A DNA stretch of 64,000 nucleotides from an uncultured Geobacter sp. (lineage in GTDB: Bacteria > Desulfobacterota > Desulfuromonadia > Geobacterales > Geobacteraceae): the NCBI GenBank assembly GCA_903915655.1, contig CAIWTU010000093.1, forward strand, positions 1 to 64,000, read 5' to 3'. Positions 1-64,000 of the stretch are shown here, one piece after another. A program made the translations under genes and the position numbers. Numbering within the stretch: position 1 is the first letter of the stretch; each line of letters opens with the position of its first letter. The notes under the pieces were generated by a model that was given only the letters and a program-made list of their open reading frames with translations, did no database searches and was not told the DNA's origin.

Positions 1-75
1 CTGCCGATCAGAGACTGGAAAGCTGCCATGAATCGTTTTTCTATTCTTTTTGAAGACAGACTGCCGAATCTTTAA
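1..75 (+). CDS. C-terminal end of an IS256-family (Mutator) transposase, partial
   Basis: Twenty-four codons are open from the window edge to a TAA at 73-75. They encode a peptide containing [20 protein letters not shown]. The pattern Pro-Ile-Arg-Asn/Asp-Trp-Lys-x-Ala-Leu/Met-Asn-x-Phe, ending in Phe-Glu-Asp-Arg, is how many Mutator-type (IS256-family) transposases finish. The catalytic DDE residues would lie upstream, outside the window. The assignment rests on a short peptide recognised from memory, so it is moderate. Confidence 0.55.
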
Positions 76-117
76 AACCGAAACCCAGTACCATTTACAC
101 AAAACTATTTACAGGCC
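1..117 (+). mobile_element. 3' end of an IS256-family insertion sequence
   Basis: The left edge of the window holds the tail of a transposase reading frame (stop at 73-75), followed by about 40 bases ending in an A/T-rich stretch at 92-117 (catttacacaaaactattta, then caggcc). That stretch resembles the terminal inverted repeats of IS256/Mutator elements as I remember them. Directly after it, at about 119, the arsenite permease reading frame begins in mid-domain, as expected at an insertion junction. The other end of the element is outside the window, so neither the paired inverted repeat nor the target duplication can be seen. Confidence 0.6.
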
Positions 118-118
118 C

Positions 119-1171
119 TTTCTGGATCGCTACCTGACTGTCTGGATCTTCGCGGCAATGTTTCTCGGGCTCGCTCTCGGCTATTTGGTCCCTGGTTCGA
201 AGGCCCTCATCAACAAGTTTCAGGTCGGGACGACCAGCATTCCGATTGCCATCGGCCTGATCCTGATGATGTATCCTCCCCTGGCCAAGGTCAAGTACGA
301 CGAGATGCCAAGGGTCTTCAAGGATAAAAAGGTTCTCGGCCTCTCCCTGGTGCAGAACTGGGTGGTGGGACCGGTCCTGATGTTTGTCCTTGCCATTGTT
401 TTTCTCCGCAACTACCCCGAGTACATGATAGGTCTCATCATGATGGGGATGGCGCGCTGCATCGCCATGGTCATCGTCTGGAACGACCTCGCCTGCGGTG
501 ACCGCGAGTATGCCGCAGGACTGGTCGCCTTCAACTCCATTTTCCAGGTCCTCTTCTTCTCCGTTTACTGTTATGTCTTCGTTACGATTCTTCCCCCTTT
601 GTTCGGCTTCAAGGGGATGGTGGTGGACATCACCATGGGAGAAATAGCAAAAAGTGTCTTCATCTACTTGGGAATTCCATTTATTGCCGGGATGATTACG
701 CATTTCAGTCTGACGAAGATAAAAGGAAAGGAATGGTTCGAAAAATCATTTGTTCCCGTCATCAGCCCCCTGACCCTGATCTTCCTCCTCTTTACCATTG
801 TGGTCATGTTCGTTACACAGGGAGACAAGATCCTGCGTCAGCCCATGGACGTGGTCGTGATCGCGATTCCGCTCCTTATATACTTCGTTATCATGTTCCT
901 GGTCTCGTTTTTCATGAGCAAAAAGCTCGGTACCAACTATGAAAAGAGCGCTACCCTTTCCTTTACCGCCGCCAGTAATAACTTTGAACTGGCCATTGCA
1001 GTTGCCATTTCGGTCTTTGGATTGAACTCCGGGCAGGCCTTTGCCTCAGTGATCGGTCCCCTTGTCGAGGTGCCGGTGCTTATCAGTCTGGTGAATGTTG
1101 CTTTCTATTTCCAGAGGAAGTACTTCGCTAACCAGATGGAATGCAAGGTTGAAAATGTGACGCTACCATGA
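119..1171 (+). CDS. acr3: Arsenite efflux permease Acr3, 5' end cut by an IS element
   Basis: This is an inner-membrane carrier of the Acr3 (BASS-related) family, which exports arsenite using the proton gradient. About ten hydrophobic segments run along the frame. The conserved membrane Cys of the family ([12 protein letters not shown], Cys codon 458-460) and the late VEVPVLIS segment are both present. Homology starts abruptly at LDRYLTVW (codons from 122), which in the family follows only a short N-terminal tail. Upstream in-frame codons come from IS sequence, so the native start is lost. The frame stays open to a TTG at 50 inside the transposase tail, and a slightly altered permease might still be made from it. 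No arsR or arsC is visible here; they may lie beyond the IS. The family call is firm; whether the gene still works is unknown. Confidence 0.85.
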
Positions 1172-1203
1172 GAACGGCAGAATAATCGATCAGCTTACTC
1201 CTT

Positions 1204-1236
1204 ATCCCCCCACCCGCCAAGGGCGGGGGATTTTTC
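1204..1236 (+). terminator. Rho-independent terminator after acr3
   Basis: A GC-rich hairpin (cccgcc / ggcggg plus flanking C/G pairs) is followed by a T-rich run (atttttct). It lies about 30 bases after the acr3 stop and before the next gene. Confidence 0.7.
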
Positions 1237-1368
1237 TTCTGGCAAGAAAATCAAGGTCTCGCGCGGAGGCGGACACCGGTACGCCGCACAAGTAAGCCCG
1301 AAGATTGACCCGGCCAGAGGGGAGGGGACTTTTCCGGGAATTTGCTAGAGCATAAATAAAGGACAAAA

Positions 1369-3042
1369 ATGTCGCAAATAGAGCCCCCCGAAATTGCTCC
1401 AACGGACATTCCTGCCCGACGCCCCTGCCCTTCGAAGCTGTTCGTTGAGACTACCACCCGCTGCAACCTGCGTTGCGTTTTCTGTGTCAAGGAAGGATGG
1501 GATAAGGCAAAGATGGAGGGTGACATGGCGGATGAGCTCTTCGCTGCCCTGGAACCGGCTTTTCCTCATCTCGAGGTTCTGGTCCTCAACGGGGTCGGTG
1601 AGCCGCTCCTTGACCTGCGGCTCGAGGAGTTCATCCGCAAGGCCAAGGGTCTGATGCCGCCTGGGAGCTGGATCGGGTTCCAGAGTAACGGCATGCTTCT
1701 GGACGGGGAAAGGGCTATTTCCCTGGTGGCGTCAGGAGTCGATCGGATATGCATCTCTGCCGATGCTCTCAATCCGGATACCTTCCGACAAATCCGTCGG
1801 GGTGGTGAGGCGCAGGGGGTAGAAAGCGCCTTCGCTGCCCTCCATGCTGCCAAGAGTATCTGCGGGGAGCACGACCTCCAGATCGGACTGGAGTTCGTGC
1901 TGATGAGGGACAATGCCCGGGAGTTGCCCGCCCTCCTCCGGCGTGCCGTATCCCTGGGTGCAACGTTTGCTATCGTAACCCATCTCCTTCCCTATGCCGA
2001 GAGTACTTTCCCCCTGACCGCCTTTGAGTCCAATATGGACGGCGCCCTGGAGCTCTTCGCCGAATGGAGGAATAAGTCCGAGTCGGAAGGGTTGGAGCTC
2101 GGGAGCTACTTCAAGGTGCTCTGGAAATATATGCGCACCCCCACGGAACGAGAGCTGGCGGAGTTCCTGGTTGAAATTTCATCTGACGGCGCCCCTCAGG
2201 ACGCCATCGAGCGACTGATGGGATCAAGTCTGCCGAGCAGACAGATTACAATAAAAAGTTTTGCAGATACCCGGGAACAGTTGCAGCAGCTCTTTAGCGA
2301 CTCTCCCTGCTGGAAGGAGGCTGAGGGGCGTATCCTGTTAGAGTTGCGTGAAAGGGTTGCAGCTGGGCCCTTTGAAACAGCTGCTGCCGAAGAGCTGGTC
2401 CATTCCTGGAAGAGAGGATCGGAAAACGGGGAGGCGCCTCTTATGGAGTACCTCAAGGTTGTCTGGAAGTATACGAGGACGCCTAAGGAACAGCGAATTT
2501 ACGATCTGGTAGAGCAAATGAAGGCCGAAGCCCGTTCCCGGGGGATATCTCTCCACCTGAAAAACCTGATGGAGCGTGACGAGGAATGGGGCGCCGAGCT
2601 GGAAAGGGTCTTCGCCGAAGCCAGGGGGGTAGCAGACGAAACGGGCCTTGACCTCACGCTTCCCGGAACTGCGCCCGGCAGTAGACGAAGGTGCGATTTT
2701 ATCGAAGAGGGGAGCGCCTTTGTTTCCTGGAACGGGAATCTTCACCCCTGTTATTTCCTCTGGCACCAGTACGGATGCCACCTCTTTGGGCGGAAGAAAT
2801 TTGTGAGCTCGAAGAGTTTCGGGAACGTAAGTGAGCGGGGTATTCTTGATATCTGGAATGACAGCGCTTTCCGCACCTTCCGGGAAGAGGTGCTTCGGTA
2901 CGATTTCCCTTACTGCTCTAACTGTAACGTGGTACCCTGCCAATACTTGTCCGCCGAAGAATTCGAACAGGACTGCTACTGCAATACCGTACCCTGCGGA
3001 GACTGTTTCTGGTGCATGGGGCTGTTCAACTGCCTGCGGTAG
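1369..3042 (+). CDS. Radical SAM/SPASM protein, probable metalloenzyme maturase
   Basis: A cytoplasmic radical SAM enzyme of 557 residues. The [4Fe-4S]/SAM motif CNLRCVFC has Cys at 32, 36 and 39, followed by the GVGEPLL glycine-rich strand. The C-terminus is unusually rich in Cys (442, 461, 470, 516, 519, 524, 536, 538, 543, 546, 549, 555) and fits a SPASM-type domain holding auxiliary Fe-S clusters. Between them is a long helical insert in which a motif occurs twice: YFKVLWKYMRTP at 247-258 and YLKVVWKYTRTP at 361-372. It resembles the radical SAM/SPASM family annotated as putative metalloenzyme maturase in Geobacter relatives. The substrate cannot be read from the sequence, and no obvious target peptide or metalloenzyme gene lies next to it. 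Confidence 0.8.
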   Translation: MSQIEPPEIAPTDIPARRPCPSKLFVETTTRCNLRCVFCVKEGWDKAKMEGDMADELFAALEPAFPHLEVLVLNGVGEPLLDLRLEEFIRKAKGLMPPGSWIGFQSNGMLLDGERAISLVASGVDRICISADALNPDTFRQIRRGGEAQGVESAFAALHAAKSICGEHDLQIGLEFVLMRDNARELPALLRRAVSLGATFAIVTHLLPYAESTFPLTAFESNMDGALELFAEWRNKSESEGLELGSYFKVLWKYMRTPTERELAEFLVEISSDGAPQDAIERLMGSSLPSRQITIKSFADTREQLQQLFSDSPCWKEAEGRILLELRERVAAGPFETAAAEELVHSWKRGSENGEAPLMEYLKVVWKYTRTPKEQRIYDLVEQMKAEARSRGISLHLKNLMERDEEWGAELERVFAEARGVADETGLDLTLPGTAPGSRRRCDFIEEGSAFVSWNGNLHPCYFLWHQYGCHLFGRKKFVSSKSFGNVSERGILDIWNDSAFRTFREEVLRYDFPYCSNCNVVPCQYLSAEEFEQDCYCNTVPCGDCFWCMGLFNCLR

Positions 3043-3149
3043 TTCAGGGTGACCCTTAAATTAACAGCGGATTAATTCCCTCTCCAGAGGATTTGGACGG
3101 TGGTTTTCTTCTTTAAAAAATCAAATGAGAAAGGCAATAGATAAGTTAC

Positions 3150-4280
3150 ATGGAAAATAATATTTTTTTTGCAACAACCCCCCGGGGAGTGGAGACTGTT
3201 CTGGCAGATGAACTGCGGAAGTTGGGGATTGCAGTTACGGCAGTCGAGAAGGGAGGGGTTCGCTTCAATGGGGATATGGCTACCTGTTATAAAGCCAATC
3301 TCTGGTTGCGTACCGCCAGCAGGATTCTTCGGCCGCTTGCGGAGTTTTTTTGCGAAACCCCTCAGCATCTCTATGATGGGGTTCGCGCCATCGATTGGCG
3401 ACTTTTTCTTACCCCCGAAATGACTATAGCTGTTGATTGCAAAGTGCGCGATTCAGGTATCACCCATTCTGGATACGCGGCGCTTAAAACCAAAGATGCA
3501 ATAGTCGATTGCATCAGGGACCACTCAGGTCGTCGTCCTTCCGTTGATACCCTGGACCCGGATCTCAGGGTCAATATCCATATCCTTCGTAATAACTGTA
3601 CCGTCAGTCTGGACAGTTCCGGGGTCAGTCTGGATAAACGCGGATATCGTCTGGATACGGGGGAAGCCCCACTCAGGGAGACACTGGCTGCCGCGCTTCT
3701 GGAACTTTCCGGGTGGGATGGTACGGTACCGCTGGTTGACCCCATGTGCGGCGCCGGAACCATAGCCATTGAGGCCGTACTTAAGGCAACCCGGCGTCCT
3801 CCCGGCCTTATACGCAACCGTTTTGGATTCCAGCGTTGGCCCGACTTTGATAGCACGCTCTGGAGGACGTTAGTTGAAGCGGCTGAAGGGGAGATACTTG
3901 AAGCTCCTCCCGCACCGATACTCGGCTATGACATTGCTGCCAAGGCTATTGAAAATTCGAGAAAGAACGGGCATCGGGCGGGAGTCGAAAACATGGTGGT
4001 TTTTACAAAGGGCAACATCAGTGATCTTGTCCCTCCCGGGCCGCCGGGAATCATTCTTTTCAACCCCCCCTACGGGGCCAGACTCGATGAAGAAGAGGCT
4101 CTGAAGCCCCTCTACAAAAAAATCGGGGATGTTTTGAAGCAGCGCTGTAAGGGGTATACCGCTTATCTTTTAACCGGCAGTCAGGAGTTGAGCAAATGTG
4201 TCGGTCTGAAAGCTACAAGGCGTATGGTCCTGTTCAATGGACCGATCGAGTGCCGCCTCTTAAAGTACGAATTATATTGA
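3150..4280 (+). CDS. THUMP-domain class I SAM-dependent RNA methyltransferase (RlmL N-terminal/YpsC type)
   Basis: The 376-residue protein has an N-terminal ferredoxin-like plus THUMP region (about 1-160) that binds RNA and a C-terminal UPF0020 methyltransferase domain. The SAM loop is VDPMCGAGTIAIEA and the catalytic motif is FNPPYG, typical of N2-guanine or N6-adenine methylation. The size matches the single-domain bacterial relatives of the 23S rRNA G2445 methyltransferase half of RlmL, so the likely substrate is 23S rRNA. It starts with ATG about 107 bases after the radical SAM gene and is probably transcribed on its own. Confidence 0.88.
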   Translation: MENNIFFATTPRGVETVLADELRKLGIAVTAVEKGGVRFNGDMATCYKANLWLRTASRILRPLAEFFCETPQHLYDGVRAIDWRLFLTPEMTIAVDCKVRDSGITHSGYAALKTKDAIVDCIRDHSGRRPSVDTLDPDLRVNIHILRNNCTVSLDSSGVSLDKRGYRLDTGEAPLRETLAAALLELSGWDGTVPLVDPMCGAGTIAIEAVLKATRRPPGLIRNRFGFQRWPDFDSTLWRTLVEAAEGEILEAPPAPILGYDIAAKAIENSRKNGHRAGVENMVVFTKGNISDLVPPGPPGIILFNPPYGARLDEEEALKPLYKKIGDVLKQRCKGYTAYLLTGSQELSKCVGLKATRRMVLFNGPIECRLLKYELY

Positions 4281-4560
4281 ACGGTTCCTGAGCTCAAATT
4301 ATGGGGGGAATGAAGCTTTTGCCTGGCTGATTTTTCTCAAAAGGTAAAGATGCTGTCAGCGGGCTCTATTTATTGATTCCGCTGTTGCTGAAAACTGTTC
4401 TATAATAGAAAAATGTTCTGAAAGTTAACATTAAAAGGGTAAATTGCATCCGCTATACGCAATGTAAAAATTGTGAGTTACCGAAGGAAAAGTGTCTTTA
4501 AACCGAACAATGGTATGCAAATTAACCCGTATTACCTCTCCCTCTTTCTGAATTTTGCCT

Positions 4561-4576
4561 TGGCACTTAAATTGCT
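4561..4576 (+). promoter_or_regulatory. Sigma-54 (RpoN) promoter
   Basis: TGGCAC, five bases, TTGCT, with the invariant GG (4562-4563) and GC (4574-4575) separated by exactly ten bases. This is a full match to the -24/-12 element. The predicted start of transcription is near 4587. It points at the AmiS/UreI gene about 255 bases downstream. Sigma-54 control is common for nitrogen genes, which suits an amide/urea channel. Confidence 0.8.
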
Positions 4577-4586
4577 TAATTCAGAA

Positions 4587-4842
4587 CAGCGTTTTGGTTG
4601 TTCAATTGTTTTCTTATATCTGGTTTTGTTGTCAGTTGCTGATCAAAATGCAATAAGTGCTCAGGCACGGGCGCTTTTTGTGTTTTTGTACCATGAGTTG
4701 GTCTGATTTCTAAAGAGAAAGGGGGGGTAGTGCTTAGCTGGCAGGGGCAGGAACGATTTTCGTCTGTTTTTATGTAAGTCTCCATGCAAATCATTACGAA
4801 ATGGTGGGGCAAAAATTCAATTTTGATGAGGGAGGAAGAAAA
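4587..4842 (+). promoter_or_regulatory. Long untranslated leader (or sRNA) with two terminator-like hairpins
   Basis: Between the predicted sigma-54 start and the AmiS/UreI start codon lie about 255 non-coding bases. One hairpin (aagtgc / gcgctt, about 4653-4677) is followed by tttttgtgttttt. A second (caggaacga / tcgtctg, about 4749-4767) is followed by gttttta. Either the leader is an attenuator, or the promoter makes a small RNA that ends at one of these. I do not recognise a known riboswitch consensus. Confidence 0.4.
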
Positions 4843-5367
4843 ATGACTTTAGTATGTTTGGTTGCGATCACAATGATGTGGTTTCCTTTAGGTTTGTTTT
4901 TCGTCGGAACGGGTGATGCGAAGACCTGTGGTATGGTGAGCTTGTGCGTCGGTATTGTTATAACTATTGGCGGAATTATCTCTGCTACAGGTGCTACCCC
5001 CAACTTATGGGATGCAAGCATATTGATTGCCTTCGGACTTCTGTATCTGTGTGTTGCACACGCCTTGCTGTGGGGTGTGGAAAATATGAAGTCTGTTGGT
5101 AATGCCAGTATGATGTTGGCGATCCTCTGTGCCATCTATTGCCTCGCGTATTCTGTCGGTTTCCCTGCAGGTCTGGCTAAAATTGCCGCAGTTCCATATC
5201 TTGCCTTCATGTACGCCACTTTTGTTGCATTGCTGGTTGCTGTATGGGCTAATTGCTATGGCAAGCTCTCAGGAGCAGCTGTCGGCTGGATACTACTGGT
5301 TCTGAATTTTATTTGCCTTGTCACTCCTGTTTTCTATCTTTTCCTGCTTGGCAAGCTCCCGTTCTAA
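4843..5367 (+). CDS. AmiS/UreI-family amide/urea channel
   Basis: A 174-residue membrane protein made almost wholly of six hydrophobic segments, the size and pattern of the AmiS/UreI family. These inner-membrane channels pass urea or short-chain amides; UreI of Helicobacter is gated by acid. I chose the ATG at 4843 because a strong Shine-Dalgarno (gagggaggaag) sits just before it; an in-frame ATG at 4801 has none. No urease or amidase gene is adjacent, so the substrate is open. The upstream sigma-54 promoter suggests induction by nitrogen limitation. A strong terminator follows, so the gene stands alone. Confidence 0.7.
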   Translation: MTLVCLVAITMMWFPLGLFFVGTGDAKTCGMVSLCVGIVITIGGIISATGATPNLWDASILIAFGLLYLCVAHALLWGVENMKSVGNASMMLAILCAIYCLAYSVGFPAGLAKIAAVPYLAFMYATFVALLVAVWANCYGKLSGAAVGWILLVLNFICLVTPVFYLFLLGKLPF

Positions 5368-5389
5368 TCTTTTGAAGGGTTTATGACTT

Positions 5390-5428
5390 GAAAAAACGCC
5401 TGTCCATCTTCTGGACGGGCGTTTTTTC
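5390..5428 (+). terminator. Rho-independent terminator after the AmiS/UreI gene
   Basis: An almost perfect hairpin, aaaaaacgcctgtcca / tggacgggcgtttttt, with a short loop and flanking A and T tracts. It can act on both strands. Confidence 0.9.
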
Positions 5429-5623
5429 AATTCAGGGTTTTTAAAGAGAGGATCGGTCACAACAGGCGAAGCGTACGGTTGATTCAGAATCAATAAGTTT
5501 GCGCGGAGGGGGAATATACCGCCTCCGGATAAAACCAGATGGCAGTTGCAAATATCCCGTTACCTGCTAGAATAAGGGGGTGCGGGGACGTATACATTCT
5601 AAACGAACAAAAGGAGAACAACC

Positions 5624-5896
5624 ATGCCGAAGTACGTAATTGAAAGGGAAATACCGGGTGCAGGGAACATTGGTGCGCAGGATATGCAGGCTATTTCTCA
5701 GAAATCCTGTAGCGTCCTGAAAGAACTTGGCCCACAGATTCAGTGGGTGCAGAGTTATGTTACCGAAGACAAGATTTACTGTGTCTATATTGCCCCGAAC
5801 AAGGAAATGGTTCTGGAGCACGCAAAAAAAGGGGGATTCCCTGCCAACTCTGTTTCAGAGGTTAAAAGGATGATTGATCCGACAACAGCTGAATAA
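5624..5896 (+). CDS. DUF4242 (SCO4226-type) small ferredoxin-fold protein
   Basis: A 90-residue soluble protein that begins MPKYVIEREIPGAG and carries the internal ENKIYCVY-like strand (here EDKIYCVYIAPN). Both are typical of DUF4242. A Streptomyces member of the family binds nickel, but that role is not shown here. The ATG at 5624 has a good ribosome site (aaaggagaacaacc). The gene is alone between two terminators, so it is a single-gene unit. Confidence 0.75.
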   Translation: MPKYVIEREIPGAGNIGAQDMQAISQKSCSVLKELGPQIQWVQSYVTEDKIYCVYIAPNKEMVLEHAKKGGFPANSVSEVKRMIDPTTAE

Positions 5897-5950
5897 TTGT
5901 TTTATTGGTGAGTTAGAAGTTGTCCTGTTTGTCATGGTTTGGTAAGAAAA

Positions 5951-5979
5951 AGGGCCTGCATTGTTGCAAGCCCTTTTTT
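5951..5979 (+). terminator. Rho-independent terminator after the DUF4242 gene
   Basis: Hairpin agggcctgca / tgcaagccct with loop ttgt and one mismatch, followed by TTTTTT. Confidence 0.85.
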
Positions 5980-6023
5980 GCATCTTAAAATCAAATGGCT
6001 TAAAAAACGGCACTGGGTGCTCC

Positions 6024-6114
6024 CTTCGACTCCGCTCAGGGAACATACGCTCAGGGAACATACGCTCAGGGAACATACGCTCAGGGAACATACGCTCGCT
6101 GAGCGGAGCCGAAG
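6024..6114. repeat. Palindromic element enclosing four 15-bp tandem copies
   Basis: The arms cttcgactccgctcag (6024-6039) and ctgagcggagccgaag (6099-6114) are inverted copies with one mismatch. Between them the unit tcagggaacatacgc is repeated four times without change (6036-6095), then a short tcg spacer. A palindrome of this type is common as a dispersed intergenic repeat in several bacterial groups. Here its loop has been expanded by tandem duplication. Confidence 0.85.
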
Positions 6115-6197
6115 CGCCACTACCGAAGTTGCTCTTTGTCAAAGCTCCGCCGAAGCGGCGTGGGGCGCTAATCGGCAAGTTTGATGTAGAGTCAAGA

Positions 6198-6797
6198 TCA
6201 CCCCTGTTGAGCAAATTTCGAGGCTATTTCTTTTGCGTCCCATGCTATGTCGTGTATGGAGTTCAGCATCGCCAGAAAAAGTGGCGACGCGATCGGGTGG
6301 CAAAGGCCTTCAATCAGCCTTTCTTCATGCAGTGTTGCGTATTCCAGTGTTTTGTTCTCTATTTCTGCCCCGGATTCTTCTACATGTCTTATGAGGACGG
6401 GATTGTTGATAATAAGCAGATCCGCTATTGTTTTCAGAATCTCTGCCAGCTTTTGGAGCAGAAAGGTTATTTCCGAAATTGCCCGGTCGCTGAAAAGTAC
6501 GGCCTCTCTATTTTTTTTCTGAATGATTCCGACTAATTTTTCTATATGATCTCCCATCCTTAAGAGTGCATTAGGAATCGACAGATACGGCTTGAGATCT
6601 TGATTTGATCTCAGAAGCTCGGCAATTTTAATAGTAGACTCGGTTTCAGCTTTTCTAATATAAACAAGCTTCTCCCGGCATTCAGTTAAAGGTCCGGACG
6701 AATTGCGGGTAAAAGCCGTCTGCAATAATGAGAGGCATTCATTTGCTTTAACAGCTGAGGCATGCATGCTTTTTACTAACTCGCCGGAATTGTCCAT
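6198..6797 (-). CDS. PhoU-like helical protein
   Basis: A 199-residue, almost entirely helical protein. The spacing of acidic and hydrophobic residues (for example the paired MHASAVKANECL and LRMGDHIEKLV helices) suggests the PhoU fold, usually a metal-binding helper of phosphate transport or Na/Pi cotransport. The ATG is preceded by a strong ribosome site (gaggagggg on the coding strand). No pst, phoR or NptA gene is near, so a role in phosphate control is only inferred. It is transcribed away from the tRNA to its right. Confidence 0.55.
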   Translation of the reverse strand: MDNSGELVKSMHASAVKANECLSLLQTAFTRNSSGPLTECREKLVYIRKAETESTIKIAELLRSNQDLKPYLSIPNALLRMGDHIEKLVGIIQKKNREAVLFSDRAISEITFLLQKLAEILKTIADLLIINNPVLIRHVEESGAEIENKTLEYATLHEERLIEGLCHPIASPLFLAMLNSIHDIAWDAKEIASKFAQQG

Positions 6798-6939
6798 TTT
6801 TCACCCCTCCTCTGATCAATTCTAACTAAAAACGAACAATATGCAATGTGCCGTTGAAATAAGTTGCTATGGACGCAATATAATCATGTTCTGCAGTATT
6901 ACTAAATTATATGCTTCTCCTCTCAAATTTAAATATTCC

Positions 6940-6968
6940 TTGACACTGTTTTTCTGCTGTCATATTAT
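6940..6968 (+). promoter_or_regulatory. Sigma-70 promoter of the tRNA gene
   Basis: TTGACA (6940-6945), 17 bases, TATTAT (6963-6968). The -10 ends 15 bases before the mature tRNA. Confidence 0.85.
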
Positions 6969-6983
6969 AAATGTTCACTTTGC

Positions 6984-7060
6984 GGGCCTATAGCTCAGTT
7001 GGTTAGAGCTACCGGCTCATAACCGGTAGGTCCCAGGTTCGAGTCCTGGTGGGCCCACCA
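6984..7060 (+). tRNA. tRNA with anticodon CAU (Ile2 or elongator Met)
   Basis: A 77-nt cloverleaf with encoded CCA. Acceptor stem GGGCCTA / TGGGCCC, D stem GCTC / GAGC, anticodon stem ACCGG / CCGGT around loop CTCATAA, T stem CCAGG / CCTGG around TTCGAGT. The anticodon CAU is read as Met, or as Ile (AUA) after lysidine modification. The acceptor looks like that of bacterial tRNA-Ile, which favours Ile2, but this is not settled. It is not an initiator tRNA, because the anticodon stem lacks the three G-C pairs. Confidence 0.95.
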
Positions 7061-7133
7061 GCCAAGTAACAGGATGATGTGAGGATGCATTTAGCGCGTC
7101 TGATCAGACGGAAAATACCCTTAAAGTGGAGAG

Positions 7134-7171
7134 AAGAGTGCATACCAATAAAGGATGCACTCTTTTCTTTT
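7134..7171 (+). terminator. Rho-independent terminator of the tRNA gene
   Basis: A perfect 10-bp hairpin (aagagtgcat 7134-7143 / atgcactctt 7155-7164) followed by ttctttt. It contains an in-frame ATG at 7155 for the next gene, which argues against that ATG being the true start. Confidence 0.85.
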
Positions 7172-7181
7172 GGTGGATAGT

Positions 7182-8297
7182 GTGACTCCCAGAGTCTCCG
7201 ATATTCTCGGAATCATTAATAAAATTGCTCCTGCTGCCCTTGCGGAAGGTTGGGATAATGTCGGTTTGCAAGTCGGTGACCCTGCTGCTTTCGCACCAAG
7301 AATCATGGTCGCTCTCGATGCAGGAAAAGATGCCATAGAGGCTGCAGTTGCAGCCAAATGTCAGTTGTTGTTGACACACCATCCTTTCCTCTTTAACCCC
7401 GTAAAGAAAATTAATATATCTAACCCTTTGGGTTCTTTGATCGCCCGGGCAATCAAAAACGATCTGGCTGTCATTTCTCTCCATACCAATCTGGACATTG
7501 CCGATGGTGGCGTAAACGATTTATTAGCTGAAAGTCTCGGCCTGGCTTCCTCCGTTCCTATTAGAATCACCTCCAGCGAAGAGCTGATAAAGCTGGCTGT
7601 TTTCGTTCCGAAGGGGCATGAAGAAAAGGTGCTGGAGGCGCTCTTCCGATTCAGCGGTTTTATCGGTAACTACAGTGACTGTTCGTTTCAGAACAGCGGT
7701 ACTGGCACTTTCAAACCCCTTCCGGGCGCCAAGCCTTTCATCGGAACAGAGGGGAAGAGGGAGTCTGCCGAAGAGACCCGGATTGAGGTGCTGTTACGCA
7801 ATGAGGATATCTCTGCAGCCGTGAGCGCCTTGCTCAAGGCTCATCCCTATGAAGAACCGGCCTTTGACTTGTACCCCCTTTTGAACGAAGGTAAGGCGAG
7901 CGGGTTGGGCCGGATTGGAACATTGGCTCAAGAGCTCTCTTTGGGCTCTTTTATCGAGGTCATCAAAGAGAAATTTGACCTGCAGCTGCTAAGGTTTGTA
8001 GGCGATACCGTTCGCAGGGTCAAAAAAGTTGCCGTTTGTGGCGGCAGCGGGGCCTCCTTGCTCCAGGATGCCAAGAGGCAGGGGGCAGATCTGCTTGTTA
8101 CGGGTGATATTAAATACCACGACGCCAGGGATGCCGAGATGATCGGTATCTCACTGATCGATCTCGGTCACTTTAAATCAGAGGCGCCTATGATCCGGGG
8201 TTTGGCTGCAAGGCTACGTAAAGAACTTGATGTCAAAGGATATGAGGCAGATATTCAGGTTTGTGAATGCGAAAAGGATCCTTTCAGTTTTTTGTGA
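7182..8297 (+). CDS. NIF3/YqfO-family dinuclear metal-centre protein
   Basis: A cytoplasmic protein of the NIF3 (GTP cyclohydrolase I type 2/YbgI/YqfO) family. It forms toroidal hexamers with a two-metal site, and its cell role is still debated. The metal motif LLTHHPFLF and the later GHFKSEAP segment are present. At 371 residues it is the long form, with the PII/CutA-like insert in the middle. I chose the GTG at 7182, with GGTGG about 6 bases upstream, because the earlier ATG at 7155 lies inside the tRNA terminator and has no spaced ribosome site. It precedes the zinc-ribbon gene, a common pairing. Confidence 0.85.
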   Translation: MTPRVSDILGIINKIAPAALAEGWDNVGLQVGDPAAFAPRIMVALDAGKDAIEAAVAAKCQLLLTHHPFLFNPVKKINISNPLGSLIARAIKNDLAVISLHTNLDIADGGVNDLLAESLGLASSVPIRITSSEELIKLAVFVPKGHEEKVLEALFRFSGFIGNYSDCSFQNSGTGTFKPLPGAKPFIGTEGKRESAEETRIEVLLRNEDISAAVSALLKAHPYEEPAFDLYPLLNEGKASGLGRIGTLAQELSLGSFIEVIKEKFDLQLLRFVGDTVRRVKKVAVCGGSGASLLQDAKRQGADLLVTGDIKYHDARDAEMIGISLIDLGHFKSEAPMIRGLAARLRKELDVKGYEADIQVCECEKDPFSFL

Positions 8298-8344
8298 AAC
8301 AATTATTTTTATACTGTAGAAAATCAATAGATGGGAGGTAGGTT

Positions 8345-9064
8345 TTGGGCAAGAATTTGAAGCTACTTGAGGAATTACAGGGGATAGACCTTAAGCTTGA
8401 TACCTGGCGGGGAGAGAAGGACGCTTTGTTGTCGGAGATTGAGGTCTTGGAGGAAAAGCTTGAAGGTATTATTACCTCGATTGCCTTGAAAAATGCCGGA
8501 TTGGTAACAGTTGAAGAGGAAAAGCTCGCACTTGAGGCGAACCTTGCTGCAGAGGCCGATAATATTGAAAAATCCGAGGTTCGGCTGAGGGATATCAAGA
8601 CACAGAAGGAGTACCAGGCGGTTTCAAAGGAGATTGCCACTGCAAGGAAGATAAAGGGAGAGATGGAGGAACAACTTCTGCAAAAAATCGCCCTTGCCGA
8701 GGAAATAAAAGCGTCGGTTCTGGAGATTGAAGAAAATTCCAAGACCATGACTGTCCAGGTTGCTTCCCAGAAAGTTGAGATCCAGGCTAAAATCGAGAAA
8801 CTGGAATCAGGTATCGTTACAGATATTGCCACGAGGCAATCCACTGTCAAGAGTTTACCCGCTTCTGTCCTGAAGCGTTATGAGATGCTCCGTGAAAAGC
8901 GGCAGGGGATTGCAGTCGTGGAGGCGAGTAACGGTTCCTGTCTCGGCTGTAACATGAATCTCCCCCCCCAGGTTTATAACAACCTTTTCAAGGGGGACAG
9001 TCTTATAGTCTGTCCACATTGTCAAAGGCTTTTGTTTTTGCGTAAGGATCAAGCAGAAAATTGA
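8345..9064 (+). CDS. Coiled-coil zinc-ribbon protein (C4-type, CdsZ/zf-RING_7 type)
   Basis: A 239-residue soluble protein. A long antiparallel coiled coil (about 1-175, rich in Glu, Lys and Leu) is followed by a C-terminal ribbon with CLGC and CPHC pairs about 24 residues apart. The family usually lies next to NIF3 and rnpB, as here. Its molecular role is poorly known; nucleic-acid binding is the usual guess. The TTG at 8345 is taken as start because gggaggtagg lies just before it and no ATG or GTG fits better. Confidence 0.75.
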   Translation: MGKNLKLLEELQGIDLKLDTWRGEKDALLSEIEVLEEKLEGIITSIALKNAGLVTVEEEKLALEANLAAEADNIEKSEVRLRDIKTQKEYQAVSKEIATARKIKGEMEEQLLQKIALAEEIKASVLEIEENSKTMTVQVASQKVEIQAKIEKLESGIVTDIATRQSTVKSLPASVLKRYEMLREKRQGIAVVEASNGSCLGCNMNLPPQVYNNLFKGDSLIVCPHCQRLLFLRKDQAEN

Positions 9065-9105
9065 TAAAATAATATCAGCCGAGATTAGGGAAACTATTTA
9101 AGGGT

Positions 9106-9493
9106 TTGGTCGAAGCAGACAGGGTGGCCGCTGCCCGTTTATCGGGGAGAGGAAAGTCCGGGCTCCAGAGGGCATGGTGCTGGATAACTTCCAGCGGGGG
9201 TGACCCCAGGGAAAGTGCCACAGAGAGAAGACCGCCCGCCGGAGCTTTAGCGAAGGCAGGTAAGGGTGAAAGGGTGAGGTAAGAGCTCACCAGATCCGCC
9301 GGTGACGGCGGATGCTAGGTAAACCCCACCAGGAGCAAGGCCAAATAGGGAAGCGTTAAGGATTGCCCGTTCGTGCTTCCGGGTTGGCTGCTTGAGGCTG
9401 CAGGTAACTGTGGTCCTAGAGGAATGGCTATCGCCCGTTTGTTGGGTAACCGCAGGCGGGAACAGAACCCGGCTTATGGTCTGCTTCGACCAA
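9106..9493 (+). ncRNA. rnpB: RNase P RNA (class A)
   Basis: Catalytic RNA of RNase P. The ends pair over 13 bases (ggtcgaagcagac / gtctgcttcgacc, stem P1). The conserved core gaggaaagtccgggctcc lies at about 9169, the acagagagaag segment at about 9220, and the aggtaagggtgaaagggtg block at about 9258. The length of about 388 nt is normal for class A. Confidence 0.95.
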
Positions 9494-9505
9494 AATATTG
9501 GAAAT

Positions 9506-9631
9506 CAGTGACCAGTGACCAGTGACCAGTGACCAGTGACCAGTGACCAGTGACCAGTGACCAGTGACCAGTGACCAGTGACCAGTGACCAGTGACCAGT
9601 GACCAGTGACCAGTGACCAGTGACCAGTGAC
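9506..9631. repeat. Eighteen tandem copies of a 7-bp unit (CAGTGAC)
   Basis: The unit CAGTGAC is repeated exactly 18 times with no change, starting 13 bases after rnpB and ending about 60 bases before the next start codon. Because 7 is not a multiple of 3, every frame is read as a 7-residue repeat on translation; these frames are not genes. Copy number is likely to vary between strains through slippage. Confidence 0.97.
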
Positions 9632-9692
9632 CAGGGGTAGAGACGGGTTTCTGTCAAAACATTGAACTCTGCTCGACACTGTTGGAGAAAAT

Positions 9693-10265
9693 TTGGACGA
9701 TCTTGAAAAATGGGATAAGGCAATATCTGCGGTGAATAGGGAATTTGCTTCATTACCAGAGCCATTTTTGTCAAAGCTCAAGAATTCGGTCGAAACCATC
9801 AGGAAATATAAAAGGTCCGTTTTTGCGTTGACTGAAACGATCAATGCAGGAGAAATATGTAAAGCTTGTCGGGGCGAATGCTGCCGTAAAGGGAAATACC
9901 ATTTTACGGTGACCGACCTGCTGGTCTACCTGGTCGAAGGGAAGGAGCTTTTCGTACCCTGCTTCACCAATGGCCGATGCCCTTATTCGGGAGATGCCGG
10001 CTGTCTGATGGAAGTGGAATATCGCCCTTTTAATTGTATAACTTTTCATTGTGAGGAGTTGGAAAAACTTCTTCCGAAACATGCTGTTGAGGAGTTTTAC
10101 GGTTTGGAGGGAAAACTCCGTTGCCAGTACGGCGAGTTAGAAAAATTGTTCGATAATCGGTTTGCATATGGGTTGCTTGCCAATTACGAGCGGAATTTTA
10201 AGCAAAGTGGCATGATGTTATTTCAAAATCCTCCAGGAGACCGGGATGAAATCAGAGTGCAATGA
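9693..10265 (+). CDS. Conserved Cys-rich protein, YkgJ-like, unknown function
   Basis: A 190-residue soluble protein. A helical first third leads to a Cys-rich core: CKACRGECC (Cys 56, 59, 63, 64), then Cys 90, 96, 104, 115 and 120. This spacing resembles YkgJ-type zinc/iron-binding domains, so a bound metal or cluster is likely. The start is a TTG with ggag about 8 bases upstream. The 7-bp repeat array lies about 60 bases before it and could affect expression. Its 3' end overlaps the next gene by 20 bases, so the two are likely co-expressed. Confidence 0.6.
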   Translation: MDDLEKWDKAISAVNREFASLPEPFLSKLKNSVETIRKYKRSVFALTETINAGEICKACRGECCRKGKYHFTVTDLLVYLVEGKELFVPCFTNGRCPYSGDAGCLMEVEYRPFNCITFHCEELEKLLPKHAVEEFYGLEGKLRCQYGELEKLFDNRFAYGLLANYERNFKQSGMMLFQNPPGDRDEIRVQ

Positions 10266-10590
10266 CTTGGTGCTGGTTCATATAGATAACAAACCCTCCT
10301 TTTATGCCAGAATAGAAGAGATTTCACCCGATCTGAAACCGGGTTGGTGGCAGGTCAAGCTACTCGTTTTAATCCATCCGTGCGAAATCTACACATGGAT
10401 ACTGGATGAAAGCCAGATAAATGGGGCACCGTTTACCATGGGTGGGACCCCTGTCCTCCTGGAAAAGGTCGTCTCCCCAATCGCGGGCAAGAGAACTGCA
10501 ACGGAGACTCGATCTGTTAATAATGTCGTGGAGGCAAAGAAAGGGGGCTGCAAGGTAGTTTCCTTTACGGAGAGAAAAAAGGATCGTTGA
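10246..10590 (+). CDS. Small conserved protein of unknown function
   Basis: A 114-residue soluble protein with a beta-rich first half (VLVHIDNKPSFYARIEEI, then WWQVKLLVL) and a basic tail. I recognise no named domain. The ATG has a ribosome site (ccaggagacc) inside the preceding gene, which it overlaps by 20 bases. This argues for translation coupled to the Cys-rich protein. Confidence 0.6.
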   Translation: MKSECNDLVLVHIDNKPSFYARIEEISPDLKPGWWQVKLLVLIHPCEIYTWILDESQINGAPFTMGGTPVLLEKVVSPIAGKRTATETRSVNNVVEAKKGGCKVVSFTERKKDR

Positions 10591-10859
10591 TCTCTCTTGA
10601 AAGATTCTTTCTCCAAAAACAGCAGTTGCGTCTGAGCATATTTCTATTTAATTTGTGTTTAAATCCACCCTTCATGCTTCCATTTAATGACCGTGCCCTC
10701 GCCGTTCCCTCCGGCTCAAAGCAACGCCTCGACAAAACCCCTTGGAATAATTAATCAATTTTTACCTGCGCTCGAATTGTTCATTGCCGGTGCGACGTGC
10801 TTGCTGTTAACTCCTTAATAAAGCGTGGAAAAATTATACATTTTGCACTTGATTTTGCC
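10591..10859. other. Intergenic stretch before the dcw promoter
   Basis: About 270 A/T-rich bases with no convincing reading frame, RNA or repeat. A weak hairpin just after the upstream stop (agaga / tctct) may act as a terminator. Nothing else is supported. Confidence 0.5.
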
Positions 10860-10888
10860 TTGACATCTCCCTTGTCGACTTGTATAGT
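10860..10888 (+). promoter_or_regulatory. Main dcw-cluster promoter (sigma-70)
   Basis: TTGACA (10860-10865), 17 bases, TATAGT (10883-10888). Transcription should start near 10895, just ahead of the MraZ boxes. Confidence 0.9.
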
Positions 10889-10899
10889 TTTGCCACAAG

Positions 10900-10929
10900 G
10901 TGGTATAAAGTGGTAAAGTGTGGTAAAGG
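10900..10929 (+). promoter_or_regulatory. MraZ operator: three direct 10-bp boxes
   Basis: Three head-to-tail units, gtggtataaa, gtggtaaagt and gtggtaaagg, at exact 10-bp spacing, so they lie on one face of the helix. MraZ is known to bind tandem direct repeats in its own promoter. These boxes lie at about +6 to +35, where bound MraZ would block transcription. Confidence 0.85.
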
Positions 10930-10943
10930 GAATCGGTCTGGCC

Positions 10944-11420
10944 ATGTTCAGAGGGCTTTTTCAAAACATAATTGATGCTAAGGGTCGGGCAAGCATGCCG
11001 GCCCGGTTCCGCGACGTCTTAAGCGAGACCTATGGGGATGAGCGGTTTTTCATCACCAACTCGGGTCCGGTAGCTCTCGGAAATGGAGACTTCAGCCGTG
11101 GTCTGGCGGTCTATCCTTACAGGGAATGGCTTGCTTTCGAGGAAAAAGTCGATAAGGGCAGCGGGTTCACTTCGGCACAACTCAACAGTGTAAAACGCCT
11201 GATACTTGCGCCAGCTGTAGAATGTACGGCCGACAAGCTTGGCCGGGTCCTGCTTCCTCCTCACCTGAGGGAGTTGGCTGCCTTGGAGCGGGAGATCGTT
11301 TTCGTAGGCGCCTTGAAAAAAATCGAGATCTGGAGTCTCGGCGAGTGGGAGAAAGCGGTACGGCAGGCCGAAAAAGATTTCCCCGCCGATACGGCGGCTC
11401 TCGCAGAGCTGGGTCTTTAG
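10944..11420 (+). CDS. mraZ: Transcriptional regulator MraZ
   Basis: A 158-residue member of the AbrB-like MraZ family that binds its own promoter and tunes the division cluster. Both copies of the family motif are present: an N-terminal [13 protein letters not shown] and a second [14 protein letters not shown] near residue 100. I chose the ATG at 10944 (MFRGLFQNI). A GTG at 10920 in the same frame lies within the operator and would add eight unconserved residues. It is the first gene of the dcw operon and ends two bases before the rsmH start. Confidence 0.93.
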
Positions 11421-11422
11421 TC

Positions 11423-12358
11423 TTGGAATTCCGCCATGTTTCAGTCATGCCTGCAGAGGTTCTCCACTATCTTTCCCCAGCGTCGGGGAGGATATACGTA
11501 GACGGGACTCTGGGGGGGGGCGGCCATGCGATGCAGATTCTGGAAGCCTCCTCTCCTGATGGCATTCTTATCGGTTCAGACCGGGACGAGGAAGCCCTGA
11601 ATGCTGCTTCCGAAAAACTTGTCTCTTATGCTGAAAGGGTACGGTTTCTGCGTGGCAATTTTGCCGACATTGCCGAAATGCTTGCAGGAATAGGGATCAG
11701 CGGGATAGACGGGTTTTTGCTTGACCTGGGAGTTTCCTCATTTCAGCTCGACAAGGGTGAAAGGGGTTTCAGTTTTCAAAAGGACGCGCCGCTGGATATG
11801 AGGATGGATGATTCCTCCGGTGAGTCTGCCGCCTCTCTGGTAAACACTCTGTCGGAGCAGGAACTGGCAAAGATTATCAGGGAGTATGGTGAGGAGCGCT
11901 GGGCTGTCCGTATTGCAAGTCATATTGTCAAAGCAAGGATGGATAAGCCGGTTGAAACTACATTTCACCTGGTGGATATCATCAAGGGGGCGGTCCCGCG
12001 TGCGAAGTGGGAGGAGAGGTTGCATCCCGCCACCAGGACTTTCCAGGCTCTTCGTATTGCGGTAAATGATGAGCTGGCAAACCTTGAAAAAGGGCTCAAG
12101 GGGGGAATCGAGCTCTTGAACAGCGGGGGGAGGATCGCGGTAATTTCTTTTCATTCCCTGGAGGACAGGATAGTGAAAAGTATTTTTCGTGATTTTGCAA
12201 CAGGTTGTACGTGTCCTAAGGGAGTACCCATCTGTGTCTGCGGGAAAATCCCACAGTTGAAAAAAATAACCGGCAAGCCGGTTCTCCCCTCAGGTGAGGA
12301 AGTCCACTCTAATCCGAGGTCACGTAGCGCCAAGTTGAGGGTCGCTGAAAAACTTTAA
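11423..12358 (+). CDS. rsmH: 16S rRNA (cytosine(1402)-N4)-methyltransferase RsmH
   Basis: Methylates N4 of C1402 in 16S rRNA. The 311-residue frame contains the SAM loop [11 protein letters not shown] and the late [16 protein letters not shown] motif. The start is taken as the TTG at 11423, two bases after the mraZ stop, because the conserved [14 protein letters not shown]-terminus begins there; ATG 11447 would cut it. The open frame runs further upstream inside mraZ, but that part is not conserved. Confidence 0.93.
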
Positions 12359-12372
12359 GAAGGGAGCTTTCC

Positions 12373-12708
12373 ATGGCGTTCGCTAAAGCTGCTTACAGTA
12401 AGCTGTTAAATCCCCGAAAACATGAAACTGCGGTTTCCCAGAGATGGGACCTGTTTCCTTATCTGATAATTGTAACGGCTCTGCTGACCCTGGTGGCGCT
12501 TTTCCATGTCTGGTCGCGTGTCAAGGTCGTTGATCTGAACCTTCAATTGTCCCAGGCTAATCGTTCCCTGAAAGAAATGCAGCAGGAAAAAAACAGGCTT
12601 CGCCTGGAGGTTGCTTCCCTGAAAAATCCGGCGCGCATAGAAACCCTTGCCAAAGGTGAGCTTGGCATGGCTCTCCCGACAGATCAACAGGTGATAGTCG
12701 TACGATGA
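12373..12708 (+). CDS. ftsL: Cell division protein FtsL
   Basis: A 111-residue bitopic membrane protein: short basic cytoplasmic tail, one membrane helix (about 28-48), then a periplasmic coiled coil (about 55-90) ending in a conserved ARIETLAKGELGM motif. It works with FtsQ and FtsB in the divisome. It overlaps the next gene by four bases (ATGA). Sequence conservation in FtsL is low, so the call rests on topology and position between rsmH and ftsI. Confidence 0.88.
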   Translation: MAFAKAAYSKLLNPRKHETAVSQRWDLFPYLIIVTALLTLVALFHVWSRVKVVDLNLQLSQANRSLKEMQQEKNRLRLEVASLKNPARIETLAKGELGMALPTDQQVIVVR

Positions 12709-14681
12709 GAGATGACAGGGAGAAATGGGCCAGAATCCGGATCCGGATTGTAGGGACCGTTTTTGCCGGGGTTTTTGTTCTTGTTGCGGCAAGGGCTTTT
12801 TATCTGCAGATTGTAAAGAAAGATACCTGGGTCAAATTGGCAGGGAGGCAACACCAGAAAATAGTTCCCCTTACCCCTGCGCGTGGCACTATCTATGACA
12901 GTACGGGGGCTTCACTGGCTGTTTCCATTGAGATGGATTCCTGCTTTGCCGAGCCGGACGGTATTGAAAATATTCCCGAGGTGGCGGCCAGGCTCGCGCC
13001 TCTGCTGAACATTTCAAAGCAAGAGCTGGAAAAGAAATTAAAGGGGAGCAAGAATTTCGTCTGGGTACAGCGCCATTTAGCCCCGGACCTGGCAAAAAAA
13101 ATCAAGGACCTCGGTATTGACGGAATCGGGTTCGTAAAAGAAACAAGAAGATTTTATCCCAACTCGGAAGTTGCCGCCCACGTAGTAGGTTTTACCGGGC
13201 TTGACCCTCAGGGACTCGAGGGTGTTGAGCTGAAGTACAACAGCATGATGCTTGGCAACACCGGTTATCTGGTCACGGAGCGAGATGCGCTCGGGCGAGA
13301 CATCGCCCTCAAGGGACAGGTCGTCAAGAAGTCTTCAAAAGGGGCCAATGTTTTTCTGACAGTGGATAAAAACATACAGTATATCGCCGAAAAAGAATTG
13401 ACCAAAGCGGTTACCGGTAGTCGTGCCACAGCCGGAATTGCCTTGGTGATGGAACCACAAACCGGGAAAATTCTGGCAATGGCCAATTATCCGAGCTTTA
13501 ATCCAAACGCATATCGCCATTATGCTCCCCAGTGCCTCCGCAACAGGGCTGTTGCCGACAGTTTCGAGCCAGGGTCGACATTTAAGGTTTTCCTCATTGC
13601 CGCTGCCCTTGAGGAAAAGGTTGTCAGCCAGAATGACACCCTTAACTGCGAAGGTGGCAGCTATGCAGTTGGTGGCAGAACTATCCACGACACCCACAAA
13701 TATGGATCCCTCAAGATATCGGAAGTACTGAAATACTCAAGTAACATTGGCGCAGCGAAGATCGGCGCCAAGCTTGGACCTCAAAGGCTTTTCAGCTACC
13801 TGAAAGGCTTTGGCTTCGGCGACAGGACAGAAATCGACCTTCCCGGCGAGGTTACGGGCTATCTGAGAGACAATAGTCAATGGTATGGGATTGATCTTGC
13901 CACAATATCGTTCGGCCAGGGTATTTCGCTCTCCGCGATTCAACTCGCCACAGCTGTCTCGGCAGTGGCCAACGGCGGTAATCTGATGAAGCCTTATATC
14001 GTCGATCGGGTCAGCGATAATAATGGCACGATACTTCAGCAATCATACCCGCAAATCAGACGCCGGGTTATTTCTCAAAAGACAGCCAGCACAATTGCTA
14101 AAATGATGGAAGGTGTTACAGATGAAGGGGGGACCGGGACGAAGGCCTCCGTTGATGGCTTTACGGTCGCGGGGAAAACAGGTACTGCCCAGAAGGTTGA
14201 TCCGCTGACAAGACGTTATTCGGCCAGCAAGAGAACGGCGTCTTTCGTTGGTTTTGTCCCGGTTGAGCAACCCAGGCTAACCATCCTTGTCGTTATCGAT
14301 GAACCTAAAACCAGTTCTTATGGTGGCGTGGTGGCCGCCCCGGCATTTAGCGAGATAGCCATGCAATCTCTCTGTTATTTGAAAGCCCCCCCCGGCAAGC
14401 CGCTGAAGGCAAAGGCGCAACCCCCTGGTTCACCTCTGCCCCCTCCGAAGGTACAGCCGGCTCTCCAGGCGGAAGAGGGTACTTTTGAGTTGGGTGACGA
14501 AGGTTATGCGATGCCTGATTTTCGCGGCAAAAGTATGCGACAGGTTCTCAGGGTCATGGGGAAAAGGGATTTAAATGTCAAGCTTATCGGAAGTGGTCGT
14601 GCAGTTGAGCAAAACCCCCAGCCCGGCCAGAAGATCAAAGTTTCCGATCAGGTATGGGTCAGGTTTGTGCCTTCCGCTTGA
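12705..14681 (+). CDS. ftsI: Division-specific class B penicillin-binding protein with C-terminal PASTA domain
   Basis: The septal peptidoglycan transpeptidase, anchored in the inner membrane by one N-terminal helix (about 12-34). Transpeptidase motifs are complete: STFK with catalytic Ser291, SSN at 345-347 and KTGT at 491-494. A proline-rich linker (about 562-590) leads to one PASTA domain (about 600-655). PASTA is typical of sporulation-type or Gram-positive enzymes and is also found in delta-proteobacterial FtsI. At 658 residues it is slightly longer than the E. coli protein because of that domain. Confidence 0.93.
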   Translation: MRDDREKWARIRIRIVGTVFAGVFVLVAARAFYLQIVKKDTWVKLAGRQHQKIVPLTPARGTIYDSTGASLAVSIEMDSCFAEPDGIENIPEVAARLAPLLNISKQELEKKLKGSKNFVWVQRHLAPDLAKKIKDLGIDGIGFVKETRRFYPNSEVAAHVVGFTGLDPQGLEGVELKYNSMMLGNTGYLVTERDALGRDIALKGQVVKKSSKGANVFLTVDKNIQYIAEKELTKAVTGSRATAGIALVMEPQTGKILAMANYPSFNPNAYRHYAPQCLRNRAVADSFEPGSTFKVFLIAAALEEKVVSQNDTLNCEGGSYAVGGRTIHDTHKYGSLKISEVLKYSSNIGAAKIGAKLGPQRLFSYLKGFGFGDRTEIDLPGEVTGYLRDNSQWYGIDLATISFGQGISLSAIQLATAVSAVANGGNLMKPYIVDRVSDNNGTILQQSYPQIRRRVISQKTASTIAKMMEGVTDEGGTGTKASVDGFTVAGKTGTAQKVDPLTRRYSASKRTASFVGFVPVEQPRLTILVVIDEPKTSSYGGVVAAPAFSEIAMQSLCYLKAPPGKPLKAKAQPPGSPLPPPKVQPALQAEEGTFELGDEGYAMPDFRGKSMRQVLRVMGKRDLNVKLIGSGRAVEQNPQPGQKIKVSDQVWVRFVPSA

Positions 14682-14756
14682 CAATACAGCTGAGGATGGA
14701 TGTTGCGGCAGTGAGCGGTTCTTTATCTCTATTACTGACAGTTATCGAGGCTGTAG

Positions 14757-16307
14757 ATGCGGCTAGATGAATTGATACGATCCATACAGAATCCGTTGCG
14801 AGTTAGTGGCGATACAGGGCTCGAAATAAGCGCTCTCTATTATGATTCAAGGAAGGTGAAGGAGAAAGGGCTCTTTTTCGCTTTAAGAGGCGTTGCTGAC
14901 GATGGGCACCTTTTCATCGACAAGGCTGTTAATTCCGGTGCAATTGCTCTGGTGCTGGAAGATGTTTCCTTTGCCCCGCCGGGCGTTCCCTTTATTCAGG
15001 TTCCAGATGCTAGGCGGGCCATGGCCTCAATGGCTGCCGCTTTCTATGGTTACCCGTCAGATGCCATTCCGCTGATCGGCATCACCGGGACCAATGGCAA
15101 GACTACCACCACCTATCTGATAGAAGCGATTCTGGGTGAGGCAGGGATTCCAGCTGCGGTCCTCGGTACAATTCACTACCGGTTTGCAGAAACTATCCTT
15201 CCTTCCGACCATACTACCCCGGAATCGGTAGAGCTGCAGAAAACCTTACGGGAAATGTCGGATCTGGGCGCCAAGAGCATAGTGATGGAAGTTTCTTCCC
15301 ATGCGCTGGAGCAGCACAGGGTAGATGGTTGCCTCTTCGATATAGCAGTTTTTACCAACCTTACCCGCGACCACCTTGATTACCATAAGGATATGGAGTC
15401 CTACCTGGCCTGCAAGAAACGGCTCTTCACCGAGTTGCTGACAGCCGACCAGCAAAAGCCTAAACGACATGCGGTGGTGAACATTGATGACCCACTCGGA
15501 GATCTTATCGCACGGGCAGCAAACTGCCCGGTGATAACCTACGGTTTAGTCAACGATGCCGATGTAGGCGCAAGAGAGACGATCTTCTCCACTTCAGGTA
15601 TTTCCGGTATCCTGACTACTCCCGGAGGGGAGATAGATTTTAACTCCCGACTCCTTGGCCGATTCAACCTGTATAATATCCTTGCTGCCTCTGGTGTAGC
15701 GGTGGCCATGAACATACCGCTGACGGCGATCCGTTCCGGTATTGCCGGGCACGAAAAGGTTGCGGGCAGGCTCGAAAAAGTTGAGAACAACCGGGGTGTT
15801 ACCCTTCTGGTGGATTACGCCCATACGGATGATGCTCTGGAAAATGTGCTGAAGACCCTGCTGGAGATAGCAGAGCGAAAGATAATTACTGTTTTCGGTT
15901 GCGGCGGGGACCGGGATCGCGGGAAAAGACCGATCATGGGAGAAATCGCGGCACGGTACAGCGACCTCTCCGTTGTCACTTCCGATAATCCCCGAACTGA
16001 AGACCCGCTCCTTATCATGGATCAGATTCGTGCCGGTGTCGTGCCGCTCGAGCTGAAGGAATACACGGTCAAAGAGTTGTCCGGAGGGTTGACGGAAAAA
16101 GGATACGTCATGGTTAGCTCCCGAAGGGAGGCCATTCAACTGGCGGTCAAGGTTGCCCAACCTGGTGATATCGTCCTGCTTGCCGGTAAGGGACACGAGG
16201 GGTATCAGATAATCGGTACCGAAAAAATAGAGTTCGATGACCGGGAAGAGGCTGTCAATGCTTTCAGGGAATGTTCAGACATGATTATGAAAAAGGGACC
16301 GGCCTGA
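14757..16307 (+). CDS. murE: UDP-MurNAc-L-Ala-D-Glu:meso-diaminopimelate ligase MurE
   Basis: Adds the third amino acid to the peptidoglycan stem in the cytoplasm. The ATP loop GTNGKT is at 111-116, and the DNPR motif (410-413) marks specificity for meso-diaminopimelate rather than lysine. At 516 residues the length is normal. It starts 75 bases after ftsI, a gap in which I see no promoter or terminator. Its TGA stop shares a base with the murF ATG. Confidence 0.95.
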   Translation: MRLDELIRSIQNPLRVSGDTGLEISALYYDSRKVKEKGLFFALRGVADDGHLFIDKAVNSGAIALVLEDVSFAPPGVPFIQVPDARRAMASMAAAFYGYPSDAIPLIGITGTNGKTTTTYLIEAILGEAGIPAAVLGTIHYRFAETILPSDHTTPESVELQKTLREMSDLGAKSIVMEVSSHALEQHRVDGCLFDIAVFTNLTRDHLDYHKDMESYLACKKRLFTELLTADQQKPKRHAVVNIDDPLGDLIARAANCPVITYGLVNDADVGARETIFSTSGISGILTTPGGEIDFNSRLLGRFNLYNILAASGVAVAMNIPLTAIRSGIAGHEKVAGRLEKVENNRGVTLLVDYAHTDDALENVLKTLLEIAERKIITVFGCGGDRDRGKRPIMGEIAARYSDLSVVTSDNPRTEDPLLIMDQIRAGVVPLELKEYTVKELSGGLTEKGYVMVSSRREAIQLAVKVAQPGDIVLLAGKGHEGYQIIGTEKIEFDDREEAVNAFRECSDMIMKKGPA

Positions 16308-17713
16308 TGTTCAAGCTTGAAGAAATAGTCCGGGCGACGCGCGGCACGGTAATCGGCAAGGGTGAAGGGGAGATTCGCGGGATCTCGACCGATTCACGTA
16401 CGGTTTCTGCCGATCAACTCTTCATCGCACTGAAAGGGGATCGTTTTAACGGGCATGATTTCATTCAGGCTGCAGCCGGTCGGGGGGCGCGGTTTTTTCT
16501 TGTTGAGGCTGGCTTCCACCCTGACACGACAGTGCCTCCCGGCGTTGTGATTATTACAGTTACCGATACTCTCAGGGCTTTAGGCGATCTTGCCACTTTC
16601 CATCGTTCCAGGTTTCCCCTGCCGATCGTCGCTGTTACGGGAAGTAACGGCAAGACTACCACCAAGGAGATGCTCGCGCTGATTCTGGCTTCTGCAGGGC
16701 CTGGTCTGAAAACCAGAGGTAATTTGAATAATCTGATCGGCCTCCCTCAGATGCTGTTTCAATTGAACGAAAATCACCGATGGGCGGTGCTGGAAATGGG
16801 AATGAGCGAACTGGGGGAGATCGACCGGCTGGCGGAAATAGCAAAACCTGATATCGGGATCATAACCAATGCCTTTCCTGCCCATCTGGAGACACTTGGT
16901 ACTGTCGAAGCGGTTGCGAGGGCTAAGGGCGAGCTTTTTCTTCGTCTTACCGAAGGTGGCTACGCCGTATACAACGCTGATGACCCCCTTATTTCACTTG
17001 CCCCGTCGCCTGACCTGGTTAAAAGAGTCTCTTTCGGGCTCGGGCGCGCGGACGTCAGTGCGGAAACGATACAATGTCATGGCCGGAAAGGGCAGTCCTT
17101 CAGCCTCTCTCTCCCTTCTGGAAGCGAAAAGGTCACTTTCAAGGCCTTTGGCCTGCATAATGTATATAATGCTCTTGCTGCAGCAGCCGCAGCCTTTGCC
17201 ATGGGCATACCCCCCAAGGCGATCAGGGAGGGTCTGGAGGCTTTTCTCCCCTATGATAAACGCTTTTCCCTGGAAGAACTCGGCTCTGTAACCCTTATTG
17301 ACGACAGTTACAATGCCAATCCAGCCTCGATGCGGGCGGCACTGTTAACTTTGCGTGATATCAGGGAGCAGAACCGCGGAATTGCTGTTCTGGGTGATAT
17401 GCTGGAGCTCGGAGCAGGGGGTGCCGATGCTCATCTGGAACTGGGGCGGCTGGCAGCATCATGCGTCGATCGACTGTACGTCATGGGTGAAATGGCCGCG
17501 GAAGTGGTACGTGGGGCAATAAGCGGAGGGCTTTCCCCCTCGGCGGTAGTTGCGGCGCGAAATCATGCCGAACTGCTCGCTGACCTCCTCGGTAGTACGA
17601 ACTATGGGGATTACATATTGATAAAAGGATCTCGTGGAATGCGGATGGAAGCAGTTGCTGAAGGCATCCGGAATGCGCAAAACTCATTTGTTTCGAAGGG
17701 GGCAGCAGCCTGA
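16307..17713 (+). CDS. murF: UDP-MurNAc-tripeptide:D-Ala-D-Ala ligase MurF
   Basis: Cytoplasmic Mur ligase that adds D-Ala-D-Ala. The 468-residue frame has the ATP loop TGSNGKT (111-117), and [10 protein letters not shown] near residue 330. The ATG at 16307 overlaps the murE stop by one base (TGATG), which favours coupled translation over an earlier in-frame ATG at 16271 inside murE. Confidence 0.95.
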
Positions 17714-18789
17714 TGTTGTACCATCTCTTTTATCCGCTGGCGACCAGCGTTCATTTTTTTAATGTGTTCAAATACCTGACCTTCAGGACCATTTATGCCG
17801 TTATTACGGCTCTGGTTGTGTCGTTCCTGCTCGGTCCCTGGATAATCCGGAAGCTGGAGGCAATTCAGGCAAAGCAGATTATACGGACCGATGGTCCGGA
17901 ATCTCACCTGAAAAAACAGGGCACTCCCACTATGGGAGGACTACTTATTCTGTCGGCGGTCATCATTCCGACGCTCCTCTGGGCCGATCTGGCAAACAAA
18001 TATATCTGGCTGACACTGCTCATCATCGTTTCTTTCGGATTGATAGGTTTTGTGGACGACTACCGGAAAATAGTAAAAAAGAACAGTAAAGGGTTGACAC
18101 CTCGGCAGAAAATAATTTTTCAGGCCATTATCGGGATGGCCGTCGGTCTCTTTCTTGTGAGCGTACCCGGTTTTTCTACCGAGCTTACGCTGCCGTTTTT
18201 CAAAAACATCCATCCCGATCTCGGGTTCTTCTATGTTCCGTTTGCCATGCTCGTGATCGTCGGGGCAAGCAATGCAGTCAACTTGACCGATGGTCTGGAC
18301 GGGCTGGCTATCGGACCGGTTGCTATAAATGCAGCGACCTTTATGCTCTTTACCTATATCGTCGGAAATGTAAAGCTGTCGAATTATCTGCAGATCCAGT
18401 ATGTGCCGGGTGTCGGGGAGCTGGCTGTCCTCTGCGGGGCAATGGTCGGCGCCGGACTCGGATTTCTCTGGTATAACGCATATCCCGCCGAGCTGTTCAT
18501 GGGGGATGTCGGCTCTCTTTCCCTTGGGGGTGGACTCGGAACCCTCGCCGTTATTACCAAGCAGGAAATCCTGCTGCTGATAGTTGGAGGTATCTTTGTC
18601 GTTGAAGCGCTGTCGGTTATTTTCCAGGTTGGTTCCTACAAATACCGGGGTAAGAGGATTTTTCGCATGGCGCCGATCCATCACCATTTCGAGCTGAAAG
18701 GGGTCGCGGAACCAAAGATAATAGTCCGTTTCTGGATAATAACCATTATCCTGGCGTTGGTTGCCATATCAACATTAAAGATACGATGA
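17713..18789 (+). CDS. mraY: Phospho-MurNAc-pentapeptide transferase MraY
   Basis: Inner-membrane enzyme that makes lipid I from UDP-MurNAc-pentapeptide and undecaprenyl phosphate. About ten membrane segments are visible. Signature residues are present: DDYRK (115-119), [13 protein letters not shown], and the late MAPIHHHFE loop with its His cluster. It overlaps murF by one base. Confidence 0.96.
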
Positions 18790-18855
18790 AAAGCGTTGAA
18801 CCGATTTCCCATTAACGCTTGAGCGAGTACCTGTCAATAAACATCATTTCGCAAA

Positions 18856-18879
18856 CTCCCCCTTGACCCGAGGGGGGAG
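18856..18879 (+). other. GC-rich hairpin in the mraY-murD gap
   Basis: Arms ctccccc (18856-18862) and ggggggag (18872-18879) enclose loop ttgacccga. The next bases (ggaattgaattg) are not a T-tract, so it is not a standard terminator. It may be a pause, processing or mRNA-stability element within the largest gap in the cluster (160 bases). Confidence 0.5.
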
Positions 18880-18949
18880 GGAATTGAATTGAGTACGGAT
18901 TTTAGGATTACAGGTTACTAAACTGACACTTTGCAGATGAAGGGAACAG

Positions 18950-20311
18950 ATGGAGCTTAAAGATAAAAAAATATTGGTAGTGGGTTTGGCGCGCACCGGT
19001 GTTGCTGTTGCCCGTTTTCTGGCGGAGCAGGGAGCGCTGGTAACCGTTACCGATATGAAAGGAAGCGCACTCCTCGGCCCGTACCTGCAGAAACTGGCGG
19101 ATATGGAGAAAATAGTTTATGAACTTGGCTACCATGAAGAGGCTACATTTATAGGCGCCGATATGGTAGTCATGAGCCCAGGTGTGCCGATGGAGATCCC
19201 TCCCGTCAGGCTGGCACGCGAAGCCGGATGCCCCGTTTTAAGCGAGATCGAACTGGCCAGTATTTTTATAGATGTCCCGGTCGCAGCCATTACCGGAACC
19301 AATGGCAAGACCACAACCACCACTCTGGCTGGTGAAATTTTCAAGAGTTGCGGCTTCAAGACTTTCGTTGGCGGCAATATCGGCAAACCTCTTATCGACC
19401 TGGTTACTTCCGGGGAGAGAGTCGATCTGGCAGTGGCCGAGATCAGTTCTTTCCAGCTGGAGGGGATTTCCAGCTTTTGCCCCAAGGTGGCGGTCCTCCT
19501 TAATCTTACTGAGGATCATCTTGACCGATATGAAAGTTTTCAGGAATACATCAACGCCAAGGCGCGAATATTTGAGAACCAGACTACGGAGGATTTTGCC
19601 GTCCTGAATATGGATGATCCGCTCGTTGCGACGTATGCCGCGAGTCTCAAGGCGCGCGTTGTTCCGATGAGCAGGTTGAGGGAGCTGGACCAGGGAATCT
19701 TCCATCGGGACGGCTGCATAACCTTTATCTCGGAGGGGAGGACCGAGCGTTTTCCCACCGACGCCTATAAGCTGCGGGGAGTTCACAACATAGAAAACAT
19801 CATGGCGGCGCTGGCTGTGGCCCTCTTGATGGGATGTGATGCGGGAAAGGCGGCGGGGGCGGTAGAACGTTTTTCAGCTCTGCGCCACAGGATGGAACTC
19901 GTCAGGGTTCTGAATGATGTCGCCTACTATAACGACAGCAAAGGGACCAATGTCGGCAGCGTGGTCAAGTCGCTGGAGAGCTTTGCCGGTAAAGTGACTC
20001 TAATTGCCGGGGGGAAAGACAAGGGGGGCGAGTATGCCCCGCTGGCGGACCTGGTAAAAAACCGGGTGAGTCATCTGATTCTCCTGGGCGAGGCGCGGCA
20101 GAGGATTTACTCGGCGCTCGGTAACCTGACCGAGACCTGTATGGTTGGCTCCCTGGAAGAAGCGGTTGCCAGGGCAGGGGAAGTGACCGAGCCTGGCGGC
20201 GTGGTGCTTTTCTCTCCCGCCTGTTCCAGTTTTGATATGTTCAGGAATTATGAAGAACGCGGTGACCTCTTTGCCACACTGGTTGATGCGCTTCCAGGGT
20301 CTGTGCAATGA
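18950..20311 (+). CDS. murD: UDP-MurNAc-L-Ala:D-Glu ligase MurD
   Basis: Cytoplasmic Mur ligase adding D-glutamate. The 453-residue protein has a Rossmann-type N-terminal domain ([15 protein letters not shown]), the ATP loop GTNGKT (about 116-121) and the C-terminal YNDSKGTN motif near 325. The stop overlaps the ftsW ATG by four bases. Confidence 0.95.
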
Positions 20312-21411
20312 AAAAAGCCGAGGGTTACGACCTGATAATAGTGCTTATGGTGGTAGCTCTGACCTGTTTTGGAGTCGTGATGGTTTACTCAGCTTCCTCA
20401 ATCATGGCCACAAAAAAATTCCACGACGGATTCTATTTTCTGAAGCGCCAGGGAATCTATGCCCTGCTCGGTTTCGGAGCTATGGCGGTCGCCATGAGGA
20501 TAGACTATCATTTCTGGAAAAAGGCGGCGATTCCGATACTCCTTGCCTGTCTCGGCCTTCTCGTCCTGGTGCTGATACCCGGTATCGGCGGCAGTGCCGG
20601 TGGCTCTTCGCGCTGGTTACGCCTCCCCGGGTTTTCCTTTCAGCCTTCCGAGATGGCCAAGATTGCCTTTATAATGTACATGGCCTTTTCTCTGGATAAA
20701 AAACAGGACAAGGTACGGTTCTTTTCCACCGGATTTCTCCCCTATATGGTTGTGCTGGCAGTCATGCTTCTCCTCCTGTTGAAGCAGCCGGATCTCGGGT
20801 CGTCCCTGACACTCGGCTGCGTCGCCATGGTGATGCTGTTTGCCGCCGGGACCAGGCTGAGCTATATTCTCTCGATGCTCCTACTAGCGCTTCCATTCCT
20901 TTACTATGCCATTATGCATGTGGATTACCGGCGCCGGCGAATAATGGCCTTTCTCAACCCCTGGGAAGATCCGAGCAACACCGGATTCCAGATAATCCAG
21001 TCGTGGATCGCGGTCGGGACCGGAGGGGTTTTTGGCCAGGGTCTTGGTGAGGGGAAGCAGAAGCTATTCTATCTTCCCGAAGCGCATACGGACTTCATCT
21101 TTTCCGTGGTTGGCGAGGAACTAGGTTTCATCGGAGTTATGGTTATTGTTGCAATGTTTTTTCTTCTCATACAGAGGGGGATTCGCGTGGCGCTCTACGC
21201 GGAGGATAATTTCGGCAGGTCGCTCGCCTTTGGTATTTCCACCCTGGTTGGCCTGGAGGCTTTTGTCAATATTGCTGTTGTTACCGGAATCTTTCCTACA
21301 AAAGGGCTGGCACTGCCGTTTATCAGTTACGGCGGCAGTTCCCTGATAATAACCCTGTTCGCTGTCGGAATCCTGCTGAATATATCCTCGCGGGTCCGGG
21401 TGTTGTCATGA
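20308..21411 (+). CDS. ftsW: SEDS septal peptidoglycan polymerase FtsW
   Basis: Inner-membrane glycan polymerase that works with the FtsI transpeptidase at the septum. Ten hydrophobic segments fit the SEDS fold. Typical motifs are [19 protein letters not shown] in the large periplasmic loop and the closing FISYGGSS. At 367 residues it has short tails. It overlaps both murD and murG by four bases (ATGA). Confidence 0.95.
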
Positions 21412-22484
21412 GACTTATGGTTGCCGGCGGAGGTACTGGTGGGCATCTTTTCCCCGGCATTGCGGTGGCCGAGGAGTTTCTTTCCAGAGATGCCTCTAAT
21501 GAGGTTATCTTTGTCGGTACGGAGTACGGTATCGAGGCAAGGGTCCTTCCCCTGCTCGGTTTTCAGCTGGAGTGCATTGCCACTATCGGGATGCGGGGTA
21601 AAAGCAGGCTTTCACAGATGAAAGGGGCGTTCTTGCTGTTGAAGAGCTATTTCCAGTCAAAGAGAATTTTAGAGAGATTCCGGCCCGATGTTGTGCTGGG
21701 AGTGGGAGGCTATGCGTCAGGACCCTTGATGGTGGCGGCCAGACGCTTTCCCTGCAAACGCTTCATTCATGAACAGAATGCCGTGCCCGGTTTTACCAAT
21801 AAAAGACTGGCCGGTTTTGTCGATAGGGTTTTCCTGTCACTTGAAGAGTCGATCCGGTTTTTCCCATCGGATAAAGCCCTCCTCGCCGGCAATCCGCTCC
21901 GCAAGGAGATACTGCAGGAAGTGGGCCGGGAACGGACGGGGCAAAAATCGGCGGCTGTTTTCAATCTGCTCGTTTTCGGGGGGAGCGCCGGAGCACACAG
22001 TATCAACATGGCCCTTATTGAGGCGTTGCCGTTGTTGCGCGAAGTAAAGGATCGACTGGTGATAGTTCACCAGACCGGTGACAAGGATCTTGAAGAGGTT
22101 TCAGCGGCGTATCTGAAGGAAGGATTTACATCGGACGCCTATCCGTTCATTCATAACATGGCTGATGCCTATAGCCAGGCCGACCTGGTCATCTGTCGGG
22201 CAGGGGCAACCACCATTGCGGAGGTGACCGCCTGCGGCAAGGCTTGCCTCTTCATTCCCTTTCCCTTTGCGGTCGATGACCACCAGCGGAAAAATGCCAC
22301 TGCGCTGGTTGAAAAGGGGGCAGCCTTCATGCTCCTGAACAGAGAACTGAGCGGAGAACGACTGGCGGGTATACTGCTCGAACTTATTGCAGACCCGGAC
22401 AGGCTGAAAATCACCGGCAAGCGCGCCGGGGAGCTGGCTCGACCGGATGCGGCAAAGGTTATTGTTGATGCGATGCTGGAATAA
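21408..22484 (+). CDS. murG: Lipid II synthase (GlcNAc transferase) MurG
   Basis: Peripheral inner-membrane GT28 enzyme that adds GlcNAc to lipid I. The N-terminal GGGTGGHLFPGIAVAEE loop and the C-terminal UDP-binding CRAGATTIAEVTACGK segment are both present. At 358 residues the length is normal. Confidence 0.95.
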   Translation: MRLMVAGGGTGGHLFPGIAVAEEFLSRDASNEVIFVGTEYGIEARVLPLLGFQLECIATIGMRGKSRLSQMKGAFLLLKSYFQSKRILERFRPDVVLGVGGYASGPLMVAARRFPCKRFIHEQNAVPGFTNKRLAGFVDRVFLSLEESIRFFPSDKALLAGNPLRKEILQEVGRERTGQKSAAVFNLLVFGGSAGAHSINMALIEALPLLREVKDRLVIVHQTGDKDLEEVSAAYLKEGFTSDAYPFIHNMADAYSQADLVICRAGATTIAEVTACGKACLFIPFPFAVDDHQRKNATALVEKGAAFMLLNRELSGERLAGILLELIADPDRLKITGKRAGELARPDAAKVIVDAMLE

Positions 22485-22541
22485 AGAGAGGCAGCAGGTA
22501 AAGAGTATCGAAAGAGTCCGAATTTTTAAAAAGAAGGTTTT

Positions 22542-23918
22542 ATGTACGGGAAAATAGAAAAAATACATTTTGTGGGTATCGGTGGTATTGGTATGAGCGG
22601 TATTGCCGAGGTACTGCTGAACCTCGGTTATAAGGTTTCCGGTTCGGACCTGCGCGGCTCTGAAATCACCGGGCGTCTTGCACAACTGGGCGCCGAGATA
22701 TTTTGCGGCCATGCCAGGGAAAATGTGTCTGATTCCGATGTCGTTGTGATTTCGAGTGCGGTGCGGGAAGACAACCCTGAAGTGGTGGCGGCGAAGGAAC
22801 GTCTCGTGCCGGTTATACCACGGGCGGAGATGCTGGCAGAACTTATGCGGATGAAATTCGGTATTGCGATTGCCGGTACCCATGGCAAGACGACGACTAC
22901 TTCCATGATTTCCACAGTTCTGGGCCATGCCGGTATAGACCCTACCATAGTGATCGGCGGGAGGCTTAATTCTATCGGGAGTAATGCCAGGCTTGGACAG
23001 GGAAAGTTTCTGGTGGCCGAAGCAGATGAATCTGACGGTTCTTTCCTCAAACTTTCACCTACCATTGCCGTGGTTACCAACATAGATGCAGATCACCTTG
23101 ACTTTTACAGTGGTATCGACCAGATTAAGGCGACCTTCGTCGAGTTCATCAATAAGGTGCCTTTCTACGGTCTTGCCGTGCTATGTCTGGACAACGGAAA
23201 TATTGCTGATATCCTCCCGCTTGTAAAAAAGCGGTTTGTTACCTATGGCATGAGTTCGCAGACCGACTTCCGAGCGAGCGAAATCAGGATGTCAGGGTTT
23301 ACCTCCTCGTTTGTAACCCATTTCAGAGGAGAACGTTTGGGGGAGATAACCTTCAGCATGCCGGGTGTCCATAACGTTCTCAATGCGCTTGCTACGGTTG
23401 CCGTTGCCATGGAATTGAATATACCTTTCAGTACCATTCAAGAGGGATTCAAAGGTTTTGGCGGTGTGGGGCGACGCTTCCAGGTTAAGGGTGAGGCTTG
23501 CGGGATTATGGTGGTTGACGATTACGGGCATCATCCGACGGAAATCAAGGCTACTCTGGCCGCAGCCAAGGGGGGATGGACCCGACGTCTAGTGGTGGTA
23601 TTTCAGCCCCATCGCTATACCCGGACCAAAGAACTGTTTGACGAGTTCGTCAAGGCATTTTACGATGCAGACATCCTTATCCTGACCGATATCTACTCGG
23701 CAGGAGAAGAGCCGATAGCTGGAGCTACCGCAGAAGCGCTCTACCGGAGTTTAAAAATGCACGGCCAGAAAGATGTCACCTATATTGCCGATAGAAACGC
23801 TGTCAACGATCATCTGCTGCAGATCCTTAAACCGGAGGACACAGTTCTTACCCTTGGCGCCGGGAATATCTGGCAGATCGGAGAGTCCCTCCTGCAGAGG
23901 CTAGGGGAAGATCTTTGA
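22542..23918 (+). CDS. murC: UDP-MurNAc:L-alanine ligase MurC
   Basis: First of the cytoplasmic Mur ligases, adding L-Ala. The dinucleotide-like loop GIGGIGMSG (about 12-20), the ATP loop GTHGKTTTT (112-120) and the DDYGHHPTE motif near 325 are typical of MurC. A ribosome site (aagaagg) precedes the ATG. The gap of 57 bases after murG holds no clear terminator. Confidence 0.95.
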
Positions 23919-24817
23919 AAGGGGAATTATTGGCTCAACTCGGCAGGGAGATGAGGGGGACGCTCCTTTTTGATGAACCGATGGCCCTCCATACAGCGCT
24001 GAAGGTAGGAGGGCCAGCTGACTATTTTGCCGTGCCGGCAGATTTGGCCGAGTTGCAGCGACTGGTTACCGTCCTTGTTGCCAGCGACATCCCATATCTG
24101 CTGATAGGTGGCGGTTATAATCTCCTGGTCAGGGACGGAGGATTCAGAGGGGTTGTAATCTCCTTGGAAGCATTGTGCAGTATCGATTCTACAGGTGATA
24201 GCCTCATAATTGCAGGGGCCGGGGCGAGTAACCGGGCTCTTGCGGACTATGCCTTGAAACACTCTCTCTCCGGGATCGAATTTCTTGCCGGCATACCGGG
24301 CAGCCTGGGAGGGGCCGTTGCCATGAATGCGGGCGCAGGGGGGGAGGCGATCGCTGACAGGCTGGAGATGCTGACCACCCTGGATAACGGTGCGGTTACC
24401 GTCACAAGTAAAGAAAAGCTCTGTTTTGGATACCGTTTTCTGCAGCTTGACCCTGGAGAGATAATAATCGGCGCCTCCTTACGGCTGGAACCGGGGAGTC
24501 GGAGCGAGATTGCGGTGAATATCGAGGCGTTTATGGACCAGCGCCGGTCCAGTCAGCAGGTGGGCTATCCCAGTGCCGGTTCGTTCTTCAAGAATCCACC
24601 AGGGAAGGGTGCCTGGCGACTTATAGACGAGGCCGGGCTCAGGGGATATCGTGTCGGAGGGGCGCAGGTATCCGAAGTGCATGCCAATTTCCTGGTCAAC
24701 CGGGGTGGCGCGAAGGCTGCCGATTTTATTGCCGTGGCTGACTACATAAAGCAGGTGGTATGGAAAGAGGCAGCTGTCCTGCTGGAAGAAGAAGTGAAGA
24801 TAGTGGGAGAAAACTAA
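23915..24817 (+). CDS. murB: UDP-N-acetylenolpyruvoylglucosamine reductase MurB
   Basis: FAD- and NADPH-dependent enzyme that makes UDP-MurNAc. FAD-binding segments GGGYNLLV and [16 protein letters not shown] are present, as is [11 protein letters not shown] with the proton-donating Ser. The 300-residue length fits the shorter type II MurB. The TTG start overlaps the murC TGA by four bases (TTGA); the next start codons would cut the conserved N-terminus. Confidence 0.94.
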
Positions 24818-24866
24818 TTCTGCAGGGGCCGGGCGGACGAGCCCATCCGGAAACGGTATACTAAAG

Positions 24867-25799
24867 ATGACAAGAGAACAACTGAAAACCGGGAAAATCG
24901 CTGTCCTTTACGGGGGCCTTTCAGCGGAGCGCGAGGTCTCCCTGAAAAGCGGCGCAGCGGTACATGAGGCGCTCCTTGCCAGGGGATACAGTGTCGTAGC
25001 CATCGATGTGGGGCGGGATATTTCCGAGCTGCTGATCCGTGAACGGGTGGACTTTGCATTTGTTGCCCTCCACGGTCGCTATGGCGAGGATGGAACCATA
25101 CAGGGACTTCTCGAGCTGATGGGAATTCCCTATACCGGCTCAGGGGTTTTGGCCAGCGCATTGGCCATGCATAAGATCCATGCCAAAGTCGCATTCCAGG
25201 CTGCCGGACTGCAGGTGGCCCCCTATGCTGTCTTGCGGAGAGGGGAAAAACTGGATCTGGGATCCCTCGAATTTCCCTTGCCGATAGTTGTGAAGCCTTC
25301 CCAGGAGGGCTCTTCGGTCGGGGTAACTATTGTCAGGGTCTCCGATCGGATCGAATCAGCCCTGGAGCTTGCCTTTGCCTATGACAGGGAGATCCTTCTG
25401 GAACAGTTCATCCCGGCGCGAGAAATCCAGATTGGAATTCTTGCCGATAGAGCGCTTGGGGCAATTGAGATAGTCCCGGGTAATGAGTTCTATGACTTTG
25501 AAGCAAAGTATACGCCAGGGATGGCGGAGCACATTTATCCTGCCCGATTGCCTGAAAAGTTATACCGTAAGGCATTGGAAACAGGGCTTGCAGCGCATTG
25601 CGCCCTTGGCTGTTCCGATTACAGCAGGGTTGACCTGCTGGTTACGGAAGAGGGTGATTGCTATCTGCTTGAGGTCAATACCCTGCCGGGTATGACGGCG
25701 ACGAGTCTCCTCCCGGAAATAGCGCAGGGTTCAGGAATCGGATTTGAGGAACTGGTTGAGAAAATTCTGCTTTCCGCTTCGCTGAAGATTGGGAATTAA
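24867..25799 (+). CDS. ddl: D-alanine:D-alanine ligase Ddl
   Basis: Cytoplasmic ATP-grasp enzyme that makes D-Ala-D-Ala for MurF. Visible motifs are [13 protein letters not shown] at the N-terminus, [24 protein letters not shown] and the closing [15 protein letters not shown]. At 310 residues it is the DdlB size. It lies between murB and ftsQ, the usual order. Confidence 0.95.
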
Positions 25800-25825
25800 T
25801 TAAAACGGTTAACCGTTGGGGCGCC

Positions 25826-26653
25826 ATGCGAGACCTAAGTTGCTCGAAACAGAAACTGAAAAACAGAAACCGGCCGAAAAAACAGAAAAAGACACGTAAG
25901 CCGATTAATTATCGCAGCATCCTCAGGAGGTCTGCCCGTATTGTCGGGGGTTTCATTCTCCTCTCAATCGTCATGGTGGTCTGCTATGAGGCGTATGCCA
26001 TCCTGTCGGGGATGACATTTTTTCAACTGGAGCGGATAGAAGTTGTCAATATACACCGGCTCAAACGTAATGATGTCGTAGCCCTGACAGGGGTTAAGCC
26101 TGGAGACCCGATGTTGCGCCTTGATTTGCGCCGGATTGCCGAACAGGTGAAAAAAAACCCCTGGATTGAAAAGGTCCAGGTGCGGCGCAATTTCCCGCAC
26201 ACATTGACGTTGGAGATCACGGAGTGGAGACCGGTAGCGGTTGCCAATATGGGGTACATCTATTATCTGGACAAAAAGGGTGAACTATTCAAACCGCTTA
26301 CCGAAGGAGATGATTTGGACTTTCCTGTTGTAACCGGTCTGGGTGAAGAGGATTTGGCAAAGGATCCCGCTGGAAGCAAGGCGATGTTGAAGACGGCATT
26401 AGCCCTCACTGACATCCTCAGGGGAGGAGCGGTTTTCAAGCTCGAGGATATTTCCGAGATACATATAGATAAAGGTTACGGCTATACCCTTTTTACCGCT
26501 GAGGGTGGAATTCCGGTAAAACTGGGCAATGACGGCTTTGTCGAAAAGCTTGCACGGCTTTCACGAATATACAAGGATCTTTCAGTGCAGCTGCCGATCC
26601 TGGAGTACATTGATCTTAATTACAACGATAAAATTGTGGTGAAAAAGGTTTGA
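25826..26653 (+). CDS. ftsQ: Cell division protein FtsQ
   Basis: A 275-residue bitopic divisome protein: a very basic cytoplasmic tail (about 1-38), one membrane helix (about 43-65), then the periplasmic POTRA domain (about 70-140, with RLKRNDVVALTGVKPGDP) and the FtsQ beta domain. It links FtsL/FtsB to FtsA and FtsZ. The ATG at 25826 follows ddl by 26 bases. Confidence 0.92.
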   Translation: MRDLSCSKQKLKNRNRPKKQKKTRKPINYRSILRRSARIVGGFILLSIVMVVCYEAYAILSGMTFFQLERIEVVNIHRLKRNDVVALTGVKPGDPMLRLDLRRIAEQVKKNPWIEKVQVRRNFPHTLTLEITEWRPVAVANMGYIYYLDKKGELFKPLTEGDDLDFPVVTGLGEEDLAKDPAGSKAMLKTALALTDILRGGAVFKLEDISEIHIDKGYGYTLFTAEGGIPVKLGNDGFVEKLARLSRIYKDLSVQLPILEYIDLNYNDKIVVKKV

Positions 26654-26669
26654 ATAAGAAGGGGGGATT

Positions 26670-27908
26670 ATGTCCAGTAAGAGGGAAAATCTGATTGTAG
26701 GCCTCGATATAGGTACTACAAAGATATGCGCCATCGTAGGAAATGTTACCGAAGACGGAGTTGACATTGTTGGTATCGGGTCCAGTCCGTCACGGGGGTT
26801 GCGAAAAGGGGTCGTAATCAATATCGAGACCACTGTTGCCTCCATCAAAAAGGCGGTGGAGGAAGCTGAGCTGATGGCCGGTTGCGAGATTAAATCGGTC
26901 TATGCGGGAATAGCCGGAGGTCACATCAAGGGGTTCAACTCCCAGGGGATTATCGCTATCAAAAACCGCGAAGTCTCGACTGAAGATGTGCGCAGGGTTA
27001 TCGATGCAGCAAAGGCGATAGCAATTCCGATGGACAGGGAGGTAATCCATATCCTACCCCAGGAATTCATCATCGACGACCAGGACGGTATCCGCGAACC
27101 TCTCGGCATGAGCGGAGTCCGGCTGGAGGCCAAGGTGCACATCGTTACCGGCGCCGTGGCAAGCGCCCAGAATATAATCAAGTCCTGCAACCGGGCAGGC
27201 CTTGATGTTGCGGACATAGTCCTGGAGCAACTCGCCTCGTCCGAGGCGGTTATCTCCCCCGAAGAGAAGGAAATCGGAGTGGCGCTGGTTGACATTGGCG
27301 GGGGAACAACTGACATTGCTATCTTTGTGGATGGCGCGATCAAGCATACCTCGGTGCTCTCACTGGGCGGTAACCATCTGACCAACGACATTGCAGTGGG
27401 GTTGCGTACTCCCATGGCGGAGGCGGAAAAGATCAAGCAAAAATATGGCTGCTGCTTTGCCTCTCTTGTGGGGAAGGATGAAACCATCGAGGTGCCCAGC
27501 GTCGGCGGCAGGAAACCGCGGGTCCTTTCACGACAACTTCTTGCTGAAATACTCGAGCCACGGATGGAAGAGATCTTTACACTGGTGAACCGCGAGATTG
27601 TAAAGTCCGGTTATGAAGACCGAATTGCCTCAGGTGTGGTAATCACCGGTGGCACTTCTATCCTTGAGGGGTCGCCCGAACTGGCCGAGCAGATATTTAA
27701 CCTGCCGGTTCGCAGGGGGTTGCCGCAAAACCTGGGAGGACTTGTCGATGTGGTCAATTCACCGGTATATGCGACCGGGGTGGGGCTCGTGGTTTACGGG
27801 AGCAAAAATATCGGTGTACGGGAATTATTCCCTGCGGCGCAGACGGATGAAAACGGATTCCGCAGGATAACCAGAAGAATGAAGGAATGGTTTGGCGAGT
27901 TTTTTTGA
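26670..27908 (+). CDS. ftsA: Cell division protein FtsA
   Basis: Actin-like ATPase that tethers FtsZ to the membrane. The 412-residue protein has the phosphate loop GLDIGTTKICAIVG, the second phosphate motif VDIGGGTTDIA, and the 1C subdomain in the first third. The end (TRRMKEWFGEFF) is the amphipathic membrane-targeting helix. A good ribosome site (aagggggg) precedes the ATG. Confidence 0.96.
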   Translation: MSSKRENLIVGLDIGTTKICAIVGNVTEDGVDIVGIGSSPSRGLRKGVVINIETTVASIKKAVEEAELMAGCEIKSVYAGIAGGHIKGFNSQGIIAIKNREVSTEDVRRVIDAAKAIAIPMDREVIHILPQEFIIDDQDGIREPLGMSGVRLEAKVHIVTGAVASAQNIIKSCNRAGLDVADIVLEQLASSEAVISPEEKEIGVALVDIGGGTTDIAIFVDGAIKHTSVLSLGGNHLTNDIAVGLRTPMAEAEKIKQKYGCCFASLVGKDETIEVPSVGGRKPRVLSRQLLAEILEPRMEEIFTLVNREIVKSGYEDRIASGVVITGGTSILEGSPELAEQIFNLPVRRGLPQNLGGLVDVVNSPVYATGVGLVVYGSKNIGVRELFPAAQTDENGFRRITRRMKEWFGEFF

Positions 27909-27947
27909 CAGTTATTTTATGAGCGGTTAACAAAAAGGGGGTATTAC

Positions 27948-29105
27948 ATGTTCGAATTTGATGAAAGCATTGACCAGAGCGCGAAGATCAAGGTAATAGG
28001 GGTGGGGGGCGGCGGTGGTAACGCGGTCAATACCATGATCAGTTGCAATGTCCAGGGTGTCGACTTTATTGTTGCAAATACTGACGTCCAGGCATTGCGG
28101 ATGTCGAAGGCGCCGACAAAAATTCAAATCGGTAGCACGTTGACCAAGGGTCTGGGGGCCGGCGCCAATCCGGATATGGGGAAACAGGCCGCGCTGGAAG
28201 ATCGTGAGCGTCTCGTAGAGGCCCTCAAGGGGGCCGATATGATCTTCGTTGCTGCCGGGCTGGGGGGTGGAACCGGAACCGGAGCAGCTCCGATTATTGC
28301 GGATGTGGCAAAGGAGCTCGGTGCACTGACTGTCGGGGTCGTCACCAAGCCGTTCAGCCGTGAAGGCAAGCTGCGATTCGGCAAGGCGGAGCAGGGTGTT
28401 GCTGAACTCAAGAAGCACGTTGACTCCCTGATCGTTATTCCCAACGATCGGTTACTCGGGTTGGCAGGCAAGTCAATGTCCATTCTCGATGCATTCAAAC
28501 CTTCGGATGACGTACTCCGGCAGGCAGTTCAGGGGATTTCGGACCTTATCAACACGTCCGGCCTCATAAACGCCGACTTTGCCGATGTCAGGGCAGTCAT
28601 GAGCGAGCGTGGTATGGCAATGATGGGCATAGGTATCGCGTCCGGCGAGCACAGGGCTGCTGAAGCGGCTACCAAGGCCATTTCAAGTCCGCTACTGGAG
28701 GATATCGACATATCAGGCGCCAAGGCGGTTCTGGTAAATATTTCCGGTTCTTCGGAAATGACCATGGACGAGTTTGACGCTGCCAGCCGCATCATTCACG
28801 AAAAGGTCCATGAAGATGCAAACATCATAATTGGGGTTGTCATCGACGAGGCACTGGGTGATCTCCTTAAGATCACTGCCATAGTCACAGGTTTCGGTGA
28901 CCATTTCGATATACAAAAGAACAAAAAAGAATTAAGGAGCGTTGCTCATCTTGGCGATAAAAGCGAGAGTAATCAGGAGATTCCGGCGTACATCCGGAGG
29001 CAGAAGCAGCAGAACGAGTTTGCCCCAAAACGCCAACGGAGTTTCTACGTGGATGATGAAGATCAGTACGAGATCCCAACATTTCTCCGCAAGTCGGTGG
29101 ATTAA
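27948..29105 (+). CDS. ftsZ: Cell division protein FtsZ
   Basis: Tubulin-like GTPase that forms the Z ring. The GTP loop GGGTGTG is at 106-112 and the catalytic NADFADV segment near 208. A variable linker (about 325-370) is followed by the conserved tail peptide [11 protein letters not shown] that binds FtsA. At 385 residues the length is normal. It is the last gene of the dcw unit. Confidence 0.97.
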
Positions 29106-29193
29106 TAATCACTGGCGTCGCTTTGGCGTCGGTAACTGACAAGTCGCCTTCTACAGAGTGACAGCCTCTTCCGTTACTCAAAAGCTTTCATTT

Positions 29194-29240
29194 CCCCGGT
29201 TTTCCTTCTTCCCCCTCTATGGGAAGACCGGGGCCTTTTT
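29194..29240 (+). terminator. Rho-independent terminator after ftsZ
   Basis: Arms ccccggt (29194-29200) and accgggg (29227-29233), with more pairing inside (ttccc / gggaa), followed by ccttttt. It ends the dcw transcript about 90 bases after the ftsZ stop. Confidence 0.8.
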
Positions 29241-29281
29241 CCCTTCTGATTCAGCCATTGCCGCTGCACCGTTTTCTTGAC

Positions 29282-29309
29282 TTAAGGGGACGTTCTTAAA
29301 AGCTTGACT
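29282..29309 (+). repeat. Left copy of a repeat flanking the DUF4160/DUF2442 pair
   Basis: The sequence taaggggacgttcttaaaag, followed by cttgact, recurs in the same orientation, with a few changes, at 30450-30477 (taagggaagttcttaaaaga, ttgacc). The two copies bracket the two-gene cassette. An inverted fragment (ttaaggacgtccct) also occurs at about 29657. Similar sequences are seen near REP-associated elements, but no transposase is here. Confidence 0.55.
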
Positions 29310-29330
29310 AGCCGCCTCTGGACTCCCCTA

Positions 29331-29375
29331 GACTCTGACCCCATAGACTCTGACCCCATAGACTCTGACCCTATA
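29331..29375 (+). repeat. Three tandem copies of a 15-bp unit
   Basis: The unit gactctgaccccata occurs three times in a row; the third copy has one change (ctata). A fourth, partial copy (gactcagg) follows. It lies in the 668-base non-coding stretch after ftsZ. Confidence 0.9.
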
Positions 29376-29688
29376 GACTCAGGTATCTGCTCGGTACAAA
29401 AATAATTGCAGGAGCGTGAGAAGTTTTAAATGCTGTTTGATTGTTACAAATGCAAGGTATATATTTTTGCAACCTCATACTTTGGAACGAAAAGCGGTTT
29501 CCACGAATCTCACGGCACAACAGTGACTCCTTGATCTATTCGGTAGGCAAAGCAATCCCTTCAAAACCGGCGACTAACCTCTGTTCCCTGCTGTCTTAAA
29601 CCCCATGCCTATCCGGAGCTTGCTGCCATCGTCGGATAAAAGGTTGGTTAACAAATTAAGGACGTCCCTGTAGCCCTTATTGGTGCTT

Positions 29689-29729
29689 GTCTCCTTGGTG
29701 TTTTTGATATTGATAGAGACCAAGGAGAC
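29689..29729. repeat. Perfect 11-bp inverted repeat ahead of the DUF4160 promoter
   Basis: gtctccttggt (29689-29699) and accaaggagac (29719-29729) are exact inverted copies around a 19-base A/T-rich loop. It ends 10 bases before the -35 box. No T-tract follows, so it may be a regulator site, an element end or an RNA fold. Confidence 0.8.
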
Positions 29730-29738
29730 ATTTCAATC

Positions 29739-29767
29739 TTGACATGGTGTAATAGTTACACTATTAT
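29739..29767 (+). promoter_or_regulatory. Promoter with an embedded operator, DUF4160/DUF2442 pair
   Basis: TTGACA (29739-29744), 17 bases, TATTAT (29762-29767). The spacer contains the perfect dyad gtgtaatagttacac (29747-29761). A dimeric repressor there would block RNA polymerase, which is the usual design for self-regulated toxin-antitoxin pairs. The start of transcription would be near 29774, at or next to the first ATG. Confidence 0.8.
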
Positions 29768-29773
29768 TCTTTC

Positions 29774-30007
29774 ATGCTAACAATAATGCGTTTTCGCACG
29801 TGCCGTCTGACCATTTACCCTGACGAACACGGCGTTCCCCATTTCCACCTTGAATTCACCGATGGCGACCGTTGCTCTATTGAAATCGAATCACTAACCG
29901 TCCTGGCAGGTTCGGTCTCTCCCGAGAAGAAAATGGCCGAAGCGTTAAAGTGGGCCTCTATGAACCGTTTTCTTTTGCTTGAAAAATGGAAGGAAATAAC
30001 AAAATGA
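29774..30007 (+). CDS. DUF4160 protein, possible toxin of a two-gene module
   Basis: A 77-residue protein with the DUF4160 signature: a short beta strand, then YPDEHGVPHFHLEF, which is the conserved H-x-P-H-x-H pattern. DUF4160 genes are often found beside DUF2442 genes, and toxin-antitoxin function has been proposed but not, to my knowledge, shown for this type. The ATG at 29774 lies only 7 bases after the -10 box, so the mRNA may be leaderless; ATG 29786 is the alternative. It overlaps the next gene by four bases. Confidence 0.7.
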   Translation: MLTIMRFRTCRLTIYPDEHGVPHFHLEFTDGDRCSIEIESLTVLAGSVSPEKKMAEALKWASMNRFLLLEKWKEITK

Positions 30008-30444
30008 ATAAACCTCCGCAAATAGAAGAAGTAATCGCCAAAGCGCCAGCGACACTCAGTATTCGCTGGACCACCGGTGAAACTTTGCAGGCCGATGTGG
30101 GCGACTGGATAGGACGCTTTAAAATCCTCGCTCCATTAAAAGATCCGGACTTTTTTTCAAAAGCTCGGGTTGGTTGGTATGGCCATAGTATTGAGTGGTC
30201 TGACGAAGTCGAACTGGGTGCCGATCAGCTCTATAACCGCTGCAAGGCTCAAGCTGGCGAAAGATCCCCTGCGGAATTCGACGATTGGATGAAGCGGAAC
30301 GGGCTTTCACTTGCCACAGCTGCAGAAGCTCTTGGCATGACACGCAGGATGATTGCTCATTATCGGACTGGTAGTAAACCTATTCCGATACATATCTGGC
30401 TTGCCTGCATTGGTTGGGAAACTTTGAAGCACAAGGCAGCATAA
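30004..30444 (+). CDS. DUF2442 protein with C-terminal helix-turn-helix, probable antitoxin/repressor
   Basis: A 146-residue protein. The first half (about 10-80) fits DUF2442, with WTTGETLQADVGDW and the late VGWYGHSIEWSDEVEL strand. The second half (about 95-145) is a Cro/XRE-like helix-turn-helix (GLSLATAAEALGMTRRMIAHY). I chose the ATG at 30004, which overlaps the DUF4160 stop (ATGA) and has an aagg-type site upstream. The DNA-binding half is the obvious partner for the dyad in the pair's own promoter. Confidence 0.7.
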   Translation: MNKPPQIEEVIAKAPATLSIRWTTGETLQADVGDWIGRFKILAPLKDPDFFSKARVGWYGHSIEWSDEVELGADQLYNRCKAQAGERSPAEFDDWMKRNGLSLATAAEALGMTRRMIAHYRTGSKPIPIHIWLACIGWETLKHKAA

Positions 30445-30449
30445 CTCTG

Positions 30450-30477
30450 CTAAGGGAAGTTCTTAAAAGATTGACCA
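30450..30477 (+). repeat. Right copy of the repeat flanking the DUF4160/DUF2442 pair
   Basis: Matches 29282-29309 in about five of every six bases and in the same orientation. It lies just after the second gene's stop codon. Confidence 0.55.
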
Positions 30478-30487
30478 ACCTCAATCA

Positions 30488-30508
30488 GGGCGAACAGAAG
30501 GTTCGCCC
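30488..30508. repeat. REP-like hairpin
   Basis: gggcgaac, loop agaag, gttcgccc: a perfect 8-bp stem followed by cctac. Elements of the form gtaggggcgaac...gttcgcccctac are common dispersed palindromes in bacterial intergenic DNA. Confidence 0.65.
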
Positions 30509-30584
30509 CTACTACCCTCCTGTTTCCGGCTCTCTTACACCCCGGCAATGGACTTTATAATTTAGCCTCAACCGCAGAATTTAT

Positions 30585-30612
30585 GGGTAACTACCGGTTC
30601 GGGTAGTTACCC
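30585..30612. repeat. Perfect 11-bp inverted repeat at the end of the ISL3 remnant
   Basis: gggtaactacc (30585-30595) and ggtagttaccc (30602-30612) are exact inverted copies with a 6-base loop. The second arm overlaps the stop codon of the ISL3 transposase remnant. It may be a terminator hairpin or part of the element's end. Confidence 0.75.
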
Positions 30613-31320
30613 AACTGTATGATATAAGACTAGTTTTATCACCTCAAAGCTATTGAAACCGTAGGCTTTTTTCGTAGTCACTTTGGCTTTATTGTTGAGG
30701 CCTTCCAGAGCGCCCAGGGCAATGAGCTCTTTTGCCCGAAACCAGTTGAGAATAAGCCCGCGGTGAGAGCGCAGCATTTTGGCAATTTTCTTCATAGGAT
30801 CGATACGGGAGCGCATGGTTCGCTCGCACCACTGATCGAGAAATTTAGCTGCCCACCCGGCACTTTTGTAACTCCAGAATCGTTGAAAATCCTCCTTGAG
30901 GATGTAGGCCCGAACAGTCTTCAGGTTAATGGCAACGAGTTCTTTGAGTTTTACAGCCTGCTTCTCACTGCAGTTTTCAGGACGCTTGAGCAGGCACCAT
31001 CGGCTGCCGGTCAGTATTGCCTGCTTTTCCTTGGTCTTGAGTTCCTAGAATTCAGTCGCCCGAACTTTATCAATCTGTTACAGCTCGAAAGACGTTGTCC
31101 CATTTGGTATGGAATGCATCAGCTCTCTCTTTCAAGGAAAGGCGCTTTGCCCATTTTGCAAGAAACCAAGCATAGGCAGTAGTCAGGTGATTTTTCCCTT
31201 CATCCCAGGGGATGCTCTCCACCTTGATGCCGCAATCAAGGCAATCAACCCGCCGCCTGGCATACAGGAAAAATACGGCGATGCCCCACAACGGAACGAA
31301 CTCAAAACGCCCAGTTTTCT
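30607..31320 (-). pseudogene. Degenerate ISL3-family transposase
   Basis: On the minus strand the N-terminal part (from about 31320 to 31070) shows the ISL3 pattern RRVDCLDCGIKVESIPW, then a helix-turn-helix-like AYAWFLAKWAKRLS. Stop codons follow at about 31070 and 31050. Homology resumes as ELKTKEKQAI and runs to KAYGFNSFEVIKLVLYHTVG, the usual ISL3 end (stop at 30607). The middle of the protein, including most of the DDE catalytic core, is missing, as is the extreme N-terminus. The element is dead. Confidence 0.85.
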
Positions 31321-31388
31321 TGACTTAATACCAGCCGAAGGGGATTTTTCCCTTTCAATACCCGTTTCATTCATGCTACCCTTCCCTT

Positions 31389-33059
31389 ATGTCCTGGAAA
31401 ATAAAAGAAAAATACCGTAAAATTCTTGCCTCGGAGACCGGCGCGATAAGCAAAAATCCCGGCGGCAAGCTTATGGTCTGCCTGGTCTATCCGAACCACT
31501 ATTCCGTCGGCATGAGCAATCTCGGTCTACAGGCGATCTATGCCCAGCTCAACTCTTACAATGATCTACTCTGTGAGAGGGCCTTTCTCCCTGACTCCAT
31601 GGAGTTGCAGGAATACAGGAAGTCGGCTGGTCGCCTCCTTTCCCTCGAATCACAACGGCCGCTTGCCGATTTTGACATCGTAGCCTTCTCGGTTTCTTTT
31701 GAAAGCGACTATCTCAATATTCCTGCTATATTCGATCTGTCAGCTATACAGCCATTTTCTGCTGATCGAGACGAGACTTCTCCTCTGGTCATCGCCGGGG
31801 GGGCTGCCTTAACCCTCAATCCCGAGCCGGTTGCCGATTTCATGGACATTGTATGTATCGGCGAGGGCGAACCGATCCTCCCTTTTCTCATTGATTTGCT
31901 CCGGACTGAAACAGTGCTTGAGCGACAAGGTCTCCTGGAAAAGGCAGCGCAAATACCCGGCATTTATGTGCCGGCGTTGTACGATGTGAGCTATGATAAA
32001 TCTTCTGGCGCGCTGTTCGTACCCCTGCGTGGCGCCCCGAAACAGGTGCAGCGTGTCTGGTTGAAAGATCTTGACCAGCAGACAGCTTCTTCCGTGCTAC
32101 TCACTCCCGATACAGAATTTTCGGATATGTACCTGATCGAGCTGTCGCGCGGTTGTCCACATGGCTGCCGCTTCTGCGCCGCAGGATTCATCTACCTACC
32201 GTACCGGCAGCGTTCCCTGGAGCTCTTGATGGGTGAGGTGGCAAAGGGTTTGCAGTCCCGGCAAAAGATCGGTCTTGTAGGCGCCGCCATCTCGGATTAT
32301 AGCCGGATCGGGGAACTTTCCTGCCACATCCTGGAATGCGGCGGAAAGGTCTCGGTTTCTTCGCTGAGGGTGGACGGGTTGAACGAGGAGATGATCGAAG
32401 TTTTGAGGAAGAGTGGCCATAGGACGATTGCGCTGGCACCGGAAGGGGGCTCCCAGCGCCTCAGGGATCTGATCAAGAAGGATGTAAGCACTCCCCAGAT
32501 TCTTGCCGCCTGCGACCGTCTCATCGGCAGGGGGATCCTTAACCTGAAACTTTATTTTATCATCGGTCTTCCGACCGAATCGGTGTCGGACCTTGAAGAA
32601 ATGGTGACTTTGGTGCGGCTGATTCGGGAGAGGGTAATTGACGCAGCAAGGGGGCAAAAGCGCCTCGGAGAGGTGATTCTCTCAATCAACCCCTTTATCC
32701 CAAAACCATCAACCCCCTTCCAGTGGTGCGGCATGGAGGAGATAAAATCACTTGAGCGGAAGGTACGCTATCTTCAGGAAACCCTCGGGTCCCTTTCCAA
32801 TGTCAGGTTAAAGGCGGAGAGCCTCCGTGACGCCTATATGCAGGCACTCCTCTCCCGAGGTGACCGTCGTCTTTCCCGGCTCCTGCTGAAGATGGCAGAG
32901 CTCGGGACATTGAAGCGGGCGGCAAGGGAACTGGCCATCGATACGGACTATACTGTCTGCAGGGATATCCCCCGGGATGAGCCGCTTCCGTGGGATATAA
33001 TAGAGAGTGGTTGCAGGGAGCGTCTACTTTCTGAATACCGGGCGGCATTTGGCGGGTAG
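31389..33059 (+). CDS. B12-binding-domain radical SAM protein
   Basis: A 556-residue cytoplasmic enzyme. The N-terminal region (about 25-170) is a Rossmann-type B12-binding-like domain with YPNHYSVGMSNLGLQAIY and the late IGEGEPILPFL. The radical SAM core follows, with CPHGCRFC holding Cys 256, 260 and 263, and a C-terminal region ending near TVCRDIPRDEPLPWD. It resembles the N-terminal half of the TIGR03960-type radical SAM proteins of anaerobes. The reaction is unknown. It is probably expressed alone, since manC has its own promoter. Confidence 0.82.
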   Translation: MSWKIKEKYRKILASETGAISKNPGGKLMVCLVYPNHYSVGMSNLGLQAIYAQLNSYNDLLCERAFLPDSMELQEYRKSAGRLLSLESQRPLADFDIVAFSVSFESDYLNIPAIFDLSAIQPFSADRDETSPLVIAGGAALTLNPEPVADFMDIVCIGEGEPILPFLIDLLRTETVLERQGLLEKAAQIPGIYVPALYDVSYDKSSGALFVPLRGAPKQVQRVWLKDLDQQTASSVLLTPDTEFSDMYLIELSRGCPHGCRFCAAGFIYLPYRQRSLELLMGEVAKGLQSRQKIGLVGAAISDYSRIGELSCHILECGGKVSVSSLRVDGLNEEMIEVLRKSGHRTIALAPEGGSQRLRDLIKKDVSTPQILAACDRLIGRGILNLKLYFIIGLPTESVSDLEEMVTLVRLIRERVIDAARGQKRLGEVILSINPFIPKPSTPFQWCGMEEIKSLERKVRYLQETLGSLSNVRLKAESLRDAYMQALLSRGDRRLSRLLLKMAELGTLKRAARELAIDTDYTVCRDIPRDEPLPWDIIESGCRERLLSEYRAAFGG

Positions 33060-33161
33060 TCTTTTCCCATTCTCTTCGGGATTACGCGCGGAGGTCAGGG
33101 AAAGAGAAGACGCCTGCCTCTGATATTATCAAAGTGAAGCAATATAAAACCGTAACTGCGC

Positions 33162-33190
33162 TTGACTTCTTCTCTCGGAAGCCTTAGACT
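33162..33190 (+). promoter_or_regulatory. Sigma-70 promoter of manC
   Basis: TTGACT (33162-33167), 17 bases, TAGACT (33185-33190), about 80 bases before the manC ATG. Good spacing, fair -10. Confidence 0.6.
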
Positions 33191-33270
33191 TTTCCGCACA
33201 TTCAGTCCCGTTTGAACATCTGTCGCTGCAATTATTTTCATCCCCTGCAGCCGCTATACGGAGGACTCAT

Positions 33271-34350
33271 ATGTACATCGTAATTCTTGCCGGAGGTTCC
33301 GGAACCCGCTTCTGGCCACTTTCCCGGGGGAAAAGTCCCAAACAGTTGATGTCGATCCTGGGTGGGAAATCGATGCTGCAGCGGACTGTTGAAAGGGTTT
33401 TGCCGCTTGCCCCCAAAGGAATAGTGGTGGTGACCAATGCCATACAGGCCGCTGAGACAGCAATCCAGCTCGAGTTGTACCAAAATGATACAAATCTTCA
33501 TATTGTTGAAGAGCCGGAGGGACGAAATACGGCCCCGGCTATAGGGCTTGCGGCTGCTTTCGTTTCCCATCTTCATCCAGGCGCCTTGATGGTCGTACTC
33601 CCCGCCGATCATTACATTACGGATGAGGAAGAGTTTCGCCGAACCATCAAAAGGGCTGTAGAACCGGCGCAGCATGGCTCCCTTGTGACCCTTGGAATTG
33701 TGCCGACGAGACCAGAAACCGGTTATGGCTATATAGAAGTTGCTCCAGAGAGGAATGATGCTCCCCCCTATCCGGTCCGTAGATTTGTAGAGAAGCCGAG
33801 TCAGGAAAAGGCCCTGGAGTTTCTGGCTTCGGGCAGTTTTTTCTGGAACAGCGGCATGTTCGTCTGGCGTACCGACGTGATACTGGAACAGATAAAAGAG
33901 CATATGCCCAAGCTCGCCCTGGCCCTTGCGGCTCTTTCAATCGCCGATGATACCGGCGAGTCGTCCCCCCTGCAGCTGCAGATTGCCAAAATGTACCGCT
34001 CTTTGACCGGAGAGTCGATAGATTATGCTGTTATGGAAAAGGCCGCTAATGTAGTTGTTATCCCAGGTCTGTTCGGTTGGAGTGATGTCGGTAGCTGGAG
34101 CGCCCTTCCCGAAGTAATACCGCACGATGCTGCGGGGAATGTGACGATCAATGTCCGGGAGGAGATCAACCTGGATTCCAGCGGGTGCGTTGTTTATGGC
34201 GATGGCAAGTTGGTAGCGCTGATCGGAGTTTCTGACCTGATAGTAGTGAATAGTGGAGATGCGGTTTTGCTCTGCAGTATGGAAAGGGCTCAGGATGTAA
34301 AGAAAATAGTCGAAGAACTACATCGGCGGGATCTGCCGGACTATCTTTGA
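33271..34350 (+). CDS. manC: Mannose-1-phosphate guanylyltransferase
   Basis: Makes GDP-mannose from GTP and mannose-1-phosphate for surface polysaccharide. The nucleotidyltransferase loop ILAGGSGTRFWPLSR and the substrate lysine region FVEKPSQEKA are present. At 359 residues it is the one-domain form, without the C-terminal phosphomannose isomerase cupin of the long ManC/AlgA type. A strong ribosome site (acggaggac) precedes the ATG. Confidence 0.92.
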   Translation: MYIVILAGGSGTRFWPLSRGKSPKQLMSILGGKSMLQRTVERVLPLAPKGIVVVTNAIQAAETAIQLELYQNDTNLHIVEEPEGRNTAPAIGLAAAFVSHLHPGALMVVLPADHYITDEEEFRRTIKRAVEPAQHGSLVTLGIVPTRPETGYGYIEVAPERNDAPPYPVRRFVEKPSQEKALEFLASGSFFWNSGMFVWRTDVILEQIKEHMPKLALALAALSIADDTGESSPLQLQIAKMYRSLTGESIDYAVMEKAANVVVIPGLFGWSDVGSWSALPEVIPHDAAGNVTINVREEINLDSSGCVVYGDGKLVALIGVSDLIVVNSGDAVLLCSMERAQDVKKIVEELHRRDLPDYL

Positions 34351-34366
34351 TATTAAGGGGTGTTAT

Positions 34367-35404
34367 ATGAAAATTGCTTTACTGGGGCTCCCCCAATCTG
34401 GTAAAAGGACACTCTTTTCGCTCCTCACGGGGCGCGAACTCTCCGAGCATCGCGCCGAGGGAGAGTCTGTCGAAGGGGTTGCTTCCATCCGTGATCCCAG
34501 GGTCGATTTCCTGGCGGAGATCATGGAGCCGAACAAGATTACCTATGCCGAGAATAATATCGTGCTTTGTCCTGATACCATGGAAGGAACCGGCAGGCGT
34601 GAATGGTTGGATGCCGCACGGCGTTGCGACCTCCTCTGTCTGGTGGTACGGGATTTTACCTCCGAACGGGTTTACCACCCTTCCGGCACCATCGACCCGG
34701 GGCGCGATCGAAGGACGCTCAATACCGAGCTTCTGCTGGCTGATCTGGAACTCATAGAAAAGCGTCTGGAAAGAATTGCGAAGGAAAAAAAGTCGGGCCG
34801 GACGCCGGCGCAGTTGAAGGAAGAGCAGTCGTTGATTAAATGCCGCGAGGCGGTGGAACAGGAAATCAATCTGAGCGCTCTGGAATTCGACCGGGAAGAA
34901 CTGGATTCGATAAAAAGCCTGAACCTGGTCACCTTGATGCCGTTGCTCTGGGTCTATAACGTTGATGAAGACAAGGTGACCGAGGGGAAGGGGGAAGCTG
35001 AACAAGGTTTTACCGTTTCGGCGTTGATCGAGAAAGAAATCATGAGTATTGATGATCCAGCGGAGAGGCGCGAGTATATGGTGGCAATCGGTTTGAGTTC
35101 CTCCGGCCTGGACAGGCTCAACGCCGCCGCATATGATTCCCTCGGCCTGATGTCTTTCTATACAATGGGTAAGGACGAAGTGAGGGCCTGGACCATCCGG
35201 AAGGGAACCGCGGCGCCGTCTGCGGGGGGGAAGATTCACAGTGATATCGAACGGGGGTTCATCCGGGTCGAGGTTATCAAGTATGCCGACCTGACTGTTG
35301 CCGGCAGCGAGGCTGCAGTGAAGTCGCAGGGGAAGGCCCTGCTGAAAGGGAGGGACTACATTATCGAAGATGGCGACATCTGCAACTTCCGCTTTAACGT
35401 CTGA
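34367..35404 (+). CDS. YchF/DUF933 paralogue with an altered P-loop
   Basis: A 345-residue relative of the translation-linked ATPase YchF/OLA1. The C-terminal TGS-like DUF933 domain is well kept (FYTMGKDEVRAWTIRKGTAAP to DYIIEDGDICNFRFNV). The G domain is degraded: the P-loop reads GLPQSGKR, with Arg14 in place of the Ser/Thr that binds Mg, and the DxxG region reads CPDTMEGTG. Nucleotide binding may be lost or changed. A coiled-coil insert (about 125-180) is as in YchF. It is 16 bases after manC and probably cotranscribed. A true YchF should exist elsewhere in the genome. Confidence 0.85.
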   Translation: MKIALLGLPQSGKRTLFSLLTGRELSEHRAEGESVEGVASIRDPRVDFLAEIMEPNKITYAENNIVLCPDTMEGTGRREWLDAARRCDLLCLVVRDFTSERVYHPSGTIDPGRDRRTLNTELLLADLELIEKRLERIAKEKKSGRTPAQLKEEQSLIKCREAVEQEINLSALEFDREELDSIKSLNLVTLMPLLWVYNVDEDKVTEGKGEAEQGFTVSALIEKEIMSIDDPAERREYMVAIGLSSSGLDRLNAAAYDSLGLMSFYTMGKDEVRAWTIRKGTAAPSAGGKIHSDIERGFIRVEVIKYADLTVAGSEAAVKSQGKALLKGRDYIIEDGDICNFRFNV

Positions 35405-35419
35405 GTGCGGAGTGATGCA

Positions 35420-36007
35420 TTATTTACCCTTTTTCATGTCAATCAGGATTAATTTGGCAATGGCCTTCAATGTTTCGAAGACCCCTTCACCGGTAGTTGC
35501 GCAGGCTTCGAAATCGGGAACCCCGGTGGGATTCAATTCGCGCCGCAACTCATCGAGTGAGACGATGCTTGCCAGATCCCGTTTGTTGTACTGAATCACA
35601 TACGGGATCTTGTTCAGATCATACCCCTGCTCCTGCAGATTTATCCCCAGATTGTCCAGCGATTCTGCGTTGGCGTCCATGCGCTCTTCCTGTGAATCGG
35701 CAACGAAAACAACACCATCTACACCTTTCAGGATGAGCTTCCTAGATGCGTCGTAGAAAACCTGCCCCGGGACGGTATAAAGGTGGAACCGTGTCTTGAA
35801 TCCTTTTATTTCGCCCAGAGCCAGCGGGAGAAAATCAAAGAAAAGGGTCCGCTCGGTTTCAGTCGCAAGGCTTATCATTTTACCCTTGGCTTCCGGTGCG
35901 GTCTTTTTATAGACGAACTGCAGGTTTGTCGTCTTACCGCAAAGGCCTGGCCCGTAATAGACGATTTTACAGTTGATTTCACGAGAGGCGTAATTGATGA
36001 AGGACAT
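35420..36007 (-). CDS. mglA: MglA small Ras-like GTPase
   Basis: A 195-residue GTPase that sets the leading pole in Myxococcus and controls motility or polarity in relatives. P-loop GPGLCGKTT at 19-27, the [10 protein letters not shown] switch region and the NKRD base-recognition motif are present. Switch features are of the MglA class, not the Rab/Ras class. It follows its GTPase-activating partner mglB by 80 bases on the same strand. It converges with the YchF paralogue, the ends being 15 bases apart. Confidence 0.93.
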
Positions 36008-36087
36008 CTACAGGTACCTCGGCTGGCTAGTTTGGTGAGTCGGAAGCTGTTTACCACGCGTTTCGGGCAGAATAACTTGGATAAGCG

Positions 36088-36579
36088 CTAGCTGAAAAGA
36101 TTGTCTATGTCGTCGTCAGTAATCTCGGCAAAGGGGAATTCAATGTCACCGTTTCTCTCTTTTTCCTCTGCCTTTTTCTTTAGTCCGTCGAAAATCGCTG
36201 TTAATTCCTCGGATGCCTTTTTGACTCGAAGTCGTACAAGCCCGAGCGATGAGCGGTTGTCGAATAATACTACCAGAATAACTCGGCCTCCGACAATTGA
36301 GATATGCAGATTGTCTTTTTCCCCTTCATGGAAAAGTATGGAAAATTCCTTTTCTCCAATCAGTTTCGCCAGTCCACCGGTTGCTGCGATGTTGCCCGCA
36401 GTGAGAGAGGCGAGAGAAGTCGTGTCGAAACGGTCTGTATCACCAACACCGGAAATTAACTGCCCGTTTTTATCAACCAGAAAAATAACTTTTGAGTTGG
36501 CTTCCGTGAGGAGTCTCTCAATAATGTAGTTTACACGTTTGTATTCATCTTCGTACATCACCATCTGAGAAGTCGGCAT
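36088..36579 (-). CDS. mglB: MglB roadblock/LC7 GTPase-activating protein
   Basis: A 163-residue roadblock-domain protein (about 8-125) that stimulates GTP hydrolysis by MglA and marks the lagging pole in Myxococcus. The YIIERLLTEANSKVIFLVDKNGQ start and the LTAGNIAATGGLAKLIGE helix are typical. The acidic tail (about 135-163) is rich in Glu and Asp. It is the first gene of the mglBA unit. Confidence 0.9.
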   Translation of the reverse strand: MPTSQMVMYEDEYKRVNYIIERLLTEANSKVIFLVDKNGQLISGVGDTDRFDTTSLASLTAGNIAATGGLAKLIGEKEFSILFHEGEKDNLHISIVGGRVILVVLFDNRSSLGLVRLRVKKASEELTAIFDGLKKKAEEKERNGDIEFPFAEITDDDIDNLFS

Positions 36580-36702
36580 GAGTAAAACCTCACGAGCTGC
36601 GCAATAATTTTATGAAAATGCTTCTATGGCAGCGGCTAATTTATAGCAGAACTCCCCATCAATTTCAAGGTATTAAATCTTTTTCAGGGAGAGGCAAAAG
36701 AG

Positions 36703-36730
36703 AAGGCCCGGCAGAGTATGCCCGGGCCTT
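36703..36730 (-). terminator. Terminator of por
   Basis: Arms aaggcccgg (36703-36711) and ccgggcctt (36722-36730). Read on the minus strand it is followed by ctcttttgcctc. It lies 27 bases after the por stop codon and before mglB. Confidence 0.75.
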
Positions 36731-36757
36731 CCTGCCTTTTAAGATCGATTTCGACGG

Positions 36758-39700
36758 TTAGACTTTCTCTGGGGTGGGCTTAAAGGTCATTGCTGCCATG
36801 TTTTCGTAGAGGGCAAAACGTCTGGCGGTTACCTCGTTACCCCTTTTCATCAGTTCGGCGGACATGGCCGGATTTTTCTTCATCAGGACACGGTAACGGT
36901 TTTCGCCCATCGCGTATTCTTCGAAAGAGATAGTCGGCGCCTTGCTATCCAGCTGGAGCGGGTTCTTCCCCTGCGCGATAAGGTCCGGATTGAAGCGGTA
37001 GAGAGGCCAGTGGCCGCAGGCAACCGCCTTTTTCTGCTCGTCCACGGCCGTGGTCATGTTAATGCCGTGTGCTATGCAGTGTGCATACGCAATTACCAGC
37101 GAAGGTCCGTTGAATGCTTCCGCCTCGAGAAGGGTCTTTACCGCATGAGCCGGGTTCGCGAGGGAAATGGATGCCACATATGCCGTAGCGTATGTCATCG
37201 CCATCATCCCTAGGTCTTTTTTCGGAGATCCCTTGCCACTGGATGCGAATTGCGCCACGGCGCCGAGAGGGGTTGCCTTGGAGGCCTGACCGCCGGTATT
37301 CGAATAAACTTCGGTGTCGAGGACCAGGATATTAATATTCCTGCTGGAAGCGACGACATGGTCGAGACCGCCATAACCGATATCGTAGGCCCAGCCGTCA
37401 CCGCCTATGCTCCAGATCGATTTGTCTACCAGGTAGTCTGCCACGGTCAGGAGACGTTTGGCAGTGGCTTCCGTGCAGTCTTTGAGGGCTGTCTTGAGTT
37501 TTGCAATCCTGACGCGCTGAGTCTCTATGCCGGTCTGATCAGACTGATCGGCGTTTTTGATCTCGGTGACAAGTCCCTTCACTGAATCACAGGAGGAACA
37601 GGAGCAGTTGTCCAGTTCTTCCAGCAGTTCCAGGGCCATTACCTTGAACTTGTCCACGGCTAGCCGCATGCCGAAGCCGAACTCGGCGTTGTCCTCGAAT
37701 AGCGAGTTGGACCAGCTGGGTCCACGTCCGTCAGCACGTTTGGCCCAAGGGGTGGTGGGGAGGTTGCCGCCGAAAATGGAGGTGCAGCCGGTGGCGTTGG
37801 CTATCATGGCCCGGTCACCAAAGAGCTGGGAAAGGAGCTTCAGGTAAGGAGTTTCCCCGCAGCCGGCGCAGGCGCCGGAGAACTCGAACAGCGGGCGAAT
37901 GAGTTGACTCCCTCGCAGGGAGTCGAGTTTGACCTTGGTAGAATCGACGTCGGGGATCGAGAGGAAGAAGTCGAAATTGGCCGCCTCGCTTGAGCGTAGC
38001 GGCGGCTGGAACGCCATGTTGATTGCCTTGTGCTCCGGGTTTGACTTGTCCTTGGCGGGACAGTTGTAGGCGCATGCGCCGCAACCGGTACAGTCCTCGG
38101 GGGCGACCTGTATGGTAAATTTCTTCCCTTTCATCTCATTGATCTTGCACTCTACGGACTTGAAGTTTTCCGGGGCGCCTTCCAGGCAGGAGTCGTCGTA
38201 TGCCTTCATCCGGATTGTAGCGTGGGGGCAGACGAAGGAACAGATCCCGCATTGCAGACAGAGGTCGGCATCCCATACCGGAATCTCGTTGGCAATGTTC
38301 CGTTTCTCGAATTGGGAGGTGGCGGTGGGGAAGGTGCCATCGACAGGCATCAGGGAAACCGGCAGGTTATCCCCCATACCCGCGATGATCGGAGTGGTAA
38401 CATCCCTGATGAATGGTGTGAGTGTAGCAGCAACGTGTTGCGGCTTCCTGGCGGTGCTGTTCGCGCTTGTCTGAACCTTCACCTCTTTATAGTTGTTCAG
38501 GCCTGCTTCCAGCGCCAGATAGTTCATTTCAACGACCTTGTCGCCGGCCTTCCCGTACGATTTCTTTATGGCGTCCCTGATATGGCTAACGGCCGTATCC
38601 AGAGGGATGATGTTGGAAATCTTGAAAAAAGCTGCCTGCATTATAGTGTTGATGCGGGGGCCGAGACCGATCTGATTGCCAAGATGTACGCCGTCGATCA
38701 CGAAGAACCTGAGCTCTTTATCAATGATCTGCCGTTGTACTTCAACCGGGATTCTGTCCCATACCTCGGCTGCTTCAAAAGGGGAGTTAAGGAGGAATGT
38801 TGCCCCTTTCTTTGCCTTGGAGAGCATGTCGAATTTCTCCAGAAAGGAGAAGTTGTGGCACGCTATAAAGTCGGCTTCCTGAACCAGGTAGGGCGCGCGG
38901 ATATAGTTCTCGCCGAAACGGAGGTGTGAAGTGGTCATCGAGCCGGACTTCTTTGAGTCGTAAACGAAGTAGGCCTGGGCGTTATTATCTGTCAGTTCGC
39001 CTATAATCTTGATCGAGTTCTTGTTTGCCCCCACTGTTCCGTCGGAGCCGAGCCCGAAAAACATGGCCTGGTAGATGCCCTCCATCGGATTGAAATAGTC
39101 GGGGTCGAAGTCGAGGCTGCAGCCGGTTACATCTTCGGTAATCCCGACGACAAAGTGTTTTTTCGGTTTTGCGGTGTCGAGGTTTTCAAAGACGGCCTTG
39201 ACGTGGGCAGGGGTGAACTCCTTGGAACCCAAGCCGTAGCGGCCGCCGACGATCAGAGGGTAACCGCTTAACGGGAAGTCGTCATCAGCCATTGCTTCGC
39301 CGATCGCGGTGCGAACATCCATGTAGAGAGGCTCGCCCAGAGAGCCCGGCTCCTTTGTTCGATCAAGCACGGCAATTTTATTGACTGTACCGGGGAGGGC
39401 GGAAATAAAAGCCTTCAGAGGGAAGGGGCGATAGAGGCGGATCTTGACTACCCCTACCCTCTCTCCCCTGGCTACCAGGTTTTCTACTGTCTCATGGGCA
39501 GTGTCGGCTCCAGAGCCCATCATTACGATTACCTTGTCGGCATCAGGGGCGCCGATGTAGTCCACAAGCTTGTAGTGGCGACCGACCAGCTTGGCCAGCC
39601 TCCCCATCTCTTCTTCTACGATCTCTATACATTTGGGATAGTACGGGTTGACAGTCTCCCTCCCCTGGAAGTAGACATCCGGGTTCTGGGCGGTTCCTCG

Positions 39701-40345
39701 CAAAACTGGATTATCGGGTGAAAGGGCGCGGGCCTTGTGGGCGGTAATCATCTCATCATCCAGCATGGCGCGCATATCATCGAAGGTAAGTTTTTCTACC
39801 TTGAGCACTTCGTGTGAGGTGCGGAATCCGTCGAAGAAGTGGAGAAAAGGAATCCTCGCCCGAAGTGTAGCTGCCTGGGCTATCAGGGCAAGGTCCATAA
39901 CTTCCTGAGAATTGTTGGAGCAGAGCATTGCCCATCCAGTGGAACGGCACGACATGACATCCGAATGATCTCCGAATATAGATAACGCCTGTGCCGCGAT
40001 AGCCCTGGCCGATACATGGAAAACAGTGGGGGTCAGCTCTCCCGCTATCTTGAACATGTTCGGTATCATTAACAGCAGGCCCTGGCTGGCGGTAAATGTC
40101 GTTGTCAGTGCCCCGGCCTGGAGCGCGCCGTGAACAGCGCCCGCAGCTCCACCCTCGGACTGCATCTCCATAACGCTTGGTATGGTGCCCCAGATATTTC
40201 TTTCCCCCCGAGCACTTTTTTCGTCGGAAATCTCTCCCATTACCGAGGAGGGTGTAATTGGATATATGGCAATTACTTCGTTGGTGGCATGTGCTACATG
40301 TGCTGCGGCGGTATTACCGTCAATGGTAATTTTTCCCCGTTTCAT
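36758..40345 (-). CDS. por: Pyruvate:ferredoxin (flavodoxin) oxidoreductase, single chain
   Basis: A 1195-residue homodimer-type enzyme that interconverts pyruvate and acetyl-CoA + CO2 with ferredoxin. All domains are fused: TPP-binding domain I (ITIDGNTAAAHVAHATNEV), the gamma-like domain, a two-cluster ferredoxin domain (CLQCGICSFVCPHATIR and CTGCGACAYNCP, about 690-760), and C-terminal TPP domain (GDGWAYDIGYGGLDHV). Pairs of Cys near the TPP domain supply the third cluster. A strong ribosome site (gggagggag) precedes the start. The dnaX-ybaB-recR-por order fits what I recall for Geobacter. Confidence 0.96.
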   Translation of the reverse strand: MKRGKITIDGNTAAAHVAHATNEVIAIYPITPSSVMGEISDEKSARGERNIWGTIPSVMEMQSEGGAAGAVHGALQAGALTTTFTASQGLLLMIPNMFKIAGELTPTVFHVSARAIAAQALSIFGDHSDVMSCRSTGWAMLCSNNSQEVMDLALIAQAATLRARIPFLHFFDGFRTSHEVLKVEKLTFDDMRAMLDDEMITAHKARALSPDNPVLRGTAQNPDVYFQGRETVNPYYPKCIEIVEEEMGRLAKLVGRHYKLVDYIGAPDADKVIVMMGSGADTAHETVENLVARGERVGVVKIRLYRPFPLKAFISALPGTVNKIAVLDRTKEPGSLGEPLYMDVRTAIGEAMADDDFPLSGYPLIVGGRYGLGSKEFTPAHVKAVFENLDTAKPKKHFVVGITEDVTGCSLDFDPDYFNPMEGIYQAMFFGLGSDGTVGANKNSIKIIGELTDNNAQAYFVYDSKKSGSMTTSHLRFGENYIRAPYLVQEADFIACHNFSFLEKFDMLSKAKKGATFLLNSPFEAAEVWDRIPVEVQRQIIDKELRFFVIDGVHLGNQIGLGPRINTIMQAAFFKISNIIPLDTAVSHIRDAIKKSYGKAGDKVVEMNYLALEAGLNNYKEVKVQTSANSTARKPQHVAATLTPFIRDVTTPIIAGMGDNLPVSLMPVDGTFPTATSQFEKRNIANEIPVWDADLCLQCGICSFVCPHATIRMKAYDDSCLEGAPENFKSVECKINEMKGKKFTIQVAPEDCTGCGACAYNCPAKDKSNPEHKAINMAFQPPLRSSEAANFDFFLSIPDVDSTKVKLDSLRGSQLIRPLFEFSGACAGCGETPYLKLLSQLFGDRAMIANATGCTSIFGGNLPTTPWAKRADGRGPSWSNSLFEDNAEFGFGMRLAVDKFKVMALELLEELDNCSCSSCDSVKGLVTEIKNADQSDQTGIETQRVRIAKLKTALKDCTEATAKRLLTVADYLVDKSIWSIGGDGWAYDIGYGGLDHVVASSRNINILVLDTEVYSNTGGQASKATPLGAVAQFASSGKGSPKKDLGMMAMTYATAYVASISLANPAHAVKTLLEAEAFNGPSLVIAYAHCIAHGINMTTAVDEQKKAVACGHWPLYRFNPDLIAQGKNPLQLDSKAPTISFEEYAMGENRYRVLMKKNPAMSAELMKRGNEVTARRFALYENMAAMTFKPTPEKV

Positions 40346-40426
40346 AGAAACTCCCTCCCAAGATAATGCAGTTTATTGTTCAAAATGAAGTCCCGAGATA
40401 CATTCAGTATCTGTCAATGTACCAGA

Positions 40427-41020
40427 TTATAGTATATTACGCCCTTCTACGGCCTTTTGGACGGTAGCGGTATCTACATATTCAAGGTCACTCCCTAGAG
40501 GGATCCCGTAAGCAAGCCTTGTTAATTTAATGCCGAGTGGTTTTATAAGCTTTGTAAGGTAAAGGGCCGTGGCCTCGCCCTCAACAGAAAAATTTGTGGC
40601 AAGCAGAACTTCCTTTACCATGCCCCCTCGCAATCTTTCCAGTAACTGGTTTATCCTCAGATTCCCGGGCATAACCCCATTCAGGGGGGATAGCGCACCA
40701 TGTAAAACATGGTAGCGCCCCTTGAATGCTCCGCTTCTTTCGATAGCCATTAAATCCTGCGGCTCTTCTACTACACAAATTGCTGTGGCATCCCTGCTGC
40801 CGGAGCATATGTAGCATGGGTCGTCTTCGGTAATGGCGTAACAGGTTGAACAGAATCTAACGCTGTTTTGGACTTCCCGCAGGCTTTCAGCGAGAGCAGT
40901 TCCGTTCGCGGGAGATTTCAGCAGATGAAGGGCCAGCCTTAATGCTGTTTTCTCGCCGACACCAGGCAGTTTCTTCAGTTCTCCGATAAGTTTTGTCAAC
41001 GATTTAGAAAGATATATCAT
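40427..41020 (-). CDS. recR: Recombination mediator RecR
   Basis: Part of the RecFOR pathway that loads RecA on gapped DNA. The helix-hairpin-helix LKKLPGVGEKTALRLALHLL, the four-Cys zinc finger (CSTC...CYIC) and the Toprim domain (CVVEEPQDLMAIE) are all visible. I took the ATG at 41020 (198 residues), which matches the usual RecR N-terminus. An in-frame TTG at 41041 would add seven residues. Neither has a clear ribosome site. Confidence 0.93.
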   Translation of the reverse strand: MIYLSKSLTKLIGELKKLPGVGEKTALRLALHLLKSPANGTALAESLREVQNSVRFCSTCYAITEDDPCYICSGSRDATAICVVEEPQDLMAIERSGAFKGRYHVLHGALSPLNGVMPGNLRINQLLERLRGGMVKEVLLATNFSVEGEATALYLTKLIKPLGIKLTRLAYGIPLGSDLEYVDTATVQKAVEGRNIL

Positions 41021-41366
41021 AAGTTTTTTAGTGAATGTCAATCATAGCATATCAAACAGTGTTTGTTAATAAAAAATTAAATTGTCTTGTCTCTGTGGGA
41101 TAGTAAAGGATCTTCTTTCCGGAAGTAGATGACAGGGGAGTAAAATATAAAGGGATAAATTCGAGACTCTTGCAAAATGATTGTCATCCCCGAATGCCTC
41201 TATCGGAGATCGGGTTTTTTCAGTCAGTTACAATCTGAATTCCGGCTGGAAGCCTGCGGGAATGACAAATATTTCTGTTTTTGCAAGAGGCTTACTCAAG
41301 AACAAGATGTGAGTCTTCAGTCTGAATTCGGGAGAAGGGTAATCGTCTCTTCCCCCGCCCGAGGTA
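41021..41366. other. Intergenic stretch between ybaB and recR
   Basis: About 345 bases without a credible gene. Most of it is a palindromic MITE-like element (41164-41291, listed separately). The rest is A/T-rich and presumably holds the recR promoter, which I cannot place with confidence. Confidence 0.6.
41164..41291. repeat. MITE-like palindromic element between ybaB and recR
   Basis: The ends match as inverted copies in two steps: gactcttgcaaa (41164-41175) with tttgcaagaggc (about 41280-41291), and ttgtcatccccg with cgggaatgacaa inside them. The interior has no gene. The tgtcattcccg type of end is common in small non-autonomous repeats. Confidence 0.65.
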
Positions 41367-41681
41367 CTAGATGATTCCGGGAATGCTGAGCCCACCGGTA
41401 ATCTTGCTCATTTCCGCGGATAATTCGGTCTGTACCTTTTTCAGCGCTTCATTGATTGCCGATACGACCAGATCCTGCAACATTTCGACATCGTCCGGAT
41501 CTACCGCCTCCTTTTTTATTGTAAGAGAGAGTATCTGGTTCTTTCCGTTGACAACCGCTGTAACCGCTCCGCCACCGACAGTGGCCTCGGCTGTTTTCTG
41601 AGCGGCTTCTTCCTGCAGGCGTGCCATTTTTTGCTGCATCATCTGGGCTTGTTTCATTATCTGAGCGAGACCTTTGGACAT
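41367..41681 (-). CDS. ybaB: YbaB/EbfC nucleoid-associated protein
   Basis: A 104-residue DNA-binding protein that forms tweezer-like dimers. N-terminal helix with MKQAQMMQQKMARLQEE, a central strand pair (VTAVVNGKNQILSLTIKKEAVDP), and a C-terminal helix. It lies between dnaX and recR, as is usual. A strong ribosome site (cggagg) precedes the ATG. Confidence 0.95.
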   Translation of the reverse strand: MSKGLAQIMKQAQMMQQKMARLQEEAAQKTAEATVGGGAVTAVVNGKNQILSLTIKKEAVDPDDVEMLQDLVVSAINEALKKVQTELSAEMSKITGGLSIPGII

Positions 41682-41752
41682 GCTGAAAAACCTCCGTGTA
41701 GTATCTTTAACGTCGTCCGATTTGTGAGTTTAACCGGATAGTGCGCAATCTT

Positions 41753-43420
41753 TTATATTTCCTTTATCTCTACTATTTTACCGCCAAAAATCTCCAGGGC
41801 TGTGGCAACTGTGGGGTGGCTTTTCGCTTCCCTTTCAAGTTCTGCAAGATGTCGATTCGCCTCGATGCTTTTCTCCTCCAGCAAGGATGGGGGAAGGTCG
41901 GCTGCTTCGACGGAGAGGGAAACCATTTCTATGGTTGGATTGGTTCGGAAAAATTGCCGGGTCAATTCAGTGAGAGCCTGCATTGCATCCGGATCTTTCA
42001 GGCTGATAAGAGAAAATGAGCCTGCCGGGAAACCAATCCTCAGTGACTCTGCAGAAACCAGCAACGGTCGGCCGCTTTCCAGCATTGAACCGAGCCTTGC
42101 CTTTCTCTCCTTGACATAAGCAACAAAAGCCGGCCACTCCCCTTCGGCCACGGTATGTTCAGGCGCTTTGTCGGTCGTCTTGGAAGTAATCGTCGAATTG
42201 ATTGATTCCGAAGCAAGGCTGCCAGCTGCAGAAGGTTTTCCGGGGGATGAGTTGCCAGCCGGGGGGCGACAGTTTGTTTGGAGCCCCTCCAGGCCCTTAA
42301 TTCTGGCCAGAATTTCGTTGACAGGTACGGCCGGTGCCAGCGAGGACATCTTTACCAGCGCCATCTCGAGAATCAGACGGGAAAAACTCGAAGAAGCCAT
42401 TTCACTCTCGGCCTTCAGCAGAATGGAGATATGCCGCTGAAGGTCCTCGAGTTGCACGCAAGTTGCCTGCCCGGCCAGTTCAGTTAACTCTCCTTCCGCC
42501 AGATCTAGAAGTTCGGAAGAATTTTTCGTCAAGCGCACCATGACAAGATTTCTGAAATGCCCTATAAGCTCCTGGCAATATTGGCGCATGTTATAGCCCT
42601 GGTCGTCGACCCTTTTCACTATATCGAAGAGTGGCGGGTATTCTCGAGCAAAAACAGCCAGGGCAGTTTCGAACAGCAGGCGTCTGTCAACAACCCCGAG
42701 TAGAGCGGTGACCTCGTTCTCGGCCACGGTATCTCCGCAAAAAGAGAGGACCTGGTCCATGGTGGAGAGCGCATCACGCATGCTGCCGTCCCCCTTGCGG
42801 GCTATGGTTGTCAAGGCAAGATCGCTTATTACTATTTTTTCCTGCTCAGAGATGTACCGGAGCCGGGCCACAATTTTTTGTAGCGGAATTCTTTTAAAAT
42901 CGAACCGCTGGCACCGGGACAGTATTGTCACGGGGATCTTGTGCGGCTCGGTTGTGGCAAAGATGAATTTTACGTGCGGAGGAGGCTCTTCCAGGGTCTT
43001 CAGGAGGGCATTGAAGGCGCTGATGGAAAGCATGTGAACTTCGTCGATGATAAAAATTTTGAAACGGCAACTGGAGGGAAGATATTTTATGTTTTCCCGC
43101 AATTCCCGGATGTCATCCACCCCGGTATTTGAAGCGCCGTCGATTTCAAAAACATCGGCAGCGTTGCCGGCGGTTATGGAGCTGCAGGAAGGACAGACGT
43201 TACATGGTTCGGTTTTTTGACCCTTTTCGCATTCCAGCGCTTTGGCCAGGATACGGGCAGCAGTGGTTTTCCCGACACCACGCGCGCCTGTAAAAAGAAA
43301 CGCATGTGCGACCCTGCCAGATTCTATCGCATTCTGTAAGGTCCGGCAGATATGCTCCTGTCCGACAAGATCACCGAATGTCTGGGGTCGCCATTTTCTG
43401 GCCAGTACAAGGTAGGACAC
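41753..43420 (-). CDS. dnaX: DNA polymerase III gamma/tau subunit
   Basis: Clamp-loader ATPase, 555 residues. Walker A is GARGVGKTTAARIL, followed by the zinc site (CEKG...CNVCPSC), Walker B with IIDEVHMLS, and the SRC arginine finger. Domain III follows. The C-terminal third is a Ser/Thr/Pro-rich linker and a tau-like end. I see no evident slippery site for making a separate gamma form. The start is GTG. Confidence 0.95.
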   Translation of the reverse strand: MSYLVLARKWRPQTFGDLVGQEHICRTLQNAIESGRVAHAFLFTGARGVGKTTAARILAKALECEKGQKTEPCNVCPSCSSITAGNAADVFEIDGASNTGVDDIRELRENIKYLPSSCRFKIFIIDEVHMLSISAFNALLKTLEEPPPHVKFIFATTEPHKIPVTILSRCQRFDFKRIPLQKIVARLRYISEQEKIVISDLALTTIARKGDGSMRDALSTMDQVLSFCGDTVAENEVTALLGVVDRRLLFETALAVFAREYPPLFDIVKRVDDQGYNMRQYCQELIGHFRNLVMVRLTKNSSELLDLAEGELTELAGQATCVQLEDLQRHISILLKAESEMASSSFSRLILEMALVKMSSLAPAVPVNEILARIKGLEGLQTNCRPPAGNSSPGKPSAAGSLASESINSTITSKTTDKAPEHTVAEGEWPAFVAYVKERKARLGSMLESGRPLLVSAESLRIGFPAGSFSLISLKDPDAMQALTELTRQFFRTNPTIEMVSLSVEAADLPPSLLEEKSIEANRHLAELEREAKSHPTVATALEIFGGKIVEIKEI

Positions 43421-43556
43421 GTGATTGCAGCCTCATGGGTCTGATCTGTTATGAAAACGATTTACGGCTTGATTCTTGACTGCCTGGTGAATCGTCAATC
43501 TGAAAAATCCGCCGAGTCAGGCCTCTGCTGGGAGATAAATCAAATTTGCGGACATA

Positions 43557-43664
43557 GCTGATAGCTGGGCTACCCTGCGGCACAAGGGGGGAATTACTGC
43601 CGCTGCTTCCTTCCGGACCTGACGGGGTTCGTAACTTCCCTTTGCGCAGGACCCAGCTATCAGC
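43557..43664 (-). ncRNA. ffs: Signal recognition particle RNA (small bacterial 4.5S type)
   Basis: The minus strand carries GTCAGGTCCGGAAGGAAGCA (within 43602-43623), the conserved Ffh-binding tip. The arms on both sides pair over the whole length, ending with gctgatagctggg / cccagctatcagc. The size of about 100 nt suits the one-stem bacterial type. It lies just upstream of dnaX, a common position. Confidence 0.93.
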
Positions 43665-43842
43665 CATGCCCGCAAAAAAAATAACGACAAAATAACCTAG
43701 CATATACCTGATACAGCAAGAAATTTACCCTACTAAATATCACGTAACCAGATTTCTGTCAAAACATTAAACTGACAGGTTGCGAGAGGCTAAAGAATGA
43801 AGCGGAGTGAGGCCGCCCGCCTGGAGGAAGTTACTGCAATTG
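43665..43842. other. Intergenic stretch between the SRP RNA and the cyclase gene
   Basis: About 180 bases with no clear gene. A 21-base segment (43753-43773, tttctgtcaaaacattaaac...) matches 9648-9668 except for one base. The SRP RNA promoter must lie here on the minus strand, but no strong -35/-10 pair stands out. Confidence 0.5.
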
Positions 43843-44649
43843 CTAAGGTAACACCGCAAATACACGCGCGGGTGCTCCTGTGCCGTTTTTTATGAACATC
43901 GGAATGACGTAAAGCAGGGCGCCCGATTCCGGAATTTTTTCCAGGTTTGCAACGTTTTCAAGAGCAAGCTTCTGTGCGTTGCAGATTTCTCGATGGACCT
44001 TGAACTCCTTTGAAGATCCTGGATCAATACTCGGCGTATCGATGGCAATGCCGGTGATCGTCCGTTTTGTCAGGAGAAAGGCGACGGCTTCCGCCGAAAA
44101 TCCGGGGAAGTGAAGCTCTGCAACTGCATCCTTGCCGGTTTTTTCAGTACCGAGCACTTCTTTTCGGTTTGGGTAGAAACGCCCATCGATACCACTCTGC
44201 ATAATAACCCACGCCCCTTGAGGAATGCGGCCATGCTTTTTTTCCCAGGCATGAATATCTTCCAGAGTCAGTTGATAGTCTCGATTTGCCAAAGACTTGT
44301 TCGAAACGTCGATTTTAGCCGCAGGTCCAATCCATTCTTGAAGCGGAATCTGGCCGATGGTGCGTCCCTGTTCAGAAAAATGAATCGGCGCATCAACATG
44401 CGTACCGCCATGTTCCGATGCTGCATACTGATTGGACGCATACCAATAGCCCCCCTCTGAGGCCCCTTTGAATATCACCGTTGGGGTAAAAGGTTTGTCG
44501 GTGGGCCAATAAATCGACTCTTCCGAAAAAGGGAAGGTCATGTCGATGAACCTTTCCTTCGGGGTTGCAGAGGAGGAAGTTGTGGCGGCAAAGAGCATTA
44601 CGGAAAAGAGCGCGAGAGTTAAAAAATGAAGGTGACTGTTGAGTTTCAT
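43843..44649 (-). CDS. Exported cyclase-family (kynurenine-formamidase-like) metal hydrolase
   Basis: A 268-residue protein of the cyclase/KynB family. The metal motif HGGTHVDAPIHF is complete, and the late DTPSIDPGSS loop with the C-terminal LEN motif is present. The N-terminus is a signal peptide (KLNSHLHFLTLALFSVMLF then AATTSSSA), so it should act in the periplasm. I chose the ATG at 44649 because AGGAGG lies just upstream; a longer frame up to 44763 adds unlikely residues. The substrate is unknown: members cleave amides, esters or lactones. It is transcribed away from tetR. Confidence 0.8.
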   Translation of the reverse strand: MKLNSHLHFLTLALFSVMLFAATTSSSATPKERFIDMTFPFSEESIYWPTDKPFTPTVIFKGASEGGYWYASNQYAASEHGGTHVDAPIHFSEQGRTIGQIPLQEWIGPAAKIDVSNKSLANRDYQLTLEDIHAWEKKHGRIPQGAWVIMQSGIDGRFYPNRKEVLGTEKTGKDAVAELHFPGFSAEAVAFLLTKRTITGIAIDTPSIDPGSSKEFKVHREICNAQKLALENVANLEKIPESGALLYVIPMFIKNGTGAPARVFAVLP

Positions 44650-44807
44650 AAGGCCTCCTTGTTTAGCAGTATCCCACAATATAGCGCAGATGTTCCGAGA
44701 AAAGAAGCCCAAACCTATTTTCTGAAAGAAGGAGGGGTAACGAATGAAAGCTCCGGCGATCAATCTGAGTTCAAATAAGGAAGGGAATACGTATCATGCA
44801 ATATAAA

Positions 44808-44853
44808 TTGACAGAGGAAGTTCAAGGCCCTATATTGAATTGAACGTTCATTC
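44808..44853 (+). promoter_or_regulatory. tetR promoter with operator
   Basis: TTGACA (44808-44813), 17 bases, TATATT (44831-44836). The 13-base motif tgaacgttcattc (44841-44853), with the palindrome tgaacgttca, covers the transcription start. The same 13 bases recur at 45498-45510 ahead of the efflux operon. Self-repression by the TetR protein is the simplest reading. Confidence 0.8.
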
Positions 44854-44877
44854 TTATGCCCAGGGCCGATACATACC

Positions 44878-45453
44878 ATGACAATAACAAACAAGCGTGA
44901 CAAGGTTGTTCAGACGGCATTGGAACTGATTGCCGAACATGGCTTTCACGCTGCTCCCATGTCCATGGTCGCTAATCGTTCCGGGGTTGCGGTCGGCACG
45001 ATCTACCGCTATTTCGAGAACAAGGACGTGTTGATCAATGAGATCTACAGAGAGGTGGAAGCGAAGCTCTACCACGTTCTCTTGGAGGGATACGCGACGG
45101 AAAATCCATTCCGGGAGCGGTTTCTCCACCTCGGTACTGCGCTGTTGCGGTATTTTATCGAAAATCCCCTCGATTTTCGCTACCTGGAGCAGTTCCACAA
45201 CTCCCCCTACGGAGTGACGTTTCGTCGGGGGAAGATTCTGGGGAAAAAGGAAGGGGGTAACGTTTTTCGCGACCTCTTCGAAGACGGCGTATCCCAGCAG
45301 ATAATAAAGGATCTTCCTCTTCTCATCCTGTTCGCCCTGGCTTTCGGCCCGCTGCTTGACGTGGCACGGGATCATATCCTTGGATTCATCACACTTGATG
45401 ATCTCCTTATTACCCGGACTATCGAGGCGTGTTGGGACGGGATCCGGCGTTAG
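44878..45453 (+). CDS. TetR-family repressor of the RND efflux operon
   Basis: A 191-residue regulator. The N-terminal helix-turn-helix (about 10-55) includes VVQTALELIAEHGFHAAPMSMVANRSGVAVGTIYRYFENKD, here described by its ends: it is a full TetR motif. The C-terminal ligand domain is unlike any I can name. Position and the shared operator make it the local regulator of the efflux genes. The ligand is unknown. Confidence 0.88.
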   Translation: MTITNKRDKVVQTALELIAEHGFHAAPMSMVANRSGVAVGTIYRYFENKDVLINEIYREVEAKLYHVLLEGYATENPFRERFLHLGTALLRYFIENPLDFRYLEQFHNSPYGVTFRRGKILGKKEGGNVFRDLFEDGVSQQIIKDLPLLILFALAFGPLLDVARDHILGFITLDDLLITRTIEACWDGIRR

Positions 45454-45497
45454 AGATTACTCTCTCTTCATGCCTGATCTCTTTTCGCTATACAAGA

Positions 45498-45510
45498 TGA
45501 ACGTTCATTC
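45498..45510 (+). promoter_or_regulatory. Second TetR operator, ahead of the efflux operon
   Basis: tgaacgttcattc, identical over 13 bases to the site in the tetR promoter. The core atgaacgttcat is a 12-base palindrome. It lies directly after a likely -10 (tataca, 45489-45494), so bound repressor would block the start of transcription. Confidence 0.8.
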
Positions 45511-45564
45511 ATCGTGAGATGGTCGACAGTGCCCCCGAAATTGAATAGACCGCAAGGATGGACC

Positions 45565-45645
45565 ATGACGACCATTTTTGTCGTTTCCATGATTGTGGTC
45601 GGGGCACTGACAGCCATCATCGCATTCGCAAAGAAGGGCAAATAA
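45565..45645 (+). CDS. 26-residue single-span membrane peptide at the head of the RND operon
   Basis: ATG to TAA encodes MTTIFVVSMIVVGALTAIIA followed by FAKKGK: one hydrophobic helix and a positively charged end, as in small bitopic inner-membrane proteins. An SD-like aaggatgg lies 4-11 bases upstream. It sits between the TetR operator and the adaptor gene on the same transcript. AcrZ of E. coli is a small helix that binds the RND pump AcrB; this peptide is shorter and not alike in sequence, so any such role is inference. A His-rich frame from ATG 45558 overlaps it and looks like a shadow. Confidence 0.5.
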   Translation: MTTIFVVSMIVVGALTAIIAFAKKGK

Positions 45646-45728
45646 CCGGCAGTAACTGTCAGGAACAGGCATAACCGACAGCTCTCCAGCCGACCGGCTG
45701 GCAATTTTTTCTTACGATAGAGGTATTT

Positions 45729-46928
45729 ATGCGAGCCACGTACAGAGTAAAAGTGATCACCTTAGCGGGACTGCTGGCAACCGGCATAATAATGGCCGGC
45801 TGCGGCAAGAAAACGACTGCCGCTCCGCCAAGCGGACCTCCCGAGGTGGGAGTGGTTGTTGTAAAACCTCAGCGCGTTACGCTGACCACGGAACTGTCAG
45901 GCCGTACGTCGCCCCACCTGATCGCTGAAGTGCGCCCCCAGGTGGGGGGGATAATCCTGAAACGCCTCTTTACCGAGGGCTCTGACGTGAAGGCGGGGCA
46001 GCTCCTTTATCAAATCGACCCCGCCGCCTACCGGGCAGCTTTTGCCAGCGCCAGCGCGGCCCAGGCCAGGGCCGAAGCCAATCTGATCCCGGTCCGGCTC
46101 AAAGCCGAACGATTCAGGGAGCTGGTGAAGATCAATGCCGTCAGCCAGCAGGAGTATGATGATGCCGATGCCGCGTTCAAACAGACCGAGGCCGATGTCG
46201 CCTCCGCCAAGGCCGCAGTCGAAACAGCCCGGATCAATCTGGCCTATACCAAGGTAACTGCTCCCATTTCGGGACGAACCGGTCGCTCGACCGTAACAGA
46301 CGGAGCTCTGGTAACCGCCAGCCAGTCAGCAGCGTTGGCCACCATACAGCAACTCAACTCAATCTATGTGGATGTCACACAGTCCAGCGCCGAACTGCTG
46401 CGATTGAAGCGGAACCTTGCCAGCGGCCTGCTGAAAAACAACAGCTTGGGCCAGGCGCGGGTCAAATTGCTGCTTGAGGACGGCAGCCCCTATCCGTTGC
46501 CCGGCATCCTGAAGTTTTCCGAGGTCACCGTGGACCAGAGCACCGGCTCTATCACCCTGCGCGCGATCTTCCCGAACCCGAAACAGATCCTGCTGCCCGG
46601 CATGTTTGTCCGCGCCATCCTGGAGGAAGGGGTAAAGGAGAGCGCCATTCTTATCCCGCAACGTGGCGTGACCCGTAATCCCAAAGGGGATGCCACGGTA
46701 ATGGTAGTCGGGGCAAAAGAGAAGGTGGAGCAGCGGGTCATCAAGGTTGAGCGGACCGTCGACAACAACTGGCTGGTCAGCGAAGGGCTCAAAGCGGGTG
46801 ACCGCGTCATTCTGGAAGGGTTCCAGAAAGTAAAGCCGGGAACATCGGTTAAGGGGGTGCCATTCGGCAGCAAGCCCGCCGCGCCGGTTCCCGCAGCAGC
46901 CACCCAGCCCGCAGCAGCCAAAAGATAA
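45729..46928 (+). CDS. RND efflux periplasmic adaptor lipoprotein (AcrA/MexA type)
   Basis: A 399-residue membrane-fusion protein that links the inner-membrane pump to the outer-membrane channel. The signal ends in a lipobox (IMAGC, Cys25), so it is anchored as a lipoprotein. Then come the lipoyl halves (TSPHLIAEVRPQVGGII and TKVTAPISGRTG), a helical hairpin (about 100-170), a beta barrel and a membrane-proximal domain. The Ala/Pro-rich end is typical. It is the first pump gene, 12 bases before the transporter. Confidence 0.93.
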   Translation: MRATYRVKVITLAGLLATGIIMAGCGKKTTAAPPSGPPEVGVVVVKPQRVTLTTELSGRTSPHLIAEVRPQVGGIILKRLFTEGSDVKAGQLLYQIDPAAYRAAFASASAAQARAEANLIPVRLKAERFRELVKINAVSQQEYDDADAAFKQTEADVASAKAAVETARINLAYTKVTAPISGRTGRSTVTDGALVTASQSAALATIQQLNSIYVDVTQSSAELLRLKRNLASGLLKNNSLGQARVKLLLEDGSPYPLPGILKFSEVTVDQSTGSITLRAIFPNPKQILLPGMFVRAILEEGVKESAILIPQRGVTRNPKGDATVMVVGAKEKVEQRVIKVERTVDNNWLVSEGLKAGDRVILEGFQKVKPGTSVKGVPFGSKPAAPVPAAATQPAAAKR

Positions 46929-46940
46929 AGGAGACCCTCG

Positions 46941-49900
46941 ATGCCTCGTTTTTTCATCAATCGCCCGATTTTCGCCTGGGTGATCGCCATTATGATAATG
47001 CTGGCGGGTCTTCTGGCAATCAAGATTCTGCCGGTCTCCCAGTATCCACCGATTGCACCGCCGCAGATCGCCATCAACGCCATCTATCCGGGCGCCTCGG
47101 CCAAGACCGTGCAGGATACGGTCACTCAGGTCGTGGAACAGAAACTGAACGGGATCGACAACCTGATCTATATGTCGTCCACCAGCGACTCTTCGGGGGC
47201 TGTCTCCATCACCCTGACCTTCAAGGCGGGAACCGACCCGAACATAGCCCAGGTCCAGGTGCAGAACAAACTGCAGCTGGCCGTGCCGCTCCTCCCCCAG
47301 ATCGTGCAACGGCAGGGGATCTCGGTGGTCAAATCGACCAGAAACTTCCTGATGATTGTCGGACTGGTATCGGAAGACGGCTCCATGGACCGCAACGCCC
47401 TGACCGACTACATGGTCTCCAACTTCCAGGATATCCTCAGCCGTCTGGACGGTGTGGGGGAATTGCAACTCTTTGGCACCCAGAACGCCATGCGGATCTG
47501 GGTGAACCCGACCAAGCTGAACAACTACCACCTGACCACCAACGATATTACTGCAGCGCTGCAGGCCCAGAACGCCCAGGTATCGGCCGGTCAGTTCGGC
47601 GGCCTCCCCGCCGGCAAGGGGCAGGAGCTGAACGCCACCATCACCGCGCGCAATCTGCTCCAGACCCCGGAGCAGTTCGACGCCGTCGTCCTCCGCACCA
47701 ACAGCGACGGTTCCACGGTCAGGCTCAAGGATCTGGCTGAAACGAAGATCGGCACCGAGAACTATGATGTCCAGTCGTTCTACAACGGAAAACCGGTGGG
47801 TGGCATGGCAATCCGGCTGGCAGCCGGCTCCAACGCTCTGGATACGGGCAACCGGGTCAAGGCCAAGATGGAGGAACTTTCCAAATACTTCCCCGCCGGC
47901 ATGAAGGTGGTCTATCCCTACGATACCACTCCCTTTGTCAAGATTTCGATCGAAGAGGTGGTCCAGACCCTGTTAGAGGCTGTTTGCCTGGTCTTTATCA
48001 TCATGTTTCTCTTCCTTCAGAACATCCGGGCCACCCTGATCCCCACCATCGCCGTGCCGGTGGTGCTGCTCGGCACCATGGGCGTACTTTCGGCCTCCGG
48101 TTTCTCCATCAACACCCTGACCATGTTCGCCCTGGTTATCGTCATCGGCCTGCTGGTGGACGATGCCATCGTGGTGGTGGAGAACGTGGAACGGATCATG
48201 TCCGAGGAAGGTCTCTCCCCTCGTGACGCCACCATCAAATCGATGGGGCAGATCACCAGCGCCCTCTGGGGGATCGCCACCGTACTGACGGCGGTCTTCC
48301 TCCCAATGGCCTTCTTCGGCGGTTCCACCGGCGTCATCTACCGGCAGTTCTCCATAACTATAATCTCCGCCATGATCCTCTCGGTGCTGGTGGCGATGAT
48401 CCTGACCCCGGCTCTCTGCGCTACCCTTCTCAAACCGGTCAAAAAAGGGCATCATTCCAGTGAATCAGGCTGGTTCAAAGGGTTCTTCCGCTGGTTCAAC
48501 AAAGGGTTTGACTACTGCAGGACAAAGTATGAAGGACTCGTCGGCCGTTCATTCGCCAAACCGGTGCGCTACCTGGTGGCTTATGGCGCCATTGTCGCGG
48601 CCATGGCGTTCTTTTTCGTCCGTCTCCCCACATCATTCCTCCCCGATGAGGATCAGGGATTCATCATCTGCCAGGTTCAGCTGCCGACCGGGGCTACCCA
48701 GGAACGGACCGAACCGGTGATACGACAGTTGGAGCGGCATTTCCTTGAAAAGGAGAGCAAGACGGTGGAAGGGATAATCACTGTGACCGGGTTCAGTTTT
48801 GCCGGGCGCGGCCAGAACATGGGGCTGGCGTTTGTAAAACTCAAGGACTGGAAGCTGCGCAAGACAGCGGAGCTGAAGGCACCGGCTATTGCCGGCCGGG
48901 CCATGAAGGCGTTTTCGCAATTCCGTGACGGCCTGGTATTCGCCTTTGCTCCACCGGCGGTCCTTGAACTGGGTGTAGCGAATGGTTTTGACTTCCAGCT
49001 GCAGGATCGTGACGGCCTGGGGCATGAAAAGCTGATGGAGGCACGTAACCAACTGCTCGGGATGGCTATGAAAAACCGGAAACTTGTCGCGGTTCGCCCC
49101 AACGGCCAGGATGACTTTCCCGAGTTCAAGCTCGATATTGATGATGTGCGGGCCGGCGCCCAGGGGGTGTCGCTGGCCGATATCAACAGTGTCCTCTCCA
49201 CGGCCTGGGGGAGTAGCTACGTCAACGACTTCATCCAGAACGGCCGTATCAAGAAGGTCTACCTCCAGTCGGATCCCCGGTACCGGATGTTGCCGGAGGA
49301 TATCAACGGCTGGTATGTCAGGAACAAAAACGGTGACATGGTGCCGTTTTCCGCCTTTGCCACCGCCCACTGGCAGTACGGCTCACCCCGTCTGGAACGG
49401 TATAACGGCATTCCTGCCGTGGAGATCTTGGGGCAGGCAGCGCCGGGGGTAAGCACCGGTGAAGCAATGGCCGAGATGGAAGAGATGGCGGCCAAACTGC
49501 CGCCAGGGATCGGTTATGAATGGACCGGCCTCTCCTACGAGGAAAAACAGGCAGGGAAACAGGCGCCGGTCCTCTACGCTATCTCGCTGCTGGTGGTCTT
49601 TCTCAGCGTGGCGGCGCTCTATGAGAGCTGGACCATCCCCTTTGTCAATCTGCTGATGCTGCCGCTCGGGTTGGTGGGGGCGGTCACTGCCGTTACCCTG
49701 CGGGTACTCCCCGATGATATCTATCTCCAGATCGGCTTGCTCACCACCGTAGGACTTTCCACCAAAAACGCTATCCTGATCATTCAGTTCATCAAGGATC
49801 AGATGGATCAGGGGCATGAATTGGTCAAAGCCACCCTGGCGGCGGTGAAGATCCGGCTGCGGCCGGTTATCATGACGTCACTGGCGTTCTTTTTCGGTAC

Positions 49901-50111
49901 ACTGCCGCTGGCCCTTACCAAGGGGGCGGGTGCCGGTGCCCAGAACGCCATCGGCACCGCCGTTACCGGCGGGCTGCTTTCGGCCACCTTCATCGACCTG
50001 ATCTTTATTCCCTTTTTCTTTGTGCTGATCTCCCGCCTTTTTGCGAAGAAGCAGCCCCGGCTCTCCACCGTGGAACCTGGAGTATCTGCCAACTCCCCGG
50101 AGGTGAAGTGA
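46941..50111 (+). CDS. RND multidrug transporter, HAE1 family (AcrB/MexB type)
   Basis: A 1056-residue inner-membrane proton/drug antiporter. It begins [17 protein letters not shown] as AcrB-type pumps do, has twelve membrane helices in two halves and two large periplasmic loops. The proton-relay segment [20 protein letters not shown] carries the paired Asp of helix 4. The [12 protein letters not shown] segment marks the start of the second half. The substrate range cannot be told. Confidence 0.95.
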
Positions 50112-50112
50112 C

Positions 50113-51555
50113 ATGGAAGATATGAAGCGGATAACGACATTCTTAGGCCTTTCTTTAGTCGCGTTCCTCTGCCTGGCCGGCTGTTCGACCATGGCCCCCG
50201 AATACAAACAACCGGCAATCTCTGTGCCGTCTTCATGGCCAAATGGCCCCGCTTACAAAGAAACGAAGGGGGGATTCGGCGGAGAAAAAGTTGTCGCCGA
50301 CATCGCCTGGCAGGAATTCTTTACAGATCCGCAACTGCGGAAACTGATAGCTTTGGCGCTGGAGAACAACCGCGACCTGCGGGTGGCGGCCCTCAACATC
50401 GAGAAATCCCGTGCCCAGTATCAGATCCAGCGTTCTGGTCTCTTTCCGAAGGTCGATGCTAACGCATTACACACCACCCAGCTCATTGCCAGTGACTTTT
50501 CGGGCCTTGGAATCCCTTTGGACGTCCATCAGTACGATGTCGGACTCGGCCTCAGCTCCTATGAAATCGACCTGTTCGGTCGGGTGCGGAGCCTCAAGGA
50601 CCAGGCCCTGGAGCAGTTTATTGCTACGAAGCAGGCTCGGCGCAGCGTACAGATCAGCCTGGTCAGCGAGGTTGCGGCAAACTACCTTACACTGGCCGCC
50701 GACCGCGAACGGCTGAAGCTCGCCAAAGATACCCTGACGAGCCAGCAGACCTCTTACCAGCTTATCCGCAGTCGCTACGAGTCAGGGATCTCGTCCGCCC
50801 TCGATCTCCACCAGGCCCAGACCACTGTCGCTACGGCGCGGGTCGACATTGCCCGCTTCACTACCTTTGTGGCCCAGGATGAAAACGGACTGAACCTGCT
50901 GGTCGGTTCCCCGGTTCCGTCTGAGCTCCTCCCCGTCACCCTTTCAGAAAGGCTAACTCCCCTGAAGGAGCTGCAACCAGGCCTTCCGTCCGATGTCCTG
51001 CTTGTCCGCCCCGACATCCTCCAGGCAGAGCATCTCCTCAAAGGGGCCAACGCCAATATCGGCGCGGCGCGGGCGGCTTTTTTCCCCCGCATCACCCTGG
51101 TCTCGTCCGTAGGTTTGGGGAGTAGCAGCCTTAGCGGACTCTTCAATTCCGGCGCCTTTGTCTACAAAGTCGCACCGCAGATTTCTCTCCCGATCTTCGA
51201 CGCCGGCAGCAACCGGGCCAATCTGAAGGCGGCAGAGGTGGATCGCGACATCGCGCTGGCCCAGTACGAAAAGGCGATTCAGACCGCCTTCCGGGAAGTG
51301 GCCGATGCCCTTGCCCAGCGGGGGACCATTGATGACCAGCTGGCGGCGCAGCGCTCCCTCAACCACGCCACCTCCGAGAGCTATCGCCTCTCTATGGCGC
51401 GCTACAAAAAGGGGGTCGACAGCTACCTGAACGTCCTTGACGCACAGCGCTCGCTTTATACCTCTCAGCAGGGGCTAATCAGTGTCGGCCTGACTCGGCT
51501 GGCCAATCAGGTAACCCTCTACAAGGTTCTGGGCGGAGGGAGCGAGAAAAAATGA
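50113..51555 (+). CDS. Outer-membrane efflux lipoprotein (NodT/OprM type)
   Basis: A 480-residue TolC-like channel with a lipobox (LCLAGC, Cys24). Two tandem outer-membrane efflux repeats (about 65-270 and 285-475) show the usual helical pairs; the second ends with RYKKGVDSYLNVLDAQRSLY. The start is one base after the transporter's stop, with ggaggtg upstream. It completes the tripartite pump. Confidence 0.94.
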   Translation: MEDMKRITTFLGLSLVAFLCLAGCSTMAPEYKQPAISVPSSWPNGPAYKETKGGFGGEKVVADIAWQEFFTDPQLRKLIALALENNRDLRVAALNIEKSRAQYQIQRSGLFPKVDANALHTTQLIASDFSGLGIPLDVHQYDVGLGLSSYEIDLFGRVRSLKDQALEQFIATKQARRSVQISLVSEVAANYLTLAADRERLKLAKDTLTSQQTSYQLIRSRYESGISSALDLHQAQTTVATARVDIARFTTFVAQDENGLNLLVGSPVPSELLPVTLSERLTPLKELQPGLPSDVLLVRPDILQAEHLLKGANANIGAARAAFFPRITLVSSVGLGSSSLSGLFNSGAFVYKVAPQISLPIFDAGSNRANLKAAEVDRDIALAQYEKAIQTAFREVADALAQRGTIDDQLAAQRSLNHATSESYRLSMARYKKGVDSYLNVLDAQRSLYTSQQGLISVGLTRLANQVTLYKVLGGGSEKK

Positions 51556-51792
51556 CAGAATGCGGTATGGATGATAAATCAGGCAATTAGCTGCATCTGA
51601 ACAACCCCGATGTTTCGGCGATGGTTTATCTTTTTCTATTGCGCTTCTCTGCCGTAGTTGATAAACATGTATGAGCCCCTGAAAGATAGCAGATTGACTG
51701 GAAGTTCCCCCCGACAGCCGCCGAATGACGATCCCATTTAAGCCGATCTTGCAAAGAGGTCCTGCGGAGAGGAGAGCGCTATCAATGAATAA
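51556..51792. other. Intergenic stretch after the RND operon
   Basis: About 240 bases with no credible gene, repeat or clear terminator hairpin. It leads into the decayed sensor remnant. Confidence 0.5.
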
Positions 51793-52225
51793 AGATTCAA
51801 CTGCACCCTTGCCCCACTGGTTGACCCGAAGGGGAAGGTTCTTCTCGCTCTGGGGAGTCCGGGCGAGACGGACCGTGGAGTGACGGCCTTCCTGGATGAA
51901 GCATTCCGCAAGGGGGTAGGGTACCCGTCTTCAGAGACCCGGACACCTACCGAACCACGCTGAGCCCCATATCGTGATCACCCCGTTCTTTACAAAGGAG
52001 GGGAAAAACCGGACCCCCTTGGGAGCCATCGTACTTCTCAACGACGCCTCACAGTTTTTCTATCCCCTGATACAAAGATGGCCGCTCCCGAGCAAAACTG
52101 CGGAAACGCTTCTCGTTATGCGCGACGGCGATGACGTGCTCTACATAAACAACCTCCGCTACCGGCCGGACGGGGCGCTGAAGCTCCGAATCCCCAGCAT
52201 TATTCCCTTGCACCTGAAACCGTAA
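51793..52225 (+). pseudogene. Remnant of a periplasmic sensor domain (PAS/histidine-kinase type)
   Basis: One frame (51793-51963) reads LVDPKGKVLLALG...GVTAFLDEAFRKG and stops. After frame changes, a second (51974-52225) reads VITPFFTKEGKNRTPLGAIV and VMRDGDDVLYINNLRYRP. In order, these resemble the extracellular sensing domain of PAS/GGDEF or histidine-kinase proteins I associate with Geobacter. No membrane helix or kinase part remains. At least two frameshifts and a C-terminal deletion are needed to explain it. An 83-residue open frame survives at its end but is unlikely to be a gene on its own. Confidence 0.5.
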
Positions 52226-52315
52226 ACGACTTGAGCTCAGCTACCTGCTGATGCAGTTGCGGCATATCCGCAGCGGTGAAAATCTCGGCAGACTATTTTC
52301 CTGAAAGGTATTTCC

Positions 52316-53263
52316 ATGACAGATTCCATCATCATCGGTGTCAGCTCCTGCCTGCTGGGAGAACATGTCCGTTACGATGGCGGCCATAAACATGATCGTT
52401 ACATCACCGATACCCTTGGACAGTACTTCCGCTTCCTGCCGCTCTGCCCCGAGGTAGGCTGCGGACTGCCGATTCCCAGGGAGTCCATGCGCCTGGAAGG
52501 CAATCCTGCCAATCCCCGGTTGATAACCGGCAGGAGCCGTATCGACCATACCGATCGGATGCTGGAATTTTGCCGGATAAAGGTCAAAGAACTGGAAGGT
52601 GCGGACCTCTGCGGTTTCATCTTCAAAAAAGATTCTCCAAGTTCCGGTCTGTTCCGGGTCAAGGTCTATAACAATGGCGCTGCAGCCAAAAGTGGCAGAG
52701 GCCTCTTCGCTGCAGCGGTGGCCCATCACTTTCCGCTACTCCCTATGGAGGAAGAGGGGCGCCTGAATGACCCGCAACTCAGGGAAAACTTCATCGAACG
52801 GGTCTTCACCTATCGGCGCTGGAAGGACTTTCTGGCCTCCGGTCCCACGCTGGGCCGGCTGGTGGAGTTTCATACTTCCCACAAACTGCTGATGATGGCC
52901 CATAGTCCCGAGGCTTATCGCAGCATGGGAGTATTGGTCGCCCATGGCAAGGAATTGCCGCTGCCCGAACTCTTTTATCGTTACGAAGAGTTGTTCATGA
53001 AAGGGTTGGTCCTGCAGGCCTCGAACAAAAAGAACACCAACGTCCTGCAGCATATGATGGGCTATTTCAAGAAGCAGCTTTCCCCGGGAGAAAAGGCGGA
53101 ACTGCTGGAAGTAATCGGCCAGTATCATGAAGGTCTGTCACCGCTGCTTGTGCCGCTGACGCTGCTCAGACATTATGTCCGCAAGTATGAACAGCGGTAT
53201 CTGCAGGGGCAGGTCTATTTGTCACCACATCCGGCACAACTGATGCTGCAGAATCATGTCTGA
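52316..53263 (+). CDS. DUF523-DUF1722 fusion (TudS-like Fe-S protein, YbgA type)
   Basis: A 315-residue cytoplasmic protein. The DUF523 half (about 1-150) has conserved Cys at 12 (SSCLLG), 44 and 49 (CPEVGCG) and 99, where the related 2-thiouracil desulfurase TudS binds a [4Fe-4S] cluster. The DUF1722/YbgA half (about 180-305) includes LVEFHTSHKLLMMAHSPEAY and the KKNTNVLQHMMGYFK motif. Desulfuration of thiolated bases or nucleosides is a reasonable guess for the first half; the second half has no known reaction. No photolyase gene, a frequent YbgA neighbour, is adjacent. Confidence 0.85.
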   Translation: MTDSIIIGVSSCLLGEHVRYDGGHKHDRYITDTLGQYFRFLPLCPEVGCGLPIPRESMRLEGNPANPRLITGRSRIDHTDRMLEFCRIKVKELEGADLCGFIFKKDSPSSGLFRVKVYNNGAAAKSGRGLFAAAVAHHFPLLPMEEEGRLNDPQLRENFIERVFTYRRWKDFLASGPTLGRLVEFHTSHKLLMMAHSPEAYRSMGVLVAHGKELPLPELFYRYEELFMKGLVLQASNKKNTNVLQHMMGYFKKQLSPGEKAELLEVIGQYHEGLSPLLVPLTLLRHYVRKYEQRYLQGQVYLSPHPAQLMLQNHV

Positions 53264-53265
53264 TA

Positions 53266-53562
53266 CTAAGTTGCAATCAAATCATTATTTACGATCCAAC
53301 TGAAGCCGGTGAGGCTTTGAGCTCTTGATTGATCATTTTCCAGTGATACAAGTGCTTCGACAAGGGTGTCCTCGACGGAATCAAGATTGTTAGCGGTCAG
53401 GATGCTGAAATCCCGCTCTTTCGTGATCCCCCGTTCCTGACATTCATCGGTCAGGTTCTGGCGGATGGCAATGCCCCGCAACCGCTTGTCGATCCAATCC
53501 TTCGGGTATCCTTTCTGTTCGTAGAGCTGTTTGATACGTTCCTGGGCCAGCTCGGGACTTTC
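53266..53562 (-). pseudogene. Fragment of a BRO/antirepressor-type phage protein
   Basis: About 98 codons on the minus strand (RIKQLYEQKGYPKDWIDKRL, then RGIAIRQNLTDE and ERGITKERDFSILT) resemble the C-terminal part of Bro-N/DinD-like antirepressors of phages and islands. The Bro-N domain is missing. The fragment starts in mid-protein right after the integrase scrap. It ends in a frame that departs from the family (SLENDQSRAQSLTGF...). An alternative start inside the integrase scrap lets it look like a 118-residue gene, but the first 20 residues are out of frame with the integrase. Confidence 0.55.
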
Positions 53563-53615
53563 GGTTTGGCATTTTTGACCTGAATATCGGTCAGTGGTAT
53601 AATCCGCCGCGGCAT
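53559..53615 (-). pseudogene. N-terminal scrap of a P4-type tyrosine integrase
   Basis: An intact ribosome site (ggaggtgccct) and ATG open the peptide MPRRIIPLTDIQVKNAKPK, the usual start of P4/island integrases. The match stops after 19 codons, where the BRO-type fragment begins in another frame. A deletion has joined the two. The catalytic domain is gone, so the scrap cannot mobilise the island. Confidence 0.7.
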
Positions 53616-53713
53616 AGGGCACCTCCGGCTATAGGAGTATATTTGGTGAAAATCTACCAAAAAAACGCCGGATGTCAAAAGACGGGGTCGGATCTATAGG
53701 GACGATAAAAAGC

Positions 53714-53741
53714 AAAAAGCCCCTGATTTCTCAGAGGCTTT
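53714..53741 (-). terminator. Terminator-like hairpin upstream of the integrase scrap
   Basis: Arms aaagcccctga (53716-53726) and tcagaggcttt (53731-53741) with loop tttc. On the minus strand it is followed by ttgctttttatcg. It lies on the island side of the integrase scrap. Confidence 0.6.
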
Positions 53742-53750
53742 CGGACTTCA

Positions 53751-53788
53751 ATGGACTTCGCCAGATTGTAAATGGCGAGAGAGTCCAT
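53751..53788. repeat. Hairpin near the island's left edge
   Basis: atggact (53751-53757) with agtccat (53782-53788), plus cgcca / tggcg pairing inside. It could be part of an attachment region or a folded RNA. No tRNA gene adjoins it. Confidence 0.5.
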
Positions 53789-54010
53789 CGAACTGCGGAC
53801 TCAACCTACTGATATTAAAAAGATCCGGTAGGCCGCCTGAATGTTGCTACCACAAAAAATACCACAAAAGAATCAGTGGCCATTTAATTGAATACTTTGT
53901 TTACCATAAGAAGGGCTTGTTGGGCAAGCACAATTCAGTCATTTACCATGTCGCAGACCGACAGAGTGCGATTAAACTGCTGACACCGGACAAGATCCGG
54001 GGAGGTTCAT

Positions 54011-54358
54011 ATGTCAAATACCATCAAATACTATGACGCCCAACAATGGTTAAGAGAGACACAGCCAAAACGGGCAAAGCTCCCGGCAGTGCTAGTCGCA
54101 ATATTCGTTACACTGTTCACCAGCGCGGTTGCCGGCCTGCTGGTCGGCCTCTGTTTCTTGGCGATATTCTGGTACTGGGCAATCGGCATCGCCTGCATCT
54201 CGCTGCCGTACATCCTGATGGACCGGGTGCAGGTGCGGCTCTATCATGGATACATCAAGGGAAAGCCGTTCTGGACGCTGATTAAATATGCCTTCTCCAG
54301 CACGGACTATCGCCCCTGTTATGTCCCCTGGTGGTACTGGCGCTGGTACTACTGGTAG
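54011..54358 (+). CDS. Small membrane protein with a Trp/Tyr-rich tail, unknown
   Basis: A 115-residue protein. A polar N-terminus (about 1-22) is followed by two close hydrophobic segments (about 25-47 and 50-68), an amphipathic stretch, and the very aromatic end YVPWWYWRWYYW. A strong ribosome site (ggggagg) precedes the ATG at proper distance, so it is probably expressed. I recognise no family. It is the only + strand gene in the island and converges with the DUF6880 gene. Confidence 0.6.
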   Translation: MSNTIKYYDAQQWLRETQPKRAKLPAVLVAIFVTLFTSAVAGLLVGLCFLAIFWYWAIGIACISLPYILMDRVQVRLYHGYIKGKPFWTLIKYAFSSTDYRPCYVPWWYWRWYYW

Positions 54359-54374
54359 TAGAGATGTAATTGGC

Positions 54375-55721
54375 TTACTTCCCGTATTTTGACCAGAAGC
54401 TGCTTTTCCTGCCATGATCGCGTCTGAGTTCAAGCAGATAGACATCATGTGTCTCCGCACTGCTCCATTCGCTGATACAACGGGCTAACAGATCAAGTTT
54501 CCGCAGATAGTTGACACCATGATGATAGATCCTGCTCTGGGCACGACGCAGTATGGAGTCGAGTAGAGCCCGATAGATTATCGATGCGCAGAGAAGGCGC
54601 CCGCTTTTCTCCATGGCTTCGGCCAACGGGAGTAATCCGCCGTAGTAATCACCATTGAGTTGGTCTGCATGTTTCAGCACATACGTTTCAGCTGCGTCCT
54701 GCCGCTCAATTTCAACGAGAAAGGCGGCATCCAGCGGAGAAAACCTGGCTGACCCAAGTATAGCGCCTATCTCGTCCGTCAGCAGGTCATCCCTCTTGTC
54801 ATGGCCGATCACATCCAACAGAAGCAATAGAGATGAGGCGCTGCGACTCCGCCTGAATATACGCCATGCGGCTTCGGACTGCCTGGAACTGTTTCCTGTC
54901 CGTCCATGGATTTCAAGCAGCAGGTTATCCCGCTCCACCTGCATGTAGGTGTCCGCTTCTGGAATCTTTTCCAGCCACGTTAATGCTGCAAGTTCGTTGC
55001 CGCACTCCAGATAGACACGGGCAATGTCGACGCAGGCTGCGGTAGACAGAGTGTCCCATGAAGCCAGCCGCGCACGTTCGAACAGTGCGGGATCCTTAAA
55101 CTGCCGGGCCAGAGATTCGACACCGTGCAGCCAATTACGGCTCTGATACTCTCCTGTTTCCTGGTCAGCCAGCTCCAGCATGCGTGATACCATCTCCCGC
55201 ATTGCCTCTGCGGGCAGATATTCCGCAGCGCAGTCAACCAGCACATCGCGAACTCCGTAACTGTCAGACTCCATCAGCCTGAGAACGAGGTTCCCAAGCC
55301 ACTTTTTGTTGGCGCAGCGTACGGCGTAGCTTACAAACAGCTCTCTCGCATCAAAGCGGAAAACATCTCCGACGCTGCCTCCGGAGTCATCACAACAGCC
55401 GAGAGCCCCGGCATCGCATTCGTAGAAGGCCGCAATCATTTCAGCTCCGGTCTGCGGGTCCGGATCTCCGGCGCGTAAATCATCGAGAACAGCCAACAGC
55501 TCCCGTGCATAATCCGATGATTCGCGCCAACTCACAAAACGGCGGCTCTGCCTGATTTCTGCTAGCTTTGCCATATACCGCTCGATATTCCCCTGTGGAG
55601 TCTGTGTCATCCGCTCCACCAGGTCATCCGCAGCATCGATGGTGCCTGCCAACTCCAGCAAGGCGTCTGCCAGCCTGTCAGCACCAAGATTCAGAAGTTT
55701 CTGCCTACGGTCATGATTCAC
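54375..55721 (-). CDS. DUF6880-type protein, unknown
   Basis: A 448-residue, largely helical protein that looks like a repeat solenoid. The end (LELRRDHGRKSSFWSKYG) matches the conserved close of DUF6880 proteins, which often accompany SWIM zinc-finger genes. No catalytic motif is evident. The GTG start has GGAG upstream and follows the DUF6155 gene by 9 bases, so it is the last gene of a four-gene unit. Confidence 0.65.
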   Translation of the reverse strand: MNHDRRQKLLNLGADRLADALLELAGTIDAADDLVERMTQTPQGNIERYMAKLAEIRQSRRFVSWRESSDYARELLAVLDDLRAGDPDPQTGAEMIAAFYECDAGALGCCDDSGGSVGDVFRFDARELFVSYAVRCANKKWLGNLVLRLMESDSYGVRDVLVDCAAEYLPAEAMREMVSRMLELADQETGEYQSRNWLHGVESLARQFKDPALFERARLASWDTLSTAACVDIARVYLECGNELAALTWLEKIPEADTYMQVERDNLLLEIHGRTGNSSRQSEAAWRIFRRSRSASSLLLLLDVIGHDKRDDLLTDEIGAILGSARFSPLDAAFLVEIERQDAAETYVLKHADQLNGDYYGGLLPLAEAMEKSGRLLCASIIYRALLDSILRRAQSRIYHHGVNYLRKLDLLARCISEWSSAETHDVYLLELRRDHGRKSSFWSKYGK

Positions 55722-55730
55722 GTGTATCTG

Positions 55731-56294
55731 TCACTCCTCAGGGAAAGCCTCATAGAAAATATCGCCCAGCGTGTCATGGAATCCCCAGCCGATATCACTC
55801 GTTGATATCACCAATCCCTCGAAGCGGTCGTAATAATCATCAATGGTCGCTTCATCAAGTGTCAGCAGCAGTTTGATGGCCTTTTCGTACATTCGCTCAA
55901 GAGCCGCAAAAAAATCTTCATCGCCGTACCCGACATCAAGAGAAAAACTGGCGCCGCACTCAACAAAGTGCACCATCAGTTCCAGCAGCCCTTTCGGATC
56001 ACACCCCGCTTTGCCATAGTCGGATATCGCTTTCTTCGCAGTGGCAATTTCGACATCGTCATTGGACATGACATCCGGAAAGAGAGCATCTTCTATGATT
56101 TTCTTGTACGGCTTGAGTGCATCGCTGCCGAGCGAAAAACGGGCATGCATGAAGTTTTTGTTCGGGGTACTGTAGGCATACAGGTCCGAGATGAGACCGA
56201 TCAGCGCAGAACGCTCAAAATCGGCAATGGCGGACTTGACATCGCTCCAGGACGGTTTCTTCTTGGGAGGTTTGGTTGATTTTCTTGCGGTCAT
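55731..56294 (-). CDS. DUF6155-type protein, unknown
   Basis: A 187-residue soluble helical protein. The motif ATAKKAISDYGKAGCDPKGL and the closing SDIGWGFHDTLGDIFYE fit DUF6155. A basic, Lys/Pro-rich N-terminus precedes it. It overlaps the upstream 112-residue gene by four bases (ATGA), which indicates coupled expression. Function is unknown. Confidence 0.65.
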   Translation of the reverse strand: MTARKSTKPPKKKPSWSDVKSAIADFERSALIGLISDLYAYSTPNKNFMHARFSLGSDALKPYKKIIEDALFPDVMSNDDVEIATAKKAISDYGKAGCDPKGLLELMVHFVECGASFSLDVGYGDEDFFAALERMYEKAIKLLLTLDEATIDDYYDRFEGLVISTSDIGWGFHDTLGDIFYEAFPEE

Positions 56295-56629
56295 AGGAAG
56301 GAAGATCCATTTCCAGAGATTTTCTTTGCCACAAACGAACTATCGTCACCATTGTGGATATAGATTTTGCCGGTCAGTGTGTCGCCGTCACAGGTAAACT
56401 CGCCGAAACCGCTGGCCGGATCGCACTCATCGTTACCGTCCCAGGAAAACCTGTAGCTGCCCGACTTGTCCTTGCGGATGTCCATATCGCCGTCAACGCA
56501 GATGAAGTGCAAATAGCCCCTGTTTCCTTTGATCTTGATGTAGCCTGGTTCGACAAGGTCGATATCTTTCTTGTCCCATTCGGACATTTCGATGATTTCA
56601 TAGGTGCCCTCGATCATACGTTCTGACAC
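56291..56629 (-). CDS. Small acidic beta-rich protein, unknown
   Basis: A 112-residue protein made mainly of short beta strands (GYIKIKGNRGYLHFICVDGD, then RFSWDGNDECDPASG). It may be a lipocalin-like or immunity-type beta barrel. I recognise no family. The start is a GTG at 56629 or the ATG at 56617. It lies 11 bases after the RhuM-Fic gene and overlaps the next gene by four bases. Confidence 0.6.
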   Translation of the reverse strand: MSERMIEGTYEIIEMSEWDKKDIDLVEPGYIKIKGNRGYLHFICVDGDMDIRKDKSGSYRFSWDGNDECDPASGFGEFTCDGDTLTGKIYIHNGDDSSFVAKKISGNGSSFL

Positions 56630-56640
56630 TCTGTTGTGCT

Positions 56641-57636
56641 TCAGTTCTTTCGGTTGATCAGGCTGACGATCACCTTGACAATGGTATCTTTCTCTTCCGG
56701 CCGGCTCTCGGCGATCAGCAGGGTCAGCGCCACCAAGGCGTTGTCGGCCAGGCGCTTACTGCCGTCCGGACGGTAGAGGATACCGTTCATGCCGAGAAAA
56801 TAGATGAACAGAGCGGCAGCGATCCGCTTGTTGCCGTCGCTGAAGGCGTGGTTCTTGACAACGAAGTAGAGGAGGTTCGCCCCCTTTTCCTCAACGCTCG
56901 GGTACAGCTCGTTACCGCCGAAAGTCTGGTAGATTGCCCCCAGGGCGCTCTTGAACCCCTGATCCTTTTCAATACCAAACAACCCGTCGAACTCGCCTTT
57001 CATCGATGCGACGATGTCAATTGCTTCATCGTAGTCAATGACGTGCAGCGCCTTGCCGGTTGTCTCCTCGATGGCCAGGGTGCCGTGGTCGTAACGATCC
57101 AGCAGGGTCAGGGCATAGGCGTAATCGCTGATGACCCGCAGCACATCCCGCCCGGTTTCGCTCACGAGTTCCTGATTTGCCAGCGTGCGAGCCAGCAACT
57201 CGACAGTCTGGCGCATCTCCAGAAGTTTGGTGCTCTCCTCCTTCAGTCGTTGCTCATTGACCGTATAGCCCTTGACGATATGGTCGCGCAAAACCCTGGT
57301 CGCCCATATACGAAATCTGGTGGCTTTTACAGAATTGACACGGTAGCCGATAGAAATAATCATATCCAGATTGTATAGAATCTGGCTTCGTTTTACTTTC
57401 CTCCCGCCCTCGATTTGAACTCTTTCCATTTTGGAAACAGTTGCGGATGCATCCAACTCACCACTCCCCAGAATATTCCGGATATGTTTTGACACAGCTG
57501 GAACATTTACGTCGAAAAGATCAGCAAGTTGTGGTTGTGTCAGCCAGACCGTCTCATGATCAAGGCGGACTTCGAGGGAAGTGGTCCCATCAGGACTCTG
57601 GTAGAGGATTACGGCGTTATCTGAACTGCTGCTCAT
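56641..57636 (-). CDS. RhuM-Fic fusion protein (virulence RhuM/Fic/DOC family)
   Basis: A 331-residue protein. The N-terminal RhuM domain (about 8-125) reads VWLTQPQLADLFDVNVPAVS and IISIGYRVNSVKATRFRIWA. A C-terminal Fic domain (about 195-330) carries HAFSDGNKR at 263-271, which matches the Fic core HPFxDGNxR, with Ala in place of Pro. Fic enzymes usually transfer AMP to protein hydroxyls. The autoinhibitory helix motif (S/T)xxxE(G/N) is not evident. It is the first of four minus-strand genes separated by -4 to 11 bases. Confidence 0.85.
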   Translation of the reverse strand: MSSSSDNAVILYQSPDGTTSLEVRLDHETVWLTQPQLADLFDVNVPAVSKHIRNILGSGELDASATVSKMERVQIEGGRKVKRSQILYNLDMIISIGYRVNSVKATRFRIWATRVLRDHIVKGYTVNEQRLKEESTKLLEMRQTVELLARTLANQELVSETGRDVLRVISDYAYALTLLDRYDHGTLAIEETTGKALHVIDYDEAIDIVASMKGEFDGLFGIEKDQGFKSALGAIYQTFGGNELYPSVEEKGANLLYFVVKNHAFSDGNKRIAAALFIYFLGMNGILYRPDGSKRLADNALVALTLLIAESRPEEKDTIVKVIVSLINRKN

Positions 57637-57827
57637 GTTTTTCCCCGATACAGCTTTTTTATCGATATTGGCAGTTGTTGAAAAAATGGAAATAACTGCC
57701 CTTTCAACAAGTCATCAGGAAATAACCGGACTTGTTTTATTCCTTACAGGCACTCGGATGACGAGCACTGATTTTTTAGAGTTTTTATTCACGCATCTCT
57801 CCCGACCGTCGAATCAGGATTATAGTA
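57637..57827. other. Intergenic stretch upstream of the RhuM-Fic unit
   Basis: About 190 A/T-rich bases with no convincing gene. It must hold the promoter of the RhuM-Fic unit and the end of the 60-residue gene; I cannot place either with confidence. Confidence 0.5.
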
Positions 57828-58010
57828 TCACGGTTTGATATAGGCGTTCAGCCCGATAGTAATCGGCTTTCCATCAACTTCAGCCGTGGTGACAGCATTG
57901 CCCCGCGTACTGGCAACCACCAATGTCTTACCTGAAGCCGATGGTGTTGGTTTCTCTAGGTCAATTTCAATGCAGAGCTTGTTGCCTTTGATTTCAACTG
58001 TCATTGCCAT
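57828..58010 (-). CDS. Small conserved beta protein (60 residues), unknown
   Basis: A 60-residue protein: IEIDLEKPTPSASGKTLVVA, then STRGNAVTTAEVDGKPITIG. I have seen similar short proteins in other genomes without a named function. A clean AGGAG precedes the ATG. Its promoter region holds a 26-base near-palindrome. It lies between the AlbA_2 and RhuM-Fic genes, on the same strand. Confidence 0.65.
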   Translation of the reverse strand: MAMTVEIKGNKLCIEIDLEKPTPSASGKTLVVASTRGNAVTTAEVDGKPITIGLNAYIKP

Positions 58011-58034
58011 CTATAGATCTCCTTTCAAACACAC

Positions 58035-58060
58035 AATAAACGCGCGATCGTGTGTTTATT
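58035..58060. promoter_or_regulatory. 26-bp near-palindrome ahead of the 60-residue gene
   Basis: aataaacgcgcgatcg followed by tgtgtttatt is self-complementary except at two mirrored pairs, centred on CGATCG. It lies between the AlbA_2 stop and the 60-residue gene's ribosome site. It is a candidate operator, or a stem in the transcript. Confidence 0.6.
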
Positions 58061-58073
58061 TTCTCGAGTGTGT

Positions 58074-59765
58074 TTAGTCGTGCGTTTTAAGCATGTAATA
58101 TGAACCCCGCCCACTGCCATGAAGCTCTATCTTGTTATCTTTAGACATCTTTTTTAGCAGATGATACGCCTGAGCAGGGGTGACCTTACACAATTCGGCA
58201 ACGTCTTCCCGTGTGATTCGTTTGTCTTTTTGTGCATCCAGTGCAGAAAGAACCATCTGGTGCTGTTGAATCTTGTCGAATCCTTTCGTCCTCACATAGC
58301 CTGAAACATCATCAAGTCGATTATAAAGAGTTGCCGCTAGGTGATAAATCCTTGCGCGTTTTTCGCCACGCGCTTCAATCAGGCCGCGTTCAAGAAGACG
58401 TTCCAGCACTCTTTTTCCATCTGAAGCCCCCTTCTGAATAACCTTGGAAACATGGTCGGAATCAATTCGTCGCTCAGCAAAGAGGGTATTCAATACTATT
58501 AATTCATCCAATACAAACGGCCTGCCAGCTTTATCCTCTTCGTAGACGAACGACGCAAATTTAAGTGACGGCTCGCCACCATTCAGGATGACACGAACTC
58601 CACTGGAATCGCTGCGCACATAATCAGGAGCCGGGCGACCATAGCGAAGTTGCCCTTCAAATATTCTGTCAACACCCCGGCCAGTCTGCTCAACCAGCCC
58701 GATTCGCTTGAACGCGGCTGCCAATCGTGGATTTCTCGGTTTTGGTTCATGGACAAGGAGATTGTCAATGGTTACCCCCTCCGGAAAGCCACCGGGGCTG
58801 GCAATGAGCATGTGGTCATGGTGCATCTGAATATACACATCATCAAGCCGCGTGTAGTCACGGTGGAGGACAGCATTGTTGACGGCTTCACGGAAGCCAC
58901 TTGGGGAATAGTCCGGTACCGGTAGCCGGAGCATACCGATGGTAATTTCCTTTTCTTCGTTGCGAGCTGCGAAGCGAGATCCGATTTCCTGAAGTGTTTT
59001 GAGCAACGGTGCCCTGAAAGCATCGTTAACCTTCACATTGGCCTGTGAGTCAAGAACCTGAAAATGAACTTGATGAGTGGGAACGACGTCGGCGATAACA
59101 TCTTCTCTGCCGAGGAGCAATAGACCTGCGACATTGGGGACAAGTTTGCCGTGGCGAGTTTCCACAAGTCGGAGTGCCTTGGCAACTTCTTCATTGGAAA
59201 GGTCCAGCAGGCTTCTATCGCCACGAAGACGGACGATCTCCTGGCGTAACCGTTCAAATTCCAGTGGGTCAAGATCAGCAAAGGTCAGCTGTTCGAGCAC
59301 CTGTGCCGAGAAGTCCAACAGTCCCAGGTCAACCCTGCGAGAGCGCTGATCTCGGGGATAGAACGGCACACTTTCCGGCTTGCCGTCCGATTTGATGGTC
59401 CGATGCAGCGCTTTCCCTGATTTTGTAGCGCACGGTTCAGGGTAGGGATCAACCTCAATGGCAATAACCTGTCCCAGATCGTGCCTGACAACAGAGATGC
59501 GGGTGTTAATGCTCGGGACGGTATTGTTGAAAATTGCCGACTGGAGTTTTGGTGGGTCAGTAACATCGCCATGCCGGTGGTGGGCTCCGGTTATTGCGCC
59601 GTCGTCCTCGACGCCGATCAGGAGAACACCGCCTTTACTGTTGGCCAGGGAAACAACCTCTTCGTAAATCTCGCGGTCCGGCATTGTGCGCCGGTCGGAT
59701 TTGAACTCCACGTCAAGCTGTTCGCCTTTGGCGACTATAGCGGTGAGTTGTTCGGATGTAATCAT
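58074..59765 (-). CDS. AlbA_2/Schlafen-type ATP-binding protein with winged helix
   Basis: A 563-residue protein. The AlbA_2 (divergent AAA-4, Schlafen-like) domain is at about 8-130 (EQLDVEFKSDRRTMPDREIY, then SLANSKGGVLLIGVEDDG). A GHKL-like ATP-binding region (about 310-400, FREAVNNAVLHRDY and PRNPRLAAAFKRIGLVEQTG) follows. The end is a winged helix (about 490-560). Such proteins are often island-borne regulators or defence components. It starts with ATG and stands 112 bases after the NucS-like gene. Confidence 0.8.
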   Translation of the reverse strand: MITSEQLTAIVAKGEQLDVEFKSDRRTMPDREIYEEVVSLANSKGGVLLIGVEDDGAITGAHHRHGDVTDPPKLQSAIFNNTVPSINTRISVVRHDLGQVIAIEVDPYPEPCATKSGKALHRTIKSDGKPESVPFYPRDQRSRRVDLGLLDFSAQVLEQLTFADLDPLEFERLRQEIVRLRGDRSLLDLSNEEVAKALRLVETRHGKLVPNVAGLLLLGREDVIADVVPTHQVHFQVLDSQANVKVNDAFRAPLLKTLQEIGSRFAARNEEKEITIGMLRLPVPDYSPSGFREAVNNAVLHRDYTRLDDVYIQMHHDHMLIASPGGFPEGVTIDNLLVHEPKPRNPRLAAAFKRIGLVEQTGRGVDRIFEGQLRYGRPAPDYVRSDSSGVRVILNGGEPSLKFASFVYEEDKAGRPFVLDELIVLNTLFAERRIDSDHVSKVIQKGASDGKRVLERLLERGLIEARGEKRARIYHLAATLYNRLDDVSGYVRTKGFDKIQQHQMVLSALDAQKDKRITREDVAELCKVTPAQAYHLLKKMSKDNKIELHGSGRGSYYMLKTHD

Positions 59766-59877
59766 ATTTCCCTCTTATGGTCATGTCCGTTCTCGATATG
59801 TCAGGACAAACACTTTGTACGCCAAGAGCTTAAAAATTCACCGGAAATGGGACTTACTGCGTATTGAGTATACTCCG
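59766..59877. other. Short gap between the NucS-like and AlbA_2 genes
   Basis: 112 bases with no gene. It probably contains the promoter of the AlbA_2 gene. No strong -35/-10 pair or terminator stands out. Confidence 0.4.
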
Positions 59878-60954
59878 TCATTCTACTCCAAACCGCTGCT
59901 TCAGCTGCTCAATGGTATGATTCCACTTGTGAGTTTTGGGACGAGCGACGGTGTTCTGGTTGCCGAAGAAGCCGACTTCTGAGACGGCCTCGTTTATCGG
60001 CTTCGTGCAAATCCATTCGACAGGCACGAAATATTCGGACTTTTCTTCGTCGTCGTTGAATTGCCGGTGATAATTGGACTGCGCGACATCCAACAGAGAC
60101 CGTTCGACTCCGTCAACAATGACCTTGAACTCACTGGCCCGAATGGCACTGCCGGTTACACGTCCCACACCGACATAGCCCTGTTGAGGAATATTCACCC
60201 ATACGCGGTCTCCCGGTGAGAGCATGAAAAGCGTCTGGCTGTACCATCTCCCTCCGCCACCACTAATGAAGCCGTGCTTCACCGCTTCCTTCCAGTCTCG
60301 ATCAGCACTCTGTCCAAACGAAACGTAATACTCCCCATTCCACTCGCCGCGTTCTCCGGCCGGGCCTGCAGTCGCTTTGCTTTCAGTCTCTACCGGATCA
60401 ATCAGCCAGGCACGGCTCAAATATTGACTGGGACCGTCTTGGAAAACCTGGAAGAAGATGACGTTGATCGCAATGTCCATCCTGTTCAGGTAATTGACAA
60501 TGCGTTCAGTGCTCAGATCCAGTGACGATGCAACAATGACTATTTGATGGGAGCCATTTAGCTGTTCCTCATCCAGAGGTAGACCGAAGCGTTGCCGGAA
60601 AATATCACCCAATGATCCACCACCGGAAAACCGATTATAGATGGACGCAATATCATCAGCCTTGAGGTCTTGCGCCCATGAGGCATAGTCCAATGCCTGG
60701 GCAACAACTTCGCGCGGAGTCATGTCGCGCTTCAGCTCAATCACGATAAGCTGACCATCCTGGTTTAACGCCAGAAGGTCGATGAAGCCACCGTGGGTGG
60801 TACGCACCTGTCGTCCGATAAGAAGCCAACGATCGGAGAGGATAGTAGGATCTTCGGTAATCATCTGCTCCAGCAAGGCTTCCTTGCCGAGAGATACTTC
60901 TGCTAAGGGTTCAGGCTTGGTTCCAACTTTCCAGATGGCGTGACGAATAGGCAT
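59878..60954 (-). CDS. NucS-like (DUF91) PD-(D/E)XK nuclease
   Basis: A 358-residue protein. Residues about 20-100 have the NucS/DUF91 nuclease pattern: Glu29, GGFIDLLAL with Asp59, and VIELKRD with Glu73 and Lys75, then QALDYASWAQDL. The C-terminal part (about 205-310) has SPGDRVWVNIPQQGYVGVG and is probably a PUA/EVE-like or SH3-type module. This form is usually found in defence islands. It follows the 791-residue gene by only 5 bases, with ggag upstream of its ATG, so the two form one unit. Confidence 0.8.
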   Translation of the reverse strand: MPIRHAIWKVGTKPEPLAEVSLGKEALLEQMITEDPTILSDRWLLIGRQVRTTHGGFIDLLALNQDGQLIVIELKRDMTPREVVAQALDYASWAQDLKADDIASIYNRFSGGGSLGDIFRQRFGLPLDEEQLNGSHQIVIVASSLDLSTERIVNYLNRMDIAINVIFFQVFQDGPSQYLSRAWLIDPVETESKATAGPAGERGEWNGEYYVSFGQSADRDWKEAVKHGFISGGGGRWYSQTLFMLSPGDRVWVNIPQQGYVGVGRVTGSAIRASEFKVIVDGVERSLLDVAQSNYHRQFNDDEEKSEYFVPVEWICTKPINEAVSEVGFFGNQNTVARPKTHKWNHTIEQLKQRFGVE

Positions 60955-60959
60955 AATGT

Positions 60960-63335
60960 TTATTTACTCCGTTTGGATTTGATCTGAATCTTATTTTGCT
61001 GTTCATCTCTCCAGCTTTGCCAGGACTGAATTCCCAAATTTATCTGTTGTGTTGCATCTGCAAGGATCGCTAAATCAGCAAAATTGAAAGAAGCGTGACT
61101 GTACGTCTTATAATAAGGAGTCTTGTCCTCCCAGCAGTTCGGGGCTCCTTGTGAGAAAAGCTCATTTCCAGTCAGAACAACAATTGGACTAAATGCATGC
61201 CCCATGAAATTTTTATTTCTTTCCTCAAAAACAAAATCGGATATCAACTGTTTCTCAGCGTCGCTGAGTTCTGCTTTTAAGGAACAGAACATCAAAATAG
61301 CACCTGGGAATGCCTCCCCAAGTGCACGCATTCTTTCAATATCTTTCGCTTCAAAGGAATTGAGACTTTTACATTCAGCATGAACTACATCAGTGCGTGA
61401 AGTTCTCCACGTTGAACGTTGATACAAACAGGAAAGATCTGCTTCCAGTTCTTTGTTGCCAGAAGAGGCCTTGTAACTGAAGAGTGGGGTGATGCCCGGA
61501 TGATGTCCACTTTCAAGAAATTTCAGAGTTAGCAATACCGTATATGCGCCTTGCGCTACTGAAAATGCATACGGCCCATGCACTCTATAGGTCCATTGAA
61601 TGTCTTTTGGCGAATTGATAGGAGGTGAAAAACTTGATAAGCAGAAACGGCAATTTAGCTTATAATCTAATTGGTTCAGCTCAAACCAATTATGCCTGGT
61701 ACAAACAGAACATTGGACTTTAGCCCCGAGTAGTAATGCGGAAGTTTCCAACAACCGGTCAAGAAAACGTTCGCCGTTCAAATACATTCCGTTTGTTTTA
61801 ACTATGCGATTGAGTCTGCCAATGATTGCTTGGCGTGGCATCCCGGTTTCAGTTTCCATCTCCTGAAGGAGTTCTATTACTCCCTTGTGGGCAAAGAATG
61901 CAATGCCCCATATACCACCAAGTTGCGTTATTATCTGTTTCGCAATGCGACCAGGAGGAGAAAGTTCAGCTTTCCATCCATGTTCTCTCAGCCACTCGAT
62001 CATGACTGATTCCGCTCGTGGTAAATCAATAAAAATCAAATCGTGAGAGTGATTTGCAAGAAAAACCGGACCGTTTTTTGAAAACCTCCAATTGAAATAT
62101 CCAGACCTACCAATTGCTGATGAAAGCTCCCTACTGGCTTCAGGAAATACTTCCGCCATCGGTTCTTTTGTTCCGTGAAAGCGAAATGAGAATTCATTCG
62201 CATACATTGGTTTGCCAGTGTACTGCGTATTAACATCAAACTTTGGGTCTTGTGATTTAAGTTCCAGTCCAGTTTGACCTTCAGCAATAGTGTTTTCAAT
62301 TTCATGTGAATGCGGAAACGATATAATCTCTTCGGTGTTTTCACGTGCCCATGCATCCCAAATGCGCGGGTACCACCATCGAAGTAGAAATCTGGGGCTG
62401 TGAGGGTTTGCTCCCTCAGGCATATCGAGAGAATCGCAAAACTGTTTAACAACGTCTTCACTTACGGTTCTTGATTTTTGTATTATTGTATGTTGAAACA
62501 TTTCAGGATTATGGCGATAGGGAAGATAGTTTTCGTCAATGACGTCCCTTGCCAGCTTGATGTTATTCTCGTTGTTAGCGGTTTGAACCGGAATAGGAAC
62601 GACATAGTATCCCGCTGCTCTGAGATTCCAGTAGTCAATAACATCCAAACAACTATTCGCATCACAAACAAAAATGGTAGGTTCTCGAAGTGGTCTTTGT
62701 AGCTGCCACGATCCAAGCCTTCTAGGATACATTTTTCCAGGCAAGAGAAGTTCTGAATAGTTCTTTATTGTACATAAGGACTGTTGGGGTGTGATGTGCT
62801 GAGGGAAGTGCTTCTTCATCAACTCTAGTGCCGATTCAGAGAGTTTCCCAAAAACGCTTGATAAAAAGAGATGATAGCCATTCTTGAATGTAGGGAATGA
62901 CAATTCAACGGGGTCCGTACGAACATATTTCAGCTCTTTATCAATAAAATCTGTAAGGACGTGCAAAAGTCCAATGCCGTAGACTGGCCCCCCTTCTGCC
63001 GAAATATCTCCAAGCAGATCTGAGACACTTACAATTTCACGATGACCTATTTTGAAGTCCCTATCGGCACATTTTCCGACTGGAACCACTAGATCTGGGT
63101 CAAATCCAGCAATGTATCCAGCAACAATATCTTCTGGTTTAGTTTTGCGGTGGAACTTGTGAGATTCCCATTTAGTAGGGGTTCGTGTATAGGCAGGGAT
63201 TATGGGATTATAGGCGCCACCCCATAAAAAGCTGTTTATTTCAATTGCTTCTTGAAGAGCAGTTCGATCAGTTGGATCAACCAGGAACGCAATTCGCAGC
63301 GGGCGAACCTTTATCGAGTATGATCCAAAAGACAT
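60960..63335 (-). CDS. 791-residue island protein with zinc ribbon and putative PD-(D/E)XK nuclease
   Basis: I do not recognise a named family. The N-terminus (about 12-110) is a Rossmann-like region, with RIAFLVDPTDRTALQEAIEI and FDPDLVVPVGKCAD. A zinc ribbon has Cys 542, 545, 562 and 565. Soon after, ELEADLS (629-635) and DVVHAECKS (649-657) give the Asp...Glu-x-Lys pattern of PD-(D/E)XK nucleases (candidates Asp633 or Asp649, Glu654, Lys656). The middle third shows no motif I can name. It lies in clearly A/T-rich DNA compared with the core. Ribosome site aaagga precedes the ATG. A sensor-effector role in defence is inferred from domains and neighbours only. Confidence 0.65.
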   Translation of the reverse strand: MSFGSYSIKVRPLRIAFLVDPTDRTALQEAIEINSFLWGGAYNPIIPAYTRTPTKWESHKFHRKTKPEDIVAGYIAGFDPDLVVPVGKCADRDFKIGHREIVSVSDLLGDISAEGGPVYGIGLLHVLTDFIDKELKYVRTDPVELSFPTFKNGYHLFLSSVFGKLSESALELMKKHFPQHITPQQSLCTIKNYSELLLPGKMYPRRLGSWQLQRPLREPTIFVCDANSCLDVIDYWNLRAAGYYVVPIPVQTANNENNIKLARDVIDENYLPYRHNPEMFQHTIIQKSRTVSEDVVKQFCDSLDMPEGANPHSPRFLLRWWYPRIWDAWARENTEEIISFPHSHEIENTIAEGQTGLELKSQDPKFDVNTQYTGKPMYANEFSFRFHGTKEPMAEVFPEASRELSSAIGRSGYFNWRFSKNGPVFLANHSHDLIFIDLPRAESVMIEWLREHGWKAELSPPGRIAKQIITQLGGIWGIAFFAHKGVIELLQEMETETGMPRQAIIGRLNRIVKTNGMYLNGERFLDRLLETSALLLGAKVQCSVCTRHNWFELNQLDYKLNCRFCLSSFSPPINSPKDIQWTYRVHGPYAFSVAQGAYTVLLTLKFLESGHHPGITPLFSYKASSGNKELEADLSCLYQRSTWRTSRTDVVHAECKSLNSFEAKDIERMRALGEAFPGAILMFCSLKAELSDAEKQLISDFVFEERNKNFMGHAFSPIVVLTGNELFSQGAPNCWEDKTPYYKTYSHASFNFADLAILADATQQINLGIQSWQSWRDEQQNKIQIKSKRSK

Positions 63336-63373
63336 AATCTGTTTCCTTTAAGATGGTTTTGTTACTTTCTTCG

Positions 63374-64000
63374 TTACAAGTTACTCAAATCCACCATCAT
63401 CTTATGACTATTAGCACTTAACCACTGCCTGGCCCGGTCCATCTCGGGGCATAAACTCTGCACCGTCAGCCAGAAGCGTTTTGAGTGATCCGGCACTTCC
63501 AGATGCACGACCTCATGGGTTACCAGATAGCGGATAACATACTCCGGGGCCATGATAAGTCGCCAGTTGAAGGAAAGATTTTGCAGAGAAGAGCAGTTTC
63601 CCCATTTTGTTCTCTGCCCCATGATGTAAACCTTGCCGGGGCTCTTACTGATTCTTTTCAGCAAAACTTCCAATAGCAGTTGGATCTTTTCCCGTGCCTG
63701 TCGGCGCAACCAGTTTTCAAGGCTGGTCGCCGGTTTTGTGGTTGAATCGATGCCACAATAAATCGTAATGCAGCCATCAGCCAGCACAACCTTGTTCGCC
63801 CGCCGAGTGCGGTTCTCTTCGATTTTGACAGGAGTGGCGATACCGTTGAAAAGAATCTCCTGCCCATTTCTTTTCAAAGGTCGCCGGACACTCTGCATCC
63901 GTTCAATCCTGTCAAGTTGCTGAAATATCCATTCCTGGCGATCTTCAAGGAATGTCTGCAGTTCCAGTGGTGACCGTTCGACAGGGTGCACGACCTCTAC
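63374..64000 (-). CDS. YgjP/DUF45-type M48 metallopeptidase-like protein, partial
   Basis: A zinc-hydrolase fold with HEVVH and a nearby third ligand His (PDHSKRFW), following the GQRTKWGNCSS motif typical of YgjP/DUF45. The gene runs off the right edge: codons upstream of a GTG at 63991 (giving VEVVHP...) continue the family's conserved strand, so the true start is outside. In many genomes this gene follows type I restriction hsdR. That gene may lie just beyond the window. The next gene is 38 bases downstream on the same strand. Confidence 0.88.
   Translation of the reverse strand, partial: VEVVHPVERSPLELQTFLEDRQEWIFQQLDRIERMQSVRRPLKRNGQEILFNGIATPVKIEENRTRRANKVVLADGCITIYCGIDSTTKPATSLENWLRRQAREKIQLLLEVLLKRISKSPGKVYIMGQRTKWGNCSSLQNLSFNWRLIMAPEYVIRYLVTHEVVHLEVPDHSKRFWLTVQSLCPEMDRARQWLSANSHKMMVDLSNL

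Follow-up and report, generated by a model that had tools for sequence, protein, structure and literature searches.

Sigma-54 regulons of alcohol metabolism are known from Clostridiales, where the enhancer-binding proteins AdhR and AorR control adhA and aor, respectively, through TGT-N10-12-ACA sites and -24/-12 promoters (PMC6615313). In Geobacter sulfurreducens, the part of the published RpoN regulon description considered here gives the consensus TTGGCACGGTTTTTGCT (PMC2725144). We analysed a 64,000-nucleotide stretch of DNA from an uncultured Geobacter sp. (the window), which carries at 4843–5367 a gene for a UreI-fold channel of 174 residues and six helices (features lie on the forward strand unless stated otherwise). 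We consider it probable that this gene belongs, as an outlier, to a sigma-54 regulon of alcohol oxidation governed by a GAF-PAS activator, and that it encodes a channel for an acetate-type solute. The proposed regulon resembles AdhR-adhA and AorR-aor in having a dedicated activator for alcohol dehydrogenase or aldehyde oxidoreductase genes. However, the Clostridiales systems belong to another phylum and serve alcohol synthesis (PMC6615313), whereas the regulon described here adds a porin and a UreI-fold channel, and its operons share a start-site dyad and a Shine-Dalgarno (SD)-like box.

The initial annotation had reported a complete -24/-12 match upstream of the channel gene, which our analysis confirmed. 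The site TTGGCACTTAAATTGCT at 4560–4576 scored 20.0 of 20.5, the highest on both strands of the window, and is its only near-perfect -24/-12 site, with the GG and GC dinucleotides, exact spacing and consensus flanks. Sixty dinucleotide shuffles gave a mean of 0.18 sites scoring as high per window. The site is kept at the same position in nine related genomes, and the usual spacing to the -12 element predicts a start near 4587. Judged from the sequence, sigma-54 control of the UreI-type channel is well supported. The promoter agrees with the G. sulfurreducens consensus, although the part of that regulon description considered here notes no such channel among the targets (PMC2725144). Of 147 related genomes, 57 encode a homologue of the channel, but the promoter is confined to one clade; for most of the other homologues, the 700 bp upstream of the gene contain no good sigma-54 site.

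Upstream of position 4500, where the initial annotation had advised looking for an enhancer-binding protein site, we found paired conserved sites, predicted to bind an activator, at 4396–4430, approximately 163 bp upstream of the promoter. Site A (TGTTCTATAATAGAAAA, 4396–4412) is conserved in nine genomes, and the same motif recurs at porin and alcohol dehydrogenase (ADH) promoters. Site B (TGTTCTGAAAGTTAACA, 4414–4430) lies 18 bp downstream of site A at every aligned channel locus. A block conserved in the channel and porin promoters contains a third sequence on the reverse strand (CTTTAAACCGAACA at 4496–4509, consensus CCTAAATTGAACA), which we judged by eye to be an inverted activator half-site. 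At 4582–4596, a 15-bp dyad (CAGAACAGCGTTTTG; CAAAACAAYGTTTTG in the relatives) is centred on the predicted start. It is conserved in all nine channel loci and in the porin promoters and is weaker in the ADH promoters. The position of the dyad across the start makes a DNA element more probable than an RNA hairpin, and we infer that the dyad is best read as an operator for a second regulator. Besides the activator pair, the inverted block, the promoter and the dyad, the aligned loci share a G-rich box (G-box) and the true SD sequence, while the remaining leader is variable.

Searched alone, the promoter-plus-dyad pattern gave one match per genome in 9 of the 48 genomes of the family, only at the channel locus. 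The activator-site pattern, likewise searched alone, gave one match each in the same nine, again only at that locus. These nine module-bearing genomes form one clade, and the counts are not independent. All nine matches lie between rlmL and a DUF4242-type gene. Reversed-pattern controls for both patterns gave no matches, and the promoter-plus-dyad pattern found nothing beyond the nine across 141 genomes of the order.

Separate genome searches with a single activator site and with the dyad converged, at the same spacing, on a second locus upstream of a porin gene. This locus comprises a sigma-54 promoter followed by genes for the porin, a lipoprotein, a GAF-PAS-AAA-HTH sigma-54 activator, an iron-type ADH (Fe-ADH) and an AOR-type oxidoreductase. 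A porin operon and an ADH operon thus flank the activator gene, which is present in eight of the nine module genomes, and both operons are preceded by the same activator sites (related copies at the ADH promoters), a -24/-12 promoter, the dyad and the SD-like G-rich box. The distance from site A to the -24 element is 161–165 bp in eight aligned channel loci, 163–169 bp at the porins and 121–123 bp at the ADH promoters, the latter differing from the other two by about four helical turns. In the genome of the window, the porin/activator/ADH/AOR stretch lies on contig C165 (activator gene at G000:C165:4108-6051), where the porin promoter falls past the contig end and the ADH promoter has ATGC in place of TTGC at -12. 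The activator gene sits on a different contig from the channel, to which it is tied by motif only. Activator orthologues with at least 70% identity occur in nine genomes, namely eight module genomes and G001, which has the porin site; the module genome lacking one, G035, is 69% complete. Among the single-site matches that we checked for further regulon members, none had a good downstream -24/-12 element. As separate observations, a HipA/HipB-like gene pair interrupts the lipoprotein-activator stretch in the genome of the window (L176:2155-3755), and the activator gene of G016 (L168/L156, G016:C4) shows an apparent frameshift around residue 67, which may be an artefact of assembly.

Other Geobacterales carry the channel in operons of the order porin-DUF4242-channel, which have -24/-12 sites of their own and lie next to an Fe-ADH, a kinase and another sigma-54 regulator. 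The link between the channel and alcohol oxidation is therefore seen twice, because these distant relatives pair the channel with an Fe-ADH and a different sigma-54 regulator. The NtrC-type regulator of their alcohol operon was rejected as the activator of our locus, having no orthologue in the genome of the window or its group (best 43–44%). At two loci (L083:3793-4648 and L085:4354-5055), face-to-face sigma-54 promoters lie between Fe-ADH and porin operons and carry TTCTCCAC-type inverted repeats, probably the sites of the adjacent NtrC-type regulator.

We propose that the GAF-PAS-AAA-HTH activator binds the paired sites at 4396–4430, probably aided by the inverted site at 4496–4509, and would loop to the sigma-54 polymerase at 4560–4576 for a start near 4587. 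The same activator, presumably alcohol-responsive, would turn on the porin and the iron-type ADH/aldehyde oxidoreductase genes around its own gene. Sigma-54 often serves nitrogen genes, and the channel belongs, by its relatives and its fold, to the UreI/AmiS superfamily. Both facts would suit a channel for urea or amide use under NtrC-type control, in keeping with the nitrogen limitation under which the initial annotation would have mapped the transcript. We regard that reading as improbable: in the loci examined, we noticed neither a urease nor an amidase around the channel, channel homologues lie within alcohol-oxidation operons, one slot holds an acetate transporter, and the activator sites, common to porin and ADH genes, point to an alcohol-oxidation regulon rather than to nitrogen control.

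With the start expected at about 4587 and the ATG at 4843, the leader is 256 nt long, in agreement with the approximately 255 bases estimated earlier. The initial annotation had called the leader structured, which folding did not bear out (MFE z 0.07, with 106 of 200 shuffles folding at least as well). Two hairpins with T-tracts had also been noted, and two terminator-like sites do lie inside the leader, the start-site dyad being one of them. However, their number is near chance (three against 1.7 expected over 4281–5630) and they are not conserved in the relatives as T-tract hairpins; the local hairpin followed by a T-tract at 4655–4676 is present in the window copy and not conserved in the other eight loci. 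The relatives' leaders keep only the start-site dyad, a promoter-proximal hairpin (P1), the SD-like G-box and the real SD sequence. Just after the dyad, seven of the nine P1 regions contain a terminal helix of at least six pairs against about 1.4 expected (binomial 6e-5, with 0.155 as the rate in shuffles, by a criterion picked after the fact), and several pairs, as counted by script, show changes on both sides.

This helix at a fixed place, together with the two terminator-like hairpins, could be taken for an attenuator or riboswitch of the channel gene, or for a sigma-54-dependent small RNA ending at a hairpin, as the initial annotation had suggested. We consider both improbable, since folding of the complete leader does not differ from that of shuffled sequence, neither the T-tract hairpins nor any leader peptide is conserved, and the window copy itself lacks the P1 hairpin. 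A search of Rfam with the window and the locus returned no leader family and hairpin noise on the terminator only, and no conserved terminator/antiterminator was found in the leaders of the nine channel loci. We favour instead an ordinary 5' UTR, which would carry two regulon-wide elements, the dyad as an operator for a second regulator and the SD-like box.

The box, a G-rich sequence without a conserved start codon (GAAAGGGGGGG, 4717–4727), is present in all nine channel leaders as well as in the porin and ADH leaders. Its pairing with the 16S tail (energies -9.2 to -13.0) is about as strong as that of the channel gene's own SD sequence (GAGGGAGGAA, 4828–4837), which is conserved in all nine loci. 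The pairing clearly exceeds that of shuffles in the leaders of the porin and ADH operons, whereas among the channel leaders it does so in only roughly one half. A leader peptide after the G-box was rejected because start codons are not conserved, and CsrA sites were rejected by eye because GGA is missing from several copies. The STAB-SD of cry3A is likewise an SD-like 5' UTR sequence without a start codon, which binds the 30S subunit and blocks RNase J (review PMC4113751). By analogy, the box may retain a 30S subunit and increase the stability of the mRNA, a hypothesis to which we add that the genome of the window contains an RNase J-family gene. STAB-SD has, however, been described in Gram-positives (PMC4113751), and the distance of the G-box to the 5' end varies here from about 20 to 130 nt. 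Common to three operons, the dyad and the box are concrete, as yet unexplained features of the sigma-54 leaders of Geobacter relatives, which are relevant to metal reduction and to bioelectricity production on ethanol.

The assignment of the protein to the AmiS/UreI channels held for its fold and its relatives but not for its own sequence. The window protein gave no match to PF02293 even at an E-value of 10, while aligned relatives scored 26.5–34.4 against a cut-off of 25. Its model (pLDDT 88.5) matched H. pylori UreI best by both Foldseek and VIA, with a TM-score of 0.82 and a Z-score of 19.9 over 166 residues. The two proteins share the six-helix fold and a weak profile match (PDB 3ux4, 6nsj) at 14–15% identity; the window channel differs in having no urease noticed nearby and in its predicted control by an alcohol regulon. 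The acetate channel SatP/AceTr (PDB 5zug, 5ys3; NF038013) has a similar helix arrangement, although its sequence homology to the window protein is undetectable. The similarity to SatP by fold only is weak, because its Z-score of 15.8 falls below the 16.6 of a designed helical barrel. A SatP-type protein modelled from one sequence reached a pLDDT of 52 and was set aside.

The link to SatP comes from the locus itself, in which the channel gene varies between fixed flanks. The DUF4242 proteins of G035 and G029 are 100% identical and their RlmL proteins 90%, against 41% for their channels; for G016 and G021, the values are 85% in RlmL and 40% in the channel. Conversely, G035 and G026 are 97% identical in the channel and 77% in RlmL, and their DNA is 93–95% identical in the reading frame but 50–63% in the leader. 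On the RlmL tree, the five channel types need five changes, where four is the minimum for five types; the five changes are no better than with shuffled labels. Between the fixed flanks, the channel gene has been replaced at least four times. In G031, the gene preceded by this control region encodes a SatP-type acetate transporter, a replacement that suggests acetate or another small solute of this kind as the substrate of the channel.

Further SatP-type genes occur elsewhere in nearly all module genomes, and the replacement therefore need not mean the same function. An alternative is a channel of the same sigma-54 regulon that imports alcohol or protects against aldehyde, as would suit its association with alcohol dehydrogenases under two different regulatory arrangements. 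Yet ethanol crosses membranes freely and replacement by a SatP-type transporter suits acetate better, and we find this variant unlikely, if less so than the nitrogen or attenuator readings. The most likely function, as far as sequence comparison can tell, is a small-solute channel, probably for acetate, under an alcohol-responsive sigma-54 activator; channel and porin would transport a small molecule that alcohol oxidation consumes or produces. This reading would assign a UreI-fold channel that has no urease to a regulator and a regulon and would give it a substrate open to testing, be it acetate or a different metabolite of alcohol oxidation. Two channel families of similar structure are also connected here through their natural exchange at a single locus. 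More tentatively, and with the balance somewhat against it, the activator sites, promoter, dyad and leader may form a fixed regulatory slot, including at the start site a second operator common to the regulon, in which repeated swaps of channel genes from the two families make UreI-type and SatP-type proteins interchangeable acetate valves of alcohol-oxidising Geobacter relatives.

The left flank of the slot is the RlmL-like methyltransferase gene at 3150–4280. Downstream of the channel, an inverted repeat (AAAAAACGCC...GGGCGTTTTTT, 5384–5433) is a likely terminator hairpin ending its transcript, at which matches to sRNA and miRNA hairpins are at chance level. It is followed at 5624–5896 by the gene for a DUF4242/SCO4226-like protein of 90 residues (PF14026, E 6e-29), which adjoins the channel in most homologous loci. 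The channel had been described as an orphan, which is true as to urease and amidase, neither of which was seen nearby, but not as to the DUF4242-type gene, which travels with it. As far as these neighbourhoods tell, the channel's partner is the DUF4242-type protein, not urease. No channel homologue was found in four complete or nearly complete genomes of genus g9 of the same family, nor in several other genera. A DUF4242 search of G001, G009 and G010, also without the channel, returned none in a search that had no positive control.

In G011 (L081:3439-8768), a second UreI-type channel gene lies between a large glycyl radical enzyme-like gene and a radical-SAM activase-like gene, which suggests another small-molecule pathway. 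Two genes upstream of the channel, the window encodes a radical SAM maturase of the TIGR04311 type (1369–3042). In L177, a gene of this family also adjoins those for the activator, ADH and AOR. Short tandem repeats occur at 6020–6130, after the DUF4242 gene, and at 9500–9780, after the RNase P RNA (9111–9492).
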